Origin: Pelagicoccus enzymogenes
GTDB lineage: Bacteria; Verrucomicrobiota; Verrucomicrobiia; Opitutales; Opitutaceae
Direction of reading: 5' to 3'
Length of the DNA stretch: 64,000 bases
Assembly: GCF_014803405.1 (NCBI RefSeq)
Contig: NZ_JACYFG010000006.1
Location: forward strand, 565,501-629,500
In this document: positions 1 to 64,000 of the stretch, piece after piece
Numbering within the stretch: position 1 is the first letter of the stretch
Layout: the number at the start of each line of letters is the position of its first letter
Notes under the pieces: generated by a model
Seen by the model: only the letters and a program-made list of their open reading frames with translations
Database searches by the model: none
Told to the model about the DNA's origin: nothing
Translations under genes and position numbers: made by a program

Positions 1-196
1 CGCTCGGCCAACAGATGTTGCTCACGGTCGGGATCCAAATCCCACGGAACTCCCGCGGCAAGGGCGGCAGGTCAAGCTCGGGAGGCTCTGTCTCGATCGA
101 TTTCTGCCCACAACCCACCAGCCCGAAAGCCACGACGAGGATAGCCATCAAGCGAACAGCCCACTGCTTCAACGTTGACGGGTTCAATGCGACCAT
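1..196 (-). CDS. GHL10/DUF187-type glycoside hydrolase-like lipoprotein, N-terminal part
   Basis: Only the first 65 residues lie in the window; the gene continues past base 1. ATG is at 194-196 on the minus strand. The start gives a lipoprotein signal peptide with a hydrophobic stretch ending in a VGCG lipobox, then a linker and the motif REFRGIWIPTVSNICWPS. This closely matches the beginning of the GHL10 (DUF187, YddW/FenI-like) TIM-barrel domain, whose members act on polysaccharides or peptidoglycan in the envelope. The substrate cannot be told from this piece. The family assignment rests on one motif but a characteristic one. Confidence 0.72.
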   Translation of the reverse strand, partial: MVALNPSTLKQWAVRLMAILVVAFGLVGCGQKSIETEPPELDLPPLPREFRGIWIPTVSNICWPS

Positions 197-452
197 AGCC
201 CATCAACTAGAAAACGCCCGACGAAGTCAAAGGCGATCAGCTTGTCGATGCAGGCCTCAGCCGAAGAAAGGCAGGAGGGCCCTGAGCGCCGCCAAGCACA
301 AACCCGACAACAAACCTCGCCACGGCGATTAGCCACTGCAGCTCCCGCCCATGCCCTCCTGCCTGCCTGCAAAGATATTCCACGAAATGAGTCGGCGAGA
401 AGAGCCCCTGTATCCAAAATCCACAACAATCAGCGCATGAGGTGCAACGATC

Positions 453-1196
453 CTAACCTGCGTCGGCCTCCCCAGATGCAACGTTGTAGACAACCGGGGT
501 CCTGCCTTGCCAAGTTTCCCAAAGGCTTTGCTCGCATAGCAAGCTGGCCATAAAGTGAGCGACATTGATCCGGCTCGTCTTGCCCGAGTCGAAGATCGCG
601 CTTCGGATTGGCGACGGATGTATCTCGTATTTAGATACCCGCTCGGCGTCCACCAAACCGTCGGGACGGACCACCACCCACTCTAGTCCTTCATCCCCTT
701 GTCCTACTTCCCTGCGCAGGTAAGCGGACGCCAGCTCGTTGTCCCGATGCGGCGGCACCAGCAAACGGATCAACCCGACCACGCAGCGTTCCGGCAGCGA
801 CACGCTCTCACCGATATCGTGGTTCCGACAGCCGGTGGAATTCATCAACACAAACTTCGCCGGCCTCTCGGCCCGAATCGCCTTCAAGGCCTCGCACAAA
901 CGCCGGGTCGTCTCCGCGACCAAGCGGCGCGGGCTTCCGTATACGCCCTTAAAACTGAGCGTATGCCCGAGGCAAGAGGCCACTGCCTGGCAGCCACCGA
1001 CACACTGCTCGAGCTGCTCCTGGCTAAGGTCCAGGACAGCTGCCTCCAAAACGCTCAAGCGATCGTGATTCCCCACCGCCTGCAAAAAGCGCTGCGCCGA
1101 GCGCACGATCGCCAAGACCGACAGGCCTCGCGCCAGCAATTCCTTCACAAGCAAACGGCCCGTTGCACCGCTCGCGCCCACTACCAAAACCTTCAT
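453..1196 (-). CDS. NAD(P)-binding atypical SDR / NmrA-like reductase
   Basis: 247 residues. It begins with a Rossmann strand and dinucleotide-binding loop, VLVVGASGATG (residues 3-13), followed by the usual LLVKELLARG helix, as in the PF13460/NmrA-like group of atypical short-chain dehydrogenases (often annotated NAD-dependent epimerase). The middle carries FVLMNSTGCR, where such proteins have the strand before the active-site region, and a PDGLVD segment. A good Shine-Dalgarno (AAGGA) lies about 9 bases before the ATG. It appears to be a single-gene unit, cytoplasmic. Substrate unknown: members are used as sugar epimerase-like enzymes, flavin reductases or redox sensors. Confidence 0.8.
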   Translation of the reverse strand: MKVLVVGASGATGRLLVKELLARGLSVLAIVRSAQRFLQAVGNHDRLSVLEAAVLDLSQEQLEQCVGGCQAVASCLGHTLSFKGVYGSPRRLVAETTRRLCEALKAIRAERPAKFVLMNSTGCRNHDIGESVSLPERCVVGLIRLLVPPHRDNELASAYLRREVGQGDEGLEWVVVRPDGLVDAERVSKYEIHPSPIRSAIFDSGKTSRINVAHFMASLLCEQSLWETWQGRTPVVYNVASGEADAG

Positions 1197-1301
1197 AAGC
1201 TGAATTCCTTTTTCATCCGCCTCATCGGTAAGCGAACAGCCGGAACCCTTTCACGAGCGAGCAGGCAGGTCAACTCGCGACAAGCGCAATTCGCTGGGTG
1301 T

Positions 1302-1369
1302 AGGAGCGTGCTTGTCACGCGAAAACACTGCCTTGATCCGGTAACGCAATCGCGTGACAAGCACGCTCC
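1302..1369. repeat. REP-like inverted pair (GTAGGAGCGTGCTTGTCACGCGA family)
   Basis: A 20-base arm at 1303-1322 is repeated as a perfect inverted copy at 1350-1369, with a 27-base loop. The core GGAGCG..CTTGTCACGCGA recurs around 28640, 31550 and 62480, always between genes. This is the look of REP/BIME elements: short palindromic dispersed repeats moved by RAYT transposases. No RAYT gene is in the window. The stretch 1197-1549 holds nothing else that I recognise. Confidence 0.7.
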
Positions 1370-1453
1370 CACCTTCGTTGGACAGTCACCATGATGCCGT
1401 AGTTGAATCTGCTCTCAGAGATGAACGAGCAAGGTTCAATCAATGCGCTTTAG

Positions 1454-1891
1454 CGCCTTACGGAAGGCGCTCCGCTTGAGCGTATCCGCAACACAAAACT
1501 CGCCCCTTTTGCCGCCATACGCACCCCATCCCTTACCCTACTCATCCTATTGGCCACGAGCTGGCTTCCCTTCGCGAAAGCTAAGCAGAACCTAGCCAAC
1601 TTGATGAACCTCATGCGGGCCGCCTTCCACGACAATTCCCTGCCCATTGTCATCGGACGCATCACCGACTCACGCAGCGGCCAAGAAGAACCGGTCATGA
1701 AATACGCCGACACGGTGCGGCGGACTCAACAAGCCTTCACCGAGCAAGACCCCTTCGCCACGCTCTCAACCGTTACCGAAGAACTCGCATACGGCGAGCA
1801 CGACGCCTGGCACTACCTGTCGGAAGGCTAGGTGCTCATGGGCAGGGACTTCGCCCAGAAAGTCCATTTGCTCAGCAACAAGACACGATGA
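1454..1891 (+). pseudogene. SASA-type carbohydrate esterase remnant with nonsense mutation
   Basis: An open frame ends with TAG at 1829-1831, but family-like sequence continues past it in the same frame (VLMGRDFAQK...) to TGA at 1889-1891. Residues before the stop include LPIVIGRITDS and DAWHYLSEG, matching the second half of SASA/DUF303 sialate O-acetylesterase-like enzymes (DxxH catalytic pair). Relatives usually read HYSxxGQ..LG.RFA here, so a CAG-to-TAG change is likely. Upstream there is a signal-peptide-like stretch (LTLLILLATSWLPFAKA) joined directly to the C-terminal region, so the N-terminal half with the nucleophile is missing. Likely a decayed gene; no clear start codon. Confidence 0.6.
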
Positions 1892-1988
1892 AACTGCCCA
1901 ACTCGGACTTTGGGAAAGTTCGACAGCGGTGGGCAGTTTCGAATCGTTTTTTGGGGCAAGGCCCAAATCGAAGATCAAGAGGTCGCCT

Positions 1989-2879
1989 CTACTTCTTGAC
2001 CCATCCGCGAACAATCACGCCGGCCGTTTGGCAGGTCCAGTAGACCAAGCCGTTCGGCGCCACAGTGATATCGGCTGGGTAAGGAAAGCCGGCGGCAACG
2101 AGGCTCAGCTCTCCGGTTTGGAGATCGTACTCCATGACCGTATTGGTGCCGCCATTCGCTCCCGAGACCCCTGGGGTCGGCACTTCCGTGAAGAACAAGC
2201 GGGAGCCGTCTCCGTTGAGAGCGATCCCAGTGGGACTGTTTAGGCCGGTCAACATAACCTCAACGACGCCTGCTGGAGAGCGGCTAACAATGACTCCCGC
2301 CGTCTTGCAGGTCCAGTAGGAGTAACCGTTTTTCGCGATAACGATGTCGGTGGGATCCGGCTCGAAATCGGAGACCGTAGTGGTAGTCATACCGTTGGAG
2401 ACTGAGACGAGGTTACCATCAAAAACGCCAGGATTCGGAACCTCTGTGAATAGCACGTCTCCATTGCTGGCAACGTCGATGCCGGTCGGGCTCATCAGTT
2501 CCTCATCCCCGAGGAAGACCATCTTTCCGTATTCAGGATTGTACTTCAGAATCACGTTAGCCGTTCTGCAAGTCCAGTAGATGTCTCCGCCATTGCCGAC
2601 TGCGATGTTGAGCGGTTCTGGTTCTCCGACGCTTAAGTCAGTGACATTGCCAGAGGCAAGATTCAGCAGGCTTACGGTATTTTCACCGCCTCCCACGCCA
2701 GGCGTAGGGAGTTGAGTGAAGGCGACGACACCGTTCCAAACGGCATCAATTCCAGTTGGCTTGTTTAGACCGTCCTTCACGACTTGCCATTGGTATTCGC
2801 GGGCTGAGGAGGAAAACGGAACAATTGCAAAAACAGCAGCAGAGAGCGCTAGCAGGGTAGACGTTTTTAGTTTCATCAT
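1989..2879 (-). CDS. Secreted beta-propeller (NHL/SMP-30-like) with YWTC repeats
   Basis: 296 residues with a signal peptide (about 1-26). Three repeats of roughly 85-90 residues follow, each with PTGI (residues 41, 131, 216), FTxxPxPGV just after, and YWTC.TA.VI (101, 188, 280). The pattern of short beta-strands with NG turns fits a propeller such as NHL or SMP-30/virginiamycin B lyase-like proteins. The Cys in every YWTC motif sits at the same place and is unusual. No catalytic residues can be named; a binding role outside the cytoplasm is possible. Single gene, start at the first of two ATGs. Confidence 0.75.
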   Translation of the reverse strand: MMKLKTSTLLALSAAVFAIVPFSSSAREYQWQVVKDGLNKPTGIDAVWNGVVAFTQLPTPGVGGGENTVSLLNLASGNVTDLSVGEPEPLNIAVGNGGDIYWTCRTANVILKYNPEYGKMVFLGDEELMSPTGIDVASNGDVLFTEVPNPGVFDGNLVSVSNGMTTTTVSDFEPDPTDIVIAKNGYSYWTCKTAGVIVSRSPAGVVEVMLTGLNSPTGIALNGDGSRLFFTEVPTPGVSGANGGTNTVMEYDLQTGELSLVAAGFPYPADITVAPNGLVYWTCQTAGVIVRGWVKK

Positions 2880-3857
2880 ATCTTGGTTGGTTGGTGGTTC
2901 TATACCTGCAGCCCTTACGAGTGCTTTCTAGGGGCTGAGGCTACTACCGTGTGAGCGCAGAGCTCCAAAATTTATTCCCAAGGGAAAAGATATTTCGGAA
3001 CTTCTATTTCCCCACCCCGGAGCTGAGCGACAACGTGGCAGAGGTCAGCTCCCTGTATTCTCTTCCTGTATACAATTCCCGCCAGCACCCAGCGACTCTC
3101 GGAAACGCAACAAACGCTCGCGCGTCTTACAGGCAACACATCCAGCCCCTCGAACCTACAGCGAGGTCTTCGAAACCAATGGTCTAGCTCCCACAGCTTG
3201 GGAACAAGCTCCCAAACCCGCTTCGATCAGCCTCGTCACGCAATCCCGTCCACCCCTAGGGGATTGGAAAAAACCACCCTTCGACGCGCTGCCAGAGGGC
3301 GTTGAGGGAAATTTAATGAATTTTTATATCCTCTGGATTGGGAGATCCGCGAGGTCCGCTCCAAAACTGCCTCTGCCTAAGTATCGACCAATAGCAGCCC
3401 ACCGTCACAGGAGCGTGACTGATAACGTTTACCCAGCGCGCCGCAGCTATCCACAAGCTGCAAATCGAAGCAATGCTCTGGCCATCATCGCTCCTAAGTC
3501 CCTCCCGCTCTGAAAGAAGCGCAAGGGACAAAAATTCCCCTTATCCATTTTTTGGATATACCAACACAGAAGCAGCAAGGTTTCTAACATCCGTCATTAC
3601 TGCAAGCTGCATTCGTATGCTCACCCTAGCAAAAGCGGTTCTTTCCTAGTTGAATTTTCTCCCCCTCGAAAACCCGGCAATTTTCAGCAACGAAGGAAAT
3701 CAACAACTTAGCAAATAGCCGCTAAGGTGAGCTAGGGTAATCTCCTAAACTGCCACCAAGGTATAACGATAGCAGCTACCTCCGATACTTCCCACAGAAG
3801 CCCCCCTTCTTCAGACGCTACCCTCGGATCCGAATAAAAGGCTCAACCCGCCCCCTC
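2880..3857. other. Long intergenic region, mostly featureless
   Basis: 978 bases between a leftward and a rightward gene, so it should hold both promoters. I find no convincing ORF, tRNA or known riboswitch core. Around 3184-3216 there is a small inverted repeat built on AGCTCCCA / TGGGAAC-AAGCTCCCA that may be a degenerate REP-like unit, and around 3022-3053 an 8-base inverted pair GGAGCTGA/TCAGCTCC. The base composition is more AT-rich after 3530 than in neighbouring genes. Confidence 0.4.
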
Positions 3858-6467
3858 ATGGGGATCGAAATTCCGATGGAAATGAGTCATTCAAAAAAAG
3901 CAGCGTCCACGTATCACTATTTTAGATACGCTATTTTCACCATACTTGCCACCTTTCAGATCCAAGCATGGGGCAACAGCGTAGGCCTCGACTGGACGGA
4001 CAACTCCGACAACGAGACGGGCTTCTTGGTAGAGCGATCCGCCAACGGAAACGACTTCGAAGTCATTGGCGAAACTCCCGCAAACCACACGAGCTTCCGG
4101 GATGAGACGATCGTACCAGATGCCCTATACGCCTATCGCGTTTGCGCCTTCAACGAGTTCGGAATGTCGCAATATACCAACATCGTCAGCCACGAGCTGC
4201 CCAACTTTCCTCCAAGCCTCTCACACATAGGAAATTACAGCTTCGCCAGCTCGGACGCGATTCTGATCCCCTTTTCCGTTTCCGATGACCATACGGCTGC
4301 CAACGCGCTGGAGGTTTCTGCGGTTTCCTCAAACCCAAGCGCCATCCCCCAACAGAGCTTGAGCGTCGAAGGCAGCGATGGAAACTTCACTATTAAAGTC
4401 CCTTCCTCCGCCACCGCCCCTGGAACATCCGTTATCAAGCTATCGGTCTTCGATGGAAAACACCGCGTCTACTCGGATATCAACGTAACCATCGTCGAGT
4501 TCTCGCCACCGAACATCGGCATCGAATTTATCTCATCCGCCGATTCCGAGACGATCCACACGGGCGAGCCCTTCCTCGTTTCCTTAGAAATAAGCGACCT
4601 CAGCAAAGTCCGATTCGTAGACTACTTCATCAACGGCGAGCTCATGGCCAACGCCACCGAGGCACCGTTCGATGGCCTATTGCTCGTTGATCAAGCAGGG
4701 TCCGCTGACTTAAAGATCGTTGCCCACCTCTTCGACTCCAACGAGCCCTTGACCATCGAACACACGATCGAAGTCAAGGAAGCTGCCACAGGATCCGCTT
4801 CAAGCGCCAATGCGATTGCCAATGGGGGATTCGAGGATGGCCTGCAGCATTGGAGGTTCTACACAAACGGATCCGGAAACGCAAAAACCGTGCAACCCGG
4901 GCATTCCGATTCGAAAAGCGCCACGCAAATCTCCATCAACTCCATTGGCTCAAATACCCAGCTCTTCCAATCTGACATCTCCCTGAAACCAAATACTGAA
5001 TACAAGCTTTCGTTCGCAGCCTATTCCAATACAGGAAACGACCTGCAGGTTTCCCTCAGAAAGCACAGCTCACCCTATACGGTCTACGGACTGAATCGGG
5101 AGAGTGTAAGCATCACGAAGGGGTGGACCTTGCATACCTTGGCCTTCACGACCCAAGGCTTCAGCTCAGACGTATCGGACGGACGCCTTTCATTCTGGTT
5201 TGCCGATGATGCCAAGGGCGGAGATCGCTACTGGCTCGATAACGTTCAGATCGTGGAGGCCAACTCCGACCTCAGCACCGAACCGGAAACCGAGCCGGAG
5301 CCCGATACTCAACCCGAAACCGAACCGGAAACTGGAACCGAGTCAGGAAATGGAACCGAGACGGAACCGGAAACCGGTTCCGGAACGGAGACCGAAACAG
5401 GCCCGCTTTCGAGCGCCAATCTCCTCGAGAACGGAGGATTCGAGAACGAGCTCAGCAATTGGAGATTCTACACCAACGGAGCCGGCGGAGCAAAAACGGT
5501 GGAAGCGGCAGCTTCCGACAGCGCAGCCCTCATATGGTTGGACTCCGTTGGATCCAATACCCAGCTCTTCCAAGCCGGCATCAACCTCAAACCCGATACC
5601 GAGTACAAGATCACATTCGTCGCCCACTCGAACTCTGGCAACGACCTTCGCGTGTCGCTCAACAAACACGGCACCCCTTACACGAACTACGGTTTGCACC
5701 AGGAAAGCGTTGATATCACTAACGAACCGACCCTGCACTCCCTGTCGTTCACCACTAGGGGCTTCTATTCCGATGTTTCAGATGCCCGACTCTCCTTCTG
5801 GTTCGCGGACGATGCCAAAAACGGCGACCGCTACGTCCTGGACAGGATCCAATTGTTCGAAGCCAACGCAGAAACCAGCCCAGAAACGGAGACGGAACCT
5901 GACTCTAGCTTGGACAATAACCTGGACAATCCCTTGGAAACGGAGCCCGAGCCCGATTCCGGTTTGGAAGAAAGTTCGGATACCGAATCTTCGCTCGCCG
6001 ACAATCCCAACGTCTTACGAAACGGTAGCTTCGAAACGAACCTGTCCTCGTGGAATTTCTACACCAACGGTTCGGGATACGCTAAAACCGCATTCACCAA
6101 CTACAACGGATCCGGCAACGCGGCTTTGATTGCCCTCAACAAAATCGGTTCCAATATACAGCTGCTGCAATCCGGCGTTTCGCTTGAACCAAATACCGAA
6201 TACGTGCTCACCTTCGCGGCCTACTCGAACTCGGGACGTAACCTAAGAGTCGCCCTGAACCAGCATGGAACGCCTTACACGAACTACGGCCTCACCACCA
6301 CAGCCGTCGACCTCACCACCGGATGGAAGGAATTTTCCATAAGGTTCACGAGCACCGGGTTTGATACACCAGTCAACGATGGAAGACTCTACTTCTGGTT
6401 CGCTAGCGATGCCAAGGCAGGCGATTGGTACTACATCGACCAAGTCAGTCTTTCCAAGGCAAACTAA
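3858..6467 (+). CDS. Large secreted surface protein: FN3-like domain plus three CBM-type repeats
   Basis: Up to 869 residues; ATGs at 3858, 3876 and 3882 are all possible, the last giving the neatest signal peptide. Residues about 43-110 form a fibronectin-III-like domain (LDWTDNSDNETGFLVERS), followed by a cadherin-like region. Three near-identical modules at about 314-471, 516-671 and 715-869 begin N-GGFE...W.FYTNGSG and have the look of carbohydrate-binding CBM4/9-type jelly rolls. They are separated by acidic Glu/Pro/Thr linkers. No catalytic domain is visible, so it is probably a cell-surface or released adhesin-like glycan binder. A dispersed repeat starts 11 bases after the stop and a terminator follows. 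Confidence 0.78.
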   Translation: MGIEIPMEMSHSKKAASTYHYFRYAIFTILATFQIQAWGNSVGLDWTDNSDNETGFLVERSANGNDFEVIGETPANHTSFRDETIVPDALYAYRVCAFNEFGMSQYTNIVSHELPNFPPSLSHIGNYSFASSDAILIPFSVSDDHTAANALEVSAVSSNPSAIPQQSLSVEGSDGNFTIKVPSSATAPGTSVIKLSVFDGKHRVYSDINVTIVEFSPPNIGIEFISSADSETIHTGEPFLVSLEISDLSKVRFVDYFINGELMANATEAPFDGLLLVDQAGSADLKIVAHLFDSNEPLTIEHTIEVKEAATGSASSANAIANGGFEDGLQHWRFYTNGSGNAKTVQPGHSDSKSATQISINSIGSNTQLFQSDISLKPNTEYKLSFAAYSNTGNDLQVSLRKHSSPYTVYGLNRESVSITKGWTLHTLAFTTQGFSSDVSDGRLSFWFADDAKGGDRYWLDNVQIVEANSDLSTEPETEPEPDTQPETEPETGTESGNGTETEPETGSGTETETGPLSSANLLENGGFENELSNWRFYTNGAGGAKTVEAAASDSAALIWLDSVGSNTQLFQAGINLKPDTEYKITFVAHSNSGNDLRVSLNKHGTPYTNYGLHQESVDITNEPTLHSLSFTTRGFYSDVSDARLSFWFADDAKNGDRYVLDRIQLFEANAETSPETETEPDSSLDNNLDNPLETEPEPDSGLEESSDTESSLADNPNVLRNGSFETNLSSWNFYTNGSGYAKTAFTNYNGSGNAALIALNKIGSNIQLLQSGVSLEPNTEYVLTFAAYSNSGRNLRVALNQHGTPYTNYGLTTTAVDLTTGWKEFSIRFTSTGFDTPVNDGRLYFWFASDAKAGDWYYIDQVSLSKAN

Positions 6468-6478
6468 AGGCTAAGAGG

Positions 6479-6611
6479 CTGTCCAATGAGTCGAGTCTTG
6501 TAGGGTTGGACCTTGGTCCAGACCGCGGCGTGCTGATAAAAGGGTTTGCGCTGCGGTCTGCAGCAAGCTGCAACCCTACGCAGAGGAGGCGAGTATGTTT
6601 TTATTGGACAG
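6479..6611 (+). repeat. Dispersed ~132-bp TIR repeat, copy A
   Basis: 133 bases bounded by CTGTCCAAT and its inverted copy ATTGGACAG. Inside are a GGTCCAGACCGC...GCGGTCTG stem and a GCAGCAAGCTGC motif. Copies are found at 21490-21619 (same strand) and 45503-45634 (opposite strand). It starts 11 bases behind the stop codon of the preceding gene. The size, terminal inverted repeats and lack of a transposase resemble a MITE or a structured 3' element. Confidence 0.75.
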
Positions 6612-6686
6612 TCTCAAGGGGATCGACCCAACCCGTCCAACAGGCCGCCTCTCGCGCAGCTGGTAACCGCAGCGCGATTTAGAGAA

Positions 6687-6725
6687 GAAACGGGGTCCTC
6701 AGAGCGAGGGCCTCGTTTCGTTTTT
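6687..6725 (+). terminator. Rho-independent terminator
   Basis: A 14-base stem (GAAACGGGGTCCTC at 6687-6700 with 6706-6719, including two G-U pairs) closes a 5-base loop, then comes GTTTTT. It would end transcription from the 3858 gene after repeat copy A, which would therefore be inside the transcript. Confidence 0.75.
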
Positions 6726-6810
6726 CGCTCTCTCGAGAACTCGTATCCTTTATTCCGATACACGATCAGACCAACGCGATCCGAAGGGCCGACACCAGCA
6801 GCCCGTGATT

Positions 6811-7227
6811 TCAATCCGTTCGCGTTTCTAGCCCCACCAGCGGGAATTGGTGCTGCCCGAAGTGCAAGAGCAAGCTGCCGCGGGACCCGATCTGAGTTTC
6901 GCCCTCCAAGCGGATCGGATAGAGCCGACGCCCGTTGGCCAGCACGCCCACCACGTCCCTTTCGTCAATGCTTCGCAAGCCTGACTTCGAATTAGTAAAG
7001 GTGACGAGGGCGAAACGTTGCCCGAGCTCGTTGCTCATGAACCTGTAGAATTCGACCTCGAACTCGCTCAAGTCCGGCCGCTCCACATTCCAGTCCTTCT
7101 TGAAAGCAAGCTTCTCCTGAGGGATAACCACCGTGTCAAAAGAGACTACCAAATCCTCAGGGGACGGCGGAGCGGCGTTCAGCCAAAGCGGGAGAATTCC
7201 CATACAAAGCAATATCGATTTCTTCAT
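6811..7227 (-). CDS. Small secreted protein, unknown
   Basis: 138 residues with an N-terminal signal peptide (MKKSILLCMGILPLWLNAAP). The mature part is beta-rich with GQRFALVTFTNSKSGLRSI and LFPIRLEG-like segments, without recognisable catalytic motifs. It stands alone, converging with the preceding rightward gene. I do not recognise the family; an exported structural or binding role is only a guess. Confidence 0.6.
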   Translation of the reverse strand: MKKSILLCMGILPLWLNAAPPSPEDLVVSFDTVVIPQEKLAFKKDWNVERPDLSEFEVEFYRFMSNELGQRFALVTFTNSKSGLRSIDERDVVGVLANGRRLYPIRLEGETQIGSRGSLLLHFGQHQFPLVGLETRTD

Positions 7228-7624
7228 AACGCGTCGGGGTGAAACCGTGCAGCAATTCGCTCCACTTCGTTTAATGCGGTCGTAGGCTCAGCGGTCGACG
7301 CCGCACCACCCCGGTTTGGACGCTGCGACTGCGGAATTATTCAATAAAAAAGGGACAGCGTCGCAAAGCGACTCTAACCCGGCAGACGCCACCCGCGACA
7401 GCCCTGACAAAAGGACCACTCGCAAAGTTTCAAAGCAGCTAGCCGGCGGATCCCTCGAATTCCGAGCAATACGCTTGAGAAGCCCTCCATAAAGCTCATG
7501 GTCGGACTTGCTTGAATCATTCCAACTCGCTTCTCCGCCCATCGAAAATCGCGTACGCCTTTCGCCTCACACAGCGAACAGGCCCAGACTGCCACACCGG
7601 ATTCTCCGGGCAACGCTAGCTACC
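7228..7624. other. Intergenic region, nothing recognised
   Basis: About 400 bases between divergent genes. It must carry promoters for both, but I see no clear boxes, RNA gene or repeat. The open frames across it are not codon-like. Confidence 0.3.
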
Positions 7625-8464
7625 ATGGATTCACTCAACGACGTTCGCAAGTCATGGGACTGCTTCGCCGAGGAGCGTCCCTACTGGGCGGTACTCACGA
7701 CAAGCGATTGGACCGAAAAGGACCCTTTCTACAAGAGTGGCCAAAACGACGTCGACGAGATCCTCCGTGAAGCGAAGTCCTGCGGAATCGAGATCTCCCA
7801 AGGCAAGGCCATCGACTTCGGCTGCGGATTAGGCCGCTTGACGTATCCACTCTGCGGCTACTTCGACGAAGTTCTCGCCCTCGACATTTCTGCAAGGATG
7901 ATCGAACGGGCCAAACACCATGAAAAGTGCCCAAAGAACGCCGTTTTCCAAGTTCTTCAAACGTCCGACCTCAAGCTCGTCTCCTCGAACTCTTACGACT
8001 TCATCCTCAGCCTGATCGTCCTTCAACACATGCCGAAACGATTCATGAAAGCGTATATCCAAGAGTTCGCACGCGTTTGCAAACCGGGCGGGACCATCGT
8101 ATTCCAAGTTCCCGTCCACCGGGACAAGATCGAGACGCCTAAGGACACGCTGTGGAAGGACAAGCCCCTGCTCTCAGGCAATCCGCGCCTCCCAAGACTC
8201 TGCTACCGATGCATCTTCCGATCCGCTCGATGGACGATACGAACCATCCGACGGAAACTCTGGAGCAACGAAATCAAATACCGCCTGGAATGCGCCTGGA
8301 TGCGAATGACGGGAAAGACGATCATGCAAATGAACACTCTCTCCCACAAAGAGATCAACAGGCTTCTAAAAAGCTGCTCCTGCGAGGCCGTGCACAAGAG
8401 GCAGGATGAAAGAGGCGGCGACGGATACACGAGCTACCTTTATTTCATAACAAAAAAATCCTAA
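7625..8464 (+). CDS. Class I SAM-dependent methyltransferase
   Basis: 279 residues from the ATG at 7625; an upstream extension would be possible but is not conserved-looking. AdoMet-binding motif I is AIDFGCGLGRL (residues about 62-72), the acidic end of strand 2 is ALDISARMIE, and YDFILSLIVLQHM followed by PGGTIVFQVP are motifs III/IV of UbiE/Methyltransf_11-like enzymes. The N-terminal WDxFAxExPYWAVL and the Lys/Arg-rich C-terminal half are less usual. The next gene follows after 39 bases on the same strand, suggesting a two-gene operon. Acceptor unknown, possibly a lipid or glycan intermediate. Confidence 0.85.
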   Translation: MDSLNDVRKSWDCFAEERPYWAVLTTSDWTEKDPFYKSGQNDVDEILREAKSCGIEISQGKAIDFGCGLGRLTYPLCGYFDEVLALDISARMIERAKHHEKCPKNAVFQVLQTSDLKLVSSNSYDFILSLIVLQHMPKRFMKAYIQEFARVCKPGGTIVFQVPVHRDKIETPKDTLWKDKPLLSGNPRLPRLCYRCIFRSARWTIRTIRRKLWSNEIKYRLECAWMRMTGKTIMQMNTLSHKEINRLLKSCSCEAVHKRQDERGGDGYTSYLYFITKKS

Positions 8465-8503
8465 GACAGGCAGCCACTAATTCCATTTGCCGACGCCAAA
8501 TGG

Positions 8504-9601
8504 ATGACTGGCATAAAACCTGTTGAGTCCCCGAGACTACTTAGCTGCTCACAACCGCAAATCGCCATGCAACCGATCGAAATCTCCACCTTTCCCGGCA
8601 GGACTCTGGAAACTGACAACAAACAGTGGCTGTATTGCGGCGGCACCGCTTACCTTGGACTGCAATCGGATCCCTCCTTTCAGCAAATACTCATCGAAAA
8701 CATCCAACGTTACGGAACTTCCTACGGGGCTTCCAGAAATTCCAACGTTCGCTTCTCCGTCTACGAAGAGGCCGAAGCTGAACTCGCGCGCTGGGCCGGC
8801 TCAGCCGACGCTCTCACCATGTCGTCCGGCTACTTGGCCGCCCAACTCGTATGCCAGAACCTGCAAGGGCTTGGATGCAACCTCCATCATTTACCCGGGT
8901 CCCACCCAGCTCTCAGCACAGCCCCCAACGAACGGAATCCTGTAAGTATCCAGGAATTAGTTACAGCTATTACAGAATCTCCCAACCCAGCACTCCTACT
9001 GGATAGTATCGACTTTCACGGGCAGCACTATCCCCACTTCGAAAAACTTCGCTCCCTTCCCCTCGAAGATTTAACACTAGTCGTGGACGACTCCCATGGC
9101 ATAGGTGCCGTTGGGCCGGAAGGAAGCGGTTCCTACGCGAAACTTAGTGAGCTTGGAGTCAAGGAGCTTATCGTCTGCGCTTCGCTCAATAAAGCGCTTG
9201 CCTTGCAAGCTGGCGGTATTTTCGGCTCAAAGGAACGTATCGCTCAACTCCGTAGCACCGCCTTCTTCACTGGTGCCTCTCCGACTTCGCCAGCAGTAGT
9301 GGCAACCTTCCTTTCAAGCCGCTCGCTCTATCTTGATCGATACGCTAAACTGAAAGAAAACCTGTCTCTATTCCTAAGCCTCAACAAAGATGTTCCTTAT
9401 TTTGAATACAACTCAGGACATCCAGCCTTTTCGCTTAACAATCCGGATCTCGCCAACCACTTGGAAGCGAACAACATCCTCATCACTCGCTTCCAGTATC
9501 CGACTGAAAAAGCGAAGAACCTAGCTCGAATCGTTCTCACCGCTTCTCACACAACTCAAGACATAGAGAAGCTCTCACAAGCGATTCAGTCCTTTGTTTG
9601 A
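8504..9601 (+). CDS. PLP-dependent alpha-oxoamine synthase-like enzyme (BioF/KBL fold)
   Basis: 365 residues (ATG 8504; a second at 8567 would give 344). Fold-type I features: YLGL, GTSYGASRNSN substrate loop, ALTMSSGYLA, VVDDSHGIGAVG (residues about 193-204; Asp195 or 196 for the pyridine N and His198) and SLNKAL with the Schiff-base Lys230, then GGIFG. These match 8-amino-7-oxononanoate synthase, serine palmitoyltransferase and 2-amino-3-ketobutyrate ligase. It is a little short for the family, and no biotin genes are near. Pairing with the methyltransferase suggests a small specialised pathway, perhaps lipid or amino-ketone synthesis. Confidence 0.82.
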   Translation: MTGIKPVESPRLLSCSQPQIAMQPIEISTFPGRTLETDNKQWLYCGGTAYLGLQSDPSFQQILIENIQRYGTSYGASRNSNVRFSVYEEAEAELARWAGSADALTMSSGYLAAQLVCQNLQGLGCNLHHLPGSHPALSTAPNERNPVSIQELVTAITESPNPALLLDSIDFHGQHYPHFEKLRSLPLEDLTLVVDDSHGIGAVGPEGSGSYAKLSELGVKELIVCASLNKALALQAGGIFGSKERIAQLRSTAFFTGASPTSPAVVATFLSSRSLYLDRYAKLKENLSLFLSLNKDVPYFEYNSGHPAFSLNNPDLANHLEANNILITRFQYPTEKAKNLARIVLTASHTTQDIEKLSQAIQSFV

Positions 9602-9648
9602 AGGCGAGCCGAAATTGCGGATGAAGATCCGCCCTCATCTTCATCGGC

Positions 9649-9681
9649 AAAAAGCAAGCCCCTGCCCGAAAACGGACAGGG
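9649..9681 (-). terminator. Probable terminator of the CHRD gene
   Basis: On the minus strand a 9-base GC-rich stem (9681-9673 with 9668-9660, one G-U pair) with a TTTT loop is followed by GGCTTGCTTTTT. It lies about 60 bases after the stop of the leftward gene ending at 9742. Confidence 0.5.
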
Positions 9682-9741
9682 ACTCGAAGAACGAGCGTGT
9701 CCTCGATGTTAACAATACGGGCGTGCGAGGCACAAACGTAT

Positions 9742-10566
9742 TCAGTCTACCACTTCAAGCTGACCTCTTACTTCGCCACTCGGAATCACGTTCGAGTGGA
9801 AATTCACGTAGGCACCTCCCGTGATCAGGAGCGCTGGATCACCTCCGTAAGCCAGATCCTCGAATTCGCCTTCCAAGTCGTCGCCGACGCGAGTGTAGGC
9901 GGACTCGTTACCGATGCCAACGACCACCGGACCGTTAACTCCGAATGGAGCCTGGTGGATGTGGGAACCCACCAGATCATTGGAAAATCCTAATAAGGTG
10001 ATGGAAAGATCGATGGTATTCGATCGCGGGTAGTAAGTAGCCAAAACGACACCCGTCGCGGGGGATCCATTGGGTGGCACTTCCTGCAGGCCATCGGCAA
10101 CAGCCATCAACTCGATAGGCCCCGGGTAAAGCTGCCCCCGCACTTCCCCGCCCGGAAATGCTGCTGTATGGAAGTTTAAATACGCGCCTCCCGAGAGCAG
10201 CATCGCCACGTCGCCCGTGTAAGTCCCTCGTTTCACCTTGAGCTTCAAATTGTTTTTGCCTCGGGTATAGCTGGACTCCCCTCCTAGATTGAATCTTACG
10301 GGACCATTCGTGCCCGCATAGGCCTGGTGGATATGGGAAGCGAGCAAAGGTTCATCAAACTTGTGCAGTGTGACAATGAGGTCGAAGGTGTTGTCCTCCG
10401 TGTTGAACTGCATGGTCGCTCTGCCAATGGAGTCCGACGCGTTGGAGGGCACTTCCTGACTGCCATTAATGTCCGCATGCAACTGGACAATGCGGCCAAA
10501 CGATAAGGTTGAGAGTATTGCTAAGAAGCCAAGGACTAAGAGACGGATTAAATATGACGTTTTCAT
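9742..10566 (-). CDS. Secreted protein with two CHRD domains
   Basis: 274 residues with a signal peptide (about 1-24). Two CHRD (chordin-type) domains follow: QEVPSN...ASHIHQAYAGTNGP...GGAYLNFHTAAFPGGEVRGQL and QEVPPN...GSHIHQAPFGVNGP...GGAYVNFHSNVIPSGEVRGQL. The HIHQ and NFH...GEVRGQL motifs are diagnostic. Bacterial CHRD proteins are exported and of unknown function, possibly metal binding through the His residues. The gene stands alone with its own terminator. Confidence 0.9.
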   Translation of the reverse strand: MKTSYLIRLLVLGFLAILSTLSFGRIVQLHADINGSQEVPSNASDSIGRATMQFNTEDNTFDLIVTLHKFDEPLLASHIHQAYAGTNGPVRFNLGGESSYTRGKNNLKLKVKRGTYTGDVAMLLSGGAYLNFHTAAFPGGEVRGQLYPGPIELMAVADGLQEVPPNGSPATGVVLATYYPRSNTIDLSITLLGFSNDLVGSHIHQAPFGVNGPVVVGIGNESAYTRVGDDLEGEFEDLAYGGDPALLITGGAYVNFHSNVIPSGEVRGQLEVVD

Positions 10567-10876
10567 AAGGATATAACTTCAGGGGTTTGTACCGACTGGG
10601 CTCGATTCAAGCCCGGACCCAATCAGGGGCTAAGGCCCGCAGTGCCAGCCAAAAATCAAACTGCTGCGCGGCCACTTCTTTATTGCCACAACCTACCACA
10701 CAATGCGTCACTCCGCCGCGTGCCGGATCATATATTTCGTTAGGATTTTGAGATGACGAAGCTTTATCGTACAAGTCCCTCCCCTTGCTTCGCCGTATAC
10801 CTAGCAATAAGCAACTAGGTTCAATACTTCAGCTAATCGAGGAGGATAATATAAACATCCCTCAGCGTCCTTCTAT
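10567..10876. other. Intergenic region, nothing recognised
   Basis: 310 bases between two leftward genes. It presumably holds the CHRD gene promoter near its left edge. I see no RNA gene, repeat or clear terminator. Confidence 0.3.
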
Positions 10877-12286
10877 TCAATCGCCGTACCGAATCCCTAA
10901 TTTTAAAAAGCGAGGCTCCAATCCTGATTTGACGATAAATTCGAGGCGCCACAGATCGGCGGAGAACTCCTGTGCCGATACCATCTCCAGCCAGTCCGAT
11001 TCGCTGGTCCAATAGTTTTGTTCAGGATGATAGACCAAGGCCCCACCCGCCTGTAGCGATAGGTCATCGGAGGCATAGACGCGAAAGGACAGCTGGGGGT
11101 CGCTTGACCGGCAGACCATCGACAAACCGAAACTTCCATATTCTAATTTCGGATACACTCCCAGTTCAGATCGGCTCTCTGCGGAAAACGCCTGCGAGCC
11201 CGTGGCATACTCGAACAAATTCGCAACTCGGTCGCGATCGGGATCCGCGGTTTGTTCGAGAAGGGCCGCCTCCCCATCCGTGACCTGTTGACGGATCCAT
11301 ACCGCATAGCCATCGAGGTACTGCTGGGAAACGCGAATGGCTTTGCCCTCTCCCACTACGATGGCCCGACCTCCAGCCAAAACGAGATCATTTACTTGGT
11401 CTGAAGAACTGGCCAAGTGACGTTGCCAGGCCAATCCATCATCCGAGTAAAAATCCCACGAAATCGTCTCGAGAGGGCTCAACCTCTCAGTGCCAGAGGC
11501 GAAATAACGCTCTCCATCGAAAGACGCCCCTCGCACAGCCGTATCTTTGAAAGCGAACCCACTCTCCCATGTCTGGCCCGCGTCTTTTGAAATGAAGACC
11601 GAGCTCCCTGACAGGATAAAAACGCCCCTTTCGTAAGCCACAGAATGAACAATCCCTGCCTCGGGCAAGGAACGCTCGCTCCATGTCTTCCCACCATCCT
11701 GAGAAAGCAAAACGGCATTGGCGTAATTGATCGCCACAAAAACGCCGTTTCCGAAAGCGATTCTTTTGAAGTACCCGAGAGCCCCCAGTTGAGAGGACTC
11801 CCAATCGCCCCCGACTTCGCGTCGTGCCACTGCTCCTTCATCTCCGACCGCAACCCAAACGCCGTCTCCAAAAGCGACATCGTTATAGCTACGGGTCTCA
11901 GCAGTCAAATTGACGAGTTCCCACTCCTCCAGATTCGTGGAGAATGCCAAGGCTCCCACCGCTCGCCCCAGTTCGTCGCTCCATTTGGAAGCTGTCACGC
12001 AGTAGCCATCGTATCCTTTCTCGATAGTGCGATAAGCCGCCTGTATATCGATAAGCTTCGATTCCCAATCGAGTCCGTCAGCTGAGAGCATAAGCTCACC
12101 CCGCCCGGAAATCGCTAGGAAGCGACCATCAACGTAGTCAATATCCCATACACCTAAGCTTGGATCGAGATCCACAGACTCCCACGGCGTCAGCTCGTCA
12201 ACGAAGGCTCCTTGGCCTCGGCTAGTATTGTGGCAGCAAAGAATTGAAAAAACGAATACGATCGAGGGCAGCAAGTGAGGCTTCAT
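10877..12286 (-). CDS. Secreted BNR/sialidase-like beta-propeller with EYA-type C-terminal tail
   Basis: 469 residues from the ATG at 12284-12286, chosen because it opens a signal peptide (MKPHLLPSIVFVFSILCC); the frame stays open further upstream. Repeated motifs such as LSADGLDWE, FSTNLEEWE, LSQDGGKTW, ISKDAGQTWESG and YSDDGLAWQ are BNR/Asp-box-like, giving a sialidase-type or photosynthesis-stability-like propeller. A long linker has DPDRDRVANLFEYATGS, a C-terminal motif common in Verrucomicrobiota exported proteins. No sialidase catalytic arginines are obvious, so a binding role is as likely as hydrolysis. Confidence 0.78.
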   Translation of the reverse strand: MKPHLLPSIVFVFSILCCHNTSRGQGAFVDELTPWESVDLDPSLGVWDIDYVDGRFLAISGRGELMLSADGLDWESKLIDIQAAYRTIEKGYDGYCVTASKWSDELGRAVGALAFSTNLEEWELVNLTAETRSYNDVAFGDGVWVAVGDEGAVARREVGGDWESSQLGALGYFKRIAFGNGVFVAINYANAVLLSQDGGKTWSERSLPEAGIVHSVAYERGVFILSGSSVFISKDAGQTWESGFAFKDTAVRGASFDGERYFASGTERLSPLETISWDFYSDDGLAWQRHLASSSDQVNDLVLAGGRAIVVGEGKAIRVSQQYLDGYAVWIRQQVTDGEAALLEQTADPDRDRVANLFEYATGSQAFSAESRSELGVYPKLEYGSFGLSMVCRSSDPQLSFRVYASDDLSLQAGGALVYHPEQNYWTSESDWLEMVSAQEFSADLWRLEFIVKSGLEPRFLKLGIRYGD

Positions 12287-12518
12287 GCTAGGATGGAACG
12301 GGGAATCGGCATCCACGCAGAGAGCTGCGCTCGGGTCAAAATCGAATTGCCTTCGGCCACGCATAAAAAAACGCAAACAGGCAGCGGTATATTTGAAGCG
12401 AGCCATGGAACCAAAACCACAAGGAAGGAACGCCAAGCCCGTTCGATCCGCTGAGGGCTAGCTGGTCCGTTCCGCAGGAAACGCTTTCCCTTAAGTTTGG
12501 CGTCGAACTTTCACCCTA

Positions 12519-13208
12519 ATGCCTCAAGGCTTTACGCTCCTTTTCACCCATCGAGACCTCCCCGTGCAGCCCACACCTACAGTCACAGTCGCTTGGAAAC
12601 GGTTCAGCGCAGCCCTTTCGCTGGATTCCGCGATGGCTGCCCCACTGCTCGCGCGGCTTTCCCGCGCCTACCAGACCGGTGACAGACACTACCATACCCT
12701 GGAGCACGTCATCGACTGCTTGAGTACGCTATCAAGCTACCCAAGCCCGCCCAGCCCCCTAAGCATCGAGCTTGCTCTCTGGTACCACGATGCCATCTAC
12801 GATCCCAATCGCAGCGACAACGAAGCTCAAAGCGCCTTGTTCATGGAAAGCGAATTCGCAGCCGCTGAACTCGATCCGCAGATTCTGGGACAGGCAAAAG
12901 CCCTTGTGCTCGCCACTTCCCATAAAGAAACGGCCTCAAATGAAGCGGAAGCGATCATCGCCGACGTCGATATGGCAATCCTAGCGACCCCACCCGCTCG
13001 CTACCTGCAGTACACTCAACAGATCCGGAAGGAGTATTCATGTTTCGACGACGCATCCTATCGGGTCGGTCGAAGCACGTTCCTGAAAACGTTTCTTTCC
13101 CAATCCCAAATATTCCAAACCGCCCACTACCGGGATATGTTCGAAAACCGAGCTCGCATCAACATGGGCGAGGAACTTAAACGCCTAAAAGCCAAGGACT
13201 CAGACTGA
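12519..13208 (+). CDS. HD-superfamily metal-dependent phosphohydrolase (COG4339-like)
   Basis: 229 residues. RHYHTLEHV (His57, His59, His63) and LALWYHDAIYDP (His90-Asp91) form the HD metal site, followed by DNEAQSA and the ADVDMAIL helix seen in COG4339 predicted phosphohydrolases. Cytosolic and monocistronic. Nucleotide or phosphate-ester substrate unknown. An alternative later start would only trim the non-conserved first 20 residues. Confidence 0.88.
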   Translation: MPQGFTLLFTHRDLPVQPTPTVTVAWKRFSAALSLDSAMAAPLLARLSRAYQTGDRHYHTLEHVIDCLSTLSSYPSPPSPLSIELALWYHDAIYDPNRSDNEAQSALFMESEFAAAELDPQILGQAKALVLATSHKETASNEAEAIIADVDMAILATPPARYLQYTQQIRKEYSCFDDASYRVGRSTFLKTFLSQSQIFQTAHYRDMFENRARINMGEELKRLKAKDSD

Positions 13209-13348
13209 GCCCTCCTCCCTTCTCAGGCCACAGAAGGCTCCGTTTCGTTTTCGTGACGAAGCCCCTTACTTCTTGCTTCCTTTGAGCATCCAGCGCTCTT
13301 GGTCTGGATATTGCTCCGACGCGAAACCCGTTTCCTCACAAACGAACC

Positions 13349-14344
13349 ATGACCCGTATCCTAATCGACCAACTAGAAATCAATCACGGCTATCCTTTCG
13401 ATCCAACATATGGATACAGCCTAGAGGCGCTTCTGTCGGTCGAGACTCCTCCCGAACCCGAGGATTTCGAGGCTTTCTGGAGAAACCGATACGCCTTCGC
13501 CCTCCAACAGGACCCCGAACCCAAACTCACACTCTCCCACTCCGACCACCCACGGTGGAAAGTATACGACCTGCGATTCACCTCGACCCACTCCTTTACC
13601 CTTGGCGGCTGGGTTATCGTTCCGCAAAACGGAGAAGTAAAGCAGGGCATCGTCGCGGGACATGGCTACGGAGGACGCGAAGGGCCGGACCTGACGCTCC
13701 CCTTTGAAAACACTGCCATCCTATTTCCCTGCTGCCGCGGGATAAGCCGCTCCCAAAGCGACCGCATACCAGCGGAACCGAACCGTCACGTCATCCACGG
13801 TATCGATAATCGGGATACATACGTGATCGGCGGTTGCGTGGACGACCACTGGCTCGCCGTTTCCGCCCTGCTGCAACTGTTCCCCGAAGTAGCTGGCAAG
13901 ATTGGCTGGCTGGGAGTCAGCTTTTCCGGAGGGATCAACATGCTAGCGGCCCCCTGGGACGAGCGCGTCTCCCGTTCCCACAACAACGTTCCCACTTTCG
14001 GCAACCAAGCCTTGCGTCTCACCTTGCCCAGCGTGGGGAGCGCCTCTGGCGTGGCCGACTACGAAAGGCGGCATCCCGGGCAAACCCAACCCGTCTTGAG
14101 GTACTTCGACGCTGCCAGCGCCGCCAAGCGCCTGCGTCATCCCTGCCATTTGGCTTGCGCCCGCTTCGACCCCGCCGTGGCTCCCCCTGGACAATTCGCA
14201 ATCTACAACGCCTTGCCGACCGACACGCGCCAGCTTTTCGTTCTGTCTGCCGGACACCACGACTACGCCAGCCAAAGCGAAGAAAACACCCAACTGTTGC
14301 GCGAACTTCGCGCCTTCTTTTCACAAGGCGAAACCCATCTATGA
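13349..14344 (+). CDS. Acetylxylan esterase-like hydrolase (CE7/AXE1 family)
   Basis: 331 residues with the AXE1 alpha/beta-hydrolase layout: N-terminal PPEPEDFEAFWR, strand and HGYGGREGP oxyanion region, nucleophile elbow VSFSGG (probable Ser193), catalytic Asp in ACARFDPAVAPPGQF and His in LSAGHHDY. In typical CE7 enzymes the elbow reads GGSQGG, so this copy has Ser in the first Gly position. No signal peptide, so it probably deacetylates imported sugars or small esters. The next hydrolase gene starts 13 bases downstream, an operon. Confidence 0.85.
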   Translation: MTRILIDQLEINHGYPFDPTYGYSLEALLSVETPPEPEDFEAFWRNRYAFALQQDPEPKLTLSHSDHPRWKVYDLRFTSTHSFTLGGWVIVPQNGEVKQGIVAGHGYGGREGPDLTLPFENTAILFPCCRGISRSQSDRIPAEPNRHVIHGIDNRDTYVIGGCVDDHWLAVSALLQLFPEVAGKIGWLGVSFSGGINMLAAPWDERVSRSHNNVPTFGNQALRLTLPSVGSASGVADYERRHPGQTQPVLRYFDAASAAKRLRHPCHLACARFDPAVAPPGQFAIYNALPTDTRQLFVLSAGHHDYASQSEENTQLLRELRAFFSQGETHL

Positions 14345-14357
14345 TAACATCTACCCC

Positions 14358-15119
14358 GTGAATAGAGAGTACCATAAATGGTGGAGTCCGCGCCTTCAGC
14401 GGCAAATGGAGTTGATCGTGCACGGACACGCCGGAGATCGCGTACTCGTCTTTCCCACTCGAGGCGGACGCTTCTACGAATACGAAAACCTCGGCATCGC
14501 CAATTCTGTCCGACCCCGCATCGAAGCCGGGGAGCTCCAACTCTACTGCGTGGACAGCATCGACCAAGAAAGCTTCTATTGCTGGTGGGCTCACCCTGCC
14601 GGCCGTATCCAGCGACACTTGCAATACGAGCAGTACATCATGGAGGAGGTCTTTCCTCTGATGGACCTCAAGAATCCCGCAGGACGAACCATCTCCCATG
14701 GCTGCAGCCTCGGAGCTTTCCACGCAACGAACATCGCTTTTCGCCACCCCCAGCGCTTCCAAAAGCTCGTCGCCTTTTCCGGACGCTACGACTTGACCGC
14801 TTCCGTAGAATGCTTCCACGACCTCTTCGACGGCTTCTACAACGACGACATCTACTTTAATACCCCCTCCCACTTCCTGCCGGGTCTCAACTGCGCTAGA
14901 CGTATCCATTTTCTGAGACAGATGGAAATGGTGTTCACCATTGGCGAAGAAGATCCCTTTCGCGAAAACAACGAATCCTTCAGCCAAATCCTCTGGGACA
15001 AAGGCCTCTGGCACGACTTCCGGTACTGGCACGGTCGCGCTCACCGCGGACGCTATTGGCGTCAAATGGCCCCCGAACTCCTCGCCCCCTTACCCCGCAA
15101 CAAGCGAGCGAGCGCTTGA
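14358..15119 (+). CDS. Esterase-D/feruloyl-esterase-like alpha/beta hydrolase
   Basis: 253 residues with a GTG start at 14358, 13 bases after the CE7-like gene. The nucleophile elbow is HGCSLGAFHA, preceded by VLVFPTRGGRFYEYE; catalytic Asp is probably in IGEEDPFREN and His in WHGRAHRGRYW. This resembles the PF00756-like cytosolic esterases often labelled esterase family protein. Together with the upstream acetyl esterase it may remove acyl groups from sugars, but the substrate is inferred only. Confidence 0.82.
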   Translation: MNREYHKWWSPRLQRQMELIVHGHAGDRVLVFPTRGGRFYEYENLGIANSVRPRIEAGELQLYCVDSIDQESFYCWWAHPAGRIQRHLQYEQYIMEEVFPLMDLKNPAGRTISHGCSLGAFHATNIAFRHPQRFQKLVAFSGRYDLTASVECFHDLFDGFYNDDIYFNTPSHFLPGLNCARRIHFLRQMEMVFTIGEEDPFRENNESFSQILWDKGLWHDFRYWHGRAHRGRYWRQMAPELLAPLPRNKRASA

Positions 15120-15279
15120 TAAAAGCGATCAACAAAGCGCCCCCTGCGCCTTGCTCACCGGGCCGTACGCGTTGAGCGGGTCTGCGACCATTCCAGCGAC
15201 GCTCCTTTTCGACTTTCTAAAAATCTAGCGTTGCAGCGCGACTGATTTGCAAGATGGATCGTTTTCTGGCGTGGGCTCT

Positions 15280-16860
15280 ATGCCCCGCATTTCTATGGGA
15301 AGGATCACAACTTTTGTCCGGATACTTTGCGTCGGAGCGGCAACGATGTCGGCGGTGCCGAGCCATGCTCTCCCTTCGGCCCCGGAAGCGTCAAGCCCGA
15401 GCACACCACCCTTCGACGAATCGCTTATCTGGCAAACGGTGGAAGCTGCACCCGTCGGCTTCTTCAGCGCCATGACTTTGCCCACCCGCCCCGTTCCCTT
15501 GGATCGCGCGGTCACCGACAGTCAGGAAGCCGCAGCGATTCTGCTCAACTTATCGATTCAGGAGTGCTTGTCCGACCCCGAGCTGCTGCTCTGCTACAAA
15601 AACCTGATTTCCACCCTCGCTCCATATGTGCCAGTTCTGCTCGGCTACGACGACTCGGAGACTCGCGATCTGGAGCGAGCCCGTATCGCACTCGGTATCG
15701 ATGAAACGAGCTCGATTGGCGACTCGGTAGCGTTCGTAGAATCGCGCAGCAAATCGTATTGGATTCGCGACTACGGTCCAATCTTCGCCATCGGAAAAGA
15801 CGGCAAGCTCATCGTCGTGGATCCCATCTTTGGAAACTGGGAGCAAGAGTTTCGCAGCTTTGCCGAAGACGACGAGTACGCTCAAGCCACCACGGACTAC
15901 GTGGTATTCAAAAAGCGCGATCGAAAGAGCGACCTAACGCCACTCGTTCTGACCTCATACTTTCGCAGGGAAATGGGCATTCGCAGCGAAACGTCGCGCC
16001 CGCCCCTGCTTCTCCTCGGAGGCAACTACCTACCAAACGGCAGCGACCTCGCTCTTGTATCCGAAGATACAATACTTGCGAATGGCGGACTTCGAAACCG
16101 TACAGAACAGGTTATAAGGGCCTACCTCGGATCCCAACAAATCGTATTCCTAGAGAGTGTTCCTCATCCACTGGAAAGCCGCTTGGACTCACAGGTTTCC
16201 TTTCTGGACGCGAGGACCGTACTCGTCGCTTCCCCTCCTGCAAGCAGCCCCCAGTCCAGCTCAGCTGCAAAGTTTCTCACCCGACAACTGGGCGAAGTGT
16301 ACCGCGCAAACTTAAATGCCCTCGGCAACGGCTCCTTGGGAATCGAAATCAGGTCCATTCCATCACTGCCCCTGCGAGAGGCCACCCTGGAAGAGGCCCT
16401 ACAGGCCATCCGCGAATCGGTGAAGCAAAGCCTCAATGCTTCCGCAGACACGAACGAACAAACAGTCCAGCAACTCGAAAAATTGGCTGGCAAGCCGATC
16501 GACCTCGACTCTCTCGAGGGATTGGCAACGGCAACCGCCCTCGTGCTGCAGCGAAACTTGGAGCCCTTGGTGGAGGAGTTCCGTATCGATTCGATGTACC
16601 AACGAACCTTTACCAACGGACTCTGCCTCAATCTCGGCGCGGGAAGGCTCCTGCAGCTTTTGCCACGCTACACCGCCGCACCTGGAGAACGAGGCGCAGC
16701 CATCCAAGAGATTGAAAAGCGCGTTGAGGCTGAGTACCTCAACACGGCTCCACACTGCGAAATCGTCTGGATAGAGGCAGACGCCCTGGCGTCTCGCGGC
16801 GGAAGCTTGCGACGGGCCGCCATGATCGTTCCCAAAGTCCAAATTTCGAATACAGAATGA
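15280..16860 (+). CDS. Exported agmatine/peptidylarginine deiminase-like protein, catalytic residues lost
   Basis: 526 residues from ATG 15280 (15295 also possible), with a signal peptide ending near PSHALPS. It carries the Porphyromonas-type PAD/agmatine deiminase fold signs: WIRDYGP, LLLLGGNYLPNG and SEDTILANGG. However the His-x-Asp motif reads SRLD (Arg301, Asp303) and the C-terminal GGxxHC motif reads GGSLRR (Arg512 where Cys is needed). In the next gene both are intact. It overlaps that gene by 4 bases (ATGA). Likely a non-enzymatic partner or binding subunit of the active paralogue. Family members are usually near 350 residues, so both copies are enlarged. Confidence 0.85.
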   Translation: MPRISMGRITTFVRILCVGAATMSAVPSHALPSAPEASSPSTPPFDESLIWQTVEAAPVGFFSAMTLPTRPVPLDRAVTDSQEAAAILLNLSIQECLSDPELLLCYKNLISTLAPYVPVLLGYDDSETRDLERARIALGIDETSSIGDSVAFVESRSKSYWIRDYGPIFAIGKDGKLIVVDPIFGNWEQEFRSFAEDDEYAQATTDYVVFKKRDRKSDLTPLVLTSYFRREMGIRSETSRPPLLLLGGNYLPNGSDLALVSEDTILANGGLRNRTEQVIRAYLGSQQIVFLESVPHPLESRLDSQVSFLDARTVLVASPPASSPQSSSAAKFLTRQLGEVYRANLNALGNGSLGIEIRSIPSLPLREATLEEALQAIRESVKQSLNASADTNEQTVQQLEKLAGKPIDLDSLEGLATATALVLQRNLEPLVEEFRIDSMYQRTFTNGLCLNLGAGRLLQLLPRYTAAPGERGAAIQEIEKRVEAEYLNTAPHCEIVWIEADALASRGGSLRRAAMIVPKVQISNTE

Positions 16861-18443
16861 GGAGCAACAAAGCTAAGATTATACTGCAAGCCATCGGGGT
16901 CGCCATGTCCACCACACTCCTAGCCGCGGGAGTAGACTCGGAAGCAGATAAGCTGATCATTCGGACGTTGGGAACCGGACAAAGCGACTTCTTCAACCGT
17001 CAAACCATTCCCACAGCTCCCCTTCCAGTAAGCCGACCTGTGGCGGAATGGGAGCCCGCAGCATTCGTTTGGATCAATCTCTCCCTCGGCCGAAGCCTGC
17101 AGGAGCCGGAGGTCCTTGCCTTCTATCAAGCGATCGCAGGTGCCGTCTCCGAATTTGTCCCGGTTGTCATTGGCTGCGACTTCGACGAGCTCAAATACTG
17201 GTCCCGCTTCGAAAGGGAGTTCTTCAAGGAGGGTAAATTTTTCGGAAGACGTGATCATATCCATTTCGTAGATACGAAGTGCGATTCCAACTGGAATCGA
17301 GACTATGGCCCCAGCTTCGCCCGAGGCATGAACGGCGAGCTCGTTTTCATCGACTCCATGTATCGAGAGGGGCAGGCCGAAAGAGAAGCGTTCGGCGACA
17401 AGCGAAGCGAACTCCTTTCCCAAGCCCCTTCCCAAACAAAGGAGCTGTTCCAAGCTTTTCGCAGAAACGCTCGCCGTGCGGAGCTCGCCCCCTTGGCCCT
17501 CGCCCGTCACTGTCGTAGCCGCTTAGGCATGGCAGTGGACCTGACACGGCCCGCCCTCGTGTTACACGGTGGCGACTACTTGTCGGACGGTCGCCGCGCC
17601 TTCCTTTCCGAAGATACTTTGATGAACAACGGCGGTCGCGAATCCGCCTTGCAGTCGCTTTTCCAACACTACTTCGCCGTGGATGAACTGCATGTGCTCG
17701 AAGCCCTGCCCGGGAGAGCGGTCAAGCACATGGACTTGTCTTGGAAATTGCTGTCAGCTGACACGGCAGTCATCGCCGAAGCGCCGCGAAAAGCTAACAA
17801 TAGCGGCCGCTACGCCTCCAACCTACGGACCAAGGCCGAAAGAGCGCTCAGCAGAAACAAACACTACCTGCAAACTCACTGTCCAGACATCGAACTTTTA
17901 GATGTCCCCATGCCTCCCCTTCTCCACGACCAACGAGAGGAGGTTATCCTGAACATTTGGATACACGTTATTCGAGGCGCTTGCCGAGAGGTGAAGGTTC
18001 CCTTTGACAACTACTGGTATGTCGAAAAGCCAGGCCCCGACTACCCTGAGACCAAGGCTCGCGTCGAAGGACGCTTGACTGAGATACTGGGGAGAGAACC
18101 CAACTTCGGCGACGAAGGGGACCTCAACCTCTTGTCGATCCACTACCTTGGCGAGAGCGTGGAAACATCGATCCAGACTCACGTTGAAAGTTCGACGGTC
18201 TACCGCAGCTACACGAACTCCGTGATCGTCAACGCAGGCGAGAAGGGGATTCTCCTGCTGCTTCCTCGCTACCGAGCCAGTAAGGGCGAGCATCAAGAGG
18301 ACTACCAAAAGATGGAAATCGCGGTCGAAACCGCCTACCGAAAGGCCTACCCTGAAGCCAGCATCCGCTGGATCGATTCGGACTTCATGGCCAGACTAGG
18401 CGGAGCTTTGCATTGCGCCAGCATCACCGTCCCTCTTCCATAG
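16857..18443 (+). CDS. Exported agmatine/peptidylarginine deiminase-like enzyme
   Basis: 528 residues, signal peptide about 1-24. Guanidino-modifying residues are present: Asp149 in NWNRDYGP, His291 and Asp293 in KHMD, and Cys520 in GGALHC near the C-terminus, as in Porphyromonas PAD (Asp130, His236, Asp238, Cys351). Such enzymes hydrolyse arginine-type guanidino groups to citrulline or a ureido product plus ammonia. A roughly 150-residue insertion separates the His and Cys parts. Start ATG overlaps the stop of the paralogous upstream gene, so they are translated together. Substrate (peptidyl-arginine, agmatine or other) is not determined. It converges with the nitric oxide synthase gene. Confidence 0.87.
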   Translation: MRSNKAKIILQAIGVAMSTTLLAAGVDSEADKLIIRTLGTGQSDFFNRQTIPTAPLPVSRPVAEWEPAAFVWINLSLGRSLQEPEVLAFYQAIAGAVSEFVPVVIGCDFDELKYWSRFEREFFKEGKFFGRRDHIHFVDTKCDSNWNRDYGPSFARGMNGELVFIDSMYREGQAEREAFGDKRSELLSQAPSQTKELFQAFRRNARRAELAPLALARHCRSRLGMAVDLTRPALVLHGGDYLSDGRRAFLSEDTLMNNGGRESALQSLFQHYFAVDELHVLEALPGRAVKHMDLSWKLLSADTAVIAEAPRKANNSGRYASNLRTKAERALSRNKHYLQTHCPDIELLDVPMPPLLHDQREEVILNIWIHVIRGACREVKVPFDNYWYVEKPGPDYPETKARVEGRLTEILGREPNFGDEGDLNLLSIHYLGESVETSIQTHVESSTVYRSYTNSVIVNAGEKGILLLLPRYRASKGEHQEDYQKMEIAVETAYRKAYPEASIRWIDSDFMARLGGALHCASITVPLP

Positions 18444-18554
18444 ACCGAGAGAACGCACTCCTACGCCGATTCTCGTCGAGGAAGGAGGCGAATCGCTCCG
18501 CGGAAATCGCTTCAGCCCGAGCTGCGGGGCAAAGCGGTCGGCCGCAAACGAGCC

Positions 18555-19580
18555 TTAGTGAAACGGACAACGAGAAGCACTCCTTCCGACGGGAGACAGT
18601 TCACGCTTCCAAGCCGGCTTCTGGTACTTGAACGCGGGCTCGGGGTGCGTCTTGTCGTAACCACGGAAATACAAGTCCATGGTTGAACCCGCCATAGGAG
18701 GGACCAGCCATGACCAGTCTCCCACGACGCTTCGCCCTTGACGCTCCTCTTTTTCCACGAACTTGGAAAACTGCTGGGCAGCCGAATGGTGGTCGACCAG
18801 AGACACGCCCGCTTCCTTGAAGGAGAATTGGACCGCGGAGCACAGCTCAACCAGGGCCCGATCCTTCCAGAAAGAAGCGCGATCGCGGGTGGAAAGGCCC
18901 ATATTTTCCGCGATGCGCGGGAGCATGTTGTAGCGCCCCTCGTCACCGAAATTCCGCACCGCAATTTCCGTCACCATGTAATGACCGCTGAAGGGAGCTG
19001 CAGAGAACTTGTAGTCCCCGAAGACCAAGGCCATGTCCGAAATAGCCGGCAAGGCATGCCAACGCAAACCGAGCCGCTCGAACCACTCGAAATGCGGATG
19101 GCGTATCCTAACTTCCATGACATGCTTCCGGGGAATCTCAAACAGCTTCACACCTAGGTGCGGCAGCTCGATCGCCAGCGGCAAAATATCGAAAGGACTC
19201 GGCTGGGCCGGAGGCGTCCAGCCCAAGGCCCGCAGCTGTTCGGTGAACTCCAGCTGAGCTGGATCGCCCAAAACCGTGCCGTTCGCCAGGCGATACCCCG
19301 CGTAACGTATCAATTGCTTATTCCAAATACGAATGCCGCGCCGCCCACGGGCCACCGGCTCGAAGACGGTAATCGCCGAACGAATTCGCCCGCCGTTCGT
19401 GGAGAAGTCCAAATGCTGCAAGCAGGCCTCGAATACTTCGTCGTGCCCTGTCGCGCCACGCGCATCCAACAACTCCAGGCTGTCCCACAGCGCCCGGCCG
19501 ATGCAACGCGCGTTGTTCCGCCACGCCTCGCGGGCCTGCTCCCGTATCTGCTCTGCCTCAAGGAATCGATCACTCTTCAT
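18555..19580 (-). CDS. nos: Bacterial nitric oxide synthase, oxygenase domain only
   Basis: 341 residues matching NOS oxygenases throughout: AWRNNARCIGR (heme thiolate Cys26, Trp20), WNKQLIRYAGY, FDILPL, AAPFSG, TEIAVRN (substrate Glu205, Arg209), RYNML, WKDRALVEL, VDHHSAA and WSWLVPPMAGS (pterin-side Trp289/Trp291). It would oxidise L-arginine to citrulline and NO using an outside reductase; no flavodoxin or reductase domain is attached or nearby. An in-frame stop 18 bases upstream fixes the start, which has GGAG before it, so the N-terminus is about 40 residues shorter than Bacillus NOS. The usual GWYM reads GHYM (His200), and ELN reads ELC. Confidence 0.95.
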   Translation of the reverse strand: MKSDRFLEAEQIREQAREAWRNNARCIGRALWDSLELLDARGATGHDEVFEACLQHLDFSTNGGRIRSAITVFEPVARGRRGIRIWNKQLIRYAGYRLANGTVLGDPAQLEFTEQLRALGWTPPAQPSPFDILPLAIELPHLGVKLFEIPRKHVMEVRIRHPHFEWFERLGLRWHALPAISDMALVFGDYKFSAAPFSGHYMVTEIAVRNFGDEGRYNMLPRIAENMGLSTRDRASFWKDRALVELCSAVQFSFKEAGVSLVDHHSAAQQFSKFVEKEERQGRSVVGDWSWLVPPMAGSTMDLYFRGYDKTHPEPAFKYQKPAWKRELSPVGRSASRCPFH

Positions 19581-19829
19581 CTCAACTCTCCGTCCCTAGC
19601 GAAAACAGGACGGGGCGTTCGCCCATGGCAAAGGAAAAATCGACGAACCCTCCCAAAAAATGCCTTTCGTTTTTCGCGAATAACTCTTCGCGCTCCTGAA
19701 GTATTTCGGAGCGACGCCTCGCTTTACGAAACAAACTCGGAACGCGTGCCATGGATGCAGCCTTGCTCTAATCCATTCGGCGCAAAAGCTACTCCCAACC
19801 TGCCTGCCCCCCTGAAAGCATCTCGCCTC

Positions 19830-21476
19830 ATGAACTGGACCGCACCTTTCTCTACCCTTCTCGCCCTCATTGCCACGGCCCACGCCCTTGGCAGCTCCAC
19901 CGTCACGATCGTCAGCTCCGCGGACCCCACCCAAGTGATCGAAGAGGAGAACGGCAGCCTCTTGCTCACGGTTTCGCAGGACGATAAAAAGGCCTTCGCC
20001 AAAGCGGGGCAGATCAGCTACGAAAACTTCGGGGCAGCCGGCGACGGAGTCACGGACGACGCGGTCGCGATCGCCGCCACCCACGCCTACGCCAACCAGC
20101 ATCAGCTTAAGGTTAGAGCCAAGGACAACGCGACCTACTACATCGGCGGCGAGGAACGAACCGCTTATATCCAAACCGATACGGACTTCGGAAACGCCTC
20201 CTTCATCATCGACGACACCGCTGTCGAAAAACGGGACGCCCCCGTCTTCGTAGTCAGTTCCCAACAAAAGTCCTTCAAGCTCGAGGGCCTTACCTCCCTC
20301 AAGCGGAACCAGAAACGGATCAACGTTCCGCTCCCTGGCCCCTGCCTTGTCACGGTTACCGACTCCAATACCAAGCGCTACATCCGATACGGCCTGAACC
20401 AAAACAACGGAGCCTCCCAAACCGATATCTTCGTGGTCGACAAAAACGGCAAGCTCGACCCCATGGCCCCCATCGTCTGGGACTTTGAAGAAATCACCGA
20501 CTGCACCGCACTGCCGATCGACGAAACAACCCTTACCATCAGCGGCGGCACGTTCACCACCATCGCCAACCAAGCCGAGTCGAAGTACACCTACTACAGC
20601 CGCAACCTCGCCATCCGACGCTCAAACGTCGTGGTCGACGGCTTGGAACATCGCGTCACCGGCGAGGGCGATCAAGGCGCCCCCTACGGCGGATTTATCA
20701 ACATTCGCGACAGCGCTTACGTCACCGTCAAAAATGCCCTCCTCACCGGGCGCAAGAAATACATCACCATCGGCAACGCCGGCAAACCGGTCCCCATGGG
20801 AAGCTACGACATCATCGTCAACCGCTCCCTCAACGTATCGTTCGTAAATTGCAGCCAAACCAACGACATTCACGACCGCGACTACTGGGGCATCATGGGA
20901 TCCAACTTCTCCAAGAACCTCCTCTACGATCGCTGCACCCTCTCCCGATTCGACGCTCACATGGGAGTCGCCAACGCCACCATCCGCAACTCCACCCTCG
21001 GGCACATGGGCATCAACGCCATCGGCACCGGCACCCTTACTCTCGAAAACTCCATCGTCTACGGCCCCCACCTCGTGAACTTGCGCCAAGACTACGGCAG
21101 CACTTGGCAAGGCCGCATCCTGGTCCGCGACTGCCGCTTCGTTCCCTCGAGCGGCCGGTCCGTCAGCGCTAGCCTCATCGGCGGACGCAACTCCACCCAG
21201 CACGACTTCGGCTACACCTGCTACCTGCCCGAAGAGATAGTCATCGAGAACCTGCACATCGACGACTCCAACCACCCTGAGAATTACGAGGGTCCCGCCA
21301 TCTTCGCAAACTTCACTCCAGAGATGACCGACTCCAGCTATCAGGAAAGCTATCCCTACGTTCGCCCCAAGCGCGTCTTGCTGCGGGACGTCACCACCGC
21401 CAGCGGCCAGAGCCTGCGCGTCAGCGATAATCCCTTTCCCTTCCGAAAAGTGAAAGTCGACACTCGCAAGCGCTAG
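19830..21476 (+). CDS. Secreted right-handed beta-helix protein (pectate lyase 3 superfamily)
   Basis: 548 residues from the ATG at 19830, which opens a signal peptide (MNWTAPFSTLLALIATAHALG); the open frame upstream is only the mirror of the NOS gene. ISYENFGAAGDGVTDDAVAIAAT is the classic Pectate_lyase_3/GH28-like entry motif, and the rest shows beta-helix rungs (SNVVVDGLEH, SAYVTVKNALLTG, ATIRNSTLGHMG). Probably acts on a polysaccharide outside the cytoplasm, as lyase, glycosidase or binder; no confident catalytic residues. A dispersed repeat (copy B) starts 13 bases past the stop. Confidence 0.82.
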   Translation: MNWTAPFSTLLALIATAHALGSSTVTIVSSADPTQVIEEENGSLLLTVSQDDKKAFAKAGQISYENFGAAGDGVTDDAVAIAATHAYANQHQLKVRAKDNATYYIGGEERTAYIQTDTDFGNASFIIDDTAVEKRDAPVFVVSSQQKSFKLEGLTSLKRNQKRINVPLPGPCLVTVTDSNTKRYIRYGLNQNNGASQTDIFVVDKNGKLDPMAPIVWDFEEITDCTALPIDETTLTISGGTFTTIANQAESKYTYYSRNLAIRRSNVVVDGLEHRVTGEGDQGAPYGGFINIRDSAYVTVKNALLTGRKKYITIGNAGKPVPMGSYDIIVNRSLNVSFVNCSQTNDIHDRDYWGIMGSNFSKNLLYDRCTLSRFDAHMGVANATIRNSTLGHMGINAIGTGTLTLENSIVYGPHLVNLRQDYGSTWQGRILVRDCRFVPSSGRSVSASLIGGRNSTQHDFGYTCYLPEEIVIENLHIDDSNHPENYEGPAIFANFTPEMTDSSYQESYPYVRPKRVLLRDVTTASGQSLRVSDNPFPFRKVKVDTRKR

Positions 21477-21489
21477 ACAGCCTTAGTGA

Positions 21490-21619
21490 CTGTTCAATTA
21501 GTCGAGTATACGGGTTGGAAATTGGTCCAGACCGCGTCGTGCTGATAAAAGGGTTTCCACTGCGGTCTGCAGCAAGCTGCAACACTACTCAGATGAGGCA
21601 AGTATGTATTGGTGGACTG
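21490..21619 (+). repeat. Dispersed ~132-bp TIR repeat, copy B
   Basis: About 130 bases with clear identity to copy A: same GGTCCAGACCGCG, GTGCTGATAAAAGGGTTT and CTGCGGTCTGCAGCAAGCTG blocks. Termini are CTGTTCAAT and a decayed GGTGGACTG. It is in the same orientation as A and, like A, lies immediately behind a stop codon. Confidence 0.75.
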
Positions 21620-21731
21620 TCTCTTAGAGAACGGCAAAAAATCGAGAGCAAGAGTCCCGAGCACCTTCCCTAACGCGATCCGGCGCACTGAGAAGCGACC
21701 GCTCACGACGCTTCGCCGATCAAGTGACGGC

Positions 21732-22853
21732 TCAAAGCGGAAGGATCTTGAAGATCCCCCTACCTTCCACCGACACGTAAACGAATCCGTCCGGAGCTTG
21801 CCTCACGTCCCGCAAGCGACCGATTCCCTCAAGCACCTTCTCGCGCGCCACCACCTCGCCATCTCGCAAAACCAGTCTCTCGAGATAAGCAAACTTCAGA
21901 GAACCCACCAACAAGCAGTCCTTCCATTCTGGATACTTGTCTGAGGTGACAAAAGCCATTCCGCTCGGAGCGATAGAGGGAGTCCAATGAAACAGCGGCG
22001 GCTCCATGCCTGGCGCCTCTTTTCGATCCGTGATCTCGGTTCCGCTGTAGTTGATTCCGTAGGTTACAAGCGGCCAGCCGTAGTTTTTACCCGCGGCGAC
22101 TATATTGATTTCGTCGCCTCCGCGCGGACCATGCTCGTGTATCCAGATTTTGCCGGTCTCCGGGTGCCTCACCATTCCCTGCGGGTTTCGGTGCCCATAA
22201 CTATAGATCGCCTGCTTCACGCCATCTTTCCCCACGAAGGGATTGTCCGCGGGAATTCGCCCGTCGTCGTGTAGACGATAGATCTTGCCACCGTCCCTCG
22301 CGAGATCCTGGGGATTCTGATCGCGAGCCCCTCGATCACCGATCGAGAAATAAAGAAACCCGGAAGAGTCAAAGGCGATCCGCGAACCGAAGTGCCGACC
22401 GGATTCAGTGTTGGGACTTCCTTTGTAGAGCTGCTCTCCGTCGACTAAACGGTCTCCTTGCAACCGGGCCCGCATGATGGCCGTATTGCCTCCCGCACCA
22501 TTGCCTTCTGGCGACACGTAACTAAGGTAGATCCAACCGTTGCTCTCGTATTCAGGATGCAATACAACATCCATCAAACCACCTTGACCGATCACCACGG
22601 TTTCCGGCAAGCCCGGCACTTGGGTTCGCTCGCCGTCGCGGATGAGCAGCAACTCGCCCCCCTTCTCCGTGACTAGCATCGACCCATCGGGCAGGAACGC
22701 CATGCCCCATGGCTGACCGATACCTTCCGCCACCGCCTCCGTCCGGTGAACCGCGCCCTCGGGAGCGCGAGCAGTTATCTCAGTCTCGACCTGGCGAGCA
22801 CATCCTGTCGCGCAGGTTAAAATCGTTACGCAAATAAGGGGCAATTGTCTCAT
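21732..22853 (-). CDS. PQQ-dependent aldose sugar dehydrogenase-like lipoprotein
   Basis: 373 residues from the ATG at 22851-22853, which has AAGGA 9 bases upstream and gives a lipobox (CATGC) after MRQLPLICVTILT. The soluble glucose dehydrogenase/YliI fold is clear: QPWGMAFLPDGSMLVTEKGG, GQGGLMDVVLHP, SGRHFGSRIAF, YSYGHRNPQGM, EHGPRGGDEIN and KNYGWP. Known relatives oxidise aldoses in the periplasm with PQQ and calcium. No PQQ synthesis genes are in the window. Monocistronic, divergent from the glycoside hydrolase gene at 23200. Confidence 0.92.
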   Translation of the reverse strand: MRQLPLICVTILTCATGCARQVETEITARAPEGAVHRTEAVAEGIGQPWGMAFLPDGSMLVTEKGGELLLIRDGERTQVPGLPETVVIGQGGLMDVVLHPEYESNGWIYLSYVSPEGNGAGGNTAIMRARLQGDRLVDGEQLYKGSPNTESGRHFGSRIAFDSSGFLYFSIGDRGARDQNPQDLARDGGKIYRLHDDGRIPADNPFVGKDGVKQAIYSYGHRNPQGMVRHPETGKIWIHEHGPRGGDEINIVAAGKNYGWPLVTYGINYSGTEITDRKEAPGMEPPLFHWTPSIAPSGMAFVTSDKYPEWKDCLLVGSLKFAYLERLVLRDGEVVAREKVLEGIGRLRDVRQAPDGFVYVSVEGRGIFKILPL

Positions 22854-23199
22854 AGTCTGCATTCCTTCTTTCATCATTCAAAGGGGTGAGGACCTAACCT
22901 CCCTAGTCCTAACGCAGATGGCTGCGAAACAATGGCAAACGTTTCAGGAATCGTCGTCGCAGTCGTCTACCTCCGCCCCCTTCCTCCCCCCTCTCCGTGC
23001 ATCCGCAGCTCGCATTGCGGACGCCATCTCCAATAGCTCCCTCGTTTTAGGAACCGCACACCGAGGGACTTCATTCTTTAAAACGAGCAAACCGGCCGGG
23101 ACGCTGGTCCTGAATTTACTCGCGAATGTCTATCGCCAATGAGAGGCTCCTTGAGCTCCATCCCCGCGCCAGCTGCGCCAATCGCTTACCCTTTCTGAA
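22854..23199. other. Divergent intergenic region with a possible LacI-type operator
   Basis: About 345 bases between divergent carbohydrate genes. The sequence GGCAAACGTTTCAGG (core AAACGTTT at 22937-22944) resembles the CG-centred operators of LacI/GalR regulators, but the outer arms are imperfect, so this is weak. Nothing else seen. Confidence 0.25.
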
Positions 23200-25338
23200 A
23201 TGCGCAAACCCTACCTTGAGCTCCTATTCTGCCTGATCTTCGCAAGCCATGCCTTCGCCGAAAAGGTTTACCTTCTGCACGACGCGGACAGCCCGCAAGC
23301 AAGCTACGCTGCGGGCAAACTAGCCAATGCCCTCGCAGAACTGAACCATGTTGTCCTTGAGCAGCGCGGTGGTTACGAGCGACTCGTCAGCCTCGGCCTC
23401 AACAGCGAACGCCTAGGCCCTGAGAGCTTCCAAATCATACCTGAAGGAAAGGTCATCACCGTCCTCGCTGGCGACGACCGCGGACTCATCTACGGCGCTT
23501 ACTCCTTGATCGAGCAACTTCGCAACGGCACGTCGCTCGCCGCCATCCCCCCATCCGAAGAGAAGCCCAATCTCGAATTTCGCGGCATCAAGTACAACCT
23601 TCCATGGGAAACCTACCGCCCCAGCTCCGCCCTCGACCAACACTACGAAACCGCACGCGACCCGAAATACTGGGCAGCCTTCCTGGACATGATGGTCGAA
23701 AATCGCTTCAACGTGATCAGCCTTTGGAACATGAACCCCTTCACCTACATGGTGAAACCTAAGAATTTTCCAGAGGCCAGCCCGTGGACGGAAGAGCAAC
23801 AAGCCGAATGGGAAGCGCTTTATCGCCAGATCTTCCGCATGGCTAAGGAGCGAGGCCTCGACACCTACATCGTGCAGTGGAGCATCTTCACCAGCGAGGA
23901 GTTCTCCAAGGCTCACGGCATCGCCGAGCGCAATTTCTACCCCCACTACTACGTGCCAGGCGATACCTCCGAGCTTTTACGGCGCTACCTCCGCGAGAGC
24001 GTTACCCAAATTTTGAATACATACCCCGACCTCGACGGCATTGGGATCTCTCACGGCGAAGGCATGGCCGGAATGACTCCCCTGGAGCGGCAAAAGTGGA
24101 TGGATGACGTCATGATCGCGGGCATGCTTGACGCGGACCGCAAGGTGAAGCTGATCCACCGCGTCCCCTTCTCCTCCGGCACATCCTCAGACCCCGGAGT
24201 CAGCAAGGATGTAGAGCAAGTCACGCGCGAAGCCATGGAGAACCTCCAAGATCGTTTCGATGGCCCTATCTGGGTGGAGATGAAGTTCAATTGGTCGCAC
24301 GCCCACTCCACTCCCAAACTCGTCAAGGTGCACGGCGGCAAACTGGGCGACACCTATTTCGAACCGCTCCCCGAGAACTACAAAATCACCTGGCAAGCCC
24401 GCAACGAAGACTTCTTCTGCCTCCGTTGGGGAGTCCCCAGCTTCATTCGCGAGCACATTGCTCTCAACGGCAAGGCGAGCTACGTGGGCGGCTACTTCAT
24501 CGGCTCCGAGACTTACATCCCCGCCCTCGACTACTTCACCGTCAGCAACCAAACGGTGGACTGGGACTACGCATTCGAACGTCAATGGCTCTTCTACAAA
24601 CTCTGGGGCCGACTGCTCTACGATCCCGAAACACCGGATTCAGTTTTCCAAGACGCCTTCACCTATCGCTACGGCGACAAGGCCAAGAATCTTCTCAACG
24701 CCTACTCGCTCGCCTCGTCCACCCAGCTTCGCCTCGCCTCCCTGTACGATTCCCGCTGGGACTTCACCCTCTACAGCGAAGGCTTTCTCGCCCTACAAGG
24801 CGAGGTCACGAAATACATCGGCATCGACCATCTGATCAGCCACCCCACCATGGATCCCGCCTACGTATCCATTTCCGAATACGTCGAAACCCTCCAAAGC
24901 GGCGGCTCCTTCTCCGTCGACCGCATCACTCCGCTCCGGCTCGCCGCCGATCTAGAGCGGGACAACCGAGAAGCCCTCGAGCTCGTCAGCAAAATCGATA
25001 CCTCAGACAACGCTTCACTCATGTACGAAGTAGCCGACGTCAAAGCGTGGGCTCATCTCGGATTGCACCTCGCCGCGAAACTACGCGGCGGAGTGGCTTT
25101 GCAAACCTACCGCGAAACAGGCGAACAAGCCCAGCAACGAGCTGCCATCCAGCACCTCGAAAGCGCGCTCGGCGAGTGGGATCGCCTTATCGAGGTCACG
25201 CGCCCCATTTACCGGGACATGCGGCTCACCCACTACAACCATAACTCTTTCGACGCCAACTCCGACAACCTATTCCATTGGGCCCTCATCCGCGATGAAG
25301 TCGCCCAAGATGTGGACCTTGCCCGCGCGGCTCGTTGA
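23200..25338 (+). CDS. Secreted glycoside hydrolase-like protein (GH20/GH67-type N-terminal fold plus TIM barrel)
   Basis: 712 residues with a signal peptide (about 1-20). Residues about 21-110 (VYLLHDADSPQASYAAGKLANAL ... DDRGLIYGAYSLIEQL in two halves) look like the zincin-like domain in front of GH20, GH67 and GH84 barrels. From about 126, EFRGIKYNLPWETYR and NRFNVISLWNMNPF begin a barrel, with GIGISHGEGMAG and ITWQARNEDFF as later conserved-looking strands that could hold acidic catalytic residues. The C-terminal 200 residues are helical. Exact GH family cannot be assigned; a hexosaminidase- or glucuronidase-like exo-activity is plausible. Confidence 0.72.
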   Translation: MRKPYLELLFCLIFASHAFAEKVYLLHDADSPQASYAAGKLANALAELNHVVLEQRGGYERLVSLGLNSERLGPESFQIIPEGKVITVLAGDDRGLIYGAYSLIEQLRNGTSLAAIPPSEEKPNLEFRGIKYNLPWETYRPSSALDQHYETARDPKYWAAFLDMMVENRFNVISLWNMNPFTYMVKPKNFPEASPWTEEQQAEWEALYRQIFRMAKERGLDTYIVQWSIFTSEEFSKAHGIAERNFYPHYYVPGDTSELLRRYLRESVTQILNTYPDLDGIGISHGEGMAGMTPLERQKWMDDVMIAGMLDADRKVKLIHRVPFSSGTSSDPGVSKDVEQVTREAMENLQDRFDGPIWVEMKFNWSHAHSTPKLVKVHGGKLGDTYFEPLPENYKITWQARNEDFFCLRWGVPSFIREHIALNGKASYVGGYFIGSETYIPALDYFTVSNQTVDWDYAFERQWLFYKLWGRLLYDPETPDSVFQDAFTYRYGDKAKNLLNAYSLASSTQLRLASLYDSRWDFTLYSEGFLALQGEVTKYIGIDHLISHPTMDPAYVSISEYVETLQSGGSFSVDRITPLRLAADLERDNREALELVSKIDTSDNASLMYEVADVKAWAHLGLHLAAKLRGGVALQTYRETGEQAQQRAAIQHLESALGEWDRLIEVTRPIYRDMRLTHYNHNSFDANSDNLFHWALIRDEVAQDVDLARAAR

Positions 25339-25366
25339 TCGATGGCAACAATCGGATCGGGCGGGC

Positions 25367-26074
25367 TTAACGCTCGAAAAACCGATCCTTCAAGAAACGC
25401 TTGGACTTTTCGACCGCGCGGTTCATGGCCTCGGTCAGATTGGGAAAATCGGGCTCCTGGTTCCACTCTCCCACTACAGGATCCTTGATCGTCCCTTCCA
25501 AAATTCCGGTATCCCACAATATTTTGTTCTTCTCGGTATCGACCATGATTCCCTGGACCATGGCATAGCCCTGCGGCTGAGAGGTTGGGATGAAACCATA
25601 ATAAGTCCGGCTCGCACCGAAGCTGACCAAGCGCAAAACAATGATCTCATCGGCATCAGACGCTACTGCAAGCCCGCTTAAATCGTATTCGAATTGCCCC
25701 GACTGCTTGCCCTTCAACTTTGGCTGATCCTTCAAACTAAATGCGTCCTCGTAAACGATCGGTTGAAATCCCGCAGCAGTCAGCTCCGCTTCAAAGATCG
25801 ATACGATTTCGCGGAACGCATCCGCATCCTGCTGCTTCAAGTGCTTCGCCTCGCTGGTAGCCATGGCGCTGTTGATCGCCACGTCCAGGAGGCCTTGGGA
25901 TCCTTCCTTGGCATATATACCGTGCTCCGGCAGCTCGTCCAAAACGATGAGCACGCGATCGCTCGTCTGCTCCCAAAACGTGGATGGCACTGCCACAGGG
26001 CCGCTCACGCAGCCGCTTAATAACAATGCGGCGCCCAATGTGGCAACCGCGCTCCAAAAGCTAGTTTTCTTCAT
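25367..26074 (-). CDS. Lipoprotein of unknown function
   Basis: 235 residues from ATG 26072-26074 (MKKTSFWSAV), with lipobox LLSGC. The mature domain has alternating strands and helices (DRVLIVLDELPEHGIYAKEGSQGLLDVAI ... ADEIIVLRLVSFGASRTYYGFIP ... ILWDTGILEGTI), resembling small envelope lipoproteins that bind partners rather than enzymes. It overlaps the end of the preceding lipoprotein gene by 14 bases, so the two are probably co-translated and may act together. Confidence 0.7.
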   Translation of the reverse strand: MKKTSFWSAVATLGAALLLSGCVSGPVAVPSTFWEQTSDRVLIVLDELPEHGIYAKEGSQGLLDVAINSAMATSEAKHLKQQDADAFREIVSIFEAELTAAGFQPIVYEDAFSLKDQPKLKGKQSGQFEYDLSGLAVASDADEIIVLRLVSFGASRTYYGFIPTSQPQGYAMVQGIMVDTEKNKILWDTGILEGTIKDPVVGEWNQEPDFPNLTEAMNRAVEKSKRFLKDRFFER

Positions 26075-26564
26075 CTGGAATGATTTCGATTTGATCAACA
26101 AACGCCTGCGGCAAGGGCTTACCTCGCCTAAAGTTACCCGTTCCTCCTACTTGCATCATGCCAACACCGTAAACGTAGAACGGCGTCGCTTCAGAGTCCT
26201 GCAAATAGAGGTAAGCCGCCCGAGGGCTTTCTTTGGTGATATAAACGCCCCCTCTACCCCCTCCTCGAAAAACAGATTCAACGCGCATGGTCGATGGAGC
26301 ATCGAAATAGTAGCCCCCCTCATCCGAATAGGTGCAACGGTAGGTCCCTCGGTGCAGAACCGTCACCTTGTCTCCCGAGCGATTACGGCTGTATTCAAAA
26401 TCGTCCTTCAACTCGAACAGGAGTTGCTCCTCGTTCAATTGGTACTTGCTTGTCGTCGCGCAGGACGAAAGCAGAAGCGCTGCAAACAGACAGCAACACA
26501 AAGCTGACAACGAGTTTCGTCGCTTTGGCCTACAGAGGTTCCGATTAAAATTTGTGGGATCCAT
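26061..26564 (-). CDS. Small lipoprotein of unknown function
   Basis: 167 residues if it starts at ATG 26562-26564 (MDPTNFN); an upstream ATG at 26612 would add 16 unlikely residues. Hydrophobic core ends in LLSSC, a lipobox. The mature part is beta-rich with TVLHRGTYRCTYSDEGGYYFDAP and a Gly-rich turn GGGRGG. First gene of a two-gene lipoprotein operon with the gene ending at 25367. Family not recognised. Confidence 0.65.
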   Translation of the reverse strand: MDPTNFNRNLCRPKRRNSLSALCCCLFAALLLSSCATTSKYQLNEEQLLFELKDDFEYSRNRSGDKVTVLHRGTYRCTYSDEGGYYFDAPSTMRVESVFRGGGRGGVYITKESPRAAYLYLQDSEATPFYVYGVGMMQVGGTGNFRRGKPLPQAFVDQIEIIPDEEN

Positions 26565-26861
26565 GTCAGCGAGTCTCTCGCTCGCCGACGCTGGGATTGG
26601 GGAATGGAGCATCTTTGGGTAGATTTGAGTAGGTAATCGTCTAAGCGCTACGACCCATGAAACAGCAAGCTATTTTCAAAGATTCAGAGAGCCCGGAAAT
26701 GCAGGCACCCAGGAATCAACTCGAAAGACCGAAAAAGCTAGCCCTCCCCGGAGTGAAGGATTCGACGCGAGCCCTTCCATCAACCGAACCATCTTTACAA
26801 AAACTGACGTTCAGAACGTGTCGCAGAAGACATCACTAGCGACCTGCGCTATGCTTCGCTT

Positions 26862-28271
26862 ATGTCTACCCCCAACATACCCTCGTCACCCAGACATCTT
26901 AACCTGTCACTCATCGCGCTTGTAATCCTTTTCATCTCTTCGGCCGCCGCGGAGCCCGCCAAACCCAACATCGTCTTTATCCTGGCCGACGACCTTGGCT
27001 ATGGCGACCTACCGCTCTACGGGCAGGAAAAAGTGGATACGCCACACATCGACACCCTCGCAGCGGAAGGCATGCGCTTCACCGACTTTTATGCGGGAGC
27101 CACCATCTGCTCTCCCTCCCGCAGCGTGCTCATGACCGGCCTTCACACCGGCCACACTCGCATCCGCGGCAACATGGCGCCCCAAGGCGGAATCGTCGGA
27201 TACAAGGGTGAACGAGAAGTGCGGCGAGCCAACTTGCTGGAGTCGGACACCACCATCGGGCACGTCCTCGGTGACGCTGGCTATCGGACGGCCGTCATCG
27301 GCAAATGGCACCTCGACGGCTTCAATCCGGAAGCCGGACCGCTCGATCGCGGCTTCCACGAATTTTACGGCTGGATGGTCAGCGAACCCGGAACCTACGC
27401 TTCCACCTACTTCCCTCCCAAGCGTTTCTCCAATCGCAAGCTGCTTTCCATCCCCGCAAACCAAGACGGAGCCGAAGGCTACTACCATCCCGACATGTGC
27501 CTCGACGAAGCCAAGGCCTTCATCGAAAAAAAACGAACGCAGCCGTTCTACCTGCATATCGGATTAAACCTCCCGCACAGTCCCTATCGTACGAACGACT
27601 TCGGGCCCTACGCCGAGAAGGATTGGCCCGAGGCTTTCAAGCACTATGCCGCGATGATCCACTGGACCGACCAGTTCGTCGGCGCCCTCCTGCAGCACCT
27701 CAAGCAAACAGGCCTCGACGACAACACCATCGTCTTCTTCACCTCCGACAATGGGCCTCGCTCCGAGCCCAGAGAACTGCAAACCGCCATTGTTGACTTC
27801 TTCGATTCGAATGGTCCGCTGCGCGGCTACAAACGCGACCTGAGCGAGGGCGGCATCCGCGTCCCCTTGATCGTTCGTTGGCCAGGCAAGATCGAAGCAG
27901 GTTCCGCGTCTCAAGTTCCTGGATACTTTGCCGACGTGATGCCGACGCTCGCCGAACTCGCCGGTACCTCACCTTCCGCAAACACCGACGGGCTTAGCCT
28001 CGTTCCAACATTCTTAGGAGAAGAAACACAAGCCCACGACCGCTTCCTCTACTGGGAAGACTTCGAAGGTCCTTTCGAGCAAGCGGTTCGCTGGAAGAAC
28101 TGGAAAGCTATCATTCCCGAGAACCGTCCATTCGAGCTTTACGACCTTTCCAAAGACATACACGAAGACCACAACTTGGCAGGATCACGCCCTGAGATCG
28201 TTGCCGCCATTCGCGCCTACCTCAAGACAGCCCGAACCGAGTCGGAGAATTGGCCTCTCTCCCCCAAATGA
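26862..28271 (+). CDS. Secreted type I sulfatase (arylsulfatase)
   Basis: 469 residues with a signal peptide to about SSAAAEP. PNIVFILADDLGYGD binds metal, and TICSPSRSVLMTG gives the formylglycine motif CSPSR (Cys83), to be matured by a formylglycine-generating enzyme elsewhere. VIGKWHL, SPYRTNDF and FTSDNGPRSEP complete the sulfatase active site. It likely removes sulfate esters from marine polysaccharides in the periplasm. It sits just upstream of a broken GH43 gene, so it may be the survivor of a larger degradation locus. Confidence 0.95.
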   Translation: MSTPNIPSSPRHLNLSLIALVILFISSAAAEPAKPNIVFILADDLGYGDLPLYGQEKVDTPHIDTLAAEGMRFTDFYAGATICSPSRSVLMTGLHTGHTRIRGNMAPQGGIVGYKGEREVRRANLLESDTTIGHVLGDAGYRTAVIGKWHLDGFNPEAGPLDRGFHEFYGWMVSEPGTYASTYFPPKRFSNRKLLSIPANQDGAEGYYHPDMCLDEAKAFIEKKRTQPFYLHIGLNLPHSPYRTNDFGPYAEKDWPEAFKHYAAMIHWTDQFVGALLQHLKQTGLDDNTIVFFTSDNGPRSEPRELQTAIVDFFDSNGPLRGYKRDLSEGGIRVPLIVRWPGKIEAGSASQVPGYFADVMPTLAELAGTSPSANTDGLSLVPTFLGEETQAHDRFLYWEDFEGPFEQAVRWKNWKAIIPENRPFELYDLSKDIHEDHNLAGSRPEIVAAIRAYLKTARTESENWPLSPK

Positions 28272-28335
28272 GGGACGCCTTCCCACGAATCGCTCCTCGC
28301 GCTCGTATCCACCTTTAAATACCTTATTGCCTAAA

Positions 28336-28611
28336 ATGAAGAAACTGAGACCTCTCCTGCTACTCGCTTTCGCATACGCTGCGAACGCTTCCAACCCAAT
28401 CATCACCGACGTCTTTACCGCAGATCCTGCCACCATTGAATTCAAAGGCCAATGGTACTTCCTCTACCACAATGGCGGTATCCAACATCCGAACACGGGC
28501 GACAGCTACCGTCGCGCCGTTTGCATCGACTATCTCTATCACAATCCCGACGGCACCCTCCGCCGCGTGGTGCAAACAAGCGAAGGCGTAAGCGTTCCGC
28601 CACAGACCTAG
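28336..28611 (+). pseudogene. GH43 glycosidase remnant with internal in-frame deletion
   Basis: 91 codons: signal peptide (MKKLRPLLLLAFAYAANAS), then NPIITDVFTADPA, the exact N-terminal blade of GH43 enzymes with the catalytic-base Asp, and then directly FKGQWYFLYHN...YRRAVCIDYLYHNPDGT, the C-terminal blade. The central three blades, about 220 residues, are missing although the frame is kept, and the protein ends shortly after. It cannot be active. Most likely a deletion derivative, co-directional with the sulfatase 64 bases upstream. Confidence 0.72.
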
Positions 28612-28633
28612 CCAGGTCGCCACAATTGTGGGA

Positions 28634-28698
28634 GCGTGCTCGCGACGGGCATAGCTCAAAATATGAGCGACAACTGTTGTCACGCGATTATAACCGAG
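28634..28698. repeat. REP-like element, diverged
   Basis: GTGGGAGCGTGCTCGCGACGGG is followed about 30 bases later by TTGTCACGCGATTATA, the two halves of the REP family seen at 1302 and 62481. Arms pair only partly. It separates two gene remnants. Confidence 0.5.
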
Positions 28699-28724
28699 GA
28701 CACAAAGGTATCGGCACCCTTTAG

Positions 28725-29024
28725 ATGAACAAAATCGCCTACCTTTCCTACCCTGCTGGCACGGAGGTCTTCCCCGGCTACCGCGAAGACGACGACCGAA
28801 GCGTGCTCGTGATCGCCACTGCGTCACAGAAGTTCGGATACAGCGATTGGCAGATCCAAAAGGTAATCGACAAGGACTTCGATGGAGAACCCCTCATCGA
28901 CACCGCTCGCCTGCTCAAGGACGGCATCCTATCCGTCTACATCCAAGAGCACGGCCCTTATCCCGACGGCCCCGCCCTCGCCACCCCACTGCACGTCTAC
29001 GACTTCCAGACGGGGAGGCGCTGA
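28725..29024 (+). pseudogene. Probable 3' remnant of a secreted beta-propeller-type gene
   Basis: 99 codons without signal peptide. Segments DRSVLVIATASQKFGYSDWQI and LKDGILSVYIQEHGPYPDGPAL look like the last blades of an exported BNR-like or GH-associated propeller, ending LHVYDFQTGRR. Standing between a REP element and a convergent gene, and next to a truncated GH43 gene, it is more likely a leftover than a complete gene. Function cannot be given. Confidence 0.4.
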
Positions 29025-29083
29025 ACAAGAGACACTCCCTCGGGCCAGAAGACCGGGAAGGGATTGCCAGCGAGAGTTGGCGA

Positions 29084-29668
29084 CTACTGGGTCGCCTCGT
29101 CGTACTTCTTCAAGAATGCGGTAACGAGCTCGGGCTCGACCTCGAAATCCGTTTCGTCGCCCTCCTCGACGTGCTTTACCGTCACCGTAAATCCAGTGTC
29201 CTTGCACTTGCGGAGAAAGGGTTCTGAAAGCTTCACGAAACCGTACTGGACAGGAGTTCCCTTTCTAGGATTGGTGGCGACAGACGATTCAAGCAGGAGG
29301 GCGTTGCCCTCCGAAACGGCGCTGTTCCATTTGCTCGCGTTCGGATCGTAGATTTGACTGGTCGTCAGGTAATCCTTTTGCGCAACAATCTGAAACACCA
29401 AGGCGCGGCCGTTCTTAACCGCCGCACGCAAATGGTAGTAAGTGTCGCGAACCTCATTTTCGACCTGAGGCGTCTGAACCCAAGTCATGGCTGCGTCGTT
29501 GCGGTCGTTTTCGACGCTCGACTTCCGGTAGTAGCTCTTGACCGCGCGATCAAACTTCTTGGCTTCTTTCTCGGTCAATCCAGCCGGAGCGGCGTCGAGG
29601 GCGACCGCGGCAGCGAGGAACAGGCCAATAACGGAGAAAGCGGTTTTTAGGGGTAGGTATAGCTTCAT
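29084..29668 (-). CDS. Secreted protein of unknown function
   Basis: 194 residues with a signal peptide ending about ALDAAPA. Mature part is mixed helix/strand with DTYYHLRAAVKNGRALVFQIVAQKDYLTTSQIYDPN and an acidic C-terminus. No recognised domain. Monocistronic, divergent from the CocE-like gene. Confidence 0.6.
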   Translation of the reverse strand: MKLYLPLKTAFSVIGLFLAAAVALDAAPAGLTEKEAKKFDRAVKSYYRKSSVENDRNDAAMTWVQTPQVENEVRDTYYHLRAAVKNGRALVFQIVAQKDYLTTSQIYDPNASKWNSAVSEGNALLLESSVATNPRKGTPVQYGFVKLSEPFLRKCKDTGFTVTVKHVEEGDETDFEVEPELVTAFLKKYDEATQ

Positions 29669-29787
29669 AACGATTATTTCAGGGGTTGCGAGTAGGTGAA
29701 CATCATGCCCGGGCCGCGGGTTTGCTGCAAACGAGGCATTGCCTGACTGTAAGAGGCCTAGGGCGCAGGACTTGCTCAGGGCCGCTC

Positions 29788-31536
29788 ATGGTCCACCATT
29801 GCCTCGCAAAATTCCGTTTCATCGCTTGCGTTTGCATTCTCTCGCTGGCCGTCGCTGCACCTTCAAACGCCCAAGAGAAGCCAAAGTCCGCATTTCCGGA
29901 AGACGTCCAGATCACCTACCACTTTCCCGTAAAGATGAGGGACGGGGTCGAGCTAGCCACTGACATCTACTTGCCCGATGGTTCCGGCGGCCCCTTTCCC
30001 ACCATCTTCGTACGGGACATTTACACCAACGGTTCCGCGGAGATCCGCCAAGGCTACGCCCGACACTTTACCTCGAACGGTTACGCTTTCGTCTTTCAAA
30101 TTTGCCGCGGACGCTACGATTCGGAAGGCAAATGGTACCCCTATTTCCAAGAAATCAACGACGGCGACGACGCCATTAGCTGGATCGCCGAGCAAGCGTG
30201 GTCCGACGGAAAAGTCGGCATGTTCGGCAGCAGCTACCTCGCCTCTGTGCAATGGCTGGCCGCGCTCAACGACAACCCAGCCCTCGTCGCCATCGCACCT
30301 GCCGTCAGTCCGGGCAACTACTACCGGGACGTAGCCTACCCTGGCGGCGCCTTCTCGCTGCTCAGCAGAGCCAGCTGGGGCATCGGCCTGACCGGCAGTC
30401 GCACCAGCATGTCGTATCCAATTTCTTGGGAAAACAGCGTGAACCACCTGCCGCTTAAAACCCTCGACCGTTCCCTCGGCTTCAACATTCGACACTTCCA
30501 GGACTGGCTCGACCATCCAAGCTACGACAGCTATTGGAGACCGCTCAACCTAGAGACGAGAGCCAACGAAATGTCCGTTCCTGCCCTGAACATAGGCGGT
30601 TGGTACGACGCCTTCCTGCGCAGCACCATCGGCAGCTACGTAAGCATGACCAAAGAGGCCCGCACCGAAGAAGCCCGCCAGAACCAACGCCTCGTCATCG
30701 GCCCGTGGCCACACGGATGGAATCGCTCCAGCAAGACGGGCGACCTTGACTTCGGTCCCGACTCACTCATCGACTCCGAAGCCCTGCACCGCGAATGGTT
30801 CGACGTGTGGCTAAAAGGAAAAGAGCCCCCCGAAGTCGCGCCTGTACGCCTTTTCGTAATGGGCGACAACTACTGGCGGGACGAATACGAATGGCCACTG
30901 GCCCGCACTCAATACACGCCTTACTACTTTCACCCGGACGGAGCGCTGACCGCGGAAGCGCCAGCCAAGCCCAAGGCCAGCCTTAGCTACACCTATGACC
31001 CGGAGAACCCCGTCCCCACCGTGGGCGGAAATATCATGCGGACACAGGTGCGCGGACCACGCGACCAACGACCGCTCGACGCTCGCGAGGACATCCTGCG
31101 CTTCACGACCGAGCCATTCGAACAGAAGCTGGAGTTCACCGGCCCCATCACAGCTAATCTCCATGCCAGTAGTTCCGCTACGGATACGGACTTCATGGTA
31201 AAGCTCGTCGTCGTAAGACCGGACGGAATGAGCTTCAATCTAGCGGATGGAGTCATACGGGCTCGTTACCGCGAAGGGTTCGAGACGCCCAAGTTGATCG
31301 AACCTGGCGCGATCCTACACTACGAAATCGACGTGTGGGCCACTAGCTACGTCGTACAAAAAGGAGAGCGGTTACGGGTGGACATCACCAGCAGCAACTT
31401 TCCTCGCCTCGATCGAAACCCGAACACTGGCGCCCCATTCGGCGAGACCACCGAAATGATCAAGGCCGAGCAAACGATCCACCTCAGCAAATCTCACCCC
31501 AGCCATATCGTTCTACCGCTTATCCCCGCAGACTAG
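29788..31536 (+). CDS. Secreted CocE/NonD-type hydrolase (S15 X-Pro dipeptidyl-peptidase fold)
   Basis: 582 residues from the ATG at 29788, which gives a signal peptide (FIACVCILSLAVAAPSNAQ). MRDGVELATDIYLP opens the CocE alpha/beta-hydrolase; GMFGSSYLASVQW is the nucleophile elbow, GGWYDAFLRST carries the catalytic Asp and GPWPHGW the His. LEFTGPITANLHASSSATDTDFMVKL begins the C-terminal jelly roll (PepX_C). Family members cut cocaine-like esters, glutaryl-amides or peptides; here the exported location suggests a peptide or ester scavenger. Monocistronic. Confidence 0.92.
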   Translation: MVHHCLAKFRFIACVCILSLAVAAPSNAQEKPKSAFPEDVQITYHFPVKMRDGVELATDIYLPDGSGGPFPTIFVRDIYTNGSAEIRQGYARHFTSNGYAFVFQICRGRYDSEGKWYPYFQEINDGDDAISWIAEQAWSDGKVGMFGSSYLASVQWLAALNDNPALVAIAPAVSPGNYYRDVAYPGGAFSLLSRASWGIGLTGSRTSMSYPISWENSVNHLPLKTLDRSLGFNIRHFQDWLDHPSYDSYWRPLNLETRANEMSVPALNIGGWYDAFLRSTIGSYVSMTKEARTEEARQNQRLVIGPWPHGWNRSSKTGDLDFGPDSLIDSEALHREWFDVWLKGKEPPEVAPVRLFVMGDNYWRDEYEWPLARTQYTPYYFHPDGALTAEAPAKPKASLSYTYDPENPVPTVGGNIMRTQVRGPRDQRPLDAREDILRFTTEPFEQKLEFTGPITANLHASSSATDTDFMVKLVVVRPDGMSFNLADGVIRARYREGFETPKLIEPGAILHYEIDVWATSYVVQKGERLRVDITSSNFPRLDRNPNTGAPFGETTEMIKAEQTIHLSKSHPSHIVLPLIPAD

Positions 31537-31547
31537 CGTTTCTGCTT

Positions 31548-31577
31548 CTCGTAGGACGCGGCCTTGCGCCGCGATAG
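31548..31577. repeat. Short REP-like unit
   Basis: CTCGTAGGACGCGGCCTTGCGCCGCGAT resembles a half REP (GTAGGAGCG..CTTG..CGCGA) with its own small inverted GCGGC..GCCGC. It lies 12 bases after the CocE-like stop codon. Confidence 0.4.
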
Positions 31578-31715
31578 AAAGCTCCCATTCAACAAGCAGG
31601 CCCCGACACCTAGAAACCGCCTAAGCAATCAGTAACCACTTTCTCACTACATCCTTAATATTGCACCCAAAATTAGACTCGCCAAGTCTAGCCGACCCGC
31701 TGCAATCCCTACCCC

Positions 31716-32987
31716 ATGCCTTCCCCTTCCTCCCGAAACAAATCACGACTTGGCCTTCTCAAGAAAATAGGGCCCGGAATCCTTATGGCGGGTGCCGCCA
31801 TCGGCGTTTCCCACATCGTGCAATCGACCCGGGCTGGCGCCACTTACGGCATAGGCCTGGTTTGGCTGGTGCTGGCCGTCAACCTCTTGAAGTATCCCTT
31901 CTTCGAAGCCGGGCACCGCTATACGCTCGCCACCGGCGAAACCCTCTTGCACGGCTACCGCAGACTGGGGCCAGCATTCCTCTACGCCTTCCTCGCCCTC
32001 AACACCTTTACCGCCATCATCAGCATCGCGGGCACCACTTTCGTTACGGCAATCCTCACCCCTAAAATTCCCGGCTTGGAATCGCTCAACCCCAGCCAGG
32101 TCAGCGCCGTCCTGCTGCTCCTCATCTTCCTGATTGTCAGCCTCGGGCAATACCGCTGGCTCAGCCGCATCATCAAACTCATGATGACCGTGCTCTTCGT
32201 GGCAACCATCGCCGCCTTCCTACGTTCCGTTGGCAGCGACAACCAAACCGCCGCCGACTTCGTCCCTCCCGAATTCTGGGCAGCCGCCTCCCTTCCCTTC
32301 CTCATCGCTCTCATGGGCTGGATGCCGGCTCCCATCGAGCTCTCCGTCTGGCAATCGCTCTGGATCAAAGCAGCAGAGGAGGAAAACAAGGAGCGCACCA
32401 GCCACTCCGAAGGCAGCGTCGACTTCCACGTCGGCTACGTCATGACTACTCTCCTAGCGACCATTTTCGTGGCCCTCGGAGCTTGGGTTATGTACGGCTC
32501 CGGCGAATCCTACGCCAGTTCAAGCACCGGCTTCACCCAGCAATTCGTTTCCCTCTACACCAGCAAGCTCGGAGCATGGACCGCCCCCATCATCGCGGCA
32601 GCCGCCTTCACCACGCTCCTGTCGACCACCATCACGGTCGTTGACGCCTACCCCCGCTCCCTAGCCGCCACCATCCGTCTGGTTATCCCCTCTCTGCCCG
32701 GCAGCGAGCGCAAGGCCCACATCGTCGCAATCCTCGTCTGCAGTCTCGCCGGCTGGCTCATCATCGCCTTCTCAGCCCAAAACCTTACCACCCTCATAGA
32801 TCTCATCACCACTGCCGCCTTCCTGACCGCTCCCGTGTTCGCCTACCTCAACCTAAGGCTCGTCCTCTCCCAACACCTGCCCGCGGAGTACCGCCCCGGA
32901 CTTCTCTACAAAGCGCTCAGCTGGACCGGTTTCGCCTACCTCGTCGGCTTCTCCTTGCTCTTCCTCTGGCAACGTTTCTTCAGTTGA
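31716..32987 (+). CDS. Nramp-family-like membrane transporter, atypical metal site
   Basis: 423 residues with about 11 transmembrane segments in the LeuT-type Nramp arrangement (GPGILMAGAAIG start, TM6 region ALMGWMPAPIELSVWQS). The canonical TM1 DPGN motif reads IGVSH and the TM6 MPHN-like motif reads MPAPIELS, so the residues that hold Mn or Fe in Nramps are absent. Such divergent Nramp-related proteins have other or no proven substrates (for instance Mg or Al carriers). Its last 135 bases overlap, antisense, the end of the heparinase-like gene. Confidence 0.85.
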   Translation: MPSPSSRNKSRLGLLKKIGPGILMAGAAIGVSHIVQSTRAGATYGIGLVWLVLAVNLLKYPFFEAGHRYTLATGETLLHGYRRLGPAFLYAFLALNTFTAIISIAGTTFVTAILTPKIPGLESLNPSQVSAVLLLLIFLIVSLGQYRWLSRIIKLMMTVLFVATIAAFLRSVGSDNQTAADFVPPEFWAAASLPFLIALMGWMPAPIELSVWQSLWIKAAEEENKERTSHSEGSVDFHVGYVMTTLLATIFVALGAWVMYGSGESYASSSTGFTQQFVSLYTSKLGAWTAPIIAAAAFTTLLSTTITVVDAYPRSLAATIRLVIPSLPGSERKAHIVAILVCSLAGWLIIAFSAQNLTTLIDLITTAAFLTAPVFAYLNLRLVLSQHLPAEYRPGLLYKALSWTGFAYLVGFSLLFLWQRFFS

Positions 32988-34892
32988 GCGGATAGCGCCC
33001 GCTTTGGCGCCTCCGCTCAAGCGGACCACGATCTCCACAACCCCATCCTGGGCAAGATGAGCAGGCACCACGAGGTCGATCCGCTTCAAGTTGGGAAGCG
33101 TCTTGTCCATCGGATGCTCCGGCAACTCGAGCGACTTCACCGAGGCCCTCAAGCCCTCCGGAGCGACAACGATCAAACGCAACGACTCGCCGTCTTGCTG
33201 CAATAGGAGCCCCTCCTCCGTCTCAAGGAGGTCGGACTGCGTTGTCATTTGCCAGCGGATACGCCGGGTGCTCTCGTTTACCTCGATACGGTCACGAATC
33301 TCCACCGAACGATCATCGAGCACGCGAAAGGTCCGACTGGCCCGTTCGACGTTTTCCCCAAACAACGGCGTCAGATCCAGCCTGGCCCTGCGCCCCTCCG
33401 GATCGAAGGCCTCGATTTCGACCATCCCCTCCACCAGGTGCCAAGCATCGTTCACCGTAAGGGCGCTGTGTCCGAAGTTATTCTTGGATATGAGGCCCCA
33501 ACGAGCGCTGTCCTGCTCCGTTCCCCACAAGCTTCCACCGTTCTTCCTGAAATACTCCTCCAAAGGGTGGTAGGCTTGATTGCCGAGGTCGATTCCCCAA
33601 CGCACCCCGTCCAGCTCGAAAACAAAGCTTCCCGCGTCCATGTTGCCATGGGAGTTGTCAGCCCGGCCTCCCTTAAACGCCAAGTACAAGCCCTTCGGGT
33701 CATCGAACGAAGACCTGAAAACGCCCAGAGGGTTGCGGCCTCCCGCCTTCCAGCTCAGTGGCGAAGGCTCCGTCGCCTCCCGATCCACCTCCAGTAGCCA
33801 CAACAGCTCGACTACCAAAAGTCGGTCCAGCACGTCATCCAAACCGTAGCCCCAGTTGACCTCCGACATGATTTGCGATTCCTGCGCATAGGCTCCGTTC
33901 CCCGTCTCCTTCGCGAACCATAACATGCCTCCCATATAGTTCGATCGCAGAAAGCAGTCGTAGTAGTTGTAGAAAAACGCGCTCGGTCCCTTCATCTGCA
34001 ACACGAAGTCCGCGCTCTCCATAAAACCGTCCCCATTCTCCAATTCAAACGAAGTCCCTAAAGCTGTATCCAAAATATCGAGCAAAAGAACGTTGAAGGA
34101 TGTTCCATAATTCCAATACATCGGCCCCTCCACGTAAGCGCCGTCAGGAGCATAGGCTTCTAGCGAGGCCGGCAAGTGCTTCCTCATGCGCTCGATCGCT
34201 TGGGCTGCTTCGCCCGGGCGCTTCTCCGCAAGCTGAACAGCCGCTGCCACGATCCCTGCGTTACAGACTTGGTTCCAATTGTTCGCTTTCCGAAACACGT
34301 GCTGCAAGTCCGCTTCCATCGAAACCGCGAGCGCCTTCTCGAACAAAGCCTCTTCCGCCAAGTCCCGAACTTCGGGGTCGATCGCATCGCCGGCCCAATC
34401 CAATGCCAAGGACACACCCAGAGCCATTTCCGCAACATCGAGAAAATGGGATGGGTTCCAATCGCTAAAAGCTGACACCGCCTTCAACGTCTCCTCCAAT
34501 CTAGCAATGTAGGCAGGGTCTCCCGACATACGCCAAGCAAAGGCCAGGAACGTCGTCCGCTTCAAAGCCGCTCTCGAAACGTCCAGCAAACGCCGCCCCG
34601 TCACCTCCCGCCGCAGGACGGGAGCCTGCAAGGTCGCATCCGCCTGCCTGAAGATTTCTCGATAGTAGCGCTCCGCAACCGGATCGACCGCTACCCGTTC
34701 ACGCAGTCGCTCCTCCAAGCCACCGACCCAGATCATCCGCGGCCGCTCGGACTTTAGCTGCCTTCCCATCCAAGCTTCGTCCACTGATTCTATTGTCTCG
34801 GCTCTAACCGCTGATAGCGAATCGAGCATCGCTAATAGCAAGCAGCTAAGGATGCAAAGCGAATGGGAGGGTAAACGGGCGGATATCAACAT
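32853..34892 (-). CDS. Secreted heparinase II/III-like polysaccharide lyase
   Basis: 679 residues from ATG 34890-34892, selected because it opens a signal peptide (LCILSCLLLAMLDSLSAVRA). The N-terminal alpha/alpha-toroid contains NNWNQVCNAGIVAAA and YVEGPMYWNYGTSF; the beta-sandwich begins ADNSHGNMDAGSFVFELDGVRW, the Heparinase_II_III signature with His and Asp. Such lyases cleave uronic-acid polysaccharides (alginate, heparin-like, ulvan-like) by beta-elimination. The last roughly 45 residues are acidic, unlike the family, and are encoded opposite the Nramp gene, so the natural stop may have been lost. Confidence 0.85.
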   Translation of the reverse strand: MLISARLPSHSLCILSCLLLAMLDSLSAVRAETIESVDEAWMGRQLKSERPRMIWVGGLEERLRERVAVDPVAERYYREIFRQADATLQAPVLRREVTGRRLLDVSRAALKRTTFLAFAWRMSGDPAYIARLEETLKAVSAFSDWNPSHFLDVAEMALGVSLALDWAGDAIDPEVRDLAEEALFEKALAVSMEADLQHVFRKANNWNQVCNAGIVAAAVQLAEKRPGEAAQAIERMRKHLPASLEAYAPDGAYVEGPMYWNYGTSFNVLLLDILDTALGTSFELENGDGFMESADFVLQMKGPSAFFYNYYDCFLRSNYMGGMLWFAKETGNGAYAQESQIMSEVNWGYGLDDVLDRLLVVELLWLLEVDREATEPSPLSWKAGGRNPLGVFRSSFDDPKGLYLAFKGGRADNSHGNMDAGSFVFELDGVRWGIDLGNQAYHPLEEYFRKNGGSLWGTEQDSARWGLISKNNFGHSALTVNDAWHLVEGMVEIEAFDPEGRRARLDLTPLFGENVERASRTFRVLDDRSVEIRDRIEVNESTRRIRWQMTTQSDLLETEEGLLLQQDGESLRLIVVAPEGLRASVKSLELPEHPMDKTLPNLKRIDLVVPAHLAQDGVVEIVVRLSGGAKAGAIRSTEETLPEEEQGEADEVGETGPAERFVEKSGAVLRGQVLGEDEP

Positions 34893-35256
34893 TTTCGAAG
34901 GGGGCTGGAGCGACCAACACAACGAACCGAATCGGGTCTCCATGGTACACGCCCTCGACATGCCTAAATAAAACAACCAAGCTCCGCCGTCACAAAACAA
35001 GCCTGCAACCAAAATTCCCGTGAGCCGCCGCTGCCCAACTAGGCCTCTCAATCCCCACTTTATCCTAGGCGACTCCTCAGCAAGCCCTAGTCCCAATCCT
35101 GTGGATACACCTAGACCTGCAACAAATGGATCGGAAACAAGCAATCAGCTTGCGGAGCTCAGCCAGATTTAAGCTAATCGGCTTAGCTCGCTCGCGAGCC
35201 AGACTCCATTCCTCCCGAACAGCATGGCCTTCTGCTAACCCAACCCTAGGACCACC
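34893..35256. other. Intergenic region, nothing recognised
   Basis: 364 bases between divergent genes, which should include both promoters. Open frames cross it from the heparinase side but give no conserved-looking protein. No RNA gene or repeat seen. Confidence 0.3.
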
Positions 35257-37698
35257 ATGCCAAACGAAACTGCTGTCACCTACACCAATCCCAACTGGGC
35301 CGACCTACAAGCCCTGATCGACGCCTTCCCCTCCGCGCTCGCCCTCCCCATCGGAGCTCAGTCTCATCCTCATCGACTCGAAAAGCAGATCGGCGAGCAA
35401 TGGGACAACACGCTGGAAGGCTTCTCCTTCGAAGCCAGCGCTAAGACATTTATCGCCTTGCTCAACGATCGTACCGACGACGAGGACGAGCTTCAAATCT
35501 GGGGCAAGCAAGCGAGCGAAGCCCAAGCGGTTCCGATCCTCGCAGCAAACAGCTCCCTGCCCTATTTGAAATACGGGATCGAGGCGGGCGGCAGTCTCCA
35601 CGGCAAGGTCACCGCCGGCAAGCAGCTACCAGCTTCCCTCTCCGCAGAGGGAGGGCTGGAACTGGGCTTCTACGCCTACCGTCAGCACAACAGCTCCAAG
35701 CAACTTGCCCTCGCCATCGCGGGGGACACGCCCAACTTGCGCACGCCGCTACGTCCCGAAAGCATCCGCGAGCTCGACAAGGGAAACGCCCTCGCCATGA
35801 AGTGGCGCGGCAGCATCGGGCTACGGGCAAAGGTCGACTGGTCTTCCCTTGTCTCCAGTGTCGTATCCAAGATCTCATCACTCAACCTCAGCAACGGGCT
35901 GATCGATGTTTCCGTATCCGCTAACGTCACCACCGAGTTCGACTTCGCCCTCGAGGACACCTACTTGCTGGTTTTTACTCGTACCGAGGACAGCGGGCAG
36001 CTGGTGGTGGAGGTGCGCAAAGACCATCGCAGCGAACGCGGCATCACCGCTGGACTGAACGCCCAAGCCAAGACCTCCTTGAGCGCCAAGGGAAGCGAGA
36101 AGCTCAAGACCCTCAAGGAAAACGTCGGCGCTCAAATCCTCGGCGTGACTACCCCCATATTCCAACAACTCGAAAATTGGGCTGGCCAAATACAGGAGCT
36201 GCCGGAGGAACTGCAGGAAGCCCTGCAAAACGCCAGCGAACGCCTCATCGGCAAGCCCTACCCTGAGCTCCTCTCGGAACAGAAAGAGGAACTCAAGCAA
36301 ACGCTTAAAACTTGGCTCGACGAGCTGGACAAAACCGTCAAATCCACCGCCAAGCAACAATTCGAACTGAACCTCCTCTGGAGCTACCGCAAGGTCAAGA
36401 CCCACGAGGCGCTCATCCGGGCAGTGATACCCGACGACTACCTCGCCTCCGACAAGTTCCTAAACCTGCACAAGGAACTGCGCAAAGGTAAGCTGCAAGG
36501 CCTGCAAGCGCTCGCCCAATCCCAAACCGACGGCAGGTACAGCAGTTTCCTGCAACGCATTTCCAGCGAAACCATCAGCAAATTCTCATTCGGCATCTCC
36601 TTCGGCGACTTCTCTTTCGGCGGCGCCACCACCACCTCGGAAAGGTTTTCTTGGATGGAAAACCAAAAGCGCGAACTCCTCGCCAGCTTCCTGATCAATA
36701 CCGATCGCGCCCTCAGCAGCGGCAAGGAAAGGGAAACCCTCTACGCGGGAGCCACGGCGATGGGTATCGCCTACCAAGCAGAATCCCAGCTGAAAATTTC
36801 CAACCTCGACTACGACCTCACCCTCAACCAAACCAACACCGACCGGAAAATTAATTCTGACGAAATTATCGAGTATTTGGATACAGCTAGAATCTGGGGA
36901 GCCTTCCCCTCCGACCTGCTTTCGCTCGATGTCGCAGTGGCCAAACTCCAAGCGAAACATGACGCAGGCAAGCAGCTCACCTTCAATAGCCAATTGCATA
37001 TCACCAACGAAGGCCTCGAGAAAATGCTCGGAACCAATACTCCGGACGACATCGAAATATGGAGCGAAGCCCTCGCCCTCTCCTTGCACGCTTTCCGCTG
37101 GGACGACCGCCTCAAAGATTTGGATACGCGACGCGAAGCCTACGCCGACGGAGCCCGCATCGCCCTCGAACACGGAGAGCCAACAAGCTCCACCCTGCGA
37201 GCAATCAAGTTAGCGGTCTGCGAAGACCTCGAAAGTCTCGGCTGTGACGCGATCGCTAAGTACGAACAGCAATCGCTCAAAATGAAGAGCGGACGCCAAG
37301 CCTCCCGACGCTTCCGCATCGGAAACCAGCGCTACTCCCTGACCGCCTTGAGGGACAGCCTGCTCATCCCTCTTTGCATCACCAAGAAGGACCTCTTCGA
37401 AAACTTGAGAGGGCTTCAAGCCTTCGCTCGGCAATTGCACGTCGATACCGAAGCCTACGAGGATCGTCGCGACTTCGAGCGAGAAGTAGAAAAGCACTTC
37501 GACCTCTTCAAGTACCTAAGACGCAATCGCGCCCTCTTTCGCGCCCTCGGCGCCTATATCACCCTGAAAAGCCTCAATTTTCCCAAGCCCGTGCGGCAAA
37601 ATCTCGTGAAGGCGACCTTCCAAGTAACCGAAACTTCACCCGGGAACGAAGAGACAAAGATCATCACTTTCGCCCACAACGAAACCGCAATGAGCTGA
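35257..37698 (+). CDS. Large cytosolic orphan protein, unknown
   Basis: 813 residues with a good frame and codon use, but no domain that I recognise. No signal peptide or membrane segment. Residues about 100-240 are strand-rich (YLKYGIEAGGSLHGKVTAG, SVSANVTTEFDFAL), about 260-370 are helical and charged (coiled-coil-like, ELPEELQEALQNASERL), about 430-480 has a Gly/Phe-rich SKFSFGISFGDFSFGGATT, and the C-terminus is helical and basic. Three TTGGATAC motifs lie inside. Stands alone. Could be a structural, toxin-like or assembly protein; this is speculation. Confidence 0.75.
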   Translation: MPNETAVTYTNPNWADLQALIDAFPSALALPIGAQSHPHRLEKQIGEQWDNTLEGFSFEASAKTFIALLNDRTDDEDELQIWGKQASEAQAVPILAANSSLPYLKYGIEAGGSLHGKVTAGKQLPASLSAEGGLELGFYAYRQHNSSKQLALAIAGDTPNLRTPLRPESIRELDKGNALAMKWRGSIGLRAKVDWSSLVSSVVSKISSLNLSNGLIDVSVSANVTTEFDFALEDTYLLVFTRTEDSGQLVVEVRKDHRSERGITAGLNAQAKTSLSAKGSEKLKTLKENVGAQILGVTTPIFQQLENWAGQIQELPEELQEALQNASERLIGKPYPELLSEQKEELKQTLKTWLDELDKTVKSTAKQQFELNLLWSYRKVKTHEALIRAVIPDDYLASDKFLNLHKELRKGKLQGLQALAQSQTDGRYSSFLQRISSETISKFSFGISFGDFSFGGATTTSERFSWMENQKRELLASFLINTDRALSSGKERETLYAGATAMGIAYQAESQLKISNLDYDLTLNQTNTDRKINSDEIIEYLDTARIWGAFPSDLLSLDVAVAKLQAKHDAGKQLTFNSQLHITNEGLEKMLGTNTPDDIEIWSEALALSLHAFRWDDRLKDLDTRREAYADGARIALEHGEPTSSTLRAIKLAVCEDLESLGCDAIAKYEQQSLKMKSGRQASRRFRIGNQRYSLTALRDSLLIPLCITKKDLFENLRGLQAFARQLHVDTEAYEDRRDFEREVEKHFDLFKYLRRNRALFRALGAYITLKSLNFPKPVRQNLVKATFQVTETSPGNEETKIITFAHNETAMS

Positions 37699-37839
37699 TG
37701 GACGGAGCATTCTCCCAGCATTCCCAGCCCCACGCGTTCTTCCCGAGAAAGCGGGCGTCACGCGATTCTTTCACGAAAACGAGTCACCCAATCGCAATTA
37801 ATCTTCGACCCGCTTCGCACCTCCGATAAATTACCACGT

Positions 37840-38661
37840 ATGACCAAGCAAACCTGTACCCTAGTCTTTAAACGACTCGTCCTGAGCGCGTCGATCCTGC
37901 TCAGCTCCACCGCTTTCGCCGGCTACGTATACCAATTCGAGGACTCCAGCGGCGGGACTGAAAACGTAACTCTCATGGTGGAGGGCCACCAACTGAGGAT
38001 CACCTCCCAAGACAAAGGCAGCTCGGACATGATCTTCGACGCGTCCACCTCCACGATGACCATCCTCGAGCACGATCGCAAACGCTACCTGCAGCTCGAC
38101 AAAGAGACCGTCGCAGAACTCGCCAGCCAGATAGAGGACGCCATGGCGGAAATGGAGAAGCAGCTCGCTAGCCTCCCTCCTGCCCAGCGCAAGATGATGG
38201 AAAACATGATGAAGGGGAAGATGCAGGGCATGGGCGAAGCCTTGCCAGTGCTCAGCTTCAATCGTACTGGAGAGTCGGATACAAAGTCTGGTTACGATGT
38301 CGAAAAGGTCATTCTCCTGAAAGACGGAGTCGCGACCAGCGAACTTTGGGTGGCCGATTGGGACGACGTCGAAGGGAGCGAGGAACTGATGGTATCGCTC
38401 AAAGCCATGGCCGGCATGTTCAAGGACATGATGAAAGCCTTTTCCAAAGGGCCTATGGCCGGCATGATCGGAGCCAACGCAAGTTCCAATTGGTTCGGAC
38501 AAATCGAGGACCTGGGCGGAATTCCCATCGTAACTGCGGAACTGGACGCCAGCGGAAAAGCGAAGTCCCAAACAAGCCTGTCAAAAGTCGAAGAGCGGGA
38601 GATCGAAGCCAGCGCCTTCGAGATACCCAAAGGCTACAAGAAGCAAAAAATGAAGATGTAG
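37840..38661 (+). CDS. Exported DUF4412-like protein with Met-rich helix
   Basis: 273 residues with a signal peptide ending SSTAFAG. YVYQFEDSSGGTENVTLMVEGHQLRI and FDASTSTMTILEHDRKRYLQLD are typical of DUF4412 beta-sheet proteins, where a prosthetic or lipid-binding role has been guessed. Residues about 105-125 contain many Met (RKMMENMMKGKMQGMG), and a second Met-rich stretch is near residue 195. These might bind a metal such as copper. Monocistronic or first of a short series with the membrane protein gene at 38783. Confidence 0.75.
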   Translation: MTKQTCTLVFKRLVLSASILLSSTAFAGYVYQFEDSSGGTENVTLMVEGHQLRITSQDKGSSDMIFDASTSTMTILEHDRKRYLQLDKETVAELASQIEDAMAEMEKQLASLPPAQRKMMENMMKGKMQGMGEALPVLSFNRTGESDTKSGYDVEKVILLKDGVATSELWVADWDDVEGSEELMVSLKAMAGMFKDMMKAFSKGPMAGMIGANASSNWFGQIEDLGGIPIVTAELDASGKAKSQTSLSKVEEREIEASAFEIPKGYKKQKMKM

Positions 38662-38782
38662 GAAGCAGCGCCCTCGCCTCACCACATGAGCGAGCTCCAC
38701 GCGCAGAGGGCACCTCGCCCTACACTTACACGCTCCATTGCAGGCTCGCCGACGTCGATCCGATCGTGCTAGTCCTGCCGCA

Positions 38783-40207
38783 ATGCCACGAAAACAGGAG
38801 GAGCCCATACCCAAGAGCATCGCTCTCGCTTGGGCGTTCGCCGGCCTGCTCCACCTACTGACCTTCCGCTGGGCTCTCCCCTTAAGTTGGGACGGAATAG
38901 TCTACACGGCCGCCACCTTCCTTCTGCTTGCAAAGCCCGGGAAGCCCCTTCGCCAAGCAGCCTTTTTGCTGTCGACGATTCTTCTCATTGCTTGGAACTA
39001 CCCAACAGTGTCCAATCACATCGTATTGGAATTCTGGATAATGCTGTCCCTGGCGGGAACGTTTCTCGTACGGCGATGGGTCCCCAACGCTAAAACCCCA
39101 GCGAGCGCTTCATTCTTCGACACCATCGCTCCTCTCGTGCGGATCCAATACCTGCTGGCCTTCGCGTTTGCAGCGTTTTCCAAGCTCAACAGCGACTTCC
39201 TCGATCCGGAATGGAGCTGCGCCGCCCTTTTTGCCGAACGCAGCCTGGAGTTCCTCCAGCTCGAGACCCTGAGCTTTGGAATCCTTTCCCCAGACCACCG
39301 CATCTTCGCCACCGGAGCCATCTTCCTAGCGCTCTGCTTGGAAATCGCGATCCCTTGCCTACTGCTTTTCCGCAGAACACGACGTCCAGGCATCTGCCTC
39401 GCTCTCCTCTTTCACTTCGCCATGGGATTCGTTCCCATACTCGGCATCAGCAGCTACTCGGCGCTTTCTTTCACGCTCTTGCTCTTCTTTTTTCCCAAGG
39501 AGTCCCTGCAAAGCCTAGAGCATAAACTGGATCGTATTTTCAAATCGCTACCTTTCGCCCGCAAAACGACCTTCCCCACCCCGCTACTCACCGCTTCACT
39601 TCTCGCAATCGCCCTATTTCTCCAGCACCGCTACTTTCACCCCGCAGCCACTCCCATCGCCTTTCTCGTTTGGTTGACGATCTATCTGCCCTTCACTCTT
39701 TTGGCCTTTCAGGCTCTGAAATGCGGCAAGGGGTTCACGACCGAACAAGCCAACCGACCGCTTCCGCGCCCGAGATTCCTCGCGATCTTCGCCCTGCCCG
39801 TCCTCATGCTCGGGCTCTTGCCTTACATCGGCCTGCAGACTCAAGGATCCTTCACCATGTTCAGCAACTTGCGAACTCTCGGCCCGCAACCGAATCACCT
39901 TCTCGCGGCGTTCGCCCGTCCCCAGCGAGAGCCCATCTTGATAAAGATCCATTCGACCAATCATCCCAATCTAGCATCGTATCCAAAATCCGGATTGCTT
40001 CTCACGAGCCACGAATTCGCCCGCAAGACAACAGGTACTAACGAAGACTACTTCGTCCTTTGCGAGTACGAGGGGAAGATGGAGCTGGTCGGCAGATTCA
40101 ACGGCGAATTAACGCCACATCCGATACTCCACGAACTACGGTTCCCCACTTCTTGGATACGTTTCCGCGACGTCCCTGAAGCGGACCATTGTCCTTGCAC
40201 CTGGTAA
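38783..40207 (+). CDS. HTTM-like polytopic membrane protein
   Basis: 474 residues from ATG 38783 (MPRKQEEPIPKS); an upstream frame start would add 15 basic residues. At least eight hydrophobic segments. FDTIAPLVRIQYLLAFAFAAFSKLNSDFL resembles the HTTM domain (vitamin K-dependent gamma-carboxylase-like membrane fold) and its YffaglxKLN motif. The soluble C-terminus (from about 395) is beta-rich. Bacterial HTTM proteins mostly lack known function. Ends 8 bases before the convergent DUF4336 gene. Confidence 0.68.
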   Translation: MPRKQEEPIPKSIALAWAFAGLLHLLTFRWALPLSWDGIVYTAATFLLLAKPGKPLRQAAFLLSTILLIAWNYPTVSNHIVLEFWIMLSLAGTFLVRRWVPNAKTPASASFFDTIAPLVRIQYLLAFAFAAFSKLNSDFLDPEWSCAALFAERSLEFLQLETLSFGILSPDHRIFATGAIFLALCLEIAIPCLLLFRRTRRPGICLALLFHFAMGFVPILGISSYSALSFTLLLFFFPKESLQSLEHKLDRIFKSLPFARKTTFPTPLLTASLLAIALFLQHRYFHPAATPIAFLVWLTIYLPFTLLAFQALKCGKGFTTEQANRPLPRPRFLAIFALPVLMLGLLPYIGLQTQGSFTMFSNLRTLGPQPNHLLAAFARPQREPILIKIHSTNHPNLASYPKSGLLLTSHEFARKTTGTNEDYFVLCEYEGKMELVGRFNGELTPHPILHELRFPTSWIRFRDVPEADHCPCTW

Positions 40208-40214
40208 ACTCCGG

Positions 40215-40895
40215 CTAACTTTCCAACCAGCCCGCCTTGGTCCAAGCCGCTTTGCTCAGCTGATACGCATCTTCTCGCAATGGCTCGCCGTGTCCCACCA
40301 CCACTCGCTCGAACGGCCACTGAAGGACTTTCTCTAAAGACGCTCGAAAACGCTGCCGGTCCTTGACGGCGAACTTCAAGCGCCGTGACGTTCCCGGATC
40401 TTGCTTCGGCCCCAGTCCGATACGCAAAGCCATGCGTTGCCAGGAAGATCCAGGGTCAGGAAAATTCATCAAGAGGTCGCAGACGATTAGAGTGCGGCTG
40501 GACCGGTGGAAAAAGACGTGTTCGCTGAAGCTATCCGCTCCCTCTAGCCGCAAGACCTGAATCTCTTCCCCCCACGCTTCCGGTATCGGGAGCAAGGGCT
40601 GCACCGAAACTCCTTGCTGCTCAGGAAAACCATCCGGAGCCAGAAAGACTGCTTCCTCGAAAGCCGCAATTCCCTTCTGGGAAAAGGTGTCGTGGTCCAC
40701 CATGGGGTCGGTGATCCAACGTACCTTGCCCAGCCCTCGAATCCGCTCCACCTGCTGCGAGGTGAAAGGAGCCGTAGAGTGCAGCAACAACTCTCCTGAG
40801 GAGAGGCGTATCACGGTAACGTTCCTGCCAATGTTCACTCCCAAAGCCTTCAACTCGAAGGGCAAAAACCAAACGTTCTCTGCTAGCTTCTCCAT
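40215..40895 (-). CDS. DUF4336 / metallo-beta-lactamase-like protein
   Basis: 226 residues from ATG 40893-40895, which has AAGGAA in front. LAENVWFLPFELKALGVNIGRNVTVIRLSSGELLLHST is the DUF4336 opening, with the MBL-fold core (ITDPMVDHDTF, FFHRSSRTLIVCDLLMNF and VVVGHGEPL). The HxHxDH metal motif is not complete, in keeping with DUF4336, so hydrolase activity is uncertain. Divergent from mscS by about 150 bases. Confidence 0.8.
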   Translation of the reverse strand: MEKLAENVWFLPFELKALGVNIGRNVTVIRLSSGELLLHSTAPFTSQQVERIRGLGKVRWITDPMVDHDTFSQKGIAAFEEAVFLAPDGFPEQQGVSVQPLLPIPEAWGEEIQVLRLEGADSFSEHVFFHRSSRTLIVCDLLMNFPDPGSSWQRMALRIGLGPKQDPGTSRRLKFAVKDRQRFRASLEKVLQWPFERVVVGHGEPLREDAYQLSKAAWTKAGWLES

Positions 40896-41046
40896 GGTTC
40901 CTTCTTTCCTTGGGAAGGAGGACGAACCCAGCCAGCGCTTCACTGCGCCCCTCCCTAAAACCGCGACAGCAACCCGATCGCAAGTCCTCCGATTTGTCAC
41001 CGGCGTCCACGAGCCGTTGGCGCGGCATTCGCTGAGAAACGGGCAA

Positions 41047-41928
41047 ATGATCGAGAAACTTTCCGAGTACCTGAACTACCCCATCCTCATCAACATTGCC
41101 GTCGTGCTCGTAGCCGCCTTTACGCTCAACCTCCTCGCCAAGCGGCTCTTCGACCACAACCTGCGCAAGGCGAAAAACAGCGACCGCCGCACCGGCATCA
41201 CCTTCCTGCGCAACGCCGTCAAAGCCACCATCCTCATCATTTCGGTGATGGCCATCGTCTACAGCATCCCCACTCTGCGTTCGCTCGCTGTCGGCTTCTT
41301 CGCCGGCGCCAGCATCCTCGCCGCCATCATCGGCTTCGCTTCCCAAAAGGCGTTCTCCAACATCGTAAGCGGCATTTTCATCGTGCTCTTCAAGCCCTTC
41401 CGAGTGGACGACATCATAAAAATCAACGGCGAGATCGGCACCATCGAGGATATCACCCTGCGACACACCGTGATTCGCGCCCTCGAGAACAAGCGACTCA
41501 TCTATCCCAATTCCGTGATCGATTCCGAGCCGATTATCAATTGGTCCATCCGTGACGAGAAGGCTCAAAAATTCATGTTCATCAGCGTGGGATTCGAGGC
41601 CGATCTCGACCGAGCCGTGGAGATCATCAAAGAGGAATCAGCCAAGCACCCCAACCTGCTCGACCTCCGCACCCAAGAGGAAGTCGCGGCCGGAGCCCAA
41701 TTGGTCGACGTGCAGCTCCTCGACTTCAAGGACTCGATGGTCAACTTCCGAGTTCCGCTCTGGGCCCGCGACCTTCCCACCGCCATGAACATGACATGGG
41801 AGGTGCAAGGCGCCGTCAAACGTCGCTTCGACGCGGAGAAGATCCCCCTCGGGCGTCCCTCTCAAGTCAACTATTCCGGGCCTCAACTCCAACAACCCCC
41901 GAGCAAGGGCGACACCACCAAGCAATGA
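41047..41928 (+). CDS. Small-conductance mechanosensitive channel (MscS family)
   Basis: 293 residues from ATG 41047 (MIEKLSEYLNYP). Two transmembrane helices (about 13-32 and 54-72) precede the pore helix and its beta domain: LAVGFFAGASILAAIIGFASQKAFSNIVSGIFIVLFKPFRVDDIIKI, then GTIEDITLRHTVIRALENKRLIYPNS. This is the MscS signature; the channel opens under membrane tension to release solutes on hypo-osmotic shock. Members of the MscS_2/YnaI size class fit. Upstream open frame is the antisense shadow of the DUF4336 gene. Confidence 0.92.
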   Translation: MIEKLSEYLNYPILINIAVVLVAAFTLNLLAKRLFDHNLRKAKNSDRRTGITFLRNAVKATILIISVMAIVYSIPTLRSLAVGFFAGASILAAIIGFASQKAFSNIVSGIFIVLFKPFRVDDIIKINGEIGTIEDITLRHTVIRALENKRLIYPNSVIDSEPIINWSIRDEKAQKFMFISVGFEADLDRAVEIIKEESAKHPNLLDLRTQEEVAAGAQLVDVQLLDFKDSMVNFRVPLWARDLPTAMNMTWEVQGAVKRRFDAEKIPLGRPSQVNYSGPQLQQPPSKGDTTKQ

Positions 41929-42083
41929 TCCAAGAAGTGGATACGGATTCCCCTTCATCCAAGCGCTCCAGTTAAACGCTTGATCTGCTCAACTGGATTT
42001 CCTCCCAGCATACTTCACTCCGGGCGGTACCCCAAGGCGAATGAAGCTCGCATATCACTGGGAAAACACCTTAATCCCAAAGC

Positions 42084-42521
42084 ATGCCAACCCAACCTTG
42101 TCCCGAATGTGGCGAAGCCCTATCCCCTAAAGCCGCCAGTTGCCCTCACTGCGGCTATCCGCAAGAAGATGGGCCGAAGCCGAGAGCAGGAGGTTGGCAG
42201 GCAGCCTCCAGGGCGAGAACGCCCATCAACGTATTCGCTCTGGCCATGATGGCTTGCGCCTCCCTCTTTGGCGTCAGCGCGACGCAGATCGAAGGCCACG
42301 CTCTCTCCGCATTCACCTACGCCCTCCATATCTTCCTGGCCATCGCCGGCATGTTCTTCATTTGCCTTCTCTTCTGCCGCTCCTCTATCTACCACCCCGA
42401 GGAGCTCGCTCGAGCGAAAAAGGACGGGCTCGAAATCCCGCCTGACCGTCCCGTGCTTGCCGCAATCCTTATTGGCGTAATGATTATTGGATACAGCCTT
42501 TACCAGCTCCTCAGCCGCTAG
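42084..42521 (+). CDS. Zinc-ribbon membrane protein
   Basis: 145 residues. The first 25 hold a zinc ribbon, CPECG and CPHCG. Three hydrophobic segments follow (about 48-65, 75-98, 124-141). Short proteins of this type are common and uncharacterised. A second small gene follows 44 bases downstream, so the pair may be an operon. Confidence 0.78.
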   Translation: MPTQPCPECGEALSPKAASCPHCGYPQEDGPKPRAGGWQAASRARTPINVFALAMMACASLFGVSATQIEGHALSAFTYALHIFLAIAGMFFICLLFCRSSIYHPEELARAKKDGLEIPPDRPVLAAILIGVMIIGYSLYQLLSR

Positions 42522-42565
42522 CCATTCCTCTAGCTCATGCTAAAACCCTAGGAAACCCACCCCCC

Positions 42566-42991
42566 ATGAAAACCTTCCATATCAAAATCCTCACCAAGCT
42601 AGGCAGCACCCAATACAAGACGATCCAAGCCGAGACCGAATCGGAAGCGCTGCGAAAAGCCGAAGTTAAGTTTCCACTACACAAAGAAATCTCCATCACA
42701 GAGGAACCGCGGCAAGCGGCGCCGAGCGGAGAACCCGATCTCGCATTCGAACGCAATCTGGCCGAGGTCAAACTCCGCTCCCGCGAGAAGAAAGCCCGCA
42801 GCGCCAGGAGAGAGGGTTGGGGCTTTATGATTGGCGGAGTTGCGCTGCAAGGCCTCCTCCTCCTCTTCGCAGGTTTCGTCACCCTCTGGCTCGCGATCCC
42901 CATCATCTGGGGAGTCAGCCGCATCGCCTACGGATCGTCCGAACGCGGCAAGGTGCAAGAGGCCTTGCAGGCCCTCGACACCCCAGCCTGA
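42566..42991 (+). CDS. Small membrane protein, unknown
   Basis: 141 residues. The N-terminal 50 (MKTFHIKILTKLGSTQYKTIQAETESEALRKAEVKF) look like a small alpha/beta domain similar to those fused to zinc-ribbon or type II secretion accessory proteins. A basic linker leads to two hydrophobic segments near 84-120. Likely co-transcribed with the zinc-ribbon gene. Confidence 0.65.
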   Translation: MKTFHIKILTKLGSTQYKTIQAETESEALRKAEVKFPLHKEISITEEPRQAAPSGEPDLAFERNLAEVKLRSREKKARSARREGWGFMIGGVALQGLLLLFAGFVTLWLAIPIIWGVSRIAYGSSERGKVQEALQALDTPA

Positions 42992-43146
42992 ACGGGGTTC
43001 CCGCGAAGCCTGCTTCGCAAAAGGCGACCCAAACGGGCTTCGCGAAGCGGAAATACAAAGAATTCAGCGCTTATAAGCTTTATCTTCGGGGCTTATTGGA
43101 AAGCCTTTTGCCACTTCCCCCCGAACTACAACGATCCCCCCATCCC

Positions 43147-44511
43147 ATGCAAAAAGCACTGCGTGCCCTCTTGACGGCCCTTGGGCTGCTCGTCGTCGCA
43201 ATCCCAATCCACGCCCAGACAGATGACGAAGAAGAGCTCCTCGTCATCGAACTGAGCGGATTCGAGGTCTTCTCGAAAAGCATCAAGATTGTCGACGGCA
43301 TGACCGGCAAGGACTACCAAGGCAATCATCCCATCGTGCTCGGCTTCCGTCGCGAATTCGACGACATCCTCCTCAAGTTCCACAAGCGACTGGTGGTAGG
43401 CGAATACCACATGATCAAGGCTCGCAAGGAATCCATCCAGCCCCACATCGAAGAGCTCGCAGCCCTCGCCGCCAGCTTCGGCTGGGAAGGCTTCGAGGTG
43501 GACGGCCCCCATCTCACCCGAGAAACCGCCATCTTCCAGCGAATGGTCAACGACCCTTTTTTCAAGATCGAGAAGATCATCGTCTGGGACGCCCGCGAGC
43601 TCGCGAGAAATGGCAACGCGCTTCCCAACAACAAGTACGCCCACAACATCCGCCTAAACGAGGAAACCGGAAAATGGGAGCGCCGCGTCATGACGGAATG
43701 GAACGTCGCCTACCTCCGCCAAAATCCCAACAACGGCAAAGTAAACACCTTCCATACCTACAAGGAACAAGGACTGAACCTCGATACGAACCGAGGCTTC
43801 CACCTCATCGATCGCGGCCTTCCCGCAGACGTTCCTCCCAACGCCTTCAAAGAGGTCGGCCTCGACTACCCGATCGTCATCGACTATGCCATCAGCGTCG
43901 AGGAGGAGATCGAAAAGCTGAAGCGCGACTTCGTGGAAAACCTCTTCTACCTCTACGATCCGTTCAGTTGGGTCGCTCGCGGGAACACCCGCTTTCGCAG
44001 CGGATTTCGCCGACAACTGGAGGAGCACATCGGCAAACAGCGCATCAAACTGAGCGACCGCAGCTGGTTCGATCCGCTCTTCGCTCAATTTCTCGACGAT
44101 ATCGTCACCATAAAAATTTGGGGAGCGGACGAGATATACGAACACAGAATCCTCTCCTCCATCCCAAAGAACAAAAACCAACTCGGCGAGGACTTGGACT
44201 TGCTCAACTGGCGCAAACGGGAGAACCGTTCCGTCAGCTACGACCCGTCAACAAAGGTCAACATCCCCCATGTCGGCTTCGGCGGGCCAGGCAGCGCCCG
44301 CTTTATCATGATCGACGCGTATCGACGCTATGGCGACAGCTTCCTTTCCGCCCTTCGCCAGCGAATCCTGAACCTCGAAGAACGAGCCGATCCACGCGAA
44401 CTCATCCTTGCTGCGATCGAAGAAGTGTCCGGAGTGCCCTCCGACAAGTACCTTCCCGCCGCAACCAAGGCCCAACGCGCCGAGCTTGCCCGCTTCCTGC
44501 CCAAGGACTGA
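43147..44511 (+). CDS. Secreted protein of unknown function
   Basis: 454 residues from ATG 43147, which opens a signal peptide (MQKALRALLTALGLLVVAIPIHAQ); the frame upstream runs through the preceding gene and is not coding. Contains LVIELSGFEVFSKSIKIVDGMTGKDY, RREFDDILLKFHKRLV and a conserved-looking FVENLFYLYDPFSWVARG. The SGFEV start is common in Verrucomicrobiota exported proteins (TonB plug-like LSPFEV). The rest matches nothing I recognise, and no membrane or beta-barrel segment is seen. Confidence 0.65.
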   Translation: MQKALRALLTALGLLVVAIPIHAQTDDEEELLVIELSGFEVFSKSIKIVDGMTGKDYQGNHPIVLGFRREFDDILLKFHKRLVVGEYHMIKARKESIQPHIEELAALAASFGWEGFEVDGPHLTRETAIFQRMVNDPFFKIEKIIVWDARELARNGNALPNNKYAHNIRLNEETGKWERRVMTEWNVAYLRQNPNNGKVNTFHTYKEQGLNLDTNRGFHLIDRGLPADVPPNAFKEVGLDYPIVIDYAISVEEEIEKLKRDFVENLFYLYDPFSWVARGNTRFRSGFRRQLEEHIGKQRIKLSDRSWFDPLFAQFLDDIVTIKIWGADEIYEHRILSSIPKNKNQLGEDLDLLNWRKRENRSVSYDPSTKVNIPHVGFGGPGSARFIMIDAYRRYGDSFLSALRQRILNLEERADPRELILAAIEEVSGVPSDKYLPAATKAQRAELARFLPKD

Positions 44512-44803
44512 TACGCGAGCGAGCGGAGAACCGGCTTTCCGCCTCGGCGGGAACGCCTCCCCAGACTTCTCGCCCGCTTGCTTTGCGCTCGAGGCGCTGC
44601 GGGCAATATCCCGCGATCTCGCCAGACGCATCGTGCAATAGTTCGCGCCTTCCCATCCCTGACTCGATTTCCCCAAAGGAGGGGAGAATGACTTATCTCA
44701 TTGATGGTCTGATACTAACAACCCAATGAGAGATTCCGGCATCATTTATGCAAACCATCCTTCGAACCAGGTAAACGCCTTTTGGCTCAACCCCAATCGA
44801 ACG

Positions 44804-45439
44804 ATGAAAACACAAATTACACTCTTAGCATCAACAGCCGCATTCGTCTTATTGCTATCCGGTTGCACCTCCAGTCGAGCCGTGCGAGCCGAATCGAACC
44901 TCAGCGAAACGAGCCTGTATCAGAACGATACCTACGCAGTCACTATTTCGGAAAGCGGAAAGAGCTCGGTGGAATTCAGCCCACGCGAACAAAGCGAAGC
45001 GAAAAGAGCCCTCCAATCCGCGCTCGAGTCAAAAGGCCTGACTCCTGCCGCTTCGGATTCATCCGCAGACTATCTGGTTCGCTTCGACACCTACACCAAG
45101 ACCGATCGCGAGTCCTTTGCCGCTTCCTTCCCCCACCGCGACGTCTATGTACGCTCTCACACTCGAGGGATCAACACCCCGCTCGGCACCGTGCCCACCG
45201 GTCGCGACACCCATGTAGTCGAACGTGAATACAATCTGTACGCGGGCGACAGCGATCATACCGAACGCTTCTTCGTGGTCGACATCGTCTCCCCGGAAAC
45301 GGAGGAAATCATCTGGAGAGGCTACACCCGCCGCGGCTCCGACCGTCTTGACTCCAAACGCGTCAGCGAGGAAATCCAAAGGATAGTCAAAGAACTTCCG
45401 GTCAAAAAGTCTCCGCCTAATAAGGACGACCTGATATAG
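44804..45439 (+). CDS. DUF4136-like lipoprotein
   Basis: 211 residues from ATG 44804. Lipobox LLSGC. DUF4136-like features: a Y.V.F..YAD..R motif replaced by AKRALQSALESKGLTPAASDSSADYLVRFDTYTK, and a C-terminal PETEEIIWRGYTRRG. These envelope lipoproteins are widespread and uncharacterised. Followed by a dispersed repeat (copy C) and a palindrome. Confidence 0.75.
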   Translation: MKTQITLLASTAAFVLLLSGCTSSRAVRAESNLSETSLYQNDTYAVTISESGKSSVEFSPREQSEAKRALQSALESKGLTPAASDSSADYLVRFDTYTKTDRESFAASFPHRDVYVRSHTRGINTPLGTVPTGRDTHVVEREYNLYAGDSDHTERFFVVDIVSPETEEIIWRGYTRRGSDRLDSKRVSEEIQRIVKELPVKKSPPNKDDLI

Positions 45440-45502
45440 GGAGCTCATTGGCAGAGCTTGCCGAAAACAGCGAACGGCAAGGCTGCCTTGTGCCCCTGAA
45501 GA

Positions 45503-45634
45503 TTGTCCAATTAAACCTACAAGCCTCTCCTCCGCAGGCTTGCTGCTTGCAGCTGACCGCAGCGCAAACCTGCTCCACGACACGACGCGGTCCGGACTCA
45601 GGTCCAACTCTACTAAAACTCGATGCATTGGACC
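45503..45634 (-). repeat. Dispersed ~132-bp TIR repeat, copy C
   Basis: 132 bases, reverse orientation relative to copies A and B. On the minus strand it begins AGGTCCAAT and ends ATTGGACAA, with the shared blocks GTTGGACCTGAGTCCGGACC and GGTTTGCGCTGCGGTC. It sits 63 bases behind the stop codon of the DUF4136-like gene. Confidence 0.75.
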
Positions 45635-45678
45635 TTCTCTTGGCCTCCAGACAACCGAAAAGCGTCATGGGGACTCCT

Positions 45679-45724
45679 GCTGCGCAAAAAAACACAGCCT
45701 CACGTTATGTTTTATTTGCGCAGC
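45679..45724. repeat. Palindromic arms GCTGCGCAAA / TTTGCGCAGC
   Basis: Perfect 10-base inverted arms at 45679-45688 and 45715-45724, extended with AAAA-C-A complementarity, about 26 bases apart. It lies about 50 bases upstream of the SRPBCC gene. May be a regulator binding site or a relic terminator; there is no T-tract after it. Confidence 0.4.
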
Positions 45725-45775
45725 CCTAGCGTTCGCTCTCGCATTCAGCTGAGCTCGTAAAACGTTCTCGGCGAC

Positions 45776-46225
45776 ATGTACCAACTGGAGCGCGTGCAGC
45801 TTCTGCCACGAACCCTCGACGAGGTTTGGCCCTTCTTTTGCGATCCGCAAAACCTCGACGCTATGACGCCTCACTTTCTCGGTTTTGAAATAGTCCAAGG
45901 GGGTGACGAAGCCATGTTCGCTGGTCAAGTAATCGAATACCGGATACAGGTCCTGCCCTACGTTCGCCAACGCTGGGTGACTGAAATCAGCCAATGCGAG
46001 GACAAAAGCTACTTCGTGGACGAACAACGCATCGGCCCCTATCGCTTTTGGCACCACCTGCACCGCTTCGAAGAGACTTCCGGGGGCGTTCGCATGACTG
46101 ATCGCGTCCATTACCAACTTCCCTTTGGACCGCTCGGCAGGCTGACTCACGCCCTCTTAGTCAAGCGACGCCTCAAGACCATCTTCGACTTCCGCTACGC
46201 CTACCTCGGCCAACGCTTCGCTTGA
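45776..46225 (+). CDS. SRPBCC-family (START-like) ligand-binding protein
   Basis: 149 residues. MYQLERVQLLPRTLDEVWPFFCDPQNLDAMTPHFLGFEI is the classic opening of the SRPBCC group often called ligand-binding or cell-division-inhibitor-like proteins; HLHRFEETSGGVRMTDRVHYQLPFGPLG closes the hydrophobic pocket. Role: binding of a small hydrophobic molecule, unknown. Monocistronic, short intergenic to the GH43 gene. Confidence 0.85.
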   Translation: MYQLERVQLLPRTLDEVWPFFCDPQNLDAMTPHFLGFEIVQGGDEAMFAGQVIEYRIQVLPYVRQRWVTEISQCEDKSYFVDEQRIGPYRFWHHLHRFEETSGGVRMTDRVHYQLPFGPLGRLTHALLVKRRLKTIFDFRYAYLGQRFA

Positions 46226-46310
46226 CCACGTAGGCTCGCCAGAGGCCTTCTCTAAAAAGAGAACGACGAGCGACTTGTTCCCAAAGGTCATTCCCCTCAC
46301 TCTAGGTAAA

Positions 46311-47948
46311 ATGATCTGCAACCCCATCCTCCGAGGCTTCAATCCCGACCCGTCGATCGTCCGCGTCGGCGAAGACTACTACATCGCCACCTCCACCTTC
46401 GAATGGTTCCCGGGCGTACAAATTCACCACTCACGCGACCTGGCGAACTGGGAACTCGTAACCCGTCCACTCAATCGCCCTAGCCAGCTCGACATGATCG
46501 GCAACCCCGACTCCGGAGGCGTGTGGGCTCCCTGCCTGAGCCATTGCGACGGCGTCTTTTACCTAGTGTATACCGACGTGAAACAGTGGACCGGCACTCG
46601 CCACAAAATCACCCACAACTACCTCGTCACCGCGACCGACATCCACGGACCATGGTCCGATCCTATCTACCTCGACTCCAGCGGATTCGACGCGTCACTC
46701 TTCCACGACCGAAATGGACGCAAATGGTACCTCAGCATGATTTGGGACCATCGAGCGGATAAGAACCAGTTTGCTGGAACCCTGCTGCAAGAATATGACC
46801 CCCAAGGCAAAACGCTCGTCGGCCCTCGCAAAAACATTTTCCTCGGGAGCGAACTGAAGCTCACCGAAGGGCCACACCTGTACCAAAAAGACGGATACTA
46901 CTACCTGCTCACCGCAGAAGGCGGCACCAGCTACGACCACGCAGTCTCCATGGCCAGGTCTACAGCTATCGACGGACCCTACGAAATAGATCCCAACAAC
47001 CCTTTCATTACCTCCCGCTACGCCCCTCAAGCTCCCTTGCAAAAAGCGGGACACGCGTCACTGGTCGAAACGGCTGACGGCCAATGGTACGCAGTCCACC
47101 TTTGCGGCCGTCCCATCGAAGTCGCCTCCTCCGACAAGGCCTTGTCCCCAGAAAACGGACACAGCTCAGCCCAACGCGCCCTCGCCCCCGAGCAACGCAG
47201 ACGCTGTATCCTTGGGCGCGAAACCGCGATCCAAAAACTCGATTGGCCGGACGGCGATTGGCCACGCCTTGCGCACGGAGGCCGTACTCCCGCGCTCAAT
47301 ATTGAATCCTCCGCACAGTCGACCCCACAAAACCATACGCTGAGAACCGACTTCGATTCCCCTAGCCTGAACATCAATTTTCAAAGCCTTCGACGTCCTA
47401 TTGAAAAAAGCTGGCTCGACCTGGAGTCCCGTCCCGGGTGGCTCAGGCTCTACGGGCAGGAACCAAGCACCAGCACCTTTCGCCAGAGCCTAATCGCACG
47501 TCGTATCCAATCGTTCGACACGGAGACAAGCACCGCTATCGAATTTTCGCCTAACAGCTTCAAGCAACTCGCCGGATTGATCGCGTACTACGACACCGCA
47601 AACCACTACTTCCTCCACCTTACCCATGACGAGGAAAACGGTCGCCACCTACGCATCCTCAAATACGACGCTGGCGTCTACTCCGAGTTTGTCCCAGCAG
47701 AACCGTCCCTTCCCCAAAGCGGGATCGTTTACCTCCGGGTCTCAATCAAGATGGCTACCCTCCAGTTCTCCTACTCGCTAGATCAAGTAAGCTGGAGAGA
47801 AGTCGGTCCCGCTTACGACAGCACCATCCTCTCCGACGACTACAATACCCTTGGCTTCACCGGCGCCTTCGTCGGCCTCTCCGCCCAAGACCTGAGCGGA
47901 CAAGGCCTGCCCGCCGACTTCGACTGGTTCCACTACCGGGAAAAGTAA
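46311..47948 (+). CDS. GH43 beta-xylosidase / alpha-arabinofuranosidase
   Basis: 545 residues from ATG 46311; no signal peptide, so cytosolic. CNPILRGFNPDPSIVR has the base Asp13; SSGFDASLFHD supplies Asp127 (pKa modulator) and LTEGPHLY the acid Glu186. The C-terminal beta-sandwich (from about 350, DSPSLNINFQSLRRP) is the XynB-type DUF1349-like domain of GH43 subfamilies 11/12. It would split xylo-oligosaccharides. It converges with the GPH sugar symporter gene, suggesting joint use of imported xylo-oligosaccharides though not one operon. Confidence 0.93.
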   Translation: MICNPILRGFNPDPSIVRVGEDYYIATSTFEWFPGVQIHHSRDLANWELVTRPLNRPSQLDMIGNPDSGGVWAPCLSHCDGVFYLVYTDVKQWTGTRHKITHNYLVTATDIHGPWSDPIYLDSSGFDASLFHDRNGRKWYLSMIWDHRADKNQFAGTLLQEYDPQGKTLVGPRKNIFLGSELKLTEGPHLYQKDGYYYLLTAEGGTSYDHAVSMARSTAIDGPYEIDPNNPFITSRYAPQAPLQKAGHASLVETADGQWYAVHLCGRPIEVASSDKALSPENGHSSAQRALAPEQRRRCILGRETAIQKLDWPDGDWPRLAHGGRTPALNIESSAQSTPQNHTLRTDFDSPSLNINFQSLRRPIEKSWLDLESRPGWLRLYGQEPSTSTFRQSLIARRIQSFDTETSTAIEFSPNSFKQLAGLIAYYDTANHYFLHLTHDEENGRHLRILKYDAGVYSEFVPAEPSLPQSGIVYLRVSIKMATLQFSYSLDQVSWREVGPAYDSTILSDDYNTLGFTGAFVGLSAQDLSGQGLPADFDWFHYREK

Positions 47949-47960
47949 TCATCCTTCACA

Positions 47961-48000
47961 AAGCCCGACGCTAGGCTCAACTATCCCAGCGAGCGGGCTT
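47961..48000. terminator. Possible bidirectional hairpin between convergent genes
   Basis: AAGCCCG-ACGCT at 47961-47972 pairs with AGCG-AG-CGGGCTT at 47989-48000. It lies between the GH43 and symporter genes. No T-tract, so termination is likely but unproven. Confidence 0.4.
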
Positions 48001-48012
48001 CCCGTCAGGCCT

Positions 48013-49413
48013 TCAAGCATTCGCCTTGCGGACGGCTAGCGCTTCTTCGATTTCCGTCACTTTGTCTCTATCCAGCGGATAGCAGACCAGAGCGATTCCC
48101 TTGCCTACCGCAAAGATTGCCGGAAGGATGGAAAACATCAGGCTGATACCCAAGAGCGAGCTTTCGCTCTGCTGCTCGTTGGCCACGAAACCAAACCAGT
48201 CCAGTACCCATCCCGCCAAGGTGCCGGCAATCATGGACCCAGTCTTGAGTGCAAACAAGGTCGCCGAATGGATCAAGCCGGTCGAACGCCGCCCAAATGT
48301 ATACTCCCCGTAATCCGCCACGTCTCCATACATAGCCCAAACCAAGGCAGAGGTTGGCCCCATGGTGAAGGCTGCCAAGGCATTAACCGCTAGCATCAAT
48401 CCATAGTTTTCCGCCGGAATGAAATAGAATGCCACCAAGCACGCCGCTGTCGTGAATGTTAGAACGATAGAGAGGAAACGCTTGTCGAAGCGTCGTATCA
48501 CGAATCCCATACAAAGGACGCCTAGCATCATCATAAACATGCTAGAACTGAGAAAGAAGGTCGACTTGTCGAAAATCCAAATGAACAGCTCATCCCCGTT
48601 CCCCGCGACGTACTTGAAGTAGTGAATCGTCACCGTGTTGCGCATGATGATGAAGGTCGTCGAGAACATGGCTGCCACGAAAAGGATGAGCCAAGGCTTG
48701 TTGCGAATGAGCTCTTTCAATTCGCCGCCAAGGTCGTTGACCTGGCCCTTCGGTGGTTTCACCCGCTCCCTCGTGGTAGCGAAGGTCGTCCAAAACAACA
48801 ACACCGAGAGGCCTGCGAAAATCGCCATCGTGTACTGGAAGCCTGCCACCTCGTCCTCGCCGCCTAACTCCTTGACCAGCGGTCGAACCAATAGCGATAT
48901 CAGAAGCCCTCCGCCAAATGCGCAAACAAAGCGGTAAGTCGACGCCAGGGTACGGGCCTGAGACGAGGGACTGATCACTCCCATCAACGAGGAGTACGGC
49001 ACGTTGATCGCCGTATAGGCCATCAACATAAGGGCATAGGTCACCGTCGCATAAATGACCTTGCCCGATTCCCCGAGATCCGGATTTGCAAATATCATGT
49101 ACCCACAAATCCCATACGGTATCGCCATCCAGAGAAGGTAAGGGCGATACTTTCCCCACTTCGTGCTGGTTCGGTCCGCGATCACCCCCATGATCGGGTC
49201 GTTCGCCGCATCGAAAAAGCGTACCAAGAGGAACATGGTACCCGCTACGGCGGGAGCGATGCCAAACACGTCCGTGTAATAATACAGCAGAAAGATGTTG
49301 AAGGTCTGGAAGAACAGGTTTGAAGCCATGTCCCCCAAACCGAAACCGAGGTTCTCGACAAAGGAGAGTTTGCCGTCGGAAGCGCGCCGACGCGAGGTAG
49401 GATCTTGGGGCAT
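48013..49413 (-). CDS. GPH-family sugar:cation symporter (MFS)
   Basis: 466 residues, 12 hydrophobic segments. LSFVENLGFGLGDMASNLFF, RFFDAANDPIMGVIADRTSTKWGKYRPYLLW and NVPYSSLMGVISPSSQ are signatures of the glycoside-pentoside-hexuronide:cation family (MelB/XynP/GusB-like). It likely brings in xylosides or other oligosaccharides for the convergent GH43 enzyme. Confidence 0.92.
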   Translation of the reverse strand: MPQDPTSRRRASDGKLSFVENLGFGLGDMASNLFFQTFNIFLLYYYTDVFGIAPAVAGTMFLLVRFFDAANDPIMGVIADRTSTKWGKYRPYLLWMAIPYGICGYMIFANPDLGESGKVIYATVTYALMLMAYTAINVPYSSLMGVISPSSQARTLASTYRFVCAFGGGLLISLLVRPLVKELGGEDEVAGFQYTMAIFAGLSVLLFWTTFATTRERVKPPKGQVNDLGGELKELIRNKPWLILFVAAMFSTTFIIMRNTVTIHYFKYVAGNGDELFIWIFDKSTFFLSSSMFMMMLGVLCMGFVIRRFDKRFLSIVLTFTTAACLVAFYFIPAENYGLMLAVNALAAFTMGPTSALVWAMYGDVADYGEYTFGRRSTGLIHSATLFALKTGSMIAGTLAGWVLDWFGFVANEQQSESSLLGISLMFSILPAIFAVGKGIALVCYPLDRDKVTEIEEALAVRKANA

Positions 49414-49516
49414 CCAGGCAGCGTATGGTTCACCCTTTCCCCAGCAAGCAAGGAGACGCTCTAACTAATGAAACAGTTCAGAACGTGGCAGTCCGTCCTC
49501 ACCGCAATCGAGGGTT

Positions 49517-49933
49517 TCAATCGATCTCCAGGCTGATTATCCTCCAACGCTGATCACGGAAAACCAAGCGAGCGGAGAACTCCGTCCCCAAATCCACTTC
49601 CGTATCCACGCCGCCTTCCAGCTCCACATTCCGTCCCCGAAACCCTCTTTCCGTAAATTCGTATCCATAAAGGTCATTCGAGATCGAAACGTAGGCGCGG
49701 AAAATCTCGCTGTTTCGCTTAAAAAAGGCGTCGATCTCCCGTTCCGCCTTCTTGGGGCTGGTCTCGTACATGTCCAACAATTGGGCTCCTCTCGCTGCAT
49801 CGCCTTCCTTGCCGGCAAACATGAAACGGTCGAGCACCTGCAATACCGGGGCAATCTCTTCCGGAACCGCCGCTCGCGAGAAGCAGGGCCAAAGGCACAA
49901 CGCCAATACAGCTAGCCATCGCCCCCTCGCCAT
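49517..49933 (-). CDS. Small secreted protein, unknown
   Basis: 138 residues with a signal peptide to about FSRAAVP. Helical first half (LQVLDRFMFAGKEGDAARGAQLLD) and a C-terminal strand pair ending DQRWRIISLEID, similar in shape to exported SnoaL/DUF4019-like domains that bind small ligands. Lies just downstream of the Tat aminotransferase gene, separated by 36 bases, so possibly co-transcribed. Confidence 0.62.
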   Translation of the reverse strand: MARGRWLAVLALCLWPCFSRAAVPEEIAPVLQVLDRFMFAGKEGDAARGAQLLDMYETSPKKAEREIDAFFKRNSEIFRAYVSISNDLYGYEFTERGFRGRNVELEGGVDTEVDLGTEFSARLVFRDQRWRIISLEID

Positions 49934-49969
49934 ATCTAAAAGTCCGCTGACCTTATCTTACGGCCAAGT

Positions 49970-51259
49970 TCACAAAAGCTTCGCCGCCGCGTCGAGCGCT
50001 TCCACGAGCAGATCCAAGTGACGCAAGGGAGTCGGCAACCCCGGCGTCACCCTCACTCCGCTCGCCACCGGATGATTGGGAATCGGGGCCGTGAGAATGG
50101 CATAACGGTCATACAGGAAGGCGCCAAGATCCTTGGCGTCCACTCCCTTCACCCCCACGTTGGCGATCGCTCCGTGACGAGCGGGGTCCTCGGGCGTCTT
50201 GAGCACGACTCGTTCATGATCGCGAAAATGGCTCGTCCAATAAGTATTCAAATAGCGGAGACGCTCGTACTTCGCCGCCGAGCCGATAGCATCATGGTAG
50301 CGAATCGCTTCGCGCAAGCCGCGGTGGTGGTTGTAGGGACGCGTCCCCAGTCGCTCGAGCTTTCGAATGTCGTCATCCGCTCGCGCCGTATCGCCCATCA
50401 ATCCCCAGAGCTTGGCGATCTTATCCTTCTTCACGTAGAGCATCCCCAACCCCACCGGAGAGCAAAGCCACTTGTGCAAGCTAGTCCCCAAATAGTCGCA
50501 TCCCAAATCCGAAACCTTGTAGTCTACGTGAGCAAAAGCGTGAGCGGAATCTACGATCACCTCGACTCCCTTGGCATGAGCCATGTCGCAGATTTTGCGC
50601 ACCGGCAAGACCTGCCCCGTCAAGTTGATCATGTGCGTCACGTGCAGGGCTCGCGTGCGAGGCGTTATCGCGTCTTCAAAGGCGGCAACCACCTCCGCAT
50701 CGTTCTTGGGATAGAGGGGAACCGCAACCTGCTTGAGCACAATTCCGAAACGCTTCTCCTTTTGTCGCAGGGCTTCCACCATGCTTCCGTAGTCTTGATC
50801 CGAATACACGATCTCGTCACCCTTTTCCAAGTCGAGACCCTGGATGATGATATTCATCGACTCCGTGGTATTGCGGGTGATGCATACTTCCTCGGGACTC
50901 ACCCCGCCCAGAGCCGCCAGGTCCCCACGGGTCGCCTCCAGCTCATCGCGCATCTCGCGGCGCATAAAAAAAGAGGCCCGCGCGTTGATCTCGCTGGAAC
51001 CACGCTGCTCCGCTTCCAGTACCGGCAGTGGAGCGGGGCAAAAGTAGCCGTATTCCAAATTGATAAAGTCTGGAGCAGGAGCGAACTCCCGTCGGCGAGC
51101 CCGCCAGAAGGCCTCGTCCTTTGCGAGCTCGACCGCCGTTCCCGAGCTCCGTTCGAATTGCGAGGGCACGCCTTGGGCCCATGCTTTGCTGGTCAACAAA
51201 CCAGATCCCACTGCCGCGCTCCCGAGCGCTCCCGTTCTTAGAAATTCTCTCCGTTCCAT
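49970..51259 (-). CDS. Tat-exported class V aminotransferase-fold PLP protein
   Basis: 429 residues from ATG 51257-51259, which follows GGGGGAGAGG. A twin-arginine signal, RREFLRTGALGSAAVGSGLL, opens the protein. The rest is a full cysteine desulfurase/isopenicillin N epimerase-like class V fold: FINLEYGYFCP, ITRNTTESMNIIIQG, VIVDSAHAFAH (Asp for PLP) and GTSLHKWLCSPVGLGML with the Schiff-base Lys. Export of a PLP enzyme folded with its cofactor explains the Tat signal. Substrate unknown; such proteins are seen in Planctomycetes/Verrucomicrobiota. Confidence 0.9.
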   Translation of the reverse strand: MERREFLRTGALGSAAVGSGLLTSKAWAQGVPSQFERSSGTAVELAKDEAFWRARRREFAPAPDFINLEYGYFCPAPLPVLEAEQRGSSEINARASFFMRREMRDELEATRGDLAALGGVSPEEVCITRNTTESMNIIIQGLDLEKGDEIVYSDQDYGSMVEALRQKEKRFGIVLKQVAVPLYPKNDAEVVAAFEDAITPRTRALHVTHMINLTGQVLPVRKICDMAHAKGVEVIVDSAHAFAHVDYKVSDLGCDYLGTSLHKWLCSPVGLGMLYVKKDKIAKLWGLMGDTARADDDIRKLERLGTRPYNHHRGLREAIRYHDAIGSAAKYERLRYLNTYWTSHFRDHERVVLKTPEDPARHGAIANVGVKGVDAKDLGAFLYDRYAILTAPIPNHPVASGVRVTPGLPTPLRHLDLLVEALDAAAKLL

Positions 51260-51333
51260 AGCCTCTCCCCCAAGCAAGACTCGCACCACCGGACTGCGAT
51301 GTTGAGAAAGGAGCAGGAGAAGCTCTACCCTGC

Positions 51334-52308
51334 TTAAATAGAACCGGAATCGTTTCCTACCAATACCTGCAAGGCGTCGAGAACCCGATCCTTTTCCACC
51401 TGCTCAGCGGTCCAGGACACGGGTAGCTCAGCAAAGTCCCCTCGAGCTGCCACCAGGATCGCCAACAGCATTCCGCGGGCCGAACTGTCGCCACCTACTA
51501 AAACGTTTTCCTCGAGCATTCGCACCGGATCGTCCTCGAACTTCAGGGCAAGCCAAACCGTTAGCGGAAGCGCGTTGGATACGTCGCAGTTTTGCCCGAA
51601 GCGAAACGCCATTTCCCGGGACGGCAACGCCGGATCGGCGTTCCCCATCTCGTACAGCTCACGCATCGCCTCACTCGTCTCGTCGGCCGCCCGTGACAAG
51701 GCTTCCGGCAACGGCGAGCCGTCTCGCAAATGGTAACTTGCCCGAGCAAAGAACTCCGCAGCATCGACCACCAAAGGATCGCCATGCGTGGAAGCCGTGT
51801 GCTCCCGCACCGCGGCGACCACCTCTTCGACCGGGTCTTCCGCCATCAACGACAGCAGCGGCGCCATGCGGGAAGCGCCCGCCAAATCGTGACTACGCGA
51901 GGGAAGAAAACGCCCCTCCGTGCGCCATGCCTCCAGCACGTTTCGCGTCGCCCCGTCCAAATAGCTCTCAGGGTCGTCTTGCCAAAAAGCCAACCAATCG
52001 TGCATCCAATCCGAAACGTCCGCCTCACCGTTTTCCGCGAGCGATTCCAGCAAGACCAGCATCTGATCGCCATAGTGGGTAAGATCGCCCTTGCCCTTGC
52101 CGGGGTGATATTCCGAACGGGGCAAGTCGAGCGTTGTCACACCGTTTGGATACAGCTCGTCGATCTCGTCCGTATCGTATATCCAATGCGGCCCCAGAGA
52201 GTAGGCGTCCGCGGCGAAGGCCGCCAGGACTACATCTCTGGCGAAGGACCGCGGCAGTTCTACGATTCGCTCTATCGCGGCGGGTTCTGGAGGGAGGTCC
52301 AAACTCAT
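51334..52308 (-). CDS. ADP-ribosylglycohydrolase / crystallin J1-like protein
   Basis: 324 residues, cytosolic. FARDVVLAAFAADAYSLGPHWIYD opens the family; GDLTHYGDQMLVLLESLAENG and ENVLVGGDSSARGMLLAILVAARGD are the two metal-site regions. The canonical GGDTDT reads GGDSSA, so the second metal Asp is lost, as in some crystallin J1 relatives, and hydrolase activity is doubtful. Starts 3 bases after the stop of the TonB-C-like gene, so both are one operon. Confidence 0.85.
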   Translation of the reverse strand: MSLDLPPEPAAIERIVELPRSFARDVVLAAFAADAYSLGPHWIYDTDEIDELYPNGVTTLDLPRSEYHPGKGKGDLTHYGDQMLVLLESLAENGEADVSDWMHDWLAFWQDDPESYLDGATRNVLEAWRTEGRFLPSRSHDLAGASRMAPLLSLMAEDPVEEVVAAVREHTASTHGDPLVVDAAEFFARASYHLRDGSPLPEALSRAADETSEAMRELYEMGNADPALPSREMAFRFGQNCDVSNALPLTVWLALKFEDDPVRMLEENVLVGGDSSARGMLLAILVAARGDFAELPVSWTAEQVEKDRVLDALQVLVGNDSGSI

Positions 52309-52311
52309 AAA

Positions 52312-53109
52312 TCAAATTTCACCAAGAATTGGAATTCGGTAGGTTTTCCTCATGAAGGCGACTGTTGGCTTTCCCTCGCGAAGAGGACGCTCGAATACGG
52401 AATGCTTCAATGCTGTCACTACGAACTCGTCCAATCGCGAATCCGATGAAAACTCGATCTCTGGCAGTCCAACGGCACCATCCGTATCCACAAAGAAGTT
52501 ACAAGTAACCTGAACAAAGTCATCCACGTCAGAAGCGTTTCCTTTGATGACAATCGGCGGGAAAGCCAGCATCGCTGCCTTGTGGTCAAGGGCCCTCTCT
52601 TCACTCAAGATGACGGATTTCGAGTTGAAGCCGTTGGATTTGTGGAAGCGGAACTCCGCGTCCCATTGCACCGTCTTGTTCACGGGACGGGCAGGCAAAA
52701 ACTCCCAATGGGCCCGGCAAACGCTTTTGATGGGACGCCCCTCGAAATGTGCCGGCTCAAATTTCCATTTACGAACCACTCGTAACAACTCCTCCGAAAA
52801 GGCGCTATGCGTGTATTCCAGCGGCATGAACTCCGAAGCATTCCCCTGCTCGTCCACATAAAAGGCAATTCGGGCAAAACCGCGACTCACTCCATTCGAG
52901 TAGGCCCACAGCGGATAATTCGGCTCCACCTGACGCTTCACGCTCACCGGCTCGTAGCGATCGTCAGATGGTTTCGCAGTAGCAAGCCAACCAGCAGAAA
53001 ACAGGAGGCAGCAGGTCACGCGAAGAAAAAGGCAGGAGGCTGATTTTGATATGTGTATTGGCATGGTAGTAGCAGTTCGCAGGGTATTCTTGATGATTGA
53101 TCTATTCAT
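52312..53109 (-). CDS. Exported protein with two TonB C-terminal-like domains
   Basis: 265 residues (ATG 53109; another at 53064 gives 250 with a better signal peptide, KSASCLFLRVTCCLLFSAGWLATAK). NYPLWAYSNGVSRGFARIAFYVDEQG...VVRKWKFEPAHFEGRP is a TonB_C domain, and a second, more diverged copy follows (VQVTCNFFVDTDGAVGLPEIEF). No N-terminal TonB membrane anchor or Pro-rich spacer, so it is unlikely to energise transport by itself. Upstream are three 11-base-spaced GTTACC repeats. Confidence 0.75.
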   Translation of the reverse strand: MNRSIIKNTLRTATTMPIHISKSASCLFLRVTCCLLFSAGWLATAKPSDDRYEPVSVKRQVEPNYPLWAYSNGVSRGFARIAFYVDEQGNASEFMPLEYTHSAFSEELLRVVRKWKFEPAHFEGRPIKSVCRAHWEFLPARPVNKTVQWDAEFRFHKSNGFNSKSVILSEERALDHKAAMLAFPPIVIKGNASDVDDFVQVTCNFFVDTDGAVGLPEIEFSSDSRLDEFVVTALKHSVFERPLREGKPTVAFMRKTYRIPILGEI

Positions 53110-53141
53110 TGGTCTGGGCCTACCCAGTGAACCACCTCGAT

Positions 53142-53169
53142 GTTACCGCCGCGTTACCACTAAATTACC
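53142..53169 (-). promoter_or_regulatory. Three GTTACC direct repeats at 11-bp spacing
   Basis: GTTACC begins at 53142 and 53153, and ATTACC at 53164, exactly one helical turn apart. They lie about 33 bases upstream of the ATG at 53109. Direct repeats with an 11-base period are the usual binding pattern of OmpR/PhoB-family response regulators. Confidence 0.5.
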
Positions 53170-53663
53170 CTTCGAAGACGTCATCCCGATCAGCAGGGCC
53201 TATACCACCTGACAGCCACAACCCGGCGGAAAATTTCAAACCCTACTTCGATTACATCGCATTGCACCTTAACAAGAGCCCTAGCTCTGAGAAGAGACGG
53301 AAAAGCCCGCAGTACAAAGCAGTGAGGAAGGCGGCCGCTCGCTCGCACCATCCTAAGCGAAAGCCACTGCGCTCTAGACACTTAATGACACCGTCCTACC
53401 TTCAAGTACCAGACGATCGTGCGCACGCGACGCAAAATCCCCACGGGCTGACACTCTGCCCCGCCTACATATTTCTCATATGAAAATATTTGACGGACAG
53501 TCGGTTGAGACCGCTTTTCCGCCTCACTCAGCGCGGAAGTTTTGAGCAAGACGACTTGCGAATCCATGCAGGAACTCCGTCGGCTATTTCAGGGAGCGGG
53601 ATTATGAGTCAGTTGTCAGGCTCTTTCTGATACAGCGCAAGCAAGGCATTCGGGCACCTGTGC
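53170..53663. other. Intergenic region, nothing recognised
   Basis: About 490 bases between the 3' end of oxyR and the GTTACC region. No convincing ORF, repeat or RNA gene found; may carry the oxyR terminator but no clear hairpin plus T-tract is seen. Confidence 0.3.
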
Positions 53664-54557
53664 TCAAGCTGACGACTTTCCAAGCCCAGCGCGACAAACC
53701 TCCAAGAAGCTGCGAAACGCACGCGTCTGGGCGGCTTGCCGCGGATGGACGAGAGCAATCGAGCGATAGACCGGGGCCGGCGCCAAGGACCGCAATGCGA
53801 GCTTCCTACCCTGCAAGCGCTGGCGGGCAATCTCCGGGGCGAAGGAAACGCCAAAGCCAGCCTCCACCATCGACACCAAAGTCTCTATTTGAGCGCTCTG
53901 GAAAAACACCTCCGGACTCCAGCCGATGTTATTGCAAATCGCGAGCGCCTGCCCTCGCAGACAGTGAGCCTCCTTCATCAAAATGATAGGTTCGCTCATC
54001 AGATCCGAAAGCTGGATTCCCTTTTTCTTGGCCAAGCGATGCTTCTCAGGCAACGCCACTAGGATCTCGTCTTGGGCCAGCTCTTCCGTGACCCATTCAT
54101 CTCCCTCGACCGGCAAGCTCAACAAGGCCAACTCCACGCGTCCTTCCTTCATGGATACCAGCAAGTTCTCTGTCGTATCCTCGGAGATATCGAAGGTAAG
54201 CTGCGGCAGCCGCTCCCTCGCCATCCCTAAAACCGTGGGCATCAGATAGGGAGCGATCGTCGGGATCACCCCGATACGCAGCTCTCCCCGAGTCTCTCCC
54301 TGGTAAGCCGACGCATCTTCGCTGGCCGCCTTGACCTCGCCCAGGATCGTGATCGCCCGCCGAAAGAAGGAGCGCCCAAAGGCCGTTGTCTGAGCACCTT
54401 TGCGACTGCGCGTCAACAGAGGCTCCCCCAAGGCCTGCTCCAGCTTCTTGATCTGGTGGCTCAAAGTCGGTTGCGTAACCGAGCAACGCACCGCTGCTCG
54501 CGTGAAACTGCCCGTTTGCACCACTTCCACGAAGTAGCGGAGCTGATGGATCTCCAT
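53664..54557 (-). CDS. oxyR: OxyR, peroxide-sensing LysR-type regulator
   Basis: 297 residues from the ATG at 54555-54557 (54564-54566 would add three). N-terminal winged helix (SFTRAAVRCSVTQPTLSHQIKKLE), then the LysR substrate domain. HCLRGQALAIC supplies the redox Cys pair, numbered Cys199 and Cys208 with this start, the same as E. coli OxyR. It should become a disulfide on H2O2 and activate katG, transcribed divergently. A near-consensus OxyR box overlaps the start codon. Confidence 0.93.
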   Translation of the reverse strand: MEIHQLRYFVEVVQTGSFTRAAVRCSVTQPTLSHQIKKLEQALGEPLLTRSRKGAQTTAFGRSFFRRAITILGEVKAASEDASAYQGETRGELRIGVIPTIAPYLMPTVLGMARERLPQLTFDISEDTTENLLVSMKEGRVELALLSLPVEGDEWVTEELAQDEILVALPEKHRLAKKKGIQLSDLMSEPIILMKEAHCLRGQALAICNNIGWSPEVFFQSAQIETLVSMVEAGFGVSFAPEIARQRLQGRKLALRSLAPAPVYRSIALVHPRQAAQTRAFRSFLEVCRAGLGKSSA

Positions 54558-54592
54558 AGACTTCATCTATGCAAAATATGAATAACAAGTAT
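54556..54592. promoter_or_regulatory. OxyR binding box
   Basis: ATAG-N7-CTAT-N7-ATGA-N7-GTAT with all three spacers exactly 7 bases, matching the OxyR pattern ATAG-N7-CTAT-N7-ATAG-N7-CTAT (first two perfect, the others with 2 and 1 changes). It overlaps the oxyR start and lies about 170 bases before katG, fit for autoregulation and katG activation. Confidence 0.7.
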
Positions 54593-54742
54593 TTCCCTTA
54601 TCAAGGGAATAGCGCTACTCTTGCCTCTCTTCGTCGTAGGAAACGGCGCCATCACTCCCATAAGCCCGCCTGCAAACTACGAACCTAAATGCCCTCGGGC
54701 GTTGGACTTTCGACATTTAGCAATAAGCTTCAGCGAACCTAA

Positions 54743-56920
<2,178 letters not shown>

Positions 56921-56950
56921 GCGGCAGGACCAACCACCAGACATTCAACA

Positions 56951-56985
56951 GGGCGACTTTCGGCAGATCCGAAAGTCGCCCTTTT
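56951..56985 (+). terminator. Strong rho-independent terminator after katG
   Basis: 13-base perfect stem GGGCGACTTTCGG (56951-56963) with 56969-56981, loop CAGAT, then TTTT. Confidence 0.85.
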
Positions 56986-57131
56986 CCGTAGCGCTGTACC
57001 GACCGCAGGGACATCACCCACTTTAGCCAGCGACCGCGTTGCAAGACCAAAGCGCGGCGCTCCCTTCGAAACTCCCCCACCATGACCGATGGCACCTGCG
57101 CCGCCACGAAAACGCTGTTACAATCCCCTCC

Positions 57132-57680
57132 ATGAAATCCAAGCTCGCTCAATTCCTCGCCTTCATTTCACTCACCAGCAGCCTCGGCCTTGCTACGCTT
57201 CAAGCCCAAATGCCCGACGTCAAAGCTCCTGTACAAGCAGCGATGCAAGAACTCTCCATCATGGTAGGCGATTGGGAAGGCACTAGTTGGACCATGAGCC
57301 CTGACGGCACTCGCCAAAACGCGGCCGTGCGCGAGAGCATCCAGTGGAAGCTCGACGAAACCGTGCTTCTGATCGAAGGACGCGGCACCGACGAGAACGA
57401 CCAGAAGGTACACCATGCCCTCGCTACCCTCTGCTTCGATCCCCTCACCCGTAATTACAAGTTCGATACGCACATTTTCCAAGGTTTGAACACACAGGCC
57501 AGCTTCGAAGTCCTCGAAGCCAACGCCAAGTTCCGCTGGGGATACGAGATCCCCGGAGGGCAAATACGTTTCACGATAACCTTCACCGAAAACGGTCACC
57601 GCTGGCACGAGAAAGGAGAATTCTCGCCGGACGGAGAACGCTGGTTCCCTACCATGGAGATGAATCAGCAAAAGGCCTGA
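57132..57680 (+). CDS. Exported DUF1579-like protein
   Basis: 182 residues from ATG 57132, signal peptide about 1-26 (SSLGLATLQAQ). MVGDWEGTSWTMSPDG and the following strands (VHHALATLCFDPLTRNYKFDTHIFQG, KGEFSPDGERWFPTMEM) fit the lipocalin-like DUF1579 beta-barrel. Ligand unknown. Same strand as the cupin and oxidoreductase downstream, with 68 bases between. Confidence 0.78.
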   Translation: MKSKLAQFLAFISLTSSLGLATLQAQMPDVKAPVQAAMQELSIMVGDWEGTSWTMSPDGTRQNAAVRESIQWKLDETVLLIEGRGTDENDQKVHHALATLCFDPLTRNYKFDTHIFQGLNTQASFEVLEANAKFRWGYEIPGGQIRFTITFTENGHRWHEKGEFSPDGERWFPTMEMNQQKA

Positions 57681-57748
57681 CCTTGCCTGCACACTTTGCT
57701 TTGCAGTTCCCCAAGAATCGTCTTTCATAGGCCCGCACTTTAAAGCCT

Positions 57749-58141
57749 ATGAAATTCGATATCACCTGCCTCATCCCCTCCTCCCAAACCAACGGACGCT
57801 CCGCAGTCTTCCGCGAAGTCGTACAGCCGCAAGTTGGCCCGCCCCTCCACACCCACACCCAACAACACGAGATCTTCCATATCATCGACGGTACCTTCCT
57901 CTTCCAAAAAGACGGAGAGCAAGTCACCCTCACTGCCGGCGGCAGCATCTGCATTCCACCCGGCGCCGTGCACAGCTTCAAGAACGTGGGCGACGCCCCC
58001 GGCACGCTGCACTTCGAGTTGCTCGACGCCGGCAAATCCGAAGCGTTCTTCCACCGGATCTCGACCGAGCTCGATCAGATTGAAGACCTCCCCGCCTTCT
58101 TCGCCGAGCACGACCTCGAGCTCATGGGGCCACCCCTCTGA
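57749..58141 (+). CDS. Cupin-domain protein
   Basis: 130 residues. A single cupin_2 barrel: PLHTHTQQHEIFHIIDGTFLF (metal His/Glu set) and PPGAVHSFKNVGDAPG (third His). Cytosolic; cupins of this kind act on or bind small molecules, sometimes with Fe or Mn. 24 bases before the oxidoreductase gene, so one operon. Confidence 0.88.
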   Translation: MKFDITCLIPSSQTNGRSAVFREVVQPQVGPPLHTHTQQHEIFHIIDGTFLFQKDGEQVTLTAGGSICIPPGAVHSFKNVGDAPGTLHFELLDAGKSEAFFHRISTELDQIEDLPAFFAEHDLELMGPPL

Positions 58142-58165
58142 AGGTTTGCAGCCCAAGCGACGTCC

Positions 58166-59140
58166 ATGAAAGCAGTCACCTTCCGGAAATACGGCCCCCC
58201 AGAAGTCCTGCAGGTCGAAGAAGTCGCCTCGCCTAAACCGAATGCAAAGCACGTCTTAGTTCGCGTTCGCGCGGCAGAGGTCACCAAGGCCGATTGCGAG
58301 TTTCGCGCTTTCCACTTCGCAGTTAAATGGTTCTCCCTTCCGCTGCGTCTCGCCTTCGGAATCCGCGCTCCCAGAAATCCAATACTAGGCGGCTATTTCT
58401 CAGGCGAAATCGCTTCCGAAGAACCTCCCGACTCCCCCTTCAAAAAAGGCGACCCCGTTTTCGGCTGTTCTAAAATGCGCTTCGGCGCCTACGCTCAATT
58501 CCTGTCATTGCCCCGCAACTACACTATCAAGCATATCCCCAACAACGCCAGCTTCACCGAGGCCGCCACCATTCCGCTGGGCGGTCTGAACGCCCTGCAC
58601 TTCCTCAACAAACTGGAGCTTAAGAAAGGGGAACACATCCTCATTAACGGAGGAGGCGGCAGCATCGGCCTCTACGCGATCCAGCTTGCCAAAGCCCGCG
58701 GGGCCGCCGTCACCGTCGTCGACAAAGCCAGCAAACGTTCCATCATCGAGCAGGCCGGAGCCGACCGCTTCATCGACTACGCCGAAACCGATTTTACCCA
58801 AGAGGCCATCCACTACGACGCGATGCTGGACATGGTCGTTAGCAGCAATCTTCGCAAATGCCTCAGCGTCCTCGCCCCTAGCGGACGCTACGCCACCGGC
58901 AATCCCCGTTTCGCGGACCTGATGAAGTCCCTCTTCAATCGCTTCTACTCAAAACATCCCATCTACACCGCCTTCGCGGCCGAATCCCCCGCAGAACTCG
59001 CGGAACTAAAAACACTCGTCGCGTCCGGCCAGCTCACCCCGCTCGTCGACGCAACTTACCCCATGGATCAAGCAGCCGAAGCCCACCGAAAAGTAGAGTC
59101 CGAAGAGCGAAACGGATCCATTGTGCTCGAAATTGACTGA
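58166..59140 (+). CDS. Zinc-independent MDR / quinone oxidoreductase-like NAD(P)H enzyme
   Basis: 324 residues. GroES-like part AVTFRKYGPPEVLQVEEV...VRVRAAEV and Rossmann motif ILINGGGGSIGLYAIQLAK (about 153-170) place it with the quinone oxidoreductase/NAD(P)-dependent alcohol dehydrogenase group of MDRs without structural zinc. Cytosolic. Forms an operon with the cupin gene; electrophile or quinone detoxification is a reasonable guess. Confidence 0.9.
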   Translation: MKAVTFRKYGPPEVLQVEEVASPKPNAKHVLVRVRAAEVTKADCEFRAFHFAVKWFSLPLRLAFGIRAPRNPILGGYFSGEIASEEPPDSPFKKGDPVFGCSKMRFGAYAQFLSLPRNYTIKHIPNNASFTEAATIPLGGLNALHFLNKLELKKGEHILINGGGGSIGLYAIQLAKARGAAVTVVDKASKRSIIEQAGADRFIDYAETDFTQEAIHYDAMLDMVVSSNLRKCLSVLAPSGRYATGNPRFADLMKSLFNRFYSKHPIYTAFAAESPAELAELKTLVASGQLTPLVDATYPMDQAAEAHRKVESEERNGSIVLEID

Positions 59141-59142
59141 CA

Positions 59143-59180
59143 ACAAAAAAGCAGCCCGAACCACGAAGGCCCGGACTGCT
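59143..59180 (-). terminator. Terminator of the BlaI/M56 operon
   Basis: On the minus strand the arms AGCAGTCCG (59180-59172) and CGGGCTGCT (59158-59150) form a stem, followed by TTTTTTT from the A-run at 59144-59150. It sits about 20 bases past the M56 stop codon at 59200. Confidence 0.75.
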
Positions 59181-59199
59181 CGCACGGTGTGGTAAGTCT

Positions 59200-60858
59200 C
59201 TATTTGCCCATACTGAGACGGGCGTTCTCGAGCGACGCTCGCAATATCTCTGCCCGACGCGTGTCGCCCTCGTTTTCAGCTTCCTCCAGCAAGGAAACGA
59301 GAAGAGGCTCCGCTTTGGAATATTTCTCTGCCTTCAGCAGGGCCTTCGCCAAGCCGACTTTCCAATCGCGAACCGTAGAATCCTTTTCGATGGCCAAACG
59401 ATAGTAATGCTCCGCCGAGACGAAATCCTCTGTATTCACATAACAAAGACCAATTAAGCCCAAGGTCGTCGTGTCTTCAGCCCCTAATTCCCTGACTTTG
59501 AGCAGGCTCTCCTTACCGCCTTCGTAATCCTCCAACTTCACCTGCATGATCCCCATGTTGCGGATCGCGCGACGGAACGTGGGCATCTTGTCAGCTGCTA
59601 CCTGGTAGAACTGAATCGCTTTCTCCACGTCACCCTTTTCCGCGTGAAAGTTAGCAGCGATGAACTCCAAGGCCGCAGATGAATCCTCAGTTATCGCCTC
59701 ATAGATCCTGTCCAGAGCCAACTCCTTGTCTCCATTCTCCTTCAAATCAGCGATGACTTTCTTCACCAACGCCTGTTCCGCATCGGTAAGACTCGGCTCT
59801 AGCTTAACCTCCGCTTCCTCCCCCTTCTCTTCATCGGTAGCAGCCTTCACTTCGCTCAGCGACATGGAAGCGGACAATAAAATAGTCAGTGCAGACACTG
59901 CGACGACGCTCCCCACTGCAGAGGCAAAATCTCCTACTCTCGAGCGGCCGATCCGCGTGATTGACTTGATACGTTTTGCGAAAGGTGCCCCCATAATTCC
60001 CACACTGGTGGCATAGCTGCTGGGCAGCTTAATCTTTGATACTTTCATCAGACAGTTTAGATATGATGTTACGTTTTCGGTTTTTCGGATAACCTCTTCG
60101 TCCCTCAAAATCTCGCGCTCCGCGCTTATCTGGCGATCCAGCCACCACACCAAGGGATGCATCCAGAATAGATTTCGAATGAATGTTTGGACGAAGAGCC
60201 AAAGGGTATCACGCTTGTAGACGTGCTGAAATTCATGACGCAAAAACGCTTCGCGCTCCGCAACGGAGAGAGCCTGATTCAAAGTAGCGGGAATAATGAC
60301 TATTGGTCTAAAAATTCCAAATACGCCTGCAGCTAAAAGGCTGTCTTGACTGATGAGGATCTTTGGCATCCTCCGTATAGGCCGTTTCCATACGCGTTCC
60401 GCGAGGACCTGCCATTCTCTACCTGCGGGAAGACTCGACGACCGTAGCGACTCTACCACCCTCGCATGCTGGCGGAGCCAATAGATTCCAAGAGCCACGA
60501 ATCCCGCGGCCCAAGCGATTACGATCATAAGCTCCCAAGGGAAAACAGCCTGAGCCTGAATTGTCTCCGTTCCCAAATCAACCCATGTATCTATTTTCAG
60601 GGTACGTGCCGTCAGATCCAAATACCCGAATCCCACGAACTCCCCTTTATCGCCAGCAGGCCAAGAACTTTTCATCCACGAGAAAAGGGAAGCGAAAACT
60701 GCAAAGGGAACGACCAACTTCAGCAAGCTCGCCCACGCGAGAAAGTGTCGACTGAAACTCCAGGAACGCCCAAGAGCCAGTATCAATAATGCGCATACAA
60801 TCCCGAACAAACTCGACTCCCAAAGATGGGAGAGCAAATAGTAACTCCACTCACTCAT
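59200..60858 (-). CDS. BlaR1-like M56 peptidase with C-terminal TPR domain
   Basis: 552 residues from ATG 60856-60858, overlapping the repressor gene end by 8 bases. Membrane helices at the N-terminus; the M56 zinc motif is HEFQH (208-212) in AFLRHEFQHVYKRDTLW, with WLDRQISAEREILRDEEVI the usual following segment. Instead of a penicillin-binding sensor, the outer part (from about 340) consists of TPR-like repeats (DVEKAIQFYQVAADKMPTFRRAIRNMG, FVSAEHYYRLAIEKDS). It would sense some other signal and cut the repressor, freeing the operon. Confidence 0.88.
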   Translation of the reverse strand: MSEWSYYLLSHLWESSLFGIVCALLILALGRSWSFSRHFLAWASLLKLVVPFAVFASLFSWMKSSWPAGDKGEFVGFGYLDLTARTLKIDTWVDLGTETIQAQAVFPWELMIVIAWAAGFVALGIYWLRQHARVVESLRSSSLPAGREWQVLAERVWKRPIRRMPKILISQDSLLAAGVFGIFRPIVIIPATLNQALSVAEREAFLRHEFQHVYKRDTLWLFVQTFIRNLFWMHPLVWWLDRQISAEREILRDEEVIRKTENVTSYLNCLMKVSKIKLPSSYATSVGIMGAPFAKRIKSITRIGRSRVGDFASAVGSVVAVSALTILLSASMSLSEVKAATDEEKGEEAEVKLEPSLTDAEQALVKKVIADLKENGDKELALDRIYEAITEDSSAALEFIAANFHAEKGDVEKAIQFYQVAADKMPTFRRAIRNMGIMQVKLEDYEGGKESLLKVRELGAEDTTTLGLIGLCYVNTEDFVSAEHYYRLAIEKDSTVRDWKVGLAKALLKAEKYSKAEPLLVSLLEEAENEGDTRRAEILRASLENARLSMGK

Positions 60859-61261
60859 TCTCGCCTCCCTTTTTGCCTTGAGTCTGCTTGATGGCGTCCT
60901 CCAAGGCCTTGAGATCCTCCAAGGACAGCTTGCCCGATTCCGCCATGTGCAGCATGACTGGCTCCGCGGACCCGCCAAACAAAGATAGAAAATCGTCCAC
61001 GATCGAGCCAATGGCTGATTTCTTGGTCACCGTCGGCTCGAAGATGTGAGCATTGCCAATCTTCTTGGCCCGCCGCACCGCCCCCTTCTTTTCCAAGCGA
61101 TAGACGATAGTCTGCACGGTCGTGTACTCCACCTGCCTTTTTTCCGGAAGAGACTCCTGGACCTCCCGAATCGAAGCCGCCTTCAGCTTCCATAGAGACT
61201 GCATGATCTCCAACTCCATCGGACTGAGCTTCTCACCAGTAGATTTCTTCTTCATGGACAT
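60851..61261 (-). CDS. blaI: BlaI/MecI-family transcriptional repressor
   Basis: 136 residues (ATG 61259-61261; a second ATG 6 bases on). Winged helix LSPMELEIMQSLWKLKAASIREVQESLP and EYTTVQTIVYRLEKKGAVRR match BlaI/MecI. It binds the palindrome immediately upstream as dimer and is inactivated by its M56 partner. No beta-lactamase gene is near, so the targets are other genes. Confidence 0.93.
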   Translation of the reverse strand: MSMKKKSTGEKLSPMELEIMQSLWKLKAASIREVQESLPEKRQVEYTTVQTIVYRLEKKGAVRRAKKIGNAHIFEPTVTKKSAIGSIVDDFLSLFGGSAEPVMLHMAESGKLSLEDLKALEDAIKQTQGKKGGENE

Positions 61262-61263
61262 CG

Positions 61264-61282
61264 TGTAGTAGTTACTACTACA
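61264..61282. promoter_or_regulatory. BlaI operator (perfect 19-bp palindrome) and promoter
   Basis: TGTAGTAGTTACTACTACA is a perfect palindrome around one base and contains the BlaI/MecI half-site TGTAGTA and its inverse TACTACA. On the minus strand TTGACT (just upstream) and TAACTA (61274-61269, inside the palindrome) form a likely promoter with 18-base spacing. The start point would fall at or within a few bases of the blaI ATG, so the mRNA would be nearly leaderless. Confidence 0.85.
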
Positions 61283-61459
61283 ATTGTCGTAGAGTCAAAT
61301 AAAAACTCTTTCCGCGGAACCGAGCTCGACATCAGGAGAGCGAGCGAAGCTGGCAAAAACCGCGCGTTTTGCCTTTTGACGTTTGGCGGATCCTCCTTAC
61401 ACCTCATCGCTTTCACAATTGCGGAGACGCTCCCTTTTCCGCCGCAAAACCTCCTTTCC

Positions 61460-62479
61460 ATGCACGCCGACAACCCGACTTTCCGCTTCCTCGACTTCTG
61501 CGCCGGCATTGGCGCCGGCCACGCCGCCGCCGTAAAACTGGGGGGAGGATGCGTCGGCTATTCCGAGATCGACGCCAAGGCCAAGCGGACCTACCGCATG
61601 CTGCACGACCTGGAAACCCTCTGGGAACCGCTCATCGACCTGGGTGACCTCACCAAGATGGATCCGCATAAAGTGCCTGATTTCGACGTGATGCTAGGCG
61701 GCTTCCCTTGCCAAACCTTCTCCATCGTCGGCCGCCGCGAAGGCTTCAAGGACCCTCGCGGACAGATCATATTCGCACTCAGCGACATCCTTGCCGCCAA
61801 GAAGCCAAACTACTTTCTGCTGGAAAACGTCAAGGGCCTCATCAGCCACAACAAGGGCGAGACCCTCAAGCAGATCCTCATCGAGCTCCGCTCCGCCGGT
61901 TACAAGGTCACTTGGAAACTTGTTTCCTCCGAGGAGTACGGAATCCCTCAGATGCGCGAACGCGTCTACTTCGTTGGCATCCGCGAGGACCTAGTCTCAG
62001 ACGATTTCGAATTCACTTTCCCCGAGCGCAAGAAGAAGCAGAAGCAGCTCCGCCACATCCTTACCTCAAAAGATCCTAAATTCGCCGTCACCCCTGAAGG
62101 CTACGCCTACCTGGAGAAGTATTTGAACAACAAATACAACAAGCCATCGGGAACCACCGTAGACGACCTCAAAGCCCTGCCTGACTTCACGATCATCGAC
62201 ACCCGCCAGTCCGACCTTCGCCTCTTCAAGAAAGTGGCGCCCACCCTGCGCTCCGGACGACACGGATTGCTCTACGCTCGCGACGGAGAACTCCGCAAGA
62301 TCTCGGGCCTGGAGGGACTCGGCTTGCAAGGCTTCGACAAGACCTACCAAAAACGCGTCTACGGCGTAAAGGAAACGGACCTGCTGCACCAAGTTGGCAA
62401 CGCCTTCACAGTCGACGTGGTACACACGCTCCTCGAAAGCCTTTTCGAGCAAGTGAAGCCGCCCACACCGGCCTCTTAG
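61460..62479 (+). CDS. DNA (cytosine-5)-methyltransferase, orphan
   Basis: 339 residues from ATG 61460 (an in-frame upstream TTG would add 28 residues). All C5-methylase motifs in order: FLDFCAGIGAGH (I), GFPCQTFSIVGRREGF with Cys84 (IV), LLENVKGLISHNKG (VI), QMRERVYFVGI (VIII) and LLHQVGNAFTVDVV (X). The target-recognition region is about 190-270. No restriction endonuclease or vsr gene is near, so it may be a solitary regulatory methylase; site unknown. Confidence 0.94.
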   Translation: MHADNPTFRFLDFCAGIGAGHAAAVKLGGGCVGYSEIDAKAKRTYRMLHDLETLWEPLIDLGDLTKMDPHKVPDFDVMLGGFPCQTFSIVGRREGFKDPRGQIIFALSDILAAKKPNYFLLENVKGLISHNKGETLKQILIELRSAGYKVTWKLVSSEEYGIPQMRERVYFVGIREDLVSDDFEFTFPERKKKQKQLRHILTSKDPKFAVTPEGYAYLEKYLNNKYNKPSGTTVDDLKALPDFTIIDTRQSDLRLFKKVAPTLRSGRHGLLYARDGELRKISGLEGLGLQGFDKTYQKRVYGVKETDLLHQVGNAFTVDVVHTLLESLFEQVKPPTPAS

Positions 62480-62480
62480 C

Positions 62481-62557
62481 TGTAGGAGCGACCTTGGCCG
62501 CGAATCCCGCCTAGGTCACGGCGACCCAGACGATTCGCGTGACAAGCACGCCCCCAC
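62481..62557. repeat. REP-like inverted pair
   Basis: TGTAGGAGCGACCTTGGCCGCGA (62481-62503) and TCGCGTGACAAGCACGCCCCCACA (about 62534-62557) are the opposed halves of the REP family found at 1302 and 28634. It fills the gap between the two convergent genes. Confidence 0.65.
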
Positions 62558-62567
62558 AAAGAAGCGC

Positions 62568-64000
62568 CTACTGCTTCCAAAGGTAGCGGAAATATCCCAG
62601 CCGCGTAATCGCCACATCGGCAAGGAAGGCCAACACCAGAGCCAACAACAGCCAAGGCCGCAGCGACATCAACTGCAGCTGGGGCGGATGTCGCCAAGCC
62701 TTGCTCAGATCCACCTGCTCTTTCCCTCCCGTTTTCTTGGAGAGCGCCCCCAAGTTCTGGATACGCTGCAAATCCGTACGCCATTCCTCGTCGCTTCCCA
62801 CAAAGAACGGCCCCATCGACAGAGCCCTGTCACCTAGACGCACCGCCCCACGGACCGGAACGTTCGTAGAAAGCGCATGCGTCAACTGCATACGACCGGG
62901 CTCGACCCTTTGCCAAACCACCTCTCGTACTTCCTGCCCTTCCGCTAGCTTTACCGCAGGAAACTGCTGTCCTAAAAACTCCTTGCGGCTCTCGTCGTAG
63001 AATAGCTCCAGAGTCAAATGATTCCCCTCAATACGCGACTCCAAGCTTACGCCATCCTGCTGTCGGCCACCGCTCAGCCAGCGCCCCAAGGTTTGCGTGA
63101 AATCGCCGTACTCTTCCCATGCTTGGGCCCGCCAAGCATGCTGCCCGCCCATGGCAAACGTTACTGCCGCCACGCGGCCCACCCCTTTTTGCCAGTAGGC
63201 CACTAAAGGAGCGCGGTAATCGTCATCGGAAGCCAGCGCCATGGTGGCCCCCTCCTGCAAATAGGAGAGATTATAACCCTGCACCAAAGGAAGCCAATCG
63301 ACCTGCCCCGCGCCTAACTCCATCCAGCCCGCAGTCGCCAGCGTCGGCGTCTCGTCCTCGATAAAAGCGGAACGGGCAATCGCCACCGTTTCTTGAGTAA
63401 AGAGGGCTGGCAAGTCCGCTGCATTCGTATTGAAAAAAATCCTACCGCCGCCCCGTTGGGCAATATCCTTGAGCAAGTCCGCGTCCGAATCGGTCGGGCG
63501 GCCGAGGGCGATTACACTGATCGTCGTCTTTTTTTCCACCATCTCCTCTATCAAGGCTTTGTAATCGCCCGGCATTTCCGAATCGCTTGCATCAGAGAAT
63601 AGAATCATGTGCCGCTGGCCCGCTTGGCTTTGCTGTAGCTCTTTCCAACCCGCCGATAGCCCTTCGTAGACATAGATGCCTCCACCTAAACTGTCCACCC
63701 GCCTCACTAGATCTAGGATCTGTGGCCGATTCGAATGCACGTCCGTCAGAGGCACTACCACATGGGCTTCCGTATCCACCGCTAAATACGCAATCGCGTC
63801 CTGTCTCCCCAACATGCTTACCGCTTGAGCCACCCCTGCGTTGGCCAAGTCGATCTTACGCATTCCCTCCATTCCCTCGACCCCGGCGCTCATGCTACCG
63901 GACCGATCCACCACAACGCACATCGCCACGGCCAGTTTCTTGTGGTCTTGCTTTAACTCCATGGAAACAGGAATAAGCGGTTCCAAAGGCGAACCGTAGT
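62568..64000 (-). CDS. VWA-domain membrane protein, C-terminal part
   Basis: At least 476 residues; the frame runs past base 64000, so the N-terminus is outside. The visible part begins GSPLEPLIPVSMELKQDHKK and has the MIDAS motif VVDRSGSMS, GGGIYVYEGL, RHMILFSDASDSEMPGDY, ISVIALG, then a long beta region and a final transmembrane helix. This matches the glutamine-amidotransferase/VWA-like family of bacterial inner-membrane proteins related to the BatA class. Function unknown; likely part of a MoxR-VWA-type system. Confidence 0.85.
   Translation of the reverse strand, partial: YGSPLEPLIPVSMELKQDHKKLAVAMCVVVDRSGSMSAGVEGMEGMRKIDLANAGVAQAVSMLGRQDAIAYLAVDTEAHVVVPLTDVHSNRPQILDLVRRVDSLGGGIYVYEGLSAGWKELQQSQAGQRHMILFSDASDSEMPGDYKALIEEMVEKKTTISVIALGRPTDSDADLLKDIAQRGGGRIFFNTNAADLPALFTQETVAIARSAFIEDETPTLATAGWMELGAGQVDWLPLVQGYNLSYLQEGATMALASDDDYRAPLVAYWQKGVGRVAAVTFAMGGQHAWRAQAWEEYGDFTQTLGRWLSGGRQQDGVSLESRIEGNHLTLELFYDESRKEFLGQQFPAVKLAEGQEVREVVWQRVEPGRMQLTHALSTNVPVRGAVRLGDRALSMGPFFVGSDEEWRTDLQRIQNLGALSKKTGGKEQVDLSKAWRHPPQLQLMSLRPWLLLALVLAFLADVAITRLGYFRYLWKQ

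Follow-up and report, generated by a model that had tools for sequence, protein, structure and literature searches.

A 64,000-nucleotide stretch of the Pelagicoccus enzymogenes genome (the window; coordinates below are positions within it) encodes what is most probably a functional, stand-alone nitric oxide synthase (NOS) oxygenase from a "short" verrucomicrobial branch of the bacterial enzymes, a reading to which we give a probability of roughly three in four. Its sequence, its residues, its branch, and the conservation of its terminal tag were observed directly. The enzyme would most likely use a heme ligated by Cys26 to oxidize L-arginine, by way of N-hydroxyarginine, to citrulline and NO. 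The iNOS numbers attached to pocket positions (Tyr341, Val346, Asn364, Trp366, and others) are presumed equivalences.

18555..19580, minus strand: NOS oxygenase coding sequence, 341 amino acids from the ATG, plus stop (open reading frame and PF02898 profile match)
19596..19598, minus strand: in-frame TAG, six codons 5' of the ATG, which fixes the short N terminus
19503..19505, minus strand: codon of the heme-ligand Cys26 (Cys in 118/118 rows of the NOS alignment)
19056..19058, minus strand: His175, at the iNOS Tyr341 position (column H 63, Y 53, P 1, F 1 of 118)
19041..19043, minus strand: Ile180, the NO-release gate (iNOS Val346; alignment of 118 rows)
18981..18983, minus strand: His200 of GHYM (iNOS Trp366; alignment of 118 rows)
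18966..18968, minus strand: substrate Glu205 (Glu in 118/118 rows)
18840..18842, minus strand: Cys247 of ELC (column Asn 113/118, Cys 4/118)

Identity, start, and branch of the NOS gene

PF02898 matched the protein with 432.9 bits (E value of 1.2e-129) across profile positions 50-362 of 362, nearly the whole domain, and was its single Pfam family, while an NCBIfam profile search gave no match at an E value of 0.001. Among solved structures, the best matches are NOS oxygenases, headed by 2flq (E value of 2.5e-99), with the alignment beginning at residue 10 of the protein and chain residue 60. In the genome of origin (96% complete), PF02898 matched this protein only. Gln89, Arg92, Tyr201, Glu205, Arg209, and the pterin-side Trp289 and Trp291 are all kept. 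The initial annotation had described a complete NOS oxygenase with Cys26, Glu205, and the Trp pair, and this is confirmed by the alignment and the profile match; the unlinked reductase that it inferred agrees with the lack of a fused reductase in the 341-residue protein. The retained heme, substrate-Glu, and pterin residues, together with the Ile180 gate and the 433-bit match, support a functional NOS. These residues, the Ile gate, and membership in PF02898 are shared with the stand-alone enzymes of Bacillus and Geobacillus (2flq), which likewise have no fused reductase. The protein differs from these in an N terminus shorter by ∼40 residues, in His200 for Trp, in His175 for Tyr, in ELC, and in a terminal Cys-Pro-Phe-His (CPFH).

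The in-frame TAG at 19596-19598 sets the short start as had been claimed, and GGAGAG lies just 5' of the ATG. The estimate of about 40 missing residues stands provided that the heme Cys of Bacillus subtilis NOS lies near residue 66, as we take it to. Bacillus NOS has N-terminal helices, which would be missing from the window NOS and from many members of its branch. The nearest named relative, from Pelagicoccus sp. SDUM812005 (L024; same genus, 77% identical), has His200, ELC, and the short start, its first ATG being preceded by an in-frame stop 11 codons 5'. Because L024 comes from a separate assembly, sequencing error at these sites, which the initial annotation had raised, is rejected for all three traits. 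A frameshift behind the short start was likewise rejected: the other upstream frames hold stops and, by eye, no recognizable NOS N terminus. A further Pelagicoccus-genus NOS (L002) also has ELC, but Tyr at position 200; its frame is open further upstream, with 66 residues before the heme Cys, and the first 46 profile positions have no match.

NOS frames were gathered from four overlapping sets of Verrucomicrobiota genomes, namely, a relatives set (9/95 genomes with NOS), a phylum sample (18/387), an order set (33/273), and one family of the class (73/244), with the genome of origin present in three of them. Nine of 14 NOS-holding plasmid records and four genome contigs were added; partial matches in G805 and G682 (family set) and a second piece in G481 (order set) were left out. 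The 123 loci and the window made 124 rows, and removal of six duplicates or fragments left 118, comprising 108 verrucomicrobial rows (window included), 9 plasmid references, and a MAG labelled Chryseobacterium (L027). The sample is therefore strongly verrucomicrobial. Four frames (L020, L049, L054, and L066) were flagged with one in-frame stop and may be decaying copies or assembly errors. NOS was also looked for in viral contigs, where none was found.

In the tree (LG+C20, quick search, SH-aLRT support; the program warned of long branches, including L066 of the window's group), the window NOS pairs with L024 (support of 93), and L002 is their sister (100, starred). These lie inside a 45-row group (support of 92, not starred) without any Trp at position 200, where Tyr (17), His (16), and Phe (12) are found instead. 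At most 60 residues separate the upstream stop or contig end from the heme Cys in 24/45 group rows versus 2/73 other rows, one of which (L106) begins at the first base of its contig; as starts were taken from the open frame, rows with longer frames may still start late. The initial annotation had asked whether the His and the short start are general in bacterial NOSs, and they are so for the window's branch but not for the family as a whole. The NOSs of Akkermansia-labelled and Verrucomicrobiaceae MAGs (L025 and L026) resemble the window NOS in GHYMVTEI, in His at the 175 position, and in the short start, but are only 57% identical to it and lack the CPFH tail, having GSACPVFHR near the C terminus instead.

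A terminal Cys-Pro tag on NOS and KatG

The C-terminal CPFH, like His175, was missed in the initial annotation. It recurs near the N terminus of a second heme enzyme encoded in the window.

18558..18569, minus strand: C-terminal CPFH, the last four codons of NOS, conserved in genus relatives
54761..56920, plus strand: katG, catalase-peroxidase HPI, with CPFH at 54779-54790 in its N-terminal stretch

The NOS C termini read ...GRSASRCPFH in the window, ...GKCPFHSGRG in L024, and ...SGCPFHS in L002, so that across the three Pelagicoccus-genus proteins CPFH is identical after a divergent linker and is written with three codon sets. In the window NOS, the Cys-Pro is at the extreme C terminus after this variable linker; residues 321-341 have pLDDT values of 26 to 30 in the predicted model, which is, however, poor (mean pLDDT of 64, from a five-row alignment) and has low values throughout 284-341.

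CP[FY] was found in a terminal tail of 46/118 NOS rows (35 N-terminal, 11 C-terminal, and never at both ends), compared to a mean of 0.48 in shuffled tails (standard deviation of 0.68, maximum of 4 in 1,000 trials). Five reordered motifs gave 0 each, and HP[FY], SP[FY], and AP[FY] gave 1 each; any CP occurs in 66 tails, and any PC occurs in 2. When CP followed by any of F, Y, W, V, M, L, or I was counted, 59/118 rows were tagged versus a shuffle mean of 2.6 (maximum of 8); 12 of these are C-terminal, starting 4 to 8 residues from the end, and none is tagged at both ends. N-terminal tails were counted from the first ATG of the open frame, which stands in for the true start, and two motifs counted under another definition (L018 CPW and L054 CPF) fell outside the boundary set for C-terminal tails. 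Since the rows are related, the 46 tagged rows are not 46 independent events; under a wider definition, which takes in at least one motif inside the domain (L014), the tail state requires a minimum of 15 changes on the tree. An internal CPxFH near the C terminus (GSACPVFHR is an example), at a place usually occupied by TP in NOS, was also seen in 39/45 group rows and 1/73 others; four of the six group rows without it (window, L024, L002, and L054) end in a C-terminal CPF tail instead.

The window KatG (TIGR00198, 1,251 bits) belongs to a family unrelated to NOS in descent and chemistry but likewise carries CPFH in a terminal tail, as does the solved KatG 5l05, which starts MSNEAKCPFH. KatG is present in 37/194 genomes of a phylum sample, and in all 30 loci fetched (parsed as 21 plus 9) CP[FVI] lies near the N terminus, before the conserved WWP segment. 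Divergent from katG is a gene for a LysR-type regulator (53664-54566) whose best NCBIfam match, below the curated cut-off, is OxyR.

Across the genome of origin, CPFH codons occur at 14 sites versus 11 for the reversed pattern, so their number is that of chance. Five of the 14 lie in genes recognized by Pfam or NCBIfam: NOS (last four residues), KatG (residue 7), DnaG (residue 41, within its zinc finger), and two regulators, one of the AraC type (residue 28) and one of the Rrf2 type (40 residues before the end). Thus, among recognized genes, only NOS and KatG have the motif within 10 residues of an end. At the remaining sites, either the motif is not preceded by a start codon or the frame is short and overlapped by a longer one; the two of these that were checked (L138 and L139) had no Pfam match. 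The looser CP[FY]xH gave 24 sites, of which those in recognized genes belong to KatG, as before, and to a glutaredoxin (CPYC at residue 12); the four further frames that were checked had no family match.

Other heme enzymes of the phylum were searched as well. None of the P450s in 18 loci (L170 and L179 were mis-picked, and L184 and L185 are one gene) has CP[FY] in the 15 residues next to an open-frame end, although four frames with provisional starts have CP[LVF] in the first 66 residues, one of them (L183) with CPFQ 24 residues after a Met. The catalases, 28 of whose 30 loci were parsed, have no clear tag, and one (L218) has CPV in its first 60 residues. A catalase of the genome of origin (L233) ends ...TASCPA, with Cys-Pro three residues from the end. 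Tryptophan dioxygenase was found in 2/145 genomes. That neither catalases nor P450s show a clear tag argues against its being general among heme enzymes.

The NOS CPFH resembles in sequence the heme-regulatory CP motifs, with cysteine-proline and a nearby His. One review describes CP motifs as the best explored heme regulatory motifs and reports that an additional His or Tyr tended to increase the heme affinity of cysteine-based peptides (PMC6356037); it is from this literature that we read the NOS tail as a possible heme-touching arm. In the open-access literature, with subscription papers mostly outside the search, no mention of a terminal CP tag was found for either NOS or KatG. We tentatively propose that in many bacterial NOSs, as in KatG, one terminus bears a Cys-Pro-(Phe/Tyr)-(His) arm that would bind heme, would have shifted between the N and C termini during evolution, and may load, sense, or remove heme; on the window NOS, it would touch the heme transiently during loading, sensing, or turnover. 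Equally tentatively, the tag could instead serve metal binding, redox chemistry, degradation, or partner docking. Such a role would fit the CPFH of the DnaG zinc finger and of the Rrf2-type and AraC-type regulators, the CPYC of glutaredoxin, and the P450s and catalases, which show no clear tag. It fits less well with the few ligands that a lone CPFH offers to a classical zinc site, with the fact that the two recognized genes of this genome whose CPFH lies no more than 10 residues from an end both encode heme enzymes, and with the near-N-terminal CP[FVI] of every KatG locus examined.

The arginine pocket

The initial annotation singled out His200 and ELC, both of which are present as claimed, and took the Trp that His200 replaces to be invariant looking. 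It is Trp in just 49/118 rows, followed by His (30), Tyr (23), Phe (14), Asn (1), and Ile (1); with 69 rows lacking it, Trp before YMxTEI is not family defining. By comparison, the heme Cys, the heme-stacking Trp, both pterin Trp residues, and (iNOS numbering) Gln257, Trp340, Pro344, Gly365, Glu371, and Arg382 are identical in 118/118 rows. Among the ten rows from outside the verrucomicrobial set (nine plasmid rows and L027), five have Trp and five do not, and two alphaproteobacterial plasmid NOSs (L082 and L083) have His. GHYM occurs in 19/118 rows and GHYMVTEI in five (window, L024, L025, L026, and L027). The Cys of ELC is rarer, being confined to the three Pelagicoccus-genus NOSs and L066. 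That His200 is shared by relatives, with Tyr or Phe in its place within the branch, supports a functional NOS, and the His no longer appears as the mark of an unusual enzyme.

The placement of this Trp at the arginine site is supported. The guanidinium contact at position 200 is, we assume from NOS structures, made by the main-chain carbonyl, so His200 would be tolerated while the side chain drifts among Trp, His, Tyr, and Phe. In SyNOS, Trp715 and Tyr716 are reported to contact L-arginine (PMC6104048), and Trp366 is listed among the pocket residues of iNOS (PMC3472740).

The presumed arginine pocket contains both His175 and His200, and this counts against the functional NOS reading to the extent that a changed substrate is possible. 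The protein might then be a NOS-fold enzyme whose pocket has been reshaped for another guanidine or a different oxidation, a reading that we consider unlikely. Besides the two His residues, it draws on the absence of Trp from 45/45 group rows and on the column two before it (iNOS Asn364), which is Ser in 64/69 non-Trp rows and Asn in 47/49 Trp rows. On the tree, position 200 changed between Trp and non-Trp a minimum of 7 times, but the association with Asn364 gave only 3 independent pairs on supported branches and may be mere descent. Against a new function, Glu205, Gln89, Arg92, Tyr201, Arg209, Trp289, and Trp291 are all kept, and 15/49 Trp-type rows, including those of Nostoc (L075) and Deinococcus (L076), likewise have His at position 341. 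Furthermore, position 200 varies even among the three Pelagicoccus-genus NOSs (His, His, and Tyr), a pattern that looks more like relaxed constraint than like a new ligand. Altered NO release, also proposed initially, is not indicated, the gate residue being Ile180 in a column of Val (55), Ile (35), Leu (27), and Met (1). Because these traits are common in the branch, the catalytic residues are kept, and the gate is Ile, the idea of an altered enzyme loses most of its support.

Gene neighborhood and meaning

Two genes for PAD-type deiminases converge on NOS from the other strand.

15247-16860 and 16857-18443, opposite strand to NOS: tandem PAD-type deiminase genes (PF04371 matches)

In what we take to be the C-terminal motif of agmatine deiminase, the second gene keeps the Cys (GGALHCAS) and the first seems to be without it (GGSLRRAA), so the first protein may be inactive. 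A partnership of NOS with these deiminases in arginine/citrulline metabolism, suggested by the adjoining PF04371 matches, is very improbable, given the opposite strand and the absence of homologues of either gene from eight other NOS loci (11 to 20 kb each, two of the same genus), and an operon of NOS with the PAD genes was rejected for this lack of conservation. A divergent gene (19752-21476) belongs to no Pfam family; it has a homologue adjoining NOS in L125, and the matches that it gave in L126 and L129 could be fortuitous.

No reductase or pathway neighbor is conserved across those eight loci, which, with the unstarred support of the 45-row branch, counts against the functional NOS reading. 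The electron donor would be a general flavodoxin or ferredoxin reductase of the cell whose gene lies elsewhere. In a family relative (L009, 3-2003), a reductase-like portion (BFD-like [2Fe-2S] and weak FAD-binding) stands N-terminal to the NOS oxygenase, which is truncated by the end of the contig. On a Micromonospora plasmid (L081), a flavohemoglobin-like gene with globin, FAD, and NAD domains lies directly 3' of NOS (3987-5150). One study mentions in passing a NOS gene in verrucomicrobial MAGs (PMC5673642).

The NOS is thus real but ordinary within its branch, and the terminal tag raises its interest. The comparison shows that Trp at the arginine site is not invariant, and the published statement that Ile replaces Val at the NO gate in all bacterial NOSs (PMC6104048) is corrected by the 55/118 rows with Val there. 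It also brings out a terminal tag that recurs on NOS and KatG and which, if the heme-binding arm is real, would be a regulatory tag common to unrelated cytoplasmic heme enzymes.
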